A stretch of DNA of 22,971 bases from a virus: positions 1 to 22,971 of IMG/VR virus record IMGVR_UViG_3300021964_000572, one strand, 5' to 3'. A program made the position numbers and the translations under genes. Numbering within the stretch: position 1 is the first letter of the stretch; every line of letters starts with the position of its first letter. The notes below the pieces were generated by a model. That model was not told the DNA's origin. It ran no database searches and saw nothing but the letters and a program-made list of their open reading frames with translations. This document shows positions 1 to 22,971 of this stretch, piece by piece.

Positions 1-63
1 CCTTGTCACAGTTTCGCCTGTTGATTTTTTGTAAGTTATTCTAAATGTTTTATCTTTTATCAT
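1..63 (-). CDS. Hypothetical protein, N-terminal fragment (cut by window edge)
   Basis: Only the first 21 codons are visible (MIKDKTFRITYKK...), reading toward the left edge. The ATG at 61-63 has an AGAAAGG ribosome-binding site just upstream, matching the extended complement of the 16S rRNA 3' tail. A good sigma70-like promoter lies about 30 bases further upstream. The visible residues suggest a small basic beta-strand segment but give no family. Existence of the gene is fairly secure because promoter, RBS and start line up; function is unknown. Confidence 0.6.
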   Translation of the reverse strand, partial: MIKDKTFRITYKKSTGETVTR

Positions 64-84
64 ATTATACCTTTCTGTTATATA

Positions 85-117
85 GGGGATAATATAGGAA
101 TATTATCCCCCTGTCAA
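85..117 (-). promoter_or_regulatory. Promoter with perfect palindromic operator
   Basis: On the minus strand, TTGACA (112-117) is followed after 17 bases by TATTAT (89-94), a good sigma70-type promoter for the gene at 1-63. A perfect 11-bp inverted repeat, GGGGATAATAT / ATATTATCCCC (85-95 and 100-110, four-base centre AGGA), covers the spacer and -10 box. This is where a repressor dimer would block RNA polymerase. The operator role is inferred; the palindrome and promoter boxes are directly visible. Confidence 0.6.
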
Positions 118-136
118 TCAATTAATTTATTGATTG
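115..136 (-). terminator. A+T-rich hairpin at the end of the 122-1084 gene
   Basis: An 8-bp inverted repeat CAATCAAT / ATTGATTG (115-122, 129-136) with a six-base loop includes the stop codon of the neighbouring gene and abuts the next promoter's -35 box. It lacks a T-tract, so it is at best a weak terminator. It could instead be part of the control region. Confidence 0.25.
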
Positions 137-1084
137 TTCATATTGTTTTCTCAATGCTATTTTCTGTTCTCTAGTCATTGTTTTATTTTTCATGCCTTTT
201 ATTCTTTCAGCAAGATTACTTGGATTATAGATTGTTAGACCTGTTGAGTTAGTTCTAATCAATTCTGCCTCATCAACATTGATACCAAGTTCAGTTGCAA
301 GTTCTATTGCCTCACTTAAATATCTGTATGCTTTCAATCCAATCTTCAATTCCTCACATTGAGTTTGAATACTATCAATCCACTTTTGATGAGTAGAAAC
401 TAAATGACCTTTTGCAATTCGCCATTGCTCTAATCTCTCATACTCATCTTTAGTACAAGCGATAGTTCTTGAACGACAATGAGATGTTCCAATAACATCA
501 AGTTCAAATGCCTTTCCAAAATCTCTAGTGATACCATTATTATCATCATTGTAATAACCAGACCTATAACCTAGAAATTTATCGTTTGCGTCTTGGTGTT
601 TAGTCTTATGAGGATTGTCTTGTTTGCCCTCTTGTTCGGCACAAATATCAGCATTAAGACCATTCTGTTTTAACTCTTGCCTGTAATAAGCATAAGCAAA
701 CTTTCTGCCCTCATCACTTGAATACTCACTACCATTTAGATTGCCATACAATCCAAAATCAAAATGAGATTTTGTTTCAGTTTGATTGTTGTCCTCATCA
801 ACACTTTCTGTGTGAGCAAAATAAAAACATTTATCTTTGGCAACGACATCACAAGGGCTACCATATTTAGATTTAAAATGTCTTAACACTTTAACATCTT
901 CTGGTGGATATGCTCTTTCAACAATCTGTCTTGCAAGTTCAAATGCTGATTTGTATTCTTGATTAACATTTTCTCTTGCTAAAAGATATGCCTCTTTCTC
1001 TTGAGTGTTTTCATTTTCGAAAACATTTTTTATTTTATTGAACATCTTATTACGAAGTTCAGTATTTAATCTAATCTTTGACAT
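122..1084 (-). CDS. Phage protein of unknown function, possibly nucleotide-modification associated
   Basis: A 320-residue soluble protein with no signal peptide or membrane segment. The start at 1084 is supported by an AGAAAGG RBS and an upstream promoter (1118-1146). The first 60 residues are helical and charged (LRNKMFNKIKNVFE..., then a stretch ending ERAYPPEDV). The middle is rich in Asp, Asn, Tyr and Gly, and the C-terminus is basic. The N-terminal layout is reminiscent of Nmad5, a domain predicted to act in phage nucleotide modification, but I recognise this only loosely and see no catalytic motif. It is monocistronic, divergent from the structured-RNA module. Gene certain, role open. 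Confidence 0.75.
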   Translation of the reverse strand: MSKIRLNTELRNKMFNKIKNVFENENTQEKEAYLLARENVNQEYKSAFELARQIVERAYPPEDVKVLRHFKSKYGSPCDVVAKDKCFYFAHTESVDEDNNQTETKSHFDFGLYGNLNGSEYSSDEGRKFAYAYYRQELKQNGLNADICAEQEGKQDNPHKTKHQDANDKFLGYRSGYYNDDNNGITRDFGKAFELDVIGTSHCRSRTIACTKDEYERLEQWRIAKGHLVSTHQKWIDSIQTQCEELKIGLKAYRYLSEAIELATELGINVDEAELIRTNSTGLTIYNPSNLAERIKGMKNKTMTREQKIALRKQYEQSIN

Positions 1085-1117
1085 AAAGTCCTTTCTGTTA
1101 ATTGATTAATAATTATT

Positions 1118-1146
1118 TTTATATACTACTTGACAATACCTGTCAA
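1118..1146 (-). promoter_or_regulatory. Minus-strand promoter for the 122-1084 gene
   Basis: On the minus strand TTGACA (1141-1146), a 17-base spacer and TATAAA (1118-1123) precede the 122-1084 gene. An alternative -10 is TATATA at 1120-1125 with a 15-base spacer. Its -35 box is the mirror half of the plus-strand promoter's -35, so the two start sites are packed head to head. Confidence 0.55.
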
Positions 1147-1158
1147 TAGGATTATATA
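1130..1158 (+). promoter_or_regulatory. Strong plus-strand promoter in front of the candidate RNA
   Basis: TTGACA (1130-1135), exactly 17 bases, then TATATA (1153-1158) is a near-consensus sigma70-type promoter. The start site would fall near 1165, just before the structured region and far from any reading frame, as expected for an RNA gene. The -35 forms the palindrome TTGACA-ATACC-TGTCAA with the opposing promoter, which could also be bound by a regulator. Confidence 0.65.
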
Positions 1159-1164
1159 GGATTT

Positions 1165-1486
1165 ATAAATAGTTTACTGTGGAGGGTATAAACCTCTATA
1201 CTATAGGTCGCGAGAACAGGGTTCTGGGTGAGTACGGTTGCAAACTAAAGCCCCGCCTACAGCACACACTATTTACATGTTCCAGGTGAAAAGTGGCGCA
1301 GGCCTATTCACCTGGATAATTTGTTGGTCTCTCTGTCTGGAGGTAAACGCGCGCAGATATGAAGAGGGACCTACTAATTATCTGGATGCTCTGGTCCAAC
1401 TCTCTTTGTGAGCAAGCTTCGGCCTATCACAAATGACAAGTTGGACCTGAGGATCCGAGCCACGAGCGTCAAGCGGCAAGCTTGAC
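1165..1486 (+). ncRNA. Candidate structured non-coding RNA
   Basis: This G+C-richer stretch has its own promoter, no convincing reading frame, and consecutive long inverted repeats. Stem A is CCAGGTGAA/TTCACCTGG (1282-1290/1307-1315) with an inner GGC/GCC. Stem B is about 18 bp with two mismatches, GATAATT...CTCT (1315-1334) with AGAG...AATTATC (1363-1382), enclosing TCTG/CAGA. Stem C is GGTCCAAC/GTTGGACC (1393-1400/1440-1447), then TTTGTGA/TCACAAA (1405-1411/1427-1433), capped by a C(UUCG)G tetraloop at 1417-1422. A smaller hairpin is AGAAC/GTTCT (1213-1225). Stem D, GTCAAGC/GCTTGAC (1468-1486), closes the region. Stems A and B abut. I could not assign it to tmRNA, RNase P, 6S or any other class I know. 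Boundaries are inferred. Confidence 0.6.
1463..1483 (+). repeat. Heptamer array 1 (CAAGCNN, 3 units)
   Basis: Three uninterrupted seven-base units: CGAGCGT, CAAGCGG, CAAGCTT. They lie directly after the structured RNA, and two of them build stem D. The last unit runs into the -35 box of the next promoter. It shares unit and orientation with arrays at 1798-1839 and 2581-2708. Confidence 0.6.
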
Positions 1487-1510
1487 AATTGTTGTAGGAT
1501 GTTATAGGAT
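1482..1510 (+). promoter_or_regulatory. Promoter for the small-gene/GP88 operon
   Basis: TTGACA (1482-1487) lies 17 bases before TAGGAT (1505-1510) or 15 bases before TATAGG (1503-1508). The -35 is exact and the -10 weak. The ATG at 1518 is so close that the transcript would be nearly leaderless. Its -35 is embedded in the closing hairpin of the candidate RNA, so read-through or folding could affect it. Confidence 0.4.
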
Positions 1511-1517
1511 TTAAATT

Positions 1518-1694
1518 ATGAAAGATATATATGTAAAAAAAATAAATGTATACGGCAATGAGCTGCTGTATCCTGACTGTGAGACGTCGACGCTTCTGTC
1601 GCGTCTGTTACCAACTAAAACTTTTAGCCTGGGTGATATTAAGATCCTGAAATTGCTGGGCTATAAAATTAAAACCAAAGCGGAGGAGCTATGA
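1518..1694 (+). CDS. Small hypothetical protein (58 aa)
   Basis: A 58-residue frame, MKDIYVKKINVYGNELLYPD..., rich in Leu and Lys, with a G+C-richer codon choice than the rest of the window. It starts eight bases after a putative -10 box. Its stop overlaps the next start as ATGA (1691-1694), a classic sign of translational coupling. I do not recognise a family; the C-terminal half looks helical and basic, and a small regulatory or RNA-binding role is only a guess. The coupling makes it likely to be a real gene. Confidence 0.55.
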   Translation: MKDIYVKKINVYGNELLYPDCETSTLLSRLLPTKTFSLGDIKILKLLGYKIKTKAEEL

Positions 1695-1900
1695 GAATTA
1701 AAAATAATGATCTAACACACTGGTTCATCCGGGACCATCACCAGCTGCCGGCTTCTTACCTGAAGAGCTGCAGAGATTTTTTCAAAGAGATAAGCGCCAA
1801 GCAGCAAGCGGCAAGCGTCAAGCTACAAGCGACAAGCTGTAAAAAATTATTGCACACACCGGGCAAGCGTGTTAAGAATAGATTTAATAGAAAGGTATAA
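1691..1900 (+). CDS. Small basic protein carrying a heptamer-repeat insert
   Basis: A 69-residue basic protein. A strong GGAGG site (1682-1686) precedes the ATG, which overlaps the previous stop (ATGA). Residues 1-35 (MRIKNNDLTHWFIRDHH...) look like a normal sequence. Residues 36-50 (KQQAASVKLQATSCK) are produced purely by heptamer array 2, and the tail is Lys/Arg-rich. No family is recognised. The good RBS and coupling support expression, but the repeat-encoded part suggests a tail under little constraint. Confidence 0.5.
   Translation: MRIKNNDLTHWFIRDHHQLPASYLKSCRDFFKEISAKQQAASVKLQATSCKKLLHTPGKRVKNRFNRKV
1798..1839 (+). repeat. Heptamer array 2 (CAAGCNN, 6 units)
   Basis: Six perfect seven-base units with CAAGC fixed and the last two bases free (AG, GG, GT, TA, GA, TG). 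Because seven is not a multiple of three, translation cycles through all frames and gives a seven-residue pattern over 21 bases inside the 1691-1900 gene. Confidence 0.8.
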
Positions 1901-1902
1901 TT

Positions 1903-2505
1903 ATGAAAACAAATGAAGCTTTAAAATTAGTGGGGGGCCTGAGCAAGCCTTCTAAAATGCCAGGTTGGGCGTATGGTATACCAGCCAAAGAATGCAAGAC
2001 TGGAGCAAAACTGGTTCACGTATCAGGCAGCACATGCGAAGGATGCTATGCCAATAAAGGCTGTTACGTGTTCCCGGTTGTTCAAGCAGCTCAATATCGA
2101 AGACTGAAAGCAATTGATAACCCGCTATGGGTTCGAGCTATGGCGGCCCTGATCAATTCTAAAAAAGCAAAATATTTTAGATGGCACGACTCAGGAGACC
2201 TGCAGAGCTTGAAGCATCTAGCAAAAATTTTTAAAGTTGCAAGGTTAACGCCGGACGTACAGCACTGGTTGCCAACGCGTGAAGCGTGGACTCAGGCCTA
2301 CCAGAACCGAGCGCCTAGTAACTTGGTGATAAGATTCTCCATGCCGATGGTGGACCAGCCTGCTTCAGGCAGCTGGAACAACACATCAACAGTAGTATCC
2401 GGATCAGGGAGAACATGTCCCGCACCTGATCAGGGGAATGAGTGTAAAGACTGTCGAGCGTGCTGGGATCCTTCTGTTAAAAATGTAGCCTACGGAAAAC
2501 ATTAA
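1903..2505 (+). CDS. GP88-like cysteine-rich phage protein
   Basis: A 200-residue soluble protein that matches what I know of the gene product 88 (GP88) family found in phages and some bacteria. Visible marks are an N-terminal cysteine group (C31, C45, C48, C54, with CEGCYANKGCY), the central FRWHDSGDLQ (92-101), WLPTRE (122-127), and a C-terminal group C172, C181, C184, C187 (CKDCRACWD). The eight cysteines suggest metal or iron-sulfur binding. The biochemical role of the family is not established to my knowledge. The start follows AGAAAGGTATAATT, the same leader as several other genes here. It is the largest gene of the G+C-richer module, flanked by heptamer arrays on both sides. Confidence 0.75.
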   Translation: MKTNEALKLVGGLSKPSKMPGWAYGIPAKECKTGAKLVHVSGSTCEGCYANKGCYVFPVVQAAQYRRLKAIDNPLWVRAMAALINSKKAKYFRWHDSGDLQSLKHLAKIFKVARLTPDVQHWLPTREAWTQAYQNRAPSNLVIRFSMPMVDQPASGSWNNTSTVVSGSGRTCPAPDQGNECKDCRACWDPSVKNVAYGKH

Positions 2506-2507
2506 CC

Positions 2508-2723
2508 GTGGGCCACGTTTTCAAACATCCGAAGTATTATGAAGAGCTCAGGAAGAAGCGAAGAGAAGAGAAGGAAGTGTCAAGCAGCAAGCAACAAGCT
2601 TCAAGCGGCAAGCATCAAGCACCCAAAGATTCAAGCTTCAAGCGACAAGCGTCAAGCGACGAGCAGCAGGGTTCAAGCGACAAGCCTGAAGCTACAAGCT
2701 CCAAGATATCTTTACCCTCATAA
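2508..2723 (+). CDS. Small protein with charged N-terminus and repeat-encoded tail
   Basis: GTG start two bases after the GP88 stop. Residues 1-24 (MGHVFKHPKYYEELRKKRRE...) look like a genuine charged helix. Residues 25-67 are the translation of heptamer array 3, giving Ser-Ser-Lys-x-Gln-Ala repeats that are probably disordered. It overlaps the 3' end of the opposite-strand nuclease by about 109 bases. No family is recognised and the RBS is weak. A short protein whose reading frame has been extended by repeat invasion is the simplest reading. Confidence 0.4.
   Translation: MGHVFKHPKYYEELRKKRREEKEVSSSKQQASSGKHQAPKDSSFKRQASSDEQQGSSDKPEATSSKISLPS
2581..2708 (+). repeat. Heptamer array 3 (CAAGCNN, about 18 units)
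   Basis: Some 18 consecutive units, mostly exact CAAGCNN. The departures are one nine-base unit at 2623-2631, the variants CGAGCAG, CAGGGTT and GAAGCTA, and a final CAAGATA. The array has no stop codon in the plus-strand frame of 2508-2723, and it supplies the last 31 codons and the stop (TGA at 2615-2617) of the minus-strand nuclease gene. It is not CRISPR-like: units are seven bases with no spacers. Confidence 0.85.
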
Positions 2724-3022
2724 AGTTTATAGCAGCTAGAAGCGAGGTGCTTTACTAAGATAAATGTGTCTAGTGGATGTCTCACGTGAAACGATATTTG
2801 GTGGGGTGAGAAGCGTATTTTATTACTTCTAGTTACCTTTAATTCAAGAGTGAAAAAGTGGCAATTATTATTATAGCCCAATAGATCTGGAGTACCAAAA
2901 GCACTAAGGTTTTCAAGTCTTGTAAAGGATATTTTATTAAAAGTTTTACGAATTTCATGCCATAGTTTCTGTTCAGGTTTCAAAGTAATTAGACCTTTTT
3001 CAAAACCTTTCCCATACGCCAT
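2615..3022 (-). CDS. PD-(D/E)xK nuclease-like protein
   Basis: A 135-residue protein with the core of the restriction-endonuclease-like fold: GTPDLLG (Asp46), LELK (Glu60, Lys62) and SPHQISFH (Gln75). The size and order resemble small VRR-NUC or Holliday-junction-resolvase-type phage nucleases, so a role in recombination or processing of replication intermediates is likely. The ATG at 3020-3022 lies inside the upstream gene (34-base overlap). Residues from about 105 to 135 are read from the antisense of heptamer array 3, so the ancestral C-terminus has probably been replaced. Nuclease fold fairly sure, exact substrate unknown. Confidence 0.65.
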   Translation of the reverse strand: MAYGKGFEKGLITLKPEQKLWHEIRKTFNKISFTRLENLSAFGTPDLLGYNNNCHFFTLELKVTRSNKIRFSPHQISFHVRHPLDTFILVKHLASSCYKLYEGKDILELVASGLSLEPCCSSLDACRLKLESLGA

Positions 3023-3213
3023 GTTTCTGGTTTGATTGTGATAACAAGTCTGTGTGTTTCTCTTACACCTAATAATTTATTTTGCAACAATTTTACGTTC
3101 TCAATGTCATAAAATTCTCCGTTGGGTAGGCACACTTGAACTCTTGCGTTCTGAGCTACAGGAGATTTGAAAAACTTGTCTAGTACCTGTCTAAATAATA
3201 TTCCTCTAATCAT
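2989..3213 (-). CDS. Small conserved-looking hypothetical protein (74 aa)
   Basis: 74 residues (MIRGILFRQVLDKFF...). A beta-rich middle (VQVCLPNGEFYDIENVKLL) is followed by RETHRLVITIKPETWRMG, which looks like a small globular domain. It overlaps the downstream nuclease gene by 34 bases, implying co-transcription. It begins about 50 bases from an inverted repeat (3263-3290) that separates it from the plus-strand terminase gene. No family is recognised. Confidence 0.6.
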   Translation of the reverse strand: MIRGILFRQVLDKFFKSPVAQNARVQVCLPNGEFYDIENVKLLQNKLLGVRETHRLVITIKPETWRMGKVLKKV

Positions 3214-3262
3214 AATTTCTAAAGGTGGATCCAGTCTCCCTTCACCACCTTAAATGTTTATA

Positions 3263-3290
3263 ATCGGTATGAACCAAGTTAAATACCGAT
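3263..3290. promoter_or_regulatory. Inverted repeat in a divergent intergenic region
   Basis: ATCGGTAT (3263-3270) and ATACCGAT (3283-3290) are perfect 8-bp arms separated by 12 bases. They lie just before the terminase small-subunit start and upstream of the opposing 2989-3213 gene. The arrangement fits an operator for divergent transcription or a 5' hairpin. I see no convincing -35/-10 pair beside it. Confidence 0.4.
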
Positions 3291-3292
3291 AG

Positions 3293-3841
3293 TTGTCTTT
3301 TACTCAAAACTACGCTATAAGTCAAGTGATGGGACGACATAAAGAATTAACAGAAATGCAAAAGAAATTTGCTTATGAACTCGTAAGTAATGAAGGCAGA
3401 AAAACAAAAACAGAGTGTGCAATTGATGCCGGTTATGATAAGAGCAGCGCAGTTGTTAGAGCTTCTGAACTAACTAATCCACAAAGATATCCGATGGTGG
3501 TTCAGTACATAGGACAGCTAAGAGAGGAATTTCAAAAAAAATATGAAGTTACATTTGAAAAACATATTGGAGAACTGGCTAAACTTAGAGAAGAATCTCG
3601 CAAAAAGGGAGCATGGTCTGCCGCTATCAATGCTGAAGTTGCACGTGGTAAAGCCGCTGGTTTATATATTGAACAAAAAATAATTAGGACCGGTAAGCTT
3701 GATGACTTGTCTGCCGAAGAATTAGAACTTCGACTAAAGAAAGTTATGGAAGAATACTCACCGATCCTAGAAGGTGTATCAGTTGAAGAACTTGAAGATC
3801 AAGTTAAATCTATTGACATGAAAGACACTCATCAGAATTAG
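3293..3841 (+). CDS. terS: Probable terminase small subunit
   Basis: The region KELTEMQKKFAYELVSNEG (from residue 18) through TECAIDAGYDKSSAVVRASE and QRYPMVVQYI matches the helix-turn-helix pattern of Terminase_2-type small subunits, which recognise the packaging site on phage DNA. A coiled, charged C-terminal half would mediate oligomerisation or large-subunit contact. The frame opens with TTG at 3293; the ATG at 3329 (MGRHKELTEM) is a reasonable alternative and neither has a clear RBS. The large terminase subunit is not in the window. It ends 32 bases inside the convergent small gene. Confidence 0.7.
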   Translation: MSFTQNYAISQVMGRHKELTEMQKKFAYELVSNEGRKTKTECAIDAGYDKSSAVVRASELTNPQRYPMVVQYIGQLREEFQKKYEVTFEKHIGELAKLREESRKKGAWSAAINAEVARGKAAGLYIEQKIIRTGKLDDLSAEELELRLKKVMEEYSPILEGVSVEELEDQVKSIDMKDTHQN

Positions 3842-3947
3842 AATCTAATTCAGCTAAGGCTTCCTGTTTACACTCATTACTACAAAAGTTATCTAACTCA
3901 TCTTTTGCTTCAAATGACTTTTTACATTGTTGACAATTTTTATTCAT
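3810..3947 (-). CDS. Small zinc-finger-like protein (45 aa)
   Basis: Starting at the ATG at 3947, this 45-residue protein has three cysteine pairs (C5/C8, C22/C26, C41/C44). The pattern CQQC...CSNEC fits a small treble-clef or zinc-ribbon domain. The reading frame is open further upstream, but that part is antisense-like to the acidic tail of the preceding gene and is probably not translated. It overlaps the upstream gene by eight bases and runs 32 bases into the 3' end of the terminase gene. Confidence 0.6.
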   Translation of the reverse strand: MNKNCQQCKKSFEAKDELDNFCSNECKQEALAELDSNSDECLSCQ

Positions 3948-4104
3948 CATCATCCTCAATATCATCATCTTCGAAATCGTCTTGATCGTCTTCAACTTGA
4001 TCGTCTGACTCTTCCTCTTTATCCCAAACATAATCTCTGACTTTTTGTAAGTCTTCTTCGAGTCTATCTAAGATATCTTCAATTGTTTCTTTTTTCTTTG
4101 GCAT
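3940..4104 (-). CDS. Small acidic-tailed protein (54 aa)
   Basis: 54 residues: a basic start (MPKKKETIEDILDRLEE), an amphipathic helix to about residue 28, then a tail almost entirely Asp and Glu. Acidic tails of this kind occur in phage DNA mimics and ssDNA-binding partners, but nothing more specific can be said. The stop overlaps the start of the zinc-finger gene, so the two are probably coupled. Confidence 0.5.
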   Translation of the reverse strand: MPKKKETIEDILDRLEEDLQKVRDYVWDKEEESDDQVEDDQDDFEDDDIEDDDE

Positions 4105-4118
4105 ACTTCACTCCGTTG

Positions 4119-4403
4119 TTAGATGTTAATCTTCTCCAGTTTCTTTATGCATCCCATTGGAAATACATTACGATCTGAAAAAGATTCGGAAGAGTTATCA
4201 TACGACGAAAACGTTTTCAGCATATTATTATCCTTTGAAAAAACATACGCATGAGTAATCATTTCTGCAGGTTTCATCTCATTAAATTCATTAGAATCAG
4301 CATGTCCACTGTCCCCTAGAATATCCAACCACGTAATTTTATAGAAATAATAACGTTTTTTATTAATAACAACCGATTTATATTTAGATTTTTTCTTTAC
4401 CAT
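4119..4403 (-). CDS. Hypothetical protein (94 aa)
   Basis: A small soluble protein with a Lys-rich N-terminus, an aromatic strand (RYYFYKITWLDILGDSGHA, about residues 17-35) and the block EFNEMKPAEMITHAYVFSKD. It looks like a single compact beta-rich domain, and similar proteins occur in marine phage genomes as far as I recall. No motif suggests an activity. It is the first gene left of the non-coding 4404-4647 stretch. Confidence 0.6.
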   Translation of the reverse strand: MVKKKSKYKSVVINKKRYYFYKITWLDILGDSGHADSNEFNEMKPAEMITHAYVFSKDNNMLKTFSSYDNSSESFSDRNVFPMGCIKKLEKINI

Positions 4404-4469
4404 CCCGAAGTTCTACTTCACTCTTATAAGACTTAAAATAACTTTTCTTATAATTACTATTTTTTTTCT

Positions 4470-4565
4470 GAAAAATAAAAGTAGAAAAGTAGAAAAGTAT
4501 AAATAGTCCTTATATATCAAGGACTTAAGTCGGTTACCTCCGGTTACTTTTTCTACTTTTTTATC
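4470..4565. repeat. Nested inverted repeats in a 244-base non-coding gap
   Basis: GTAGAAAA repeats (near 4481-4499) face a reverse copy (TACTTTTTCTAC..., 4545-4560) to form an imperfect outer arm. Inside lies a perfect hairpin AGTCCTT/AAGGACT (4505-4511/4519-4525). A CGGTTAC direct repeat follows at 4531-4547, and another GTAGAA copy lies near 4618-4625. Possible roles are a terminator between gene blocks, a regulator site or an origin-like element. The rest of 4404-4647 shows nothing further. Confidence 0.4.
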
Positions 4566-4647
4566 GAGTAACACCATTATTATTCGCTAATACCAACGGT
4601 TCTAGAGCATTCAGAAAAAAGTAGAAGCATTTTATGCGGTTTTTTGA

Positions 4648-4833
4648 TCATCTTTTTGCATAAACATCAATAAAATGGCTAATTTTTTTAACTTGTTTTA
4701 ACCACATTTCATACCCTTGCTCCCTGCTGCTCGCCTCTCCCCGCCAGTAGCGTGTGGCAAGATTATCACACTCATGTGTCATTTCTGCAACCTTACGTTG
4801 TAATACAGGATCATCTTTCTTTTTTCTGCTCAT
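4648..4833 (-). CDS. Small charged hypothetical protein (61 aa)
   Basis: A helical, highly charged 61-residue protein (MSRKKKDDPVLQRKVAEM..., then YWRGEASSREQGYEMW). Its start lies inside the 3' end of the RecB-like nuclease gene (23-base overlap), so it is translated from the same message and may serve it. No family is recognised. Confidence 0.55.
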   Translation of the reverse strand: MSRKKKDDPVLQRKVAEMTHECDNLATRYWRGEASSREQGYEMWLKQVKKISHFIDVYAKR

Positions 4834-5500
4834 AGTATTGATCTACTCTTTCTAACCATTTCCATTTATATTCCCGAAATTCCTTTCCATTGATAATAAA
4901 TCTTTGAAAAAAACAATCAGGAGTACACATTAGGATTACAGTTTGTTCAATCTGTGTTCCAAACATGTCATCATGAGCAGTGGCATATGCTGCTCCCTGA
5001 AGCTTGTAATCTTCTATCCATTCAATCTTCTTAGGCTTGTTAGACTGTTTAAAATCTATTATACTCTCTCGCCCCATATAAACACCACATAAATCCGTAG
5101 CCCCTGCATACAATCCTGGATAGGCTAAAGTCACCTCAGAGCCCCATATTTCATCGACATCTTTCAAACCTTGATCTATGACCGTATTTGCCATTCGATG
5201 CGCTTCCTGGCCAGGCTCTGTTAGATCTAAGATGTTTTTTCCTTCAACGTAGGCCTCTAATATACTATGCATTCTAGTACCCCTAGCTGCTGCCGTATTT
5301 TTGACACGTTCTGCCTCAATTTCGCCTACTTTAGCTTTCCATTTCGCTAAAGAATCCTGTTTCTCTTGGGATTGTGTAGCAGATAATATAGTCGTAACAG
5401 ATGGTAATTTCTCGTCACCTATTGTATAATGTCTCTCATTTTTTATTAACGCCCTAACAGATTCAGGGTAGATAAATTGTTTATTCCATTTTAATTCCAT
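4811..5500 (-). CDS. RecB/Cas4-like PD-(D/E)xK exonuclease
   Basis: 229 residues with the ordered motifs of RecB-family nucleases: ARGTRMHSILE (His78), SEVTLAY (Glu122), GATD (Asp136), IIDFKQS (Asp149, Lys151) and YKLQGAAYA (Gln168). These metal-dependent nucleases digest or resect DNA ends, and in phages they serve recombination, host-DNA breakdown or end processing. Length and layout match small phage exonucleases without a fused helicase or iron-sulfur cysteine set. It is flanked by overlapping small genes, one a zinc ribbon starting just upstream. Confidence 0.85.
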   Translation of the reverse strand: MELKWNKQFIYPESVRALIKNERHYTIGDEKLPSVTTILSATQSQEKQDSLAKWKAKVGEIEAERVKNTAAARGTRMHSILEAYVEGKNILDLTEPGQEAHRMANTVIDQGLKDVDEIWGSEVTLAYPGLYAGATDLCGVYMGRESIIDFKQSNKPKKIEWIEDYKLQGAAYATAHDDMFGTQIEQTVILMCTPDCFFQRFIINGKEFREYKWKWLERVDQYYEQKKER

Positions 5501-5670
5501 ATTCCCATATCCTCTTCTTTTTTACCGTGATACACTTCATACCATGCATCACATTTTGGACATTGATACATAGATACCATTAAAAATTCTGAATCTTCTT
5601 GACCTACGTCCTCAGTGTCATAATCGTTTTGCCAAATAACTTTAGTTTTACATGAAAAACATTTAGGCAT
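5491..5670 (-). CDS. Zinc-ribbon peptide (59 aa)
   Basis: 59 residues, MPKCFSCKTKVIW... with CxxC at 4-7 and a second CPKC at 37-40, separated by an acidic loop. This is a minimal zinc ribbon. It overlaps the RecB-like gene by ten bases and the preceding 30-residue frame by eight, so it belongs to the same message. Its function is unknown; nucleic-acid or protein binding is typical of such ribbons. Confidence 0.6.
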   Translation of the reverse strand: MPKCFSCKTKVIWQNDYDTEDVGQEDSEFLMVSMYQCPKCDAWYEVYHGKKEEDMGIWN

Positions 5671-5755
5671 TTTTATGTTTTACCTTTCTAGTATATTTTT
5701 TCTTATTTAGAATCATTCTAAGTTTAAATAATCCATGAGACAATGCTTTTGCCAT
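5663..5755 (-). CDS. Very small basic peptide (30 aa)
   Basis: A 30-residue basic peptide (MAKALSHGLFKLRMILNKKK...) fills exactly the gap between the HNH gene stop (5760) and the zinc-ribbon start, overlapping the latter by eight bases. The packing argues for reality, but the size and absence of a clear family leave doubt. Confidence 0.35.
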   Translation of the reverse strand: MAKALSHGLFKLRMILNKKKYTRKVKHKNA

Positions 5756-5759
5756 AGGA

Positions 5760-6401
5760 TTAAAATTTGTCTTCTTCTTTTTCCCAGTCTTCGGCATTGT
5801 ATTCAACTCCTCTTTCAAACTCATCCCACCATTTATCAAAAACTTCTACAGGATTCATACGTCTTTCTTTTTTAAATCCTTCAGAGTTTCCTTTATTAGT
5901 TTCCCATTGTAAATTTCTTAAACTGTAATCCCATTTCATTTTATTGATATGGTTAACAATACAATATTCAGGATCTTTAGGTTTCAATATAAACGCTGAT
6001 GCACATAAAACATGAAATTGTATTTTCTTATGATATTTTCCAATTGATATTCCAACATAAGGCGCTCTTGTTTGTGGAACCTTAGGCACTCTTATTTTAC
6101 CTGATTTATTATGTACACTTTGTATCCACGGAAATACAGGTTCACTAAAATATTTTGGTAATTTGTTTGGTCTTGTTTTAGTTACATGAGTTTGATGAAA
6201 CCAATGATATGCTCCGGATGAATGTAAAGTATATTCACCTTTATAAACATACTTGCTCATCTCTACAAATTGTCCTGGTGTAGAATCATAAGGTAAAATC
6301 AAATCATGTACATCTACAGAATTAACAGCCCGAACACCATTGACAGATACTTCCAACTCTTTTGTTGGAAACAATTCATATTGATTACTTTTTACTGACA
6401 A
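5760..6401 (-). CDS. HNH endonuclease (HNH_3-like)
   Basis: The 213-residue protein carries a C-terminal HNH core: FHVLCASAF (about 128-136), VNHINKMKWDYSLRNLQW and ETNKGNS, the pattern of HNH_3/homing-type nucleases that nick or cut DNA with a single metal ion. The N-terminal half lacks a recognisable DNA-binding repeat. Translation probably starts at TTG (6399-6401), preceded by a GGGGG tract; the next in-frame ATG is about 47 codons inside. It overlaps the 58-residue gene upstream by 17 bases. It could be a free-standing homing endonuclease or a working phage enzyme. Confidence 0.75.
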   Translation of the reverse strand: MSVKSNQYELFPTKELEVSVNGVRAVNSVDVHDLILPYDSTPGQFVEMSKYVYKGEYTLHSSGAYHWFHQTHVTKTRPNKLPKYFSEPVFPWIQSVHNKSGKIRVPKVPQTRAPYVGISIGKYHKKIQFHVLCASAFILKPKDPEYCIVNHINKMKWDYSLRNLQWETNKGNSEGFKKERRMNPVEVFDKWWDEFERGVEYNAEDWEKEEDKF

Positions 6402-6561
6402 CTCTGCCCCCCGCTTCTCGCTTCCTGTCTCTCCAACGACAGTCTATTTCTAGAACAGAATCATTTTTACCATAACACAATTTAATCAAGCTTCCTTGAG
6501 CAGTGTCTTGTACCCAGTATTTTTTAAAGTCATCTAAGACTATAACTTTAGACTTTGCCAT
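6385..6561 (-). CDS. Small hypothetical protein (58 aa)
   Basis: 58 residues (MAKSKVIVLDDFKKYWVQD..., ending in a basic WRDRKREAGG tail). The N-terminal part looks like a small beta-alpha fold. It overlaps the methyltransferase gene by 14 bases upstream and the HNH gene by 17 downstream, so it is embedded in the operon. Its 3' end is locally G+C-rich and supplies the HNH ribosome-binding site. No family is recognised. Confidence 0.5.
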   Translation of the reverse strand: MAKSKVIVLDDFKKYWVQDTAQGSLIKLCYGKNDSVLEIDCRWRDRKREAGGRVVSKK

Positions 6562-7216
6562 AAAACATATCCGTTGAGTGTATTGCTTCGCCTATCGCTT
6601 TACGACAAACAAATTCATTATAATCTTTAGTCAAATAAAAATCTGCACCGTGTTGATACAATTCATATTTAAAATTATCTTCCCATAAAAAATAAGTATT
6701 CCAATAATGAGAATTTTTTTCTAAATGTTTTTGTAAATTTTCTTCTTGAATTCCACCAAAGTATTCTGACACAGGATATTTTTTTGTAAATTGCAATTTA
6801 TTATTATGGACCCATACGTACCAAACATGATGATGATAGCCTCTCCATTGAGGATCGCCACCGTCAATACCTTTTTTAATTTCAGCCATAGGAGATGGAG
6901 TTTCGATATAACCTGCTTTGGCCACTCGCTGCATTTCCTCCATGACTCTAAAAGGATAGATCAAATCTTCTAGGACATGTCTGCAATACACAAAATCAAA
7001 TTCCTTATCTTTATAAGGTAAGTTATGATGATTAAAATCACACACTAAATGATTATCTGATTTATCTATAGGCTGAATACCATGTTCCCAACCTACAAAA
7101 TGAGTAGCATTTTTAAATGGTGTACTACCAGGTCCTAGTTCTAAAACTTTCTTACCCTCTGTAATTTTTTCAATATGTTTTAAAACTTTTTCATTGGGTC
7201 TATAATGTTTTATCAT
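6548..7216 (-). CDS. Class I SAM-dependent methyltransferase (Methyltransf_11-like)
   Basis: 222 residues. Motif I is VLELGPG (24-30), the acidic residue of motif II falls near WEHG, and the post-motif DFVYCRHVLEDL (74-85) is characteristic of Methyltransf_11 enzymes. The C-terminal half (GGDPQWRGYHHHVWYV...) is rich in His, Trp and Tyr and probably binds the substrate. Such phage enzymes often act on sugars or small metabolites in glycan-type pathways rather than DNA; no DNA-methylase motif IV (DPPY/NPPY) is seen. The start overlaps the previous stop (ATGA at 7213-7216). Confidence 0.8.
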   Translation of the reverse strand: MIKHYRPNEKVLKHIEKITEGKKVLELGPGSTPFKNATHFVGWEHGIQPIDKSDNHLVCDFNHHNLPYKDKEFDFVYCRHVLEDLIYPFRVMEEMQRVAKAGYIETPSPMAEIKKGIDGGDPQWRGYHHHVWYVWVHNNKLQFTKKYPVSEYFGGIQEENLQKHLEKNSHYWNTYFLWEDNFKYELYQHGADFYLTKDYNEFVCRKAIGEAIHSTDMFYGKV

Positions 7217-7362
7217 TGTAAATATTCTAATCCTAACTGTATTAATTTAATTAAACCCGCAATAGCGATTGAACCTAAAATAAATCTTCTAATCATTACA
7301 ATATATTTTGATCGTTTATAATGTTTAATGACATGCTGATTTCTTCTTTGTTTTGGTGTCAT
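7213..7362 (-). CDS. Small single-pass membrane peptide (49 aa)
   Basis: 49 residues: a strongly basic cytoplasmic-type start (MTPKQRRNQHVIKHYKRSK) followed by a hydrophobic stretch (about 27-45, RFILGSIAIAGLIKLIQLGL). Both ends overlap neighbours as ATGA, so it is translationally coupled on each side. Its membrane location follows from the segment; the role is unknown, and a small lysis- or host-targeting peptide is only a possibility. Confidence 0.5.
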   Translation of the reverse strand: MTPKQRRNQHVIKHYKRSKYIVMIRRFILGSIAIAGLIKLIQLGLEYLQ

Positions 7363-7502
7363 ATGATTCCTTTTATTTTTTTCTCTTTCCTAAAGTCATT
7401 CTTATCTCTTACCATTGTATAGGCATTTTTACCATCGTAGTAATAGCCTTCAATATTATAAGTTTTCTTTTTAGGCTTCTTCTTTTTTTCCTTCTTTAAC
7501 AT
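7359..7502 (-). CDS. Small Lys-rich peptide (47 aa)
   Basis: 47 residues with a run of lysines at the N-terminus, then a compact YNIEGYYYDGKNAYTMVRDK segment resembling a small beta hairpin. It overlaps the coiled-coil gene upstream by 32 bases and the membrane peptide downstream as ATGA. No known family; the Tyr-rich core suggests a real folded element rather than noise. Confidence 0.45.
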   Translation of the reverse strand: MLKKEKKKKPKKKTYNIEGYYYDGKNAYTMVRDKNDFRKEKKIKGII

Positions 7503-7674
7503 TTTTTTCTCTCAACTTAGATTGAAGATACATTTTTTGTTTACGCAACATATCAATTTCTTCATGTAATTTTTTAATATGTTTAACAGTCAATATATCT
7601 CTTTTAACTGCATCTTTCATCGGATGAGTATCTTTTAATCTATCTACTCTTTCCAAGTCTTCTCTTCTTATCAT
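7471..7674 (-). CDS. Small coiled-coil protein (67 aa)
   Basis: 67 charged residues; a helical heptad-like region (VKHIKKLHEEIDMLRKQKMY, about 30-49) predicts a coiled coil. It starts with ATG overlapping the stop of the zinc-finger gene upstream (7671-7674). Function unknown; small coiled-coil proteins in this position are probably adaptors or regulators. Confidence 0.55.
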   Translation of the reverse strand: MIRREDLERVDRLKDTHPMKDAVKRDILTVKHIKKLHEEIDMLRKQKMYLQSKLREKNVKEGKKEEA

Positions 7675-7844
7675 TGTAGCCTCGCTGATTTAACTGAGTC
7701 CATAAGTTCATTTATAGATTCTTCAGTGATTTCTATTTCACCTTGATTATCACATTTCTTACAATCTCTAACCAAGTCTGGTTCTTTTGCAGAACCAATG
7801 TATCCATTACCATTACAGTCTGGACATATCATTTTACCCGACAT
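7671..7844 (-). CDS. DnaJ-type zinc-finger peptide (57 aa)
   Basis: Two CxxC knuckles, CPDCNGNG (C7/C10) and CKKCDNQG (C28/C31), are half-repeats of the DnaJ cysteine-rich domain and should bind one zinc. The start at 7844 is chosen because GGAGG lies seven bases upstream; a longer frame to 7901 lacks such a site. No J domain is present, so it is a free zinc module. It starts 11 bases inside the upstream gene. Confidence 0.65.
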   Translation of the reverse strand: MSGKMICPDCNGNGYIGSAKEPDLVRDCKKCDNQGEIEITEESINELMDSVKSARLQ

Positions 7845-8214
7845 AGTTGTTCCTCCAATGTGTTTTTCTATATTGTTCTCTTCTTTCTTTAAAAGATGCA
7901 AAGATACTTAACACATTTTTTTCTCTTTTCAAAGGTGTTAGGAATCCGGACTGTACGCCTTTTAATCTTTGTACTTTTCTCCAAAGTCGAGTTGGATCAA
8001 TACCTGCATCTTCACACAGTCGATCAAATTCTGGAGTCCTTTTTCTAAAATACTCATTCACTTCATGTTTATCTCTATCACAAATATGAATTGTATTTAC
8101 ACCAAACGCATCTTCCAATGCTTGATTTAAAACTGCTCTCCATAACTTTTGTTCTGGAGGCGTATTGTCGTGTTCAACTAACACTTTACTATTTATTACC
8201 CGTAAGTTTGCCAT
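7834..8214 (-). CDS. Hypothetical phage protein with helix-turn-helix-like pattern (126 aa)
   Basis: 126 residues. Conserved-looking blocks are PPEQKLWRAVLNQALEDAFG (19-38) and FDRLCEDAGIDPTRLWRKVQ, the latter resembling a helix-turn-helix with AGIDP at the turn. The C-terminal tail is basic. Related proteins are common next to ribbon-helix-helix genes in marine phages as far as I recall, suggesting a regulator or nucleic-acid-binding protein. It overlaps the ribbon-helix-helix gene by 26 bases. Confidence 0.6.
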   Translation of the reverse strand: MANLRVINSKVLVEHDNTPPEQKLWRAVLNQALEDAFGVNTIHICDRDKHEVNEYFRKRTPEFDRLCEDAGIDPTRLWRKVQRLKGVQSGFLTPLKREKNVLSIFASFKERREQYRKTHWRNNYVG

Positions 8215-8365
8215 TCATCTTTCTCGCTTTCTCTGTCACTAATGTTTTTACTACTTGACTTCTAGATAATTTTACATCTGGAGTCATTTTAGTCTGTAGC
8301 TTTGTTATTGTCTCATAAGTCTTATTATCGACAGTAACGTTTTTATACTTGCTAAAGTCAGTCAT
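8189..8365 (-). CDS. Ribbon-helix-helix DNA-binding protein (58 aa)
   Basis: The 58-residue layout fits Arc/CopG-like regulators: a short strand (KNVTVD, 8-13), a first helix (KTYETITKLQTKM) and a second helix with LSRSQVVKTLVTEKA (33-47), the typical turn and helix 2. Such proteins dimerise and bind operators. It is the first gene of the leftward chain of small genes, with a promoter 30-60 bases upstream and an AAAGGAGA ribosome-binding site. It may regulate its own promoter. Confidence 0.75.
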   Translation of the reverse strand: MTDFSKYKNVTVDNKTYETITKLQTKMTPDVKLSRSQVVKTLVTEKARKMNGKLTGNK

Positions 8366-8396
8366 TGTTTATATTCTCCTTTATTATTTAACATAC

Positions 8397-8424
8397 AATA
8401 TAGGATATTAAAATAATAAGTCAA
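8397..8424 (-). promoter_or_regulatory. Promoter for the leftward small-gene operon
   Basis: On the minus strand TTGACT (8419-8424), a 16-base spacer and TATATT (8397-8402) lie upstream of the ribbon-helix-helix gene. The divergent plus-strand gene starts at 8430, so both sides share this short control region. Confidence 0.5.
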
Positions 8425-8429
8425 GGTCA

Positions 8430-8675
8430 ATGAAATTTTTTCTTACAATTTTTATTTGCTCAGCAATAGATGGTAGATGTGTTATCCCCATGAATGACCC
8501 ATATATGTACCCTAAAATATATGACACGCATTACGAGTGTGTTAGATCTGGACTTTCTGACTCATATGAGATATTATACGCCGAAAAATTTTTTGATAAA
8601 GACAATATCAATCAGTATAAATTATATCCTAAATTTGCTTGTGATGAAGTTGAAGTAAAAGGTGATCCTGCTTAA
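8430..8675 (+). CDS. Small cysteine-containing protein, possibly exported (81 aa)
   Basis: 81 residues with a short hydrophobic N-terminus (MKFFLTIFICSAIDGRC) that could be a weak signal or anchor. Conserved-looking cysteines at 10, 17, 37 and near 70 follow, with YDTHYECVRSGLSDSYEIL and YKLYPKFAC. The pattern suggests disulfides and an extracytoplasmic location. It is the only plus-strand gene between 3841 and 18786, divergent from the ribbon-helix-helix operon. Unknown function. Confidence 0.6.
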   Translation: MKFFLTIFICSAIDGRCVIPMNDPYMYPKIYDTHYECVRSGLSDSYEILYAEKFFDKDNINQYKLYPKFACDEVEVKGDPA

Positions 8676-8800
8676 CGGCCTTGACCCTTATATTTTTTAA
8701 AAGATCTTTTTTCTGATTTATTCATACTTTTCTTGTGAACGCCTGGACGTTTACGAGGTTTTGGTCTGGGTGTAAATTCTTTAAATTTTTGTTTTGCCAT
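8672..8800 (-). CDS. Very basic small phage protein (42 aa)
   Basis: 42 residues, almost all Lys, Arg, Pro, Ser and Gly: PRPKPRKRPGVHKKSMNKSE and KKYKGQGR. I recognise this Arg/Lys/Pro pattern as a recurring small protein in marine podovirus-like phages. It is probably a nucleic-acid-binding or ribosome-associated peptide, but no function is established to my knowledge. It overlaps the next upstream gene by 20 bases. Confidence 0.65.
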   Translation of the reverse strand: MAKQKFKEFTPRPKPRKRPGVHKKSMNKSEKRSFKKYKGQGR

Positions 8801-9008
8801 TCTCCTTGATAAATTCTTTATCGGAGTCTGTCAATTGTAAATACCTTATGCTGCCATTGATATGTTGTTTGGTGTCTTCACCACAATTAGTGCATCTATA
8901 ATAATCTGGAACAATCGCTACTAATACTGCTTCTTCTCCACAATATTCACAATGTCCACTTACTGTATCTATATTATTAAATAATCTTATTGTTTTAAAA
9001 TTGCTCAT
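8781..9008 (-). CDS. Zinc-ribbon protein (75 aa)
   Basis: 75 residues with CEYCGEE (C20/C23) and CTNCGED (C39/C42), a clear zinc ribbon of about 25 residues. A KQHINGSIRYLQL block follows, the most distinctive part of the protein. It overlaps the M15 peptidase gene by four bases (ATGA at 9005-9008), so it is co-translated with it. A nucleic-acid-binding role is inferred only from the fold. Confidence 0.65.
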   Translation of the reverse strand: MSNFKTIRLFNNIDTVSGHCEYCGEEAVLVAIVPDYYRCTNCGEDTKQHINGSIRYLQLTDSDKEFIKENGKTKI

Positions 9009-9481
9009 ACTAAATCTACTGCCTTTCCTATTATCGGTTTATATTTTACCTTTTTATCTTCTCTATATGCACGCATATATTGTCTTCTAGGGTTATATGG
9101 CACATAACTGGCATGAATCCAACCGCTGTTAGGTTCTCCTGGAGTATAAAATTCTAAAATAAGTTGATCTGTCTCTAAACATTTATTTATCCAATCAGCA
9201 ACTTCTGCATTATCTACACCTAACACTTCGAAATCTGCGGCCTCAGCTTTGGCATGCTGTGAATCAACAGAACTTCCAATAGCTAAACATAATTCAGGTG
9301 AACGATATCCGCTAGTTATTTTTACCCTGCCAAATTGATCACGTACCGGCTGCAGTACATTTTCACAAAGTTGTTTTAATTTGTCAATCTGATCACCGTT
9401 AGGATTGTTATCTATATTTAATCTAATCGCAGTGTCGGATTTAATTAGTTCTTGTAATGTGAAATTTCGAGAAAGGTTCAT
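9005..9481 (-). CDS. Peptidase M15-type endolysin or virion peptidase
   Basis: 158 residues of the Peptidase_M15_3 type, which cut D-Ala-containing peptide bonds of peptidoglycan. N-terminal NFTLQELIKSD is the usual substrate-side element. ITSGYRSPELCLAIG and SQHAKAEAADFEV give zinc ligands His76 and Asp83, and WIHASY gives His123; Glu110 is a candidate catalytic base. The usual SQHxxGxAAD glycine is alanine here. There is no signal peptide, so export needs a holin; the membrane protein at 9763-10140 is a candidate. Either lysis at the end of infection or local wall digestion during entry is possible. Confidence 0.85.
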   Translation of the reverse strand: MNLSRNFTLQELIKSDTAIRLNIDNNPNGDQIDKLKQLCENVLQPVRDQFGRVKITSGYRSPELCLAIGSSVDSQHAKAEAADFEVLGVDNAEVADWINKCLETDQLILEFYTPGEPNSGWIHASYVPYNPRRQYMRAYREDKKVKYKPIIGKAVDLV

Positions 9482-9702
9482 TATTTTGATTCAATAATAA
9501 TTTTTTCTATACTATAACTTCCATCTACGTTCTTTGCAAGGTGCGCTTGTACTTCACCACACATTAGTTGTTTATTTTCCATATTCATATTACGTGTTGC
9601 TTCTCTTTTCATTTTAAGGCATGTGCTCATAGATTTTTGAACTCTATGTTCTATTAATTCACCATTTAAAAACAAACATAATGCTATTACTATTTTAGTC
9701 AT
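9481..9702 (-). CDS. Small membrane-anchored or exported protein (73 aa)
   Basis: From the ATG at 9702: MTKIVIALCLFLNGELIEH..., a short hydrophobic start with two later cysteines (MSTC, LMCGEV). This suggests an exported or membrane-tethered small protein. A GTG three codons earlier is possible, but the ATG forms an ATGA overlap with the preceding 27-residue frame. It abuts the M15 peptidase gene by one base. It could be a lysis accessory; this is inferred from position. Confidence 0.55.
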   Translation of the reverse strand: MTKIVIALCLFLNGELIEHRVQKSMSTCLKMKREATRNMNMENKQLMCGEVQAHLAKNVDGSYSIEKIIIESK

Positions 9703-9782
9703 TGTCTCCACTCACATTCATTGTATTCATTATTGTAATCGTATTCTTGAAGAGAACCTTCGTTAATGAGTTCCATTTCCAT
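9699..9782 (-). CDS. Mini acidic peptide (27 aa)
   Basis: 27 residues (MEMELINEGSLQEYDYNNEY..., ending CEWRQ), fitted precisely between two genes: it overlaps the upstream gene by 20 bases and the downstream gene as ATGA. Acidic and Tyr/Asn-rich. The packing is the main support. Confidence 0.35.
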   Translation of the reverse strand: MEMELINEGSLQEYDYNNEYNECEWRQ

Positions 9783-10140
9783 TTCCAAATTTAATATCTC
9801 TTGTTGAATCCTTTAATTTTTCAATATCTTTTTTTAATTTTGTAATCTCGTCTGTGTGTTGTTTTAACATCACACCTGTGTGCACATTGTCTTCCAATTG
9901 TTTTTGCATCTTTTCAATTTGTTTTGCCTGCCATTCCAGTATCATAAATTGCTCCTGGTCTATAGGTTTCTGGACGCTCGCTTCTAGTAAATCTTTTTCA
10001 AAGAGCTGGTTCTTAGTTTCTAGTTGATTTAAACGTTCAATTACACCGAAGGCAAACCATGCACCTACAACTATGGCTCCAATTAGGCCAATTAAATTCC
10101 TTAGTGGTAAACCCACATTTGTAGCGTCACTTATTTTCAT
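9763..10140 (-). CDS. Membrane-anchored coiled-coil protein, holin/spanin candidate
   Basis: 125 residues: one hydrophobic segment (about 15-33, NLIGLIGAIVVGAWFAFGV), then a long charged helix (34-115) with heptad-like spacing and no cysteine. Proteins of this design occur in marine phages near the lysis enzyme. A holin- or spanin-like role beside the M15 peptidase is plausible but unproven; it could equally be a structural or entry protein. Confidence 0.55.
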   Translation of the reverse strand: MKISDATNVGLPLRNLIGLIGAIVVGAWFAFGVIERLNQLETKNQLFEKDLLEASVQKPIDQEQFMILEWQAKQIEKMQKQLEDNVHTGVMLKQHTDEITKLKKDIEKLKDSTRDIKFGNGNGTH

Positions 10141-10175
10141 AAATGTTTTTTAGAATAATTCTAATGTAGGATCAA

Positions 10176-10331
10176 TTAAATTCCCTGTAATCTTGGGTCC
10201 TTAGAAGTTATATTTTTCTCAGCTTTTGGTCTGGAAATAGAATCTAAACTTCTTTTTCTTAATTGAGCCCTTGCAGAACTAGCTTTTCTTCTCTCATCTA
10301 ATTCTTTTTTTAAGTCCCATTTAAAATTCAT
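10176..10331 (-). CDS. Small basic helical protein (51 aa)
   Basis: 51 residues (MNFKWDLKKELDERRKASSA..., RPKAEKNITSKDPRLQGI). It has one of the best ribosome-binding sites of the window (AGGAGGA, five bases before ATG). Basic and helical with a polar tail; no family known to me. The strong RBS suggests high expression. No gene is seen at 10141-10175, nor at 10332-10374, which only holds a short palindrome TAGGTGAACCTA. Confidence 0.55.
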   Translation of the reverse strand: MNFKWDLKKELDERRKASSARAQLRKRSLDSISRPKAEKNITSKDPRLQGI

Positions 10332-10374
10332 ATGTTCCTCCTAGTTAGGTGAACCTACTATTATATACTTATTT

Positions 10375-11028
10375 TTATTTTTTAGAAGTGCTTTTTGGTT
10401 CTATCTCATAGAACATTTTGTCAGTATCTTCCGTAATCCAATCCGAACCTTCGACATCCCAGACTGTATTTTGAACTTTATAGTCAGGCCAATCGGACTC
10501 AGTAGTGTAATTATTAACATGCCACAAAATGCGATTATTAGGCTGAGCAGCAAAATTCCCGTTAGTAAGTGCCAATATATGTGCACACTTATGTTCTTGA
10601 GGTATTTGAGAATGTTCCACATCCAAAATGTTAGTCTCAGGATGCGCCCAGTCGATAGTAAAGAGATATTGTCCTGGATAAAATTTTTTATCTTTGCCAC
10701 GAAATTTACCATCTACACCAGCCAAGAAATCAAAAGTATGAACACTAGGCCAATAACTAAAACAGTTCCACAACTGAAGTTCGTCGACCGACATATCCGG
10801 CACTTCGGATCTAGAAAAACGTTTTTGGAAAAACGCTGAGATAGGCAATCTATAGTAGACTGCACCGTTGGGAAGCAATGTATGAAATAAGAGAGCACGA
10901 CCTGAAATAGAGCACAGACCAAAGACAACGCATTCACGCTCGCCTTTCTTATCCATGTCCATATCGTATAAATACTCGGTCCTAATTTTACAATATATCG
11001 GTGGTATATTCGCGTTAAGGTAGGCCAT
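10375..11028 (-). CDS. Conserved-looking phage protein of unknown function (217 aa)
   Basis: A soluble 217-residue protein rich in aromatic residues: IPPIYCKIRTEYLYDMD, CVVFGLCSISGRALLFHTLL, YYRLPISAFF, WNCFSYWPSVHTFDF and ILWHVNNYTTESDWPDYKVQ. The dense Trp/Tyr/Phe content suggests a compact beta-rich domain. An AAGGA site precedes the ATG, 22 bases after the DNA polymerase stop. Base composition is less A+T-rich than neighbours, which leaves long open frames in other registers. It sits at the end of the polymerase operon, but no motif links it to replication. Confidence 0.7.
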   Translation of the reverse strand: MAYLNANIPPIYCKIRTEYLYDMDMDKKGERECVVFGLCSISGRALLFHTLLPNGAVYYRLPISAFFQKRFSRSEVPDMSVDELQLWNCFSYWPSVHTFDFLAGVDGKFRGKDKKFYPGQYLFTIDWAHPETNILDVEHSQIPQEHKCAHILALTNGNFAAQPNNRILWHVNNYTTESDWPDYKVQNTVWDVEGSDWITEDTDKMFYEIEPKSTSKK

Positions 11029-11049
11029 ACTTTAATCCTTATATTATCG

Positions 11050-12939
11050 TTATCCATTTATTTCACCCCACGTGTTTCCGTATTCATCATCCACTTTATT
11101 TGGGACTGCTAGTCTAACAGCATTTTCCATAATCTCAATAATCTTTTTAGCTTGATCAGTATTTTTTTCTATTGAAATATCTAATTCATCATGAATTTGT
11201 ATGTGAGGTATAATTCCTTCTTGATATAAATCTAACATAGCTTTCTTAGTCATATCCGCAGCTGATCCTTGTATTAATTTATTTAAAGCTTTGTAAGTCA
11301 TTGCTCTTCTTATATTGGCTCTTGTTGCTTTAGGATATTTTGCAAAGTATGCTGCTTCTGCATCAGGCTTACTCATTGGTGCAGTAAATTTACCATTGTT
11401 CCATTCAGCTATTTCCCATTTATCAAATCTACATCTACGTCCTAACAGTGTACCAATAGATCCAGACTGTTGAGCTAACTGAGAAGTCATATTCATTAGT
11501 TCTCTAACAAAAGGTACATTCTCATGATACTGATTAAATAAATTTTCTGCTTCTTGTTTAGTTGATAAACCTAATTCTGCTTGAAGTTTTGCTTTACCCA
11601 TACCATAGAACAATCCTAAGTTAATTGTCTTCGCTTGTGATCTAGATATATTTGCCATGTCTGCAACTGTTTGGTGGAAGTCTACAGAATTGCTTTGAAA
11701 CTTTTTTACAATTGCAGATACAGATTCATCATATTTAATTGGATCTGTTGTTGCTGCATAGTGCACTACTAATCTTGGCTCCTGTTGTGAGTAGTCAAAA
11801 CAACCCCAAGTGTGATCTCGTTCAGGTAAAAATAAAGACCTAATCTTAGGACCTAAATCTTTATTTCTTGCAGGAATCTGTTGTAGGTTAGGATTACTAT
11901 AACTAAATCTTCCAGTTACGGTTCCACCTTGATCAGATCGAATAGGATTAATATCTGCATGTATTCTACCTCTATGCTCATGTTTTAAAATTGTATCTAT
12001 AAAAGTCGTATGCGCTTTATTTATTTCTCTTGCCTTAGCAATTTTTTGTACTAGAGGGTGTTGGTGTTCTGATAAAAAATTTTTAGTAAAGGATGGCGCT
12101 TGTGATTTTAAAGTTCTTTCATATTGTAAATTTAATTTGTCAAAGACTTTTGCAATACTTCTTGCAGCCCAAATCTGTGGCTCAATACCTGTTTCTTTTT
12201 TTACTTCTAACAACAAGTTTTGTTCTTCTGTTATCATGGATTGTTTTAATTGGTGTGCTGCCTCTATATCTACTCTCACACCTTTAAATTTCATATCAAT
12301 TAAACATGGAAACAGTTGTGTCTCCAGATCAAATATCTTTTCTAAATTTTGTTTATGAATATGTCCTGATAATTCTTTAAATAATTTTAAAGTTAATGCT
12401 GCATCTTTTTCTGCATAAGCTCCAACATCCATCGCAGGAAGTTTATACATTTCTGATTTAGCATCTATTCCAGCTGCAGCTGCTGCATCTAATAAAGCTT
12501 TCTCATCTTTTACTTCACCAAGATAATCAAAGCCAACACTATTCAAAGAATAAAATAATCTATTTTCATCAATCAAAGATGCCATCACCATTGTATCAAT
12601 AATGTGTCCGTTAATTTGTATTCCATATGATCTTAACCAACACACGTCATACATTGCGTTGTGAAATATTTTTGTGTTTGTTGCTTTACAAACATCTTTT
12701 ACATAATCTAAAACAATTCTTTTATCTAAATTACCTTCTCTATGTCCTATCGGATAATAACCTTGCCAATCATCTACAGCTAATGCAACACCAATAATTT
12801 CTCCTTCACCTATAACTGCTCCTGATCCTCTTGATTTTAAGTTTGGATCTCTTGTTTCTAAGTCAATTGCTACATAAGAATATTTAGATAAGTCTGGAAA
12901 TATTTCTGGAACTGTCCATTCCGTTTGTGCTGTAAACAT
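11050..12939 (-). CDS. polA: DNA polymerase I, family A, with proofreading domain
   Basis: 629 residues, the phage replicative polymerase. The 3'-5' exonuclease domain has AIDLET (Asp26, Glu28), NAMYD (Asp98) and YAEKD (Tyr175, Asp179), so proofreading should be active. Polymerase motifs follow: TGRFSYSNPNLQQIPAR, motif A DYSQQEPRL (Asp382), motif B RSQAKTINLGLFYG, and motif C IHDELD (Asp584). No 5'-3' nuclease domain is present, as is usual for phages. The residue equivalent to E. coli Phe762 is Leu441, the Leu type known from virome surveys. It starts at the last base of the methyltransferase stop. Confidence 0.95.
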   Translation of the reverse strand: MFTAQTEWTVPEIFPDLSKYSYVAIDLETRDPNLKSRGSGAVIGEGEIIGVALAVDDWQGYYPIGHREGNLDKRIVLDYVKDVCKATNTKIFHNAMYDVCWLRSYGIQINGHIIDTMVMASLIDENRLFYSLNSVGFDYLGEVKDEKALLDAAAAAGIDAKSEMYKLPAMDVGAYAEKDAALTLKLFKELSGHIHKQNLEKIFDLETQLFPCLIDMKFKGVRVDIEAAHQLKQSMITEEQNLLLEVKKETGIEPQIWAARSIAKVFDKLNLQYERTLKSQAPSFTKNFLSEHQHPLVQKIAKAREINKAHTTFIDTILKHEHRGRIHADINPIRSDQGGTVTGRFSYSNPNLQQIPARNKDLGPKIRSLFLPERDHTWGCFDYSQQEPRLVVHYAATTDPIKYDESVSAIVKKFQSNSVDFHQTVADMANISRSQAKTINLGLFYGMGKAKLQAELGLSTKQEAENLFNQYHENVPFVRELMNMTSQLAQQSGSIGTLLGRRCRFDKWEIAEWNNGKFTAPMSKPDAEAAYFAKYPKATRANIRRAMTYKALNKLIQGSAADMTKKAMLDLYQEGIIPHIQIHDELDISIEKNTDQAKKIIEIMENAVRLAVPNKVDDEYGNTWGEING

Positions 12940-13607
12940 TATAGTTTCTCCAATAGTACATTTTCACCTGATGATTTTCTTTTAGGATTTGTTTCTTTAA
13001 AAATACCTTGTTCTATTTTGTATGCAAGATACTTAACATAGTCAGGTAGATAAGCATCATCAACTAATAATCTTCCACCTTTAACTAAATTTTTTTCTGA
13101 CCAATCAATATCAAAATAAAAATCATTTAAACCATGACCACCATCAACATGAATAAAATCTAAATCAACATTTAATTTTTTACCTTTTAATATTTCTTGA
13201 CTACTACCTTTTGTAAATCCAAATCTATCTTTAAATTTTCCATGTAAATGTTTTGCACATGGAAGTGTGTATGCATATCTACATATATCTAATGATATTA
13301 ATTTCATTTTAGTATTTGCAGTTAATATAATTGTAGAACTATGACCTGCATTAAAACCTATCTCTAAACCAAAAGTACAATCCTGTACTGCTTCTCTTAA
13401 ATATTGTCTTTTCCAAGATCTTTCTTTTATAGGTACAGACTTTTCATTTATTTCTGTGTTATGTATAAAACAATAATTACCTTCAACAGGACCACTAACT
13501 ATTTTATTTAATTCAGCTATAGTTTCTAGTTCTTGTTCTCCATGTGTCTCTTCACAAGTGGGTATATTTTTTGGATAGTGATCAAAATAATTTACTTTGT
13601 CTGCCAT
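12939..13607 (-). CDS. Class I SAM methyltransferase (Methyltransf_24-like)
   Basis: 222 residues with LEIGFNAGHSS (81-91, SAM binding), SLDICRYAY (motif II acidic residue), FIHVDGGH (151-158) and GGRLLVDD (177-184). This order is typical of Methyltransf_24 and O-methyltransferase-like enzymes acting on small molecules or sugars rather than DNA bases. It has a GGAG site inside the preceding mini-gene and lies between the DUF3310 gene and the DNA polymerase. The substrate cannot be read from the sequence. Confidence 0.8.
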   Translation of the reverse strand: MADKVNYFDHYPKNIPTCEETHGEQELETIAELNKIVSGPVEGNYCFIHNTEINEKSVPIKERSWKRQYLREAVQDCTFGLEIGFNAGHSSTIILTANTKMKLISLDICRYAYTLPCAKHLHGKFKDRFGFTKGSSQEILKGKKLNVDLDFIHVDGGHGLNDFYFDIDWSEKNLVKGGRLLVDDAYLPDYVKYLAYKIEQGIFKETNPKRKSSGENVLLEKL

Positions 13608-13688
13608 TTAAACTCCTAAGGTAAAATAAAACATGGCAATACAAGTAATTAAACCTAAATCATAAACTGCAGTTAATTCATAATTCAT
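13608..13688 (-). CDS. Single-pass membrane mini-peptide (26 aa)
   Basis: 26 residues, almost wholly one hydrophobic helix (VYDLGLITCIAMFYFTLGV). It starts in an ATGA overlap with DUF3310 and ends next to the methyltransferase start, for which it contains the GGAG site. It is either a genuine mini-membrane protein or a coupling leader. The coupling to both sides supports translation. Confidence 0.4.
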   Translation of the reverse strand: MNYELTAVYDLGLITCIAMFYFTLGV

Positions 13689-13933
13689 TTCTTTTTACCC
13701 ATGTCTTTCATCTTTTTAATTTCTAATTCACAATAATGAATTATCTTCTGTATATCCTCAATTCCATTCTTATTCAAGTATCGGCATACATATTTTACTA
13801 CATTGCCTTGAAAAAATGAAAGATTGTTTTTTGATATAAATTCATATGGTTGAATATGAAACTCTTTATAGTGATTCCCGCCTATCTGCTTTTCTTGTGG
13901 AAATGCTTCTTCAAACATTTTTTTATTTGTCAT
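13685..13933 (-). CDS. DUF3310 protein (SaV-like)
   Basis: 82 residues with the DUF3310 signature: IGGNHYKEFHIQPYEFI (17-33), then GNVVKYVCRYLNKNG and EDIQKIIHYCELEI. This small all-helical family, widespread in phages, is often labelled nucleotide kinase-related, but its activity is not established to my knowledge. It overlaps the SF1 helicase gene by four bases, consistent with a replication or nucleotide role. Confidence 0.85.
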   Translation of the reverse strand: MTNKKMFEEAFPQEKQIGGNHYKEFHIQPYEFISKNNLSFFQGNVVKYVCRYLNKNGIEDIQKIIHYCELEIKKMKDMGKKK

Positions 13934-15444
13934 ATTAGTTCTTCTCCTATGTTGTATTGATATTCATATCCTTGGTTCATTATAAATAAATTTTCTTTTG
14001 CTCGTGTAATACCAACAAAAAATAATCTATGTTCTGTATCTTTATTTTTTAATGCTGCCTCGTATATGATTCTTTCTAAGTCTGTAAATAGAATTACATT
14101 TTCTGCTTCTTCACCTTTAACAGAATGTATAGTTGATAATTTTATTCTTGCCGGTTTGCTTAGATCCTCGCCGCTCGCCACGAGTTCCTGGATATAATCT
14201 TTTTGGTAGTCTTTAAAATTTAATACAGACCAATCTCCATGAGCCTTGAGTCCATGACTCAATCTTAGATCATCCATATCAATAGAGTCTACAGATGCTA
14301 GAGACTTGCCTCCAGAGAATCCATACTTCACATCTCCATTTTCATATTTTAAATATTCATAAATATTTTGTGCTTCTTCCCCAGATATATTTGCACCTTT
14401 GTTTAATCTATCCCAATCATTTATAGCTTTAATTACCTCAAAAGGTAGTAAGTCATTGAATTTACAGTCAAATCTAATACCTGTATTTTGTAAATAAGGT
14501 ACTAATTTTTTCATTTGTTCATTCGTTCGAGTTAAAATCATCCATTGACCTTTAGTAAAATCAATATCTTCTATCTCTAAATTTTCTATTACATGTCCTT
14601 CAGCATCTCTAGGTTGCCATGTCTTTTCTCTTCTTTCATCTATGTTTTCTAAAACAGATAATGCAAGTTTATGTACTGCACGTGGCACTCTTCTTGATTC
14701 TGTTTGATGATCTGGAGTTCCTTTTAAGTTTATAAATATTTTTGGATCTGCTCCTTGAAATGCATATATAGCCTGATCGTCATCCCCTGCAATGTATGAA
14801 CGTTTACACAGGGATTCAATGTAAAAGAACATATCCCACTGCAGAGGATTTAGATCTTGGGCTTCATCAAGAAAAACTACGTCAAGGGAGGGACATAATT
14901 TTTTCTCAACAAAATCTGAAATCATGTCTGAAAATTCAAACATGTTATAATCTTGTTTATATGAAATAATATCTTCGTTTAATTGTTCTAACAAAGGTTC
15001 ACTAATAAAATCTATTAAGTCTAATTCTATAGCTGCATCTTGTAAATTTATTTTACGAGACCTGGAGTATTCAATAATTTTCATGTATTGATTTTTATAT
15101 TCATGATGGCCATTCTCATGTTCAATAGTTTCAAAATGCATATCTGTATGACCATATTTATTCTTAAATGCATTCCAGTTTTTATCTTTTAATAATTGTG
15201 TAGAAGTATCTATGTTTAATTGTTTAGTTCCCATAGAGTGCATTGTACAAATCCAATCAAATTCAAATGTTGGATATTCTTTTTGTATCCTTTCCCTTGC
15301 TTCATTAGCTGCTGCATTACTAAATGTAATGTAACAAATCTTTTTAGGATCAATCTTATTTGTAATTAATTCATTGTTTAAATGTTTGTGTATCAATGTA
15401 TGTGTCTTTCCTGTTCCAGGTGGTCCTGCTATTATCGTTCTCAT
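13930..15444 (-). CDS. Superfamily 1 DNA helicase (UvrD/Rep-like)
   Basis: 504 residues with SF1A motifs in order: Walker A GPPGTGKT (7-14), TFSNAAANEARER (Ia), Walker B DEAQD (193-197), AGDDDQAIYAFQGADP (III), LSTIHSVKGEEAENV (V) and FFVGITRAKENL (VI). It should unwind DNA 3'-5' in an ATP-dependent way and can serve as the replicative or repair helicase. It is shorter than UvrD, with reduced accessory subdomains. It overlaps the primase gene by four bases, so primase and helicase are co-translated. Confidence 0.9.
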   Translation of the reverse strand: MRTIIAGPPGTGKTHTLIHKHLNNELITNKIDPKKICYITFSNAAANEARERIQKEYPTFEFDWICTMHSMGTKQLNIDTSTQLLKDKNWNAFKNKYGHTDMHFETIEHENGHHEYKNQYMKIIEYSRSRKINLQDAAIELDLIDFISEPLLEQLNEDIISYKQDYNMFEFSDMISDFVEKKLCPSLDVVFLDEAQDLNPLQWDMFFYIESLCKRSYIAGDDDQAIYAFQGADPKIFINLKGTPDHQTESRRVPRAVHKLALSVLENIDERREKTWQPRDAEGHVIENLEIEDIDFTKGQWMILTRTNEQMKKLVPYLQNTGIRFDCKFNDLLPFEVIKAINDWDRLNKGANISGEEAQNIYEYLKYENGDVKYGFSGGKSLASVDSIDMDDLRLSHGLKAHGDWSVLNFKDYQKDYIQELVASGEDLSKPARIKLSTIHSVKGEEAENVILFTDLERIIYEAALKNKDTEHRLFFVGITRAKENLFIMNQGYEYQYNIGEELI

Positions 15445-16991
15445 TCAAATGGTGCAGGTTCTTTTTTTGTTTTAACTGGCGTATATTTTTCCACCGTTAT
15501 TTTTTCTACACTCCAAACTTTAACACTTTTTTCATTAATCTTTTTAACTTCTTGCTTGGCTTTAAATAAATCTTCTAGTAATCTTATTGTCTTATTTTTT
15601 GGATAAGTTTTTTCTGACCAGGATTTAGTTCTAATTAAATATAACCAGAAGTCTTTGAATTTAAAATAACTGATACCGTTTTCTGAATAAGGTTTTCTTT
15701 TTAATATTGAATCCCAATCTTTACCATCACGACTCACAAACTCTGTAAGTATTTCTTTTAATTGTATATCAACTTTAGTATCATCAGGAGCTTGAATTGG
15801 ATCCATATTCTTCATTAGTTTTGCTAACATCTTTCTCCATATTAATTTACCAACTGGAAGTAATGGTGTTCCAAGTTCTGTCATACAAACTACACTAAAT
15901 TTTTCAGGATCATGTAATGTAGGTCCATCGACTTCTATTGTATCTTCATCAACCGTTACAAAAAATATTGGCGGATCTGATTCATATTTTCTAATTGTAG
16001 TAATTGCAGGCATTCTAACTTCATCACCTTTTCCAAATTGTTTTGTATAACAAAGTCTTTCATCACAAAAATTACATATAGGTTTATCTTTACATCTATA
16101 ATCATAATCTTTCTTTTCGACCTGTTCTTTAATTCGTATAACATCTTCAGGAGACATTATAGGTTTTACATATTTTTCATTATTGTAATTATTTAAATCT
16201 TGTTTCCATCCTGTTGGATTTGCTTTTTTTAAATAGACTCCAATATTAAATAAACCATTATCTCTACCTGATGCTGCAACTTCTCCATTACCTTCTGTAA
16301 TAGGTCCATTTTTAATTATAGTATTTAAACATGGCGGACCATTTGGAAATGGTTCATCTGTTTTTGTATTATCTTTTACTGCTAAAAAATCTCTTAACTG
16401 TTCTTCGGTTTGAACATATTTTTCATATTCTTCTACAAACTTTTCTATCGTTAAAGAATTACCATCATCACCTATTGCATATCTAACAGTTCTATCTCCA
16501 CCGTGATATGGCATATTTAAAAAGTTTCCAATGTCTCCTCTATCTGCTTTGATTGTAGATTGTTTTGGAAATATTTCTGCTTTCGCATGACCTAATGCAG
16601 ATGCAACCATCTGTAATTTTTGTCTCATTAAAGATGCAGTTATAAAAAATCTTGTAAATAAAAATACGTGTGCACCCCCTGACTTTGATCTAAATACAAT
16701 CAAAGGAAATTTTTTACTTCTAATTTTTTCTATTAATTTTTTATGATCAAAAGGATATGTATCAATATCTATACATCCCCATTTACATTCATTGTTTTCA
16801 TTTATTGGAACAATACCTAGAGCAGGTTCAACTCCATCTAAATGTTTTTGCCATAACTCATTAGTTACCGGACTTTTAACTGTGTATGATTTAACTTCGT
16901 TTTTACCATCTGCTCTTATTTCATTGGTAATTTTAGTGGCACCATATGCACCTTCTAAACCTGCAAATATATTCTTTAGTCTTTCTAACAT
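15441..16991 (-). CDS. Archaeo-eukaryotic-type primase
   Basis: 516 residues. Catalytic signatures of AEP primases: CIDIDTY (Asp75, Asp77), SKSGGAH (102-108, His108), EIFPKQ (139-144) and GNFLNMPYH. This pattern matches the TOTE-type primase subgroup, which synthesises primers and sometimes longer DNA. A PriCT-like segment (SGRDNGLFNIGVYL, about 241) follows, then a cysteine group C300, C306, C309, C314 that may bind zinc. No helicase is fused; one is encoded next door. It likely primes for the family A polymerase in the same operon. Confidence 0.85.
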   Translation of the reverse strand: MLERLKNIFAGLEGAYGATKITNEIRADGKNEVKSYTVKSPVTNELWQKHLDGVEPALGIVPINENNECKWGCIDIDTYPFDHKKLIEKIRSKKFPLIVFRSKSGGAHVFLFTRFFITASLMRQKLQMVASALGHAKAEIFPKQSTIKADRGDIGNFLNMPYHGGDRTVRYAIGDDGNSLTIEKFVEEYEKYVQTEEQLRDFLAVKDNTKTDEPFPNGPPCLNTIIKNGPITEGNGEVAASGRDNGLFNIGVYLKKANPTGWKQDLNNYNNEKYVKPIMSPEDVIRIKEQVEKKDYDYRCKDKPICNFCDERLCYTKQFGKGDEVRMPAITTIRKYESDPPIFFVTVDEDTIEVDGPTLHDPEKFSVVCMTELGTPLLPVGKLIWRKMLAKLMKNMDPIQAPDDTKVDIQLKEILTEFVSRDGKDWDSILKRKPYSENGISYFKFKDFWLYLIRTKSWSEKTYPKNKTIRLLEDLFKAKQEVKKINEKSVKVWSVEKITVEKYTPVKTKKEPAPFE

Positions 16992-17010
16992 GAATCCCTT
17001 TATGTTTGAT

Positions 17011-17038
17011 ATTGGGCGCTACCGTAGTAACGCCCAAT
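17011..17038. promoter_or_regulatory. Strong hairpin between the primase and 17047-17769 genes
   Basis: ATTGGGCG (17011-17018) pairs with CGCCCAAT (17031-17038); inside, TAC/GTA extends the stem around a CGTA loop. No T-run follows on the minus strand, so a plain intrinsic terminator is unlikely. An attenuator, processing site or protein-binding site that sets primase level relative to the abundant upstream proteins is possible. Confidence 0.45.
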
Positions 17039-17046
17039 TGTGTCAA

Positions 17047-17769
17047 TTATTTGTCTTGTTTTTCCATGTTGTCGTGGAAATCTTTTGCTTTAGCATAAAG
17101 TTCAGCATTTTGTACTGGACCTTCTGATTGCACAGCAAAACCATACCATTGATTACCTTTACCAGAATTTAATACTGAGGTTAATCTGTATGTGAAAGCA
17201 AATGATGCAGGAGTAAATGACCCTTGTTCATCTTTCATAGTCTGAGACATCTGAAGTGATTGCCATTTTCTTGCAACTTTACCTTGAGAACCACTCATAG
17301 AAATAAGTGCTGTTTCCATTTTACCATCATCACCAACTATGATTACAAAGTTTTGATGTACAGTTAAAATGTAATTACCATTCTCTAGTCTATCTTTAGC
17401 ACCATCCTTGGTAGTCTTAGATAGTATATCAGAATCAGCAGCAAAAATGTTTTCTGGTCTACCCGAACCAGTACCAAATTCTGCCCACTCTTGATATTCC
17501 ATTTTATAGTAACAAGGAACAACGCTTATTCCTTTATCACCATCATATAGTTTTTTAGTAACTATATTTAAGAACATACCAGGTTCAGCACCTTCAACGT
17601 AATTTTGATTACGTTTTTGAGCTTCTCCAGATCCATTCTGTAGAAGTTTTAAGATAGGTAGAGCAAGAGATTCTTGTCTTACGTTCTCAAAACCTTTTGC
17701 GGCATCATCTCTAAATAAAATAGTAGATGGCGTTTGTGCCTGTTGTTTAGTTGTTACTTTATTTTCCAT
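17047..17769 (-). CDS. Replication-region protein, possible ssDNA-binding protein
   Basis: 240 residues, soluble. The N-terminus is Gln/Thr-rich and flexible. LALPILKLLQNGSGEAQ (35-51), VEGAEPGMFLNIVTKKLYDG (58-77) and ISVVPCYYKM look like a beta-rich core. GKMETALISMSGSQGKVARKW and FTPASFAFTYRLTS follow. Position between the primase and a coiled-coil protein behind a strong promoter fits an abundant ssDNA-binding protein, and similar phage proteins are sometimes labelled so, but no acidic tail or OB-fold signature is visible. Role inferred from context. Confidence 0.6.
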   Translation of the reverse strand: MENKVTTKQQAQTPSTILFRDDAAKGFENVRQESLALPILKLLQNGSGEAQKRNQNYVEGAEPGMFLNIVTKKLYDGDKGISVVPCYYKMEYQEWAEFGTGSGRPENIFAADSDILSKTTKDGAKDRLENGNYILTVHQNFVIIVGDDGKMETALISMSGSQGKVARKWQSLQMSQTMKDEQGSFTPASFAFTYRLTSVLNSGKGNQWYGFAVQSEGPVQNAELYAKAKDFHDNMEKQDK

Positions 17770-17771
17770 GT

Positions 17772-18320
17772 TTAACTCCTTTTTATATTTGTACGGTTAC
17801 CCACGTATGTTTTAAAGCAATCAGGAAGATCGAGTCCAGACTCGTGAGCCTCCCTGAATGCTCCTTTTAAGGTCTGAGGATGTACTCCCACTTTCTGGAC
17901 AGGTTCGTATCCTTGACCTTTAGCAAGGACAGCATATTCTGCTGCCTTGTTATCTTCGCCACGACCAAAGGTAACGGTAATATCATTTTTAATAATATCA
18001 CCTCGACCGTTATCACGAAGCCATTGAAAAGCCTCTTCCTGTTTTTCAGGAAGAATAGACACACTATAGAAGTTTGAGACTTCAACAGTCTCGCCATCTT
18101 CTAGCTTTAATTTTTCTAATTTCATGTCTTTCATCATTTGAGGAATCTCAAATTGAGAAATGACATTTGCTTGTTCTTTTAATTTTTTTACACCTGCTTC
18201 TGCATTTGCAATTTCATCTTCTAAATTTTTTAATTGCTGAACTTTATCTGCTAATTGTTTTGGATCAACAACAGCCTTAACAGCATCAATTTTATCTTGT
18301 CTAAATTTTATGTCACTCAT
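17772..18320 (-). CDS. Coiled-coil protein of the replication operon (182 aa)
   Basis: 182 residues: a helical coiled-coil half (LADKVQQLKNLEDEIANAEA..., about 22-55), then a globular half with EAFQWLRDNGRGDIIKNDIT, VTFGRGEDNKA and VGVHPQTLKGAFREAHESGL. The second half recurs, as I recall, in replication regions of T7-like marine phages without assigned function. It starts behind an AGAAAGG site and the promoter at 18345-18372, and lies two bases from the next gene. Confidence 0.65.
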   Translation of the reverse strand: MSDIKFRQDKIDAVKAVVDPKQLADKVQQLKNLEDEIANAEAGVKKLKEQANVISQFEIPQMMKDMKLEKLKLEDGETVEVSNFYSVSILPEKQEEAFQWLRDNGRGDIIKNDITVTFGRGEDNKAAEYAVLAKGQGYEPVQKVGVHPQTLKGAFREAHESGLDLPDCFKTYVGNRTNIKRS

Positions 18321-18344
18321 TGTATAACCTTTCTATTTCTTTCT

Positions 18345-18372
18345 AATATAGTCCTATAAATTATTTTGTCAA
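18345..18372 (-). promoter_or_regulatory. Promoter for the replication operon
   Basis: On the minus strand TTGACA (18367-18372), a 16-base spacer containing TATAGGA, and TATATT (18345-18350) precede the 17772-18320 gene. The -35 overlaps the stop codon of the gene at 18369-18722, so it is an internal promoter that can raise expression of everything from here leftward. Confidence 0.6.
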
Positions 18373-18722
18373 GGACTTGCAGTTTCTTTTTGATATAAAT
18401 CCAATTCAATTGGATAGTATCTCCTTTCCTGTTTGTCCCATTTTAATAACTTATATTTTCCATTTGTAATATCAGATACAATAGAACATGCAACACCAAT
18501 TATTGCAGGATCACCTGTAAGTAGTAAATAATCTTCTGGTGTATAATCTTTTAATAATTTTCTTAATTTAAAAACTAAAGGACCTGCACTTAAAATTATT
18601 TGTGCATTCTCTGGTAGTAAAACTTTTAGTTCACCATATTGACCGGCCCCAATAATATTTATTTTGGGACGACCTTCTCTAGTACCAGGAATGTCCTGGA
18701 TCACGTAAACTTTATTTTTCAT
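18369..18722 (-). CDS. Conserved-looking hypothetical protein (117 aa)
   Basis: 117 residues with clear block structure: VYVIQDIPGTREGRPKINII (5-24), YGELKVLLPENAQIILSAGPL, DYLLLTGDPAIIGVACSIVS and LLKWDKQERRYYPIELD. It looks like a small alpha/beta domain. The gene is first in the leftward replication block and divergent from the SNF2-like helicase. I recognise it as a type common in marine phages, but no activity is known to me. Confidence 0.65.
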   Translation of the reverse strand: MKNKVYVIQDIPGTREGRPKINIIGAGQYGELKVLLPENAQIILSAGPLVFKLRKLLKDYTPEDYLLLTGDPAIIGVACSIVSDITNGKYKLLKWDKQERRYYPIELDLYQKETASP

Positions 18723-18785
18723 AACTTCTTGACATTTTATAATCTTTTTGATAACGGATTACAATAGAAAGATAAAATAAAAATT
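18723..18785. promoter_or_regulatory. Divergent control region
   Basis: 63 bases between two oppositely transcribed genes. For the minus strand, TTGTAA and TATAAA with a 17-base spacer are visible. For the plus strand, TTGACA is present but its -10 partner is poor, and a weak AGAAAG site lies before the ATG. A promoter in each direction is required by the layout, though only partly readable. Confidence 0.35.
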
Positions 18786-20207
18786 ATGGATTATAAATTT
18801 AAAAGTAAGCCTTTTGATCATCAATTAAAAGCGCTTGATATGTCTTGGAATAAAGAAGTATTTGCATACTTTATGGAGATGGGTACCGGTAAATCTAAGG
18901 TGCTTATTGACAATATTGCTATGCTTTATGACAAAGGTAAGATTAATGGAGCATTAATTATTGCACCAAAAGGTGTATATAAAAATTGGTACGATGGTGA
19001 GATTCCAAATCATTTACCTGATCACATAGAAAAGAAAGTTGGTTTCTGGCAAACAAAACCAGACGCTCCTGATATGAAAGCAATGTTTCAATCAGATGAA
19101 GATTTACATATTTGTATTATGAATGTTGAAGCGTTCTCAACTAAAAAAGGATTACAATATGCATGGAAGTTTTTAAATTCACATAGAGCATTAATGGGTA
19201 TTGATGAATCTACTACAATAAAAAATCCTAGTGCTAAAAGAACTAAAGCAATTTTAGATTTATCTAAGTATGCAAAGTATAGAAGAATACTTACAGGTTC
19301 TCCTGTAACTAAATCACCTTTAGATTTATTTAGTCAATGTCAATTTTTAGATCCATGGTTATTAGATCAACAATCTTATTATTCATTTAGAACTCGATAT
19401 GCAATTTGTAGAAAAATAAATGTATCTGGTAGACAAGTTGAGATTGTAGTTGGTTATAGAAATTTAGGTGAGCTATCAGAAAAACTAAAACCATTTTCTT
19501 ATAGATGTTTAAAAGATGATTGTTTAGATCTTCCTAAAAAAACTTATATGAAAAGAGTTATACAACTTACTGATGAACAAAAGAAAATATATAAACAAAT
19601 GAAAGAGATGGCTCTTGCACATTTAAATGGTAAAGTTACTACAACTGCAACTGTCATTACTCAAATGATGAGACTACATCAAATAACTTGTGGTCATTTC
19701 AAAGCGGATGATGATTCTGTTCAAGAAGTTAAAAGTAATAGATTAAGTGAACTAATGAATATCATAGAAGAAGTTGAAGGTAAGGCTGTTATATGGGCTC
19801 ATTATAGACATGATATAAAAAGTATTGTTGATGCTTTAGAAAAAAAATATCCTGGTGAAACTGTTACATACTTTGGTGATACCACTACTGATGACAGACA
19901 AAAAGCAATTAAAGAAATACAAAACCCAGATTCTAAAGTTAGATTTATTGTAGGTACACCACAGACCGGTGGTTATGGTATTACATTAACTGGTGCATCT
20001 ACTATGATTTATTATTCTAATGGTTATGATTTAGAAAAACGTCAGCAATCAGAAGCTCGTATTGATCGTATAGGTCAAGAAAAACCCATGACTTATATTG
20101 ATATCATAGCTGAAGAAACTATTGATGAAAAAATTGTTAAAGCTCTTAGAAATAAAATTAATATTGCATCTGAAATTATGGGTGAAGAATTAAAAGAATG
20201 GATTTAA
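18786..20207 (+). CDS. SNF2-like superfamily 2 DNA helicase/translocase
   Basis: 473 residues. N-terminal FDHQLKALDMSW is the Q-motif-like element, MGTGKS (32-37) is Walker A, LIIAPKGVYKNW is Ia, DEST (140-143) stands in for DEAH, and RRILTGSPVTKSPLDL is motif III. The C-terminal domain has AVIWAHYRHDI, FIVGTPQTGGYGITLTGAS (V) and QSEARIDRIGQ (VI), the SNF2 signature. It should translocate on double-stranded DNA and is common in marine phages. Divergent from the replication operon; the following small gene overlaps its end. Confidence 0.9.
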   Translation: MDYKFKSKPFDHQLKALDMSWNKEVFAYFMEMGTGKSKVLIDNIAMLYDKGKINGALIIAPKGVYKNWYDGEIPNHLPDHIEKKVGFWQTKPDAPDMKAMFQSDEDLHICIMNVEAFSTKKGLQYAWKFLNSHRALMGIDESTTIKNPSAKRTKAILDLSKYAKYRRILTGSPVTKSPLDLFSQCQFLDPWLLDQQSYYSFRTRYAICRKINVSGRQVEIVVGYRNLGELSEKLKPFSYRCLKDDCLDLPKKTYMKRVIQLTDEQKKIYKQMKEMALAHLNGKVTTTATVITQMMRLHQITCGHFKADDDSVQEVKSNRLSELMNIIEEVEGKAVIWAHYRHDIKSIVDALEKKYPGETVTYFGDTTTDDRQKAIKEIQNPDSKVRFIVGTPQTGGYGITLTGASTMIYYSNGYDLEKRQQSEARIDRIGQEKPMTYIDIIAEETIDEKIVKALRNKINIASEIMGEELKEWI

Positions 20208-20380
20208 TATTTTTTGATAATAATTTATGGCAACTTGTTCCTGTAACTAAAACAATGTTACAAGATTTATCTATACCTAAGGGTGTAGATTGTTTTGAGT
20301 TATGTGAAATTATAAGAAAAAATTTTACTTTTAAACAACAATTTTATGGATGTATATGTGGGGCCGAAGCCCCACAATAA
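20198..20380 (+). CDS. Small protein following the helicase (60 aa)
   Basis: 60 residues (MDLIFFDNNLWQLVPVTKTM..., ELCEIIRKNFTFKQQF, then CICGAEAPQ). It starts within the helicase 3' end (ten-base overlap), implying coupling. The last residues are coded by the transcription-terminator hairpin itself, so the C-terminus may be dispensable. No family is recognised. Confidence 0.5.
   Translation: MDLIFFDNNLWQLVPVTKTMLQDLSIPKGVDCFELCEIIRKNFTFKQQFYGCICGAEAPQ
20357..20376 (+). terminator. Hairpin terminator between convergent genes
   Basis: TGTGGGGC (20357-20364), loop CGAA, GCCCCACA (20369-20376): a perfect 8-bp G+C-rich stem in an A+T-rich context, followed by ATAATTATTT. It sits between the stops of two convergent genes, inside the last codons of the plus-strand one, and probably ends transcription from that side and perhaps from Hsp20 on the other. 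Confidence 0.65.
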
Positions 20381-20803
20381 TTATTTAACTTCTATGTCTT
20401 GAGGATCAGTTAATCCTGGTTCTTCTACACCAAGCTTAACAGTCAATACACCGTCTTTCATTTCAGCTTCTCCAATAGTCACATCATTTCTTAATTGAAA
20501 CTGTTTGAAGAATTTTCTGAATGCTAAACCTTTTTCAATGTATTCTTTTTCTTTGTCATCTACTTGACCAGAAACAGTTAATACACCGTCTTTGTATTGA
20601 ACCTTAACATTCTTTTTATTGAATCCAGCAAGACCTAGTTCAATTCCATATTCGCCTTGTCCATATTTTACTACATTGTAAAATGGAAAAGATTGAACTT
20701 TAGATAAGTTATCAAAGATACTATCAAAAGAATCACCAAACATTTTATTTGAATTGTCCCAAAGATCTTTTTGGAATCTGTTAATTAAATCTAAACCTGT
20801 CAT
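20381..20803 (-). CDS. Hsp20-type small heat-shock protein
   Basis: 140 residues from the ATG at 20803, chosen because AAGGAGG lies seven bases upstream. The alpha-crystallin domain spans about 37-126: YGIELGLAGFNKKNVKVQY, GVLTVSGQ (73-80), LAFRKFFKQFQL and AEMKDGVLTVKL (113-124). The C-terminal DIEV resembles the IxI/V tail contact. Such ATP-independent chaperones hold unfolded protein; in phages they may help virion protein folding or host stress. It has its own promoter and lies between replication and virion genes. Confidence 0.9.
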   Translation of the reverse strand: MTGLDLINRFQKDLWDNSNKMFGDSFDSIFDNLSKVQSFPFYNVVKYGQGEYGIELGLAGFNKKNVKVQYKDGVLTVSGQVDDKEKEYIEKGLAFRKFFKQFQLRNDVTIGEAEMKDGVLTVKLGVEEPGLTDPQDIEVK

Positions 20804-20862
20804 ATTAACCTCCTTGTTATAAGCAAAGTTTATAGGCCAGCCCAATTGCTGCACCTGCGTAA

Positions 20863-20891
20863 TATATAGGGGGTACCTAAGGTCATGTCAA
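20863..20891 (-). promoter_or_regulatory. Promoter of the Hsp20 gene
   Basis: On the minus strand TTGACA (20886-20891), 17 bases, TATATA (20863-20868): near-consensus sigma70, about 60 bases before the Hsp20 start. No sigma32-like boxes are seen, so it would be read by the normal host polymerase rather than by heat-shock control. Confidence 0.65.
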
Positions 20892-20930
20892 GGTTGTTTC
20901 GTCAAAATATGAGGCTCTCAGGAAGACTTT

Positions 20931-21143
20931 TTAAAAGATTCCGAAGAATTTTCCAGCTATTGTGCCTAAAGCTACAATAATTATTCCAAGTATGTAATCT
21001 ATTTTTTTAGAAGTTTTGTCTATGTCTTCATGCATATGTTTTAAATGATTGTCTTTAATTGTATGTATATCTTTTTTTAAACCTTTTATGTGACCGTACA
21101 ATGCCACTAAATGTTCGCCAGTTGTTTTTGGATCTCTTGCCAT
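20931..21143 (-). CDS. Small tail-anchored coiled-coil membrane protein (70 aa)
   Basis: 70 residues: polar helix (TTGEHLVALYGHIKGLKKDI, 7-26), continued helix with HMHEDIDKTSKKID, and a C-terminal hydrophobic segment (50-70, ILGIIIVALGTIAGKFFGIF). The design resembles XhlA-type phage membrane proteins, which accompany lysis enzymes. A holin-like role is possible, but it sits among virion-type genes. It lies 15 bases left of the next gene. Confidence 0.6.
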   Translation of the reverse strand: MARDPKTTGEHLVALYGHIKGLKKDIHTIKDNHLKHMHEDIDKTSKKIDYILGIIIVALGTIAGKFFGIF

Positions 21144-21158
21144 TAAAAATTACCTACT

Positions 21159-21668
21159 TTAAAGGCCATATCCAAAGCCTCCTTTAGCACCAGTTTGAGC
21201 ACTTCCGCTGTAATCTGCTCCATCGCTTCCAATATTTCCTCTACCTCCACCGTCGCCACCTGTAAATTGTTGGAAGTTTCTTTTCTCTTCACTCATTTTT
21301 TCTAACGCTGTTTGATACGCTTGTGTTGGTTGACCAAACATTGTTGTATTAGGATTTTGAATATTAGAAATTAAATTACCAATACCTCTTCCTGCGATTG
21401 CTCCTACAGGACCGAACAATGCTCCTCCTATCATTCCACCAGGATTTAAATAATTTGATATTTGAGAAAAACCGTCTGATATAGAAGTTATTCCAGCATT
21501 AGCTTGACTAGGATCTACTACGTTTGTAAATCTATCATCACCTGCTCCACCACCTTGTTGTTGCTGTTGTAAATATAATAAATAATTAGGATCCACTACA
21601 GGAGAAGCCATAACTGGAGATGCTTTTGCCTGATCTAAATAACTTTGATATAAGTCGTAGACACTCAT
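21159..21668 (-). CDS. Gly/Gln-rich protein, probably virion-associated (169 aa)
   Basis: 169 residues of low complexity: a helical N-terminus (MSVYDLYQSYLDQAKAS), LYLQQQQQGGG, a small hydrophobic glycine segment (GGMIGGALFGPVGAIAGRG, about 76-94) and a Gly/Ser/Asp-rich tail. The hydrophobic glycine stretch resembles membrane-active segments of internal virion or lysis proteins. The gene's start overlaps the end of the large upstream gene by one base. Role in the particle inferred from neighbours. Confidence 0.55.
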   Translation of the reverse strand: MSVYDLYQSYLDQAKASPVMASPVVDPNYLLYLQQQQQGGGAGDDRFTNVVDPSQANAGITSISDGFSQISNYLNPGGMIGGALFGPVGAIAGRGIGNLISNIQNPNTTMFGQPTQAYQTALEKMSEEKRNFQQFTGGDGGGRGNIGSDGADYSGSAQTGAKGGFGYGL

Positions 21669-22971
21669 TATACTAATCCTCTTTGTCGTAATCTAATTTG
21701 TTGTTCTTCAGGTGATAATAAAGCAAGTTCTGTAGGTGTCAATCCCTGAGCTGTAGTTAATTGTTGAGGTTGAACTTGACCAATAACACTAGTATTTGGC
21801 ATAGGTTGTGGTGGTAATGGAGGAACTTGAGTTAAAGGTTCTCCTTCAAATCCAGGTAAAAATTCTTTATAGAAATTGTAATCTATAAATTCATCAAAAT
21901 CATCATCTAATGATAGACTTCTTAAATCTAAAGTTACATCTCTTAATGTACTAAATGCTTCTCTATATGGATCCGGCTCACCAATTGTATCTTCTATTTC
22001 TTTGAACTGTCTTCTTATGTTGTCAGATACTTCATAAGGAGCAAATTTTCCTCTTAATAGTCTTATATAATCATTGCTTAGTTGTCTATCAACAAACTCT
22101 CTTCTAATATCTAAATCATTAGCACCTAATATTTCTGCTGCCAATAGATCATCTCTCATTTGTTTTTGAACTAAAAATCTACCTTTGTTTGCTTTAATAA
22201 ATCTATCTAAAACTTGTTCAGGTGTTTTAGGTCCACCTCTTAATAATCCTTCTTCACCACCTGTAAATAATCTTCTAGCTTCCCTTAAACCTCTTTGATA
22301 GTCCGCTAATTTAAATCCCATAGATTTAATTGGATCTAGTTTAACTGCACGGAATCCTGCAAATCCTAATAACTCATCAGGTAATTCAAAGAACTCTCCT
22401 CGCTCACTTGGTTTATCTAAAGCTGCTTGATAGATTCTTCTTATTTGTGGGTATGAGAAAGGCATCATTGCTTCTGCAATATGATTAATAGAGTTTGATA
22501 CAACTTGACCGGGTTCAGTTTCTAATTGTGTTTCAGTCCAAATCTGTCTACCATCTTTACTTCTTCCACCTCTAACAGTTAAGTCTAATAAAGCTTGAGT
22601 ATAAATTGCTTCAGATATAAATGGTGATGCAAGTTCACCTGCAGCTTGATACATTCCATTTAATAATCCTGGCATCAAAGCTTGTTCATCTGTAATCCCA
22701 TTTTGAATATTATTTAATACTGTATTAATAGGTCTGATAGCTGTGTCATATGCATTACCATGACTGAAATCTATATATTTTAATTCACCTGTATTCTCAT
22801 CTCTAATTGGAAGTATTGTAGAATTTTTTGACCACTCAGGTAAGTATCTTCTCATTGCTTCCATCTCTTCATTAGTTACATCATATAAACCTTGGAAACC
22901 TTTTTGTATTCCATATGGAGCAACAGCTAATACTGTTGATAGTCCCATCAATCTTTTAATACCAATAGATC
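21668..22971 (-). CDS. C-terminal part of a large probable virion protein (runs off the window)
   Basis: At least 433 residues are visible. The frame stays open through the right edge, so the ATG near 22948 (MGLSTVLAVAPYG) is probably internal and the real start lies outside. The visible part is helical and charged (YDVTNEEMEAMRRYLPEWSK, DFSHGNAYDTAIRPINTVL) and ends in a Pro/Gln-rich tail. No enzyme motif is visible. A long internal-virion or ejection-type protein fits the size and position, but this is inferred. Confidence 0.6.
   Translation of the reverse strand, partial: SIGIKRLMGLSTVLAVAPYGIQKGFQGLYDVTNEEMEAMRRYLPEWSKNSTILPIRDENTGELKYIDFSHGNAYDTAIRPINTVLNNIQNGITDEQALMPGLLNGMYQAAGELASPFISEAIYTQALLDLTVRGGRSKDGRQIWTETQLETEPGQVVSNSINHIAEAMMPFSYPQIRRIYQAALDKPSERGEFFELPDELLGFAGFRAVKLDPIKSMGFKLADYQRGLREARRLFTGGEEGLLRGGPKTPEQVLDRFIKANKGRFLVQKQMRDDLLAAEILGANDLDIRREFVDRQLSNDYIRLLRGKFAPYEVSDNIRRQFKEIEDTIGEPDPYREAFSTLRDVTLDLRSLSLDDDFDEFIDYNFYKEFLPGFEGEPLTQVPPLPPQPMPNTSVIGQVQPQQLTTAQGLTPTELALLSPEEQQIRLRQRGLV

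Follow-up and report, generated by a model that had tools for sequence, protein, structure and literature searches.

Pelagiphages are among the most numerous marine viruses, and Pelagibacter is a very abundant bacterium of the ocean. CRISPR arrays and integron cassettes both place constant connectors around changing inserts, and the kissing loops of retroviruses, like the loops of phi29 pRNA, contain a self-complementary stretch, whose sequence varies in retroviruses under a kept palindrome. Among structured RNAs, GOLLD, ROOL and OLE are reported to form homo-oligomeric complexes (PMC12286853). Rfam also lists Flavobacterium-1 RNA (RF02976) as an sRNA of unknown function, which we find as a module (81-116 bits) of nine arrays related to the one described here.

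Here, we describe a single locus in a marine phage group that, judged from sequence comparison, almost certainly encodes a structured, modular RNA, selected on the + strand and composed of a conserved core with mosaic connectors and cassettes. No account of such a modular array was found in open-access literature text. The initial annotation of this DNA had proposed a structured RNA that it could not match to known classes, and in the window (the whole stretch analysed, 22,971 bases) none of the 4227 families of Rfam release 15 reached its gathering threshold, the best sub-threshold match being a plant miRNA precursor (E = 0.57). ARAGORN reported no tRNA or tmRNA gene in the window, the RF02976 covariance model had no match there, and no Rfam class of self-cleaving ribozyme was found in the window or in 37 related loci.

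Genomic context of the locus

The window is an IMG/VR virus record with genes for DNA polymerase, primase and helicase. The genes around the locus are:

122-1084, - strand: divergent gene of 320 aa, the constant upstream neighbour
1518-1694, + strand: small gene of 58 aa, downstream of promoter-like site P2
1903-2505, + strand: GP88 family gene (PF17338, Pfam E = 8e-30), the constant downstream neighbour
3293-3841, + strand: terminase small subunit-like gene (PF03592, E = 1.5e-4, below the Pfam cut-off)

Relatives were gathered through synteny of the GP88 gene (80 viral loci) and through a scan for the sequence of promoter P1 that was blind to genes (50 viral stretches). Many loci share one gene order, namely the divergent 320-aa gene, P1, a structured stretch, CAAGC repeats, small genes, GP88 and the terminase small subunit. 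Among 32 P1 sites for which sufficient downstream sequence was available, 27 are followed by GP88 and 26 are preceded by the divergent gene; some of these sites stem from the GP88 search. The window shows the same context, with a P1 that contains TTGAC-N6/7-GTCAA, the divergent gene upstream and GP88 downstream. L002, the relative closest to the window in gene content, shares the hairpin at 1281-1316 and has an almost identical downstream promoter, with other modules around that hairpin.

The cultured pelagiphage HTVC027P carries the RNA in a stretch without annotated feature (MN698241, complement of 17671-18206), and among phage records it alone showed DNA similarity to the RNA of the window, at the 3' edge; a DNA similarity search with the array of L003 gave no match. 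In HTVC033P the neighbours and a possibly structured gap are present, and the modular array was not found in the part of the sequence that was covered. Phage 023Pt_psg01 (L135) lacks the usual divergent gene; its C1-type connector with a cassette (2720-2790) is flanked by a small gene and GP88. In cellular genomes the array was absent by one connector pattern, and a second pattern returned only a phage-like scaffold and one contig without the array.

AlphaFold2 gave a fairly confident model of the 320-aa protein (pLDDT 83), which had no family match and, in fold searches, no convincing match. Its gene begins 46 bases from the operator described below, and the protein could act as the regulator of that site. 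A hairpin (GGGGATAATAT/ATATTATCCCC) at 85-112 of the window, at the end of the divergent gene, is probably its terminator. A family search with the 58-aa gene gave none. GP88 has invariant cysteines (C31, C45, C48, C172, C181, C184 and C187) and the motif FRWHDSGD; its structure weakly resembles radical-SAM proteins (BtrN and a nitrogenase-cofactor protein) among many barrels, and fold searches with it gave no convincing match. Heptad repeats (CAAGCNN)n, on the + strand only, occupy 1470-1481, 1791-1840 and 2581-2692 of the window, in intergenic stretches as well as within small reading frames (the 69-aa frame at 1691-1900), and the same repeats come after the RNA arrays in relatives and in HTVC027P.

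Promoters and folding of the predicted transcript

The promoter elements around the array are:

1130-1158, + strand: promoter P1, TTGACA (1130-1135), 17-nt spacer, TATATA (1153-1158); predicted transcription start about 1165
1130-1146, + strand: palindromic operator-like site TTGACAATACCTGTCAA overlapping the -35 box, its sole occurrence in the window
1482-1510, + strand: promoter-like site P2, TTGACA-17-TAGGAT, 7 nt before the ATG at 1518

The RNA had been suggested to have its own promoter, TTGACA-17-TATATA, and this promoter is not only present in the window and conserved at this place in relatives, it is also accompanied by the operator palindrome. The window has two matches to TTGACA-N15-19-TATAGGAT, and shuffled sequences have none. 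In relatives, the TTGAC-N6/7-GTCAA of P1 keeps its position while its centre varies, and later TTGACA promoters of the same loci are without the palindrome. The RNA of the window sits between P1 and P2; the P2 region is 97% identical to that of L002 over 69 nt, and it lies so near the ATG at 1518 that a message from P2 would be almost leaderless.

The region 1165-1486 has a minimum free energy of -121.2 kcal/mol, compared with -92.7 ± 5.2 kcal/mol in 100 dinucleotide shuffles, none of which reached it (z = -5.5). Behind P1 in relatives, 42 of 51 stretches showed z < -2, compared with 6 of 60 control stretches (mean z of -3.8 and -0.6, respectively), and in 46 of 51 the predicted +1 and the beginning of the first stem lie no more than 6 nt apart, compared with 64% for random starts inside arrays. 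In L061, L067, L076, L095, L097, L098, L100 and L110, another conserved structured RNA (GTTGTGGACAGAGAGTCATCTTCC...GCCCCGAGCCACAAC) stands in the array's place behind P1, and further RNA types occur there in L040/L041/L044, L053/L055/L063 and L105/L107/L126.

As the initial annotation had noted, the region is richer in G+C (48%) than the whole window (33%) and the upstream gene (32%), and it lacks a convincing reading frame. A protein-coding region, or a structure that arose by chance, has next to no probability in our judgement. The longest frame, which would speak for coding, has 57 aa and starts with TTG (1238-1411), but the frames in 14 related arrays (34.8 aa) are no longer than those in shuffles (36.8 aa) and no conserved peptide with synonymous-substitution bias was seen. 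The fold score above and the covariation of the core below likewise argue against coding and chance.

A covarying core behind the promoter

The 5' end of the RNA holds a domain that the initial annotation had overlooked (1166-1275, closed by TAAATAGT/ACTATTTA):

1163-1277, + strand: core domain with helices P0 (1166-1173/1268-1275), P2 helix (1182-1185/1193-1196) and P3 (1201-1207/1256-1262)
1213-1225, + strand: hairpin inside the core, AGAAC/GTTCT, which is AGTAC/GTACT in L006 and L086 through compensatory changes

The closing helix reads CAGTAACG/CGTTACTG in the nearest relatives. We aligned the window (1163-1277) with 25 relatives, and RNAalifold predicted 18 pairs from these 26 core sequences, 12 of them with changes on both sides, in the same helices that had been derived by hand. 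Across 29 distinct sequences, 14 of the 19 core pairs have compensatory changes and 93% of the cells pair, compared with 26-52% in slid controls. For the core, the covariation score of 0.447 exceeds the 0.174 of shuffles and the values of slid controls, which do not go above 0.086; since the aligned relatives share ancestry, the shuffle counts are not probabilities. Covariation in homologues, on which the proposal of a structured RNA had been made to depend, is thus far above controls. In P3, an A-C mismatch (1203/1260) is conserved while the surrounding pairs change.

A covariance model of the core hit 34 places in 704 kb, a single one in each locus except L064 (two) and none elsewhere; since 26 of the sequences went into building the model, their hits are partly obtained by construction. 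The window, itself in the seed, scored 67.4 bits (E = 4e-14) with its helices pairing in register. A pseudoknot between the loop of the P2 helix (GTATA) and TATAC behind it is perfect in the window; it was rejected, as it is not kept in relatives.

Connector stems and exchangeable cassettes

Downstream of the core, the array is a mosaic of exchangeable cassettes found across pelagiphage-type viruses, an organization that was out of reach of the initial annotation. The window contains:

1281-1316, + strand: hairpin TCCAGGTGAA/TTCACCTGGA, also in L002 (90% over 42 nt)
1315-1382, + strand: connector stem C2 with exchangeable cassette, GATAATT (1315-1321)/AATTATC (1376-1382) and GTTGGTC/GACCTAC
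1326-1372, + strand: cassette GGTC-TCTCTGTCTGGAGGTAAACGCGCGCAGATATGAAGAGG-GACC, the same in C1 of L018 and L064 and in C2 of L084, diverged in C3 of L096
1384-1456, + strand: long hairpin with a C(UUCG)G tetraloop (1417-1422), found as an inverted repeat and in the centroid structure
1468-1486, + strand: hairpin GTCAAGC/GCTTGAC of CAAGC repeats, last in the array on its 3' side and overlapping P2

All the stems that had been read from the single sequence were recovered in place. The stem first given as 9 bp has 10 bp (1281-1290/1307-1316), the one of about 18 bp spans 18 nt (1384-1401/1439-1456, 89% complementary) around an inner stem that carries the tetraloop, the one of 8+7 bp corresponds to the bipartite stem that holds the cassette (1315-1382), and the one of 7 bp pairs 1468-1474 with 1480-1486. 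The support for the long hairpin comes from folding, since no clear homologue of it was found. Owing to its CAAGC repeats and its overlap with P2, the 7-bp hairpin may not belong to the RNA proper.

Three connector types were used to define slots: C1 (CTGATSCC/GGKATCAG), C2 (TAATTTGYTGG/CCTRCTAAT) and C3 (GGATNNAGTG/CRCTGGATC). The C2 stem of the window and its cassette, known from other settings, are identical at 65 of 65 nt in L084, behind a different core. The 76 slots of a first set were sorted into 46 cassette families. Ten families recurred, and six of these occurred in more than one connector type, two of the six on the basis of looser similarity. Enlarged by loci that were fetched through connector DNA, the set comprises at least 229 slots (at least 26 of them C2) in at least 162 loci, with at least about 157 cassette families; some contigs are present twice with different locus ids, and slots with identical context were counted once. 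Among the matches listed, positions 5-9 of the C1 cassette arms pair with their own partner in 94% of cases, compared with 58% when shuffled. The cassettes show no prominent binding motif in common; GGTAA seemed enriched in 46 families but not in 148, and was rejected as a shared signal.

The location of the array is equally constrained. Among the matches listed, 102 of the 119 contigs fetched by connector DNA alone have the array upstream of GP88 (nine end too early and eight show none), and of 199 placeable slots, 198 have the sense orientation and lie no more than 2.5 kb ahead of GP88. Arm mismatches on the + strand were G-U in 154 cases and A-C in 13 among the matches listed (26 and 1 in the first set), which indicates that selection acts on this RNA strand, whereas DNA cruciforms as the target would give even counts of the two. 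These observations bear on the possibility that the inverted repeats matter as DNA, in a packaging site, a replication origin or a recombination hot spot. Inverted repeats and cassette exchange at one locus would fit such an element, but besides the one-strand mismatch bias, all 94 placed cassette matches lie on the GP88 strand, never inverted, and the array stands directly behind a promoter. A DNA-level element is therefore most improbable.

Self-complementary loops

The cassette of the window carries a loop of the form GGAGGUAAA-CGCGCG:

1348-1353, + strand: self-complementary loop hexamer CGCGCG, behind GGAGGTAAA

A search for a 4-bp stem around RAGGUAAA-N6 on both strands of about 1.8 Mb of loci returned 14 places. 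The hexamer was palindromic in nine of nine array places (CGCGCG, CCGCGG, CCTAGG or CCCGGG) and in none of five background places, and the stem flanking it covaries. A palindrome that is kept while its sequence changes, as seen for the loop of the window, is what loop-loop pairing between identical molecules requires. Kissing-loop pairing is put forward as an after-the-fact lead from one cassette family. Across 148 unrelated cassettes among the matches listed, 136 palindromic 6-mers occur where 74 are expected, about twice the number in shuffles; within predicted hairpin loops overall, the excess is mild (13 versus 5.8 expected, with permutations reaching 15). In a second cassette family, the 8-nt palindromes were traced to short hairpins whose tetraloops are palindromic, which is weaker evidence than that from the hexamers in the family of the window's cassette. 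Overall, we regard self-association through loops as quite possible, if somewhat short of probable.

Self-complementary loops are also a feature of a packaging or particle RNA like phi29 pRNA, which would self-associate and serve the terminase or capsid. The proximity of terminase genes would fit (the gene for the small subunit lies some 2 kb downstream, and HTVC027P has that for the large subunit about 2.3 kb upstream), yet these phages have a terminase small subunit, the cassettes are more variable than expected of a machine part, and the downstream genes peak in the early to middle phase, ahead of packaging (PMC12753301). Such a role appears very unlikely.

Trans-acting RNA or leader

We consider it moderately probable that the RNA acts in trans rather than as a leader, and a trans-acting modular RNA is, if only just, a probable explanation of the observations overall. 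In the proposed mechanism, regulated P1 would produce, starting around 1165, a non-coding RNA some 300 nt long, whose 5' end, locked in a stem, would make it stable, and which would act in trans in the early-to-middle phase. Self-complementary loops such as that of the window would let molecules of the same sequence pair by loop-loop contacts, and the exchangeable cassettes would bind proteins or RNAs of the host or of rival phages as a decoy or scaffold, their exchange tracking changing partners. A decoy or scaffold as the purpose is tentative. Unlikely, on present evidence, is the full version of this idea, an RNA toolkit consisting of a self-pairing scaffold, cassettes that serve as aptamer-like inhibitors of host or competitor factors, recombination at connector stems and recognition of the own type through the loop palindrome.

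The main rival is a cis-acting 5' leader, in which transcripts from P1 run into the small genes and GP88 and the array stabilizes the mRNA or tunes translation; the identity of the cassettes would then be of little importance, since any stable hairpin would suffice. The array and GP88 are always co-directional and close (median distance of 398 nt for the C1 connector among the matches listed), and a stem at the predicted start, as in 46 of 51 relatives, resembles those of stabilizing leaders. In L040, L041, L055 and L067 the RNA extends almost to a ribosome-binding site, as expected of a leader, and this counts against a trans-acting RNA, as do the lack of a clear terminator ahead of the downstream genes, the lack of a common binding motif in the cassettes, the mild excess of palindromes in hairpin loops and the lack of a homologue of the long 3' hairpin. 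In HTVC027P, gp33 and gp34 downstream of the array make up a temporal cluster of their own, 6-9 h after infection (PMC12753301); this separate timing would fit a trans-acting RNA, and their common expression a leader. The same paper makes no mention of intergenic or non-coding transcripts. On the other hand, array and gene are separated by a second promoter in the window and in several relatives, and in L096 and L125 a cassette comes behind a small ORF, not before one. Moreover, the core sequence and its A-C mismatch are kept although mere stability would not need them, and whole cassettes are highly identical across different settings. A leader is thus rather unlikely. HTVC027P is in culture and has public strand-specific RNA-seq (PRJNA1253180, cited in PMC12753301), which makes the RNA testable now.

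Comparison with known RNAs and cassette systems

The RF02976 module adjoins the core or cassettes in L004, L009, L018, L046, L082 (HTVC027P), L106, L112, L119 and L127. It corresponds to about 121 nt of the 3' part, and its model is without core, connectors, cassettes and promoter. A Flavobacterium single-cell scaffold (L132, KB911123.1), found with a pattern of the RF02976 module, contains P1, the core, GP88 and a gene resembling the terminase small subunit; on these grounds it is a fragment of a pelagiphage-type phage, which is the probable reason for the name of the family. An orphan Rfam family is thereby explained as a fragment of a phage RNA, not a Flavobacterium gene. The cassettes also constitute a natural library, with more than 150 stable hairpins on which selection acts in a single virus group.

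The phage RNA resembles GOLLD, ROOL and other large ornate phage-associated RNAs in being large, structured and without known function. It differs from GOLLD and ROOL in lacking an Rfam match, in being shorter and in having exchanged cassettes, and we know of no cassette exchange in these or other ornate RNAs. The swapping of whole folded hairpins between fixed stems is, to our knowledge, the architecture of no described RNA class. The novelty rests on this exchangeable-cassette architecture, and a stricter reader could regard the RNA as a variant of large phage-borne structured RNAs.

With retroviral dimer initiation (kissing) loops, the RNA shares a palindrome that stays while the loop sequence varies; in contrast to those loops and to phi29 pRNA, the viruses and sequences are unrelated, and dimerization is a putative feature here. 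As in CRISPR arrays and integron cassettes, constant connectors flank changing inserts, and no cas gene, integrase or attachment site was seen with the array. Unlike in those systems, the connectors of the phage RNA pair as one stem around each insert.
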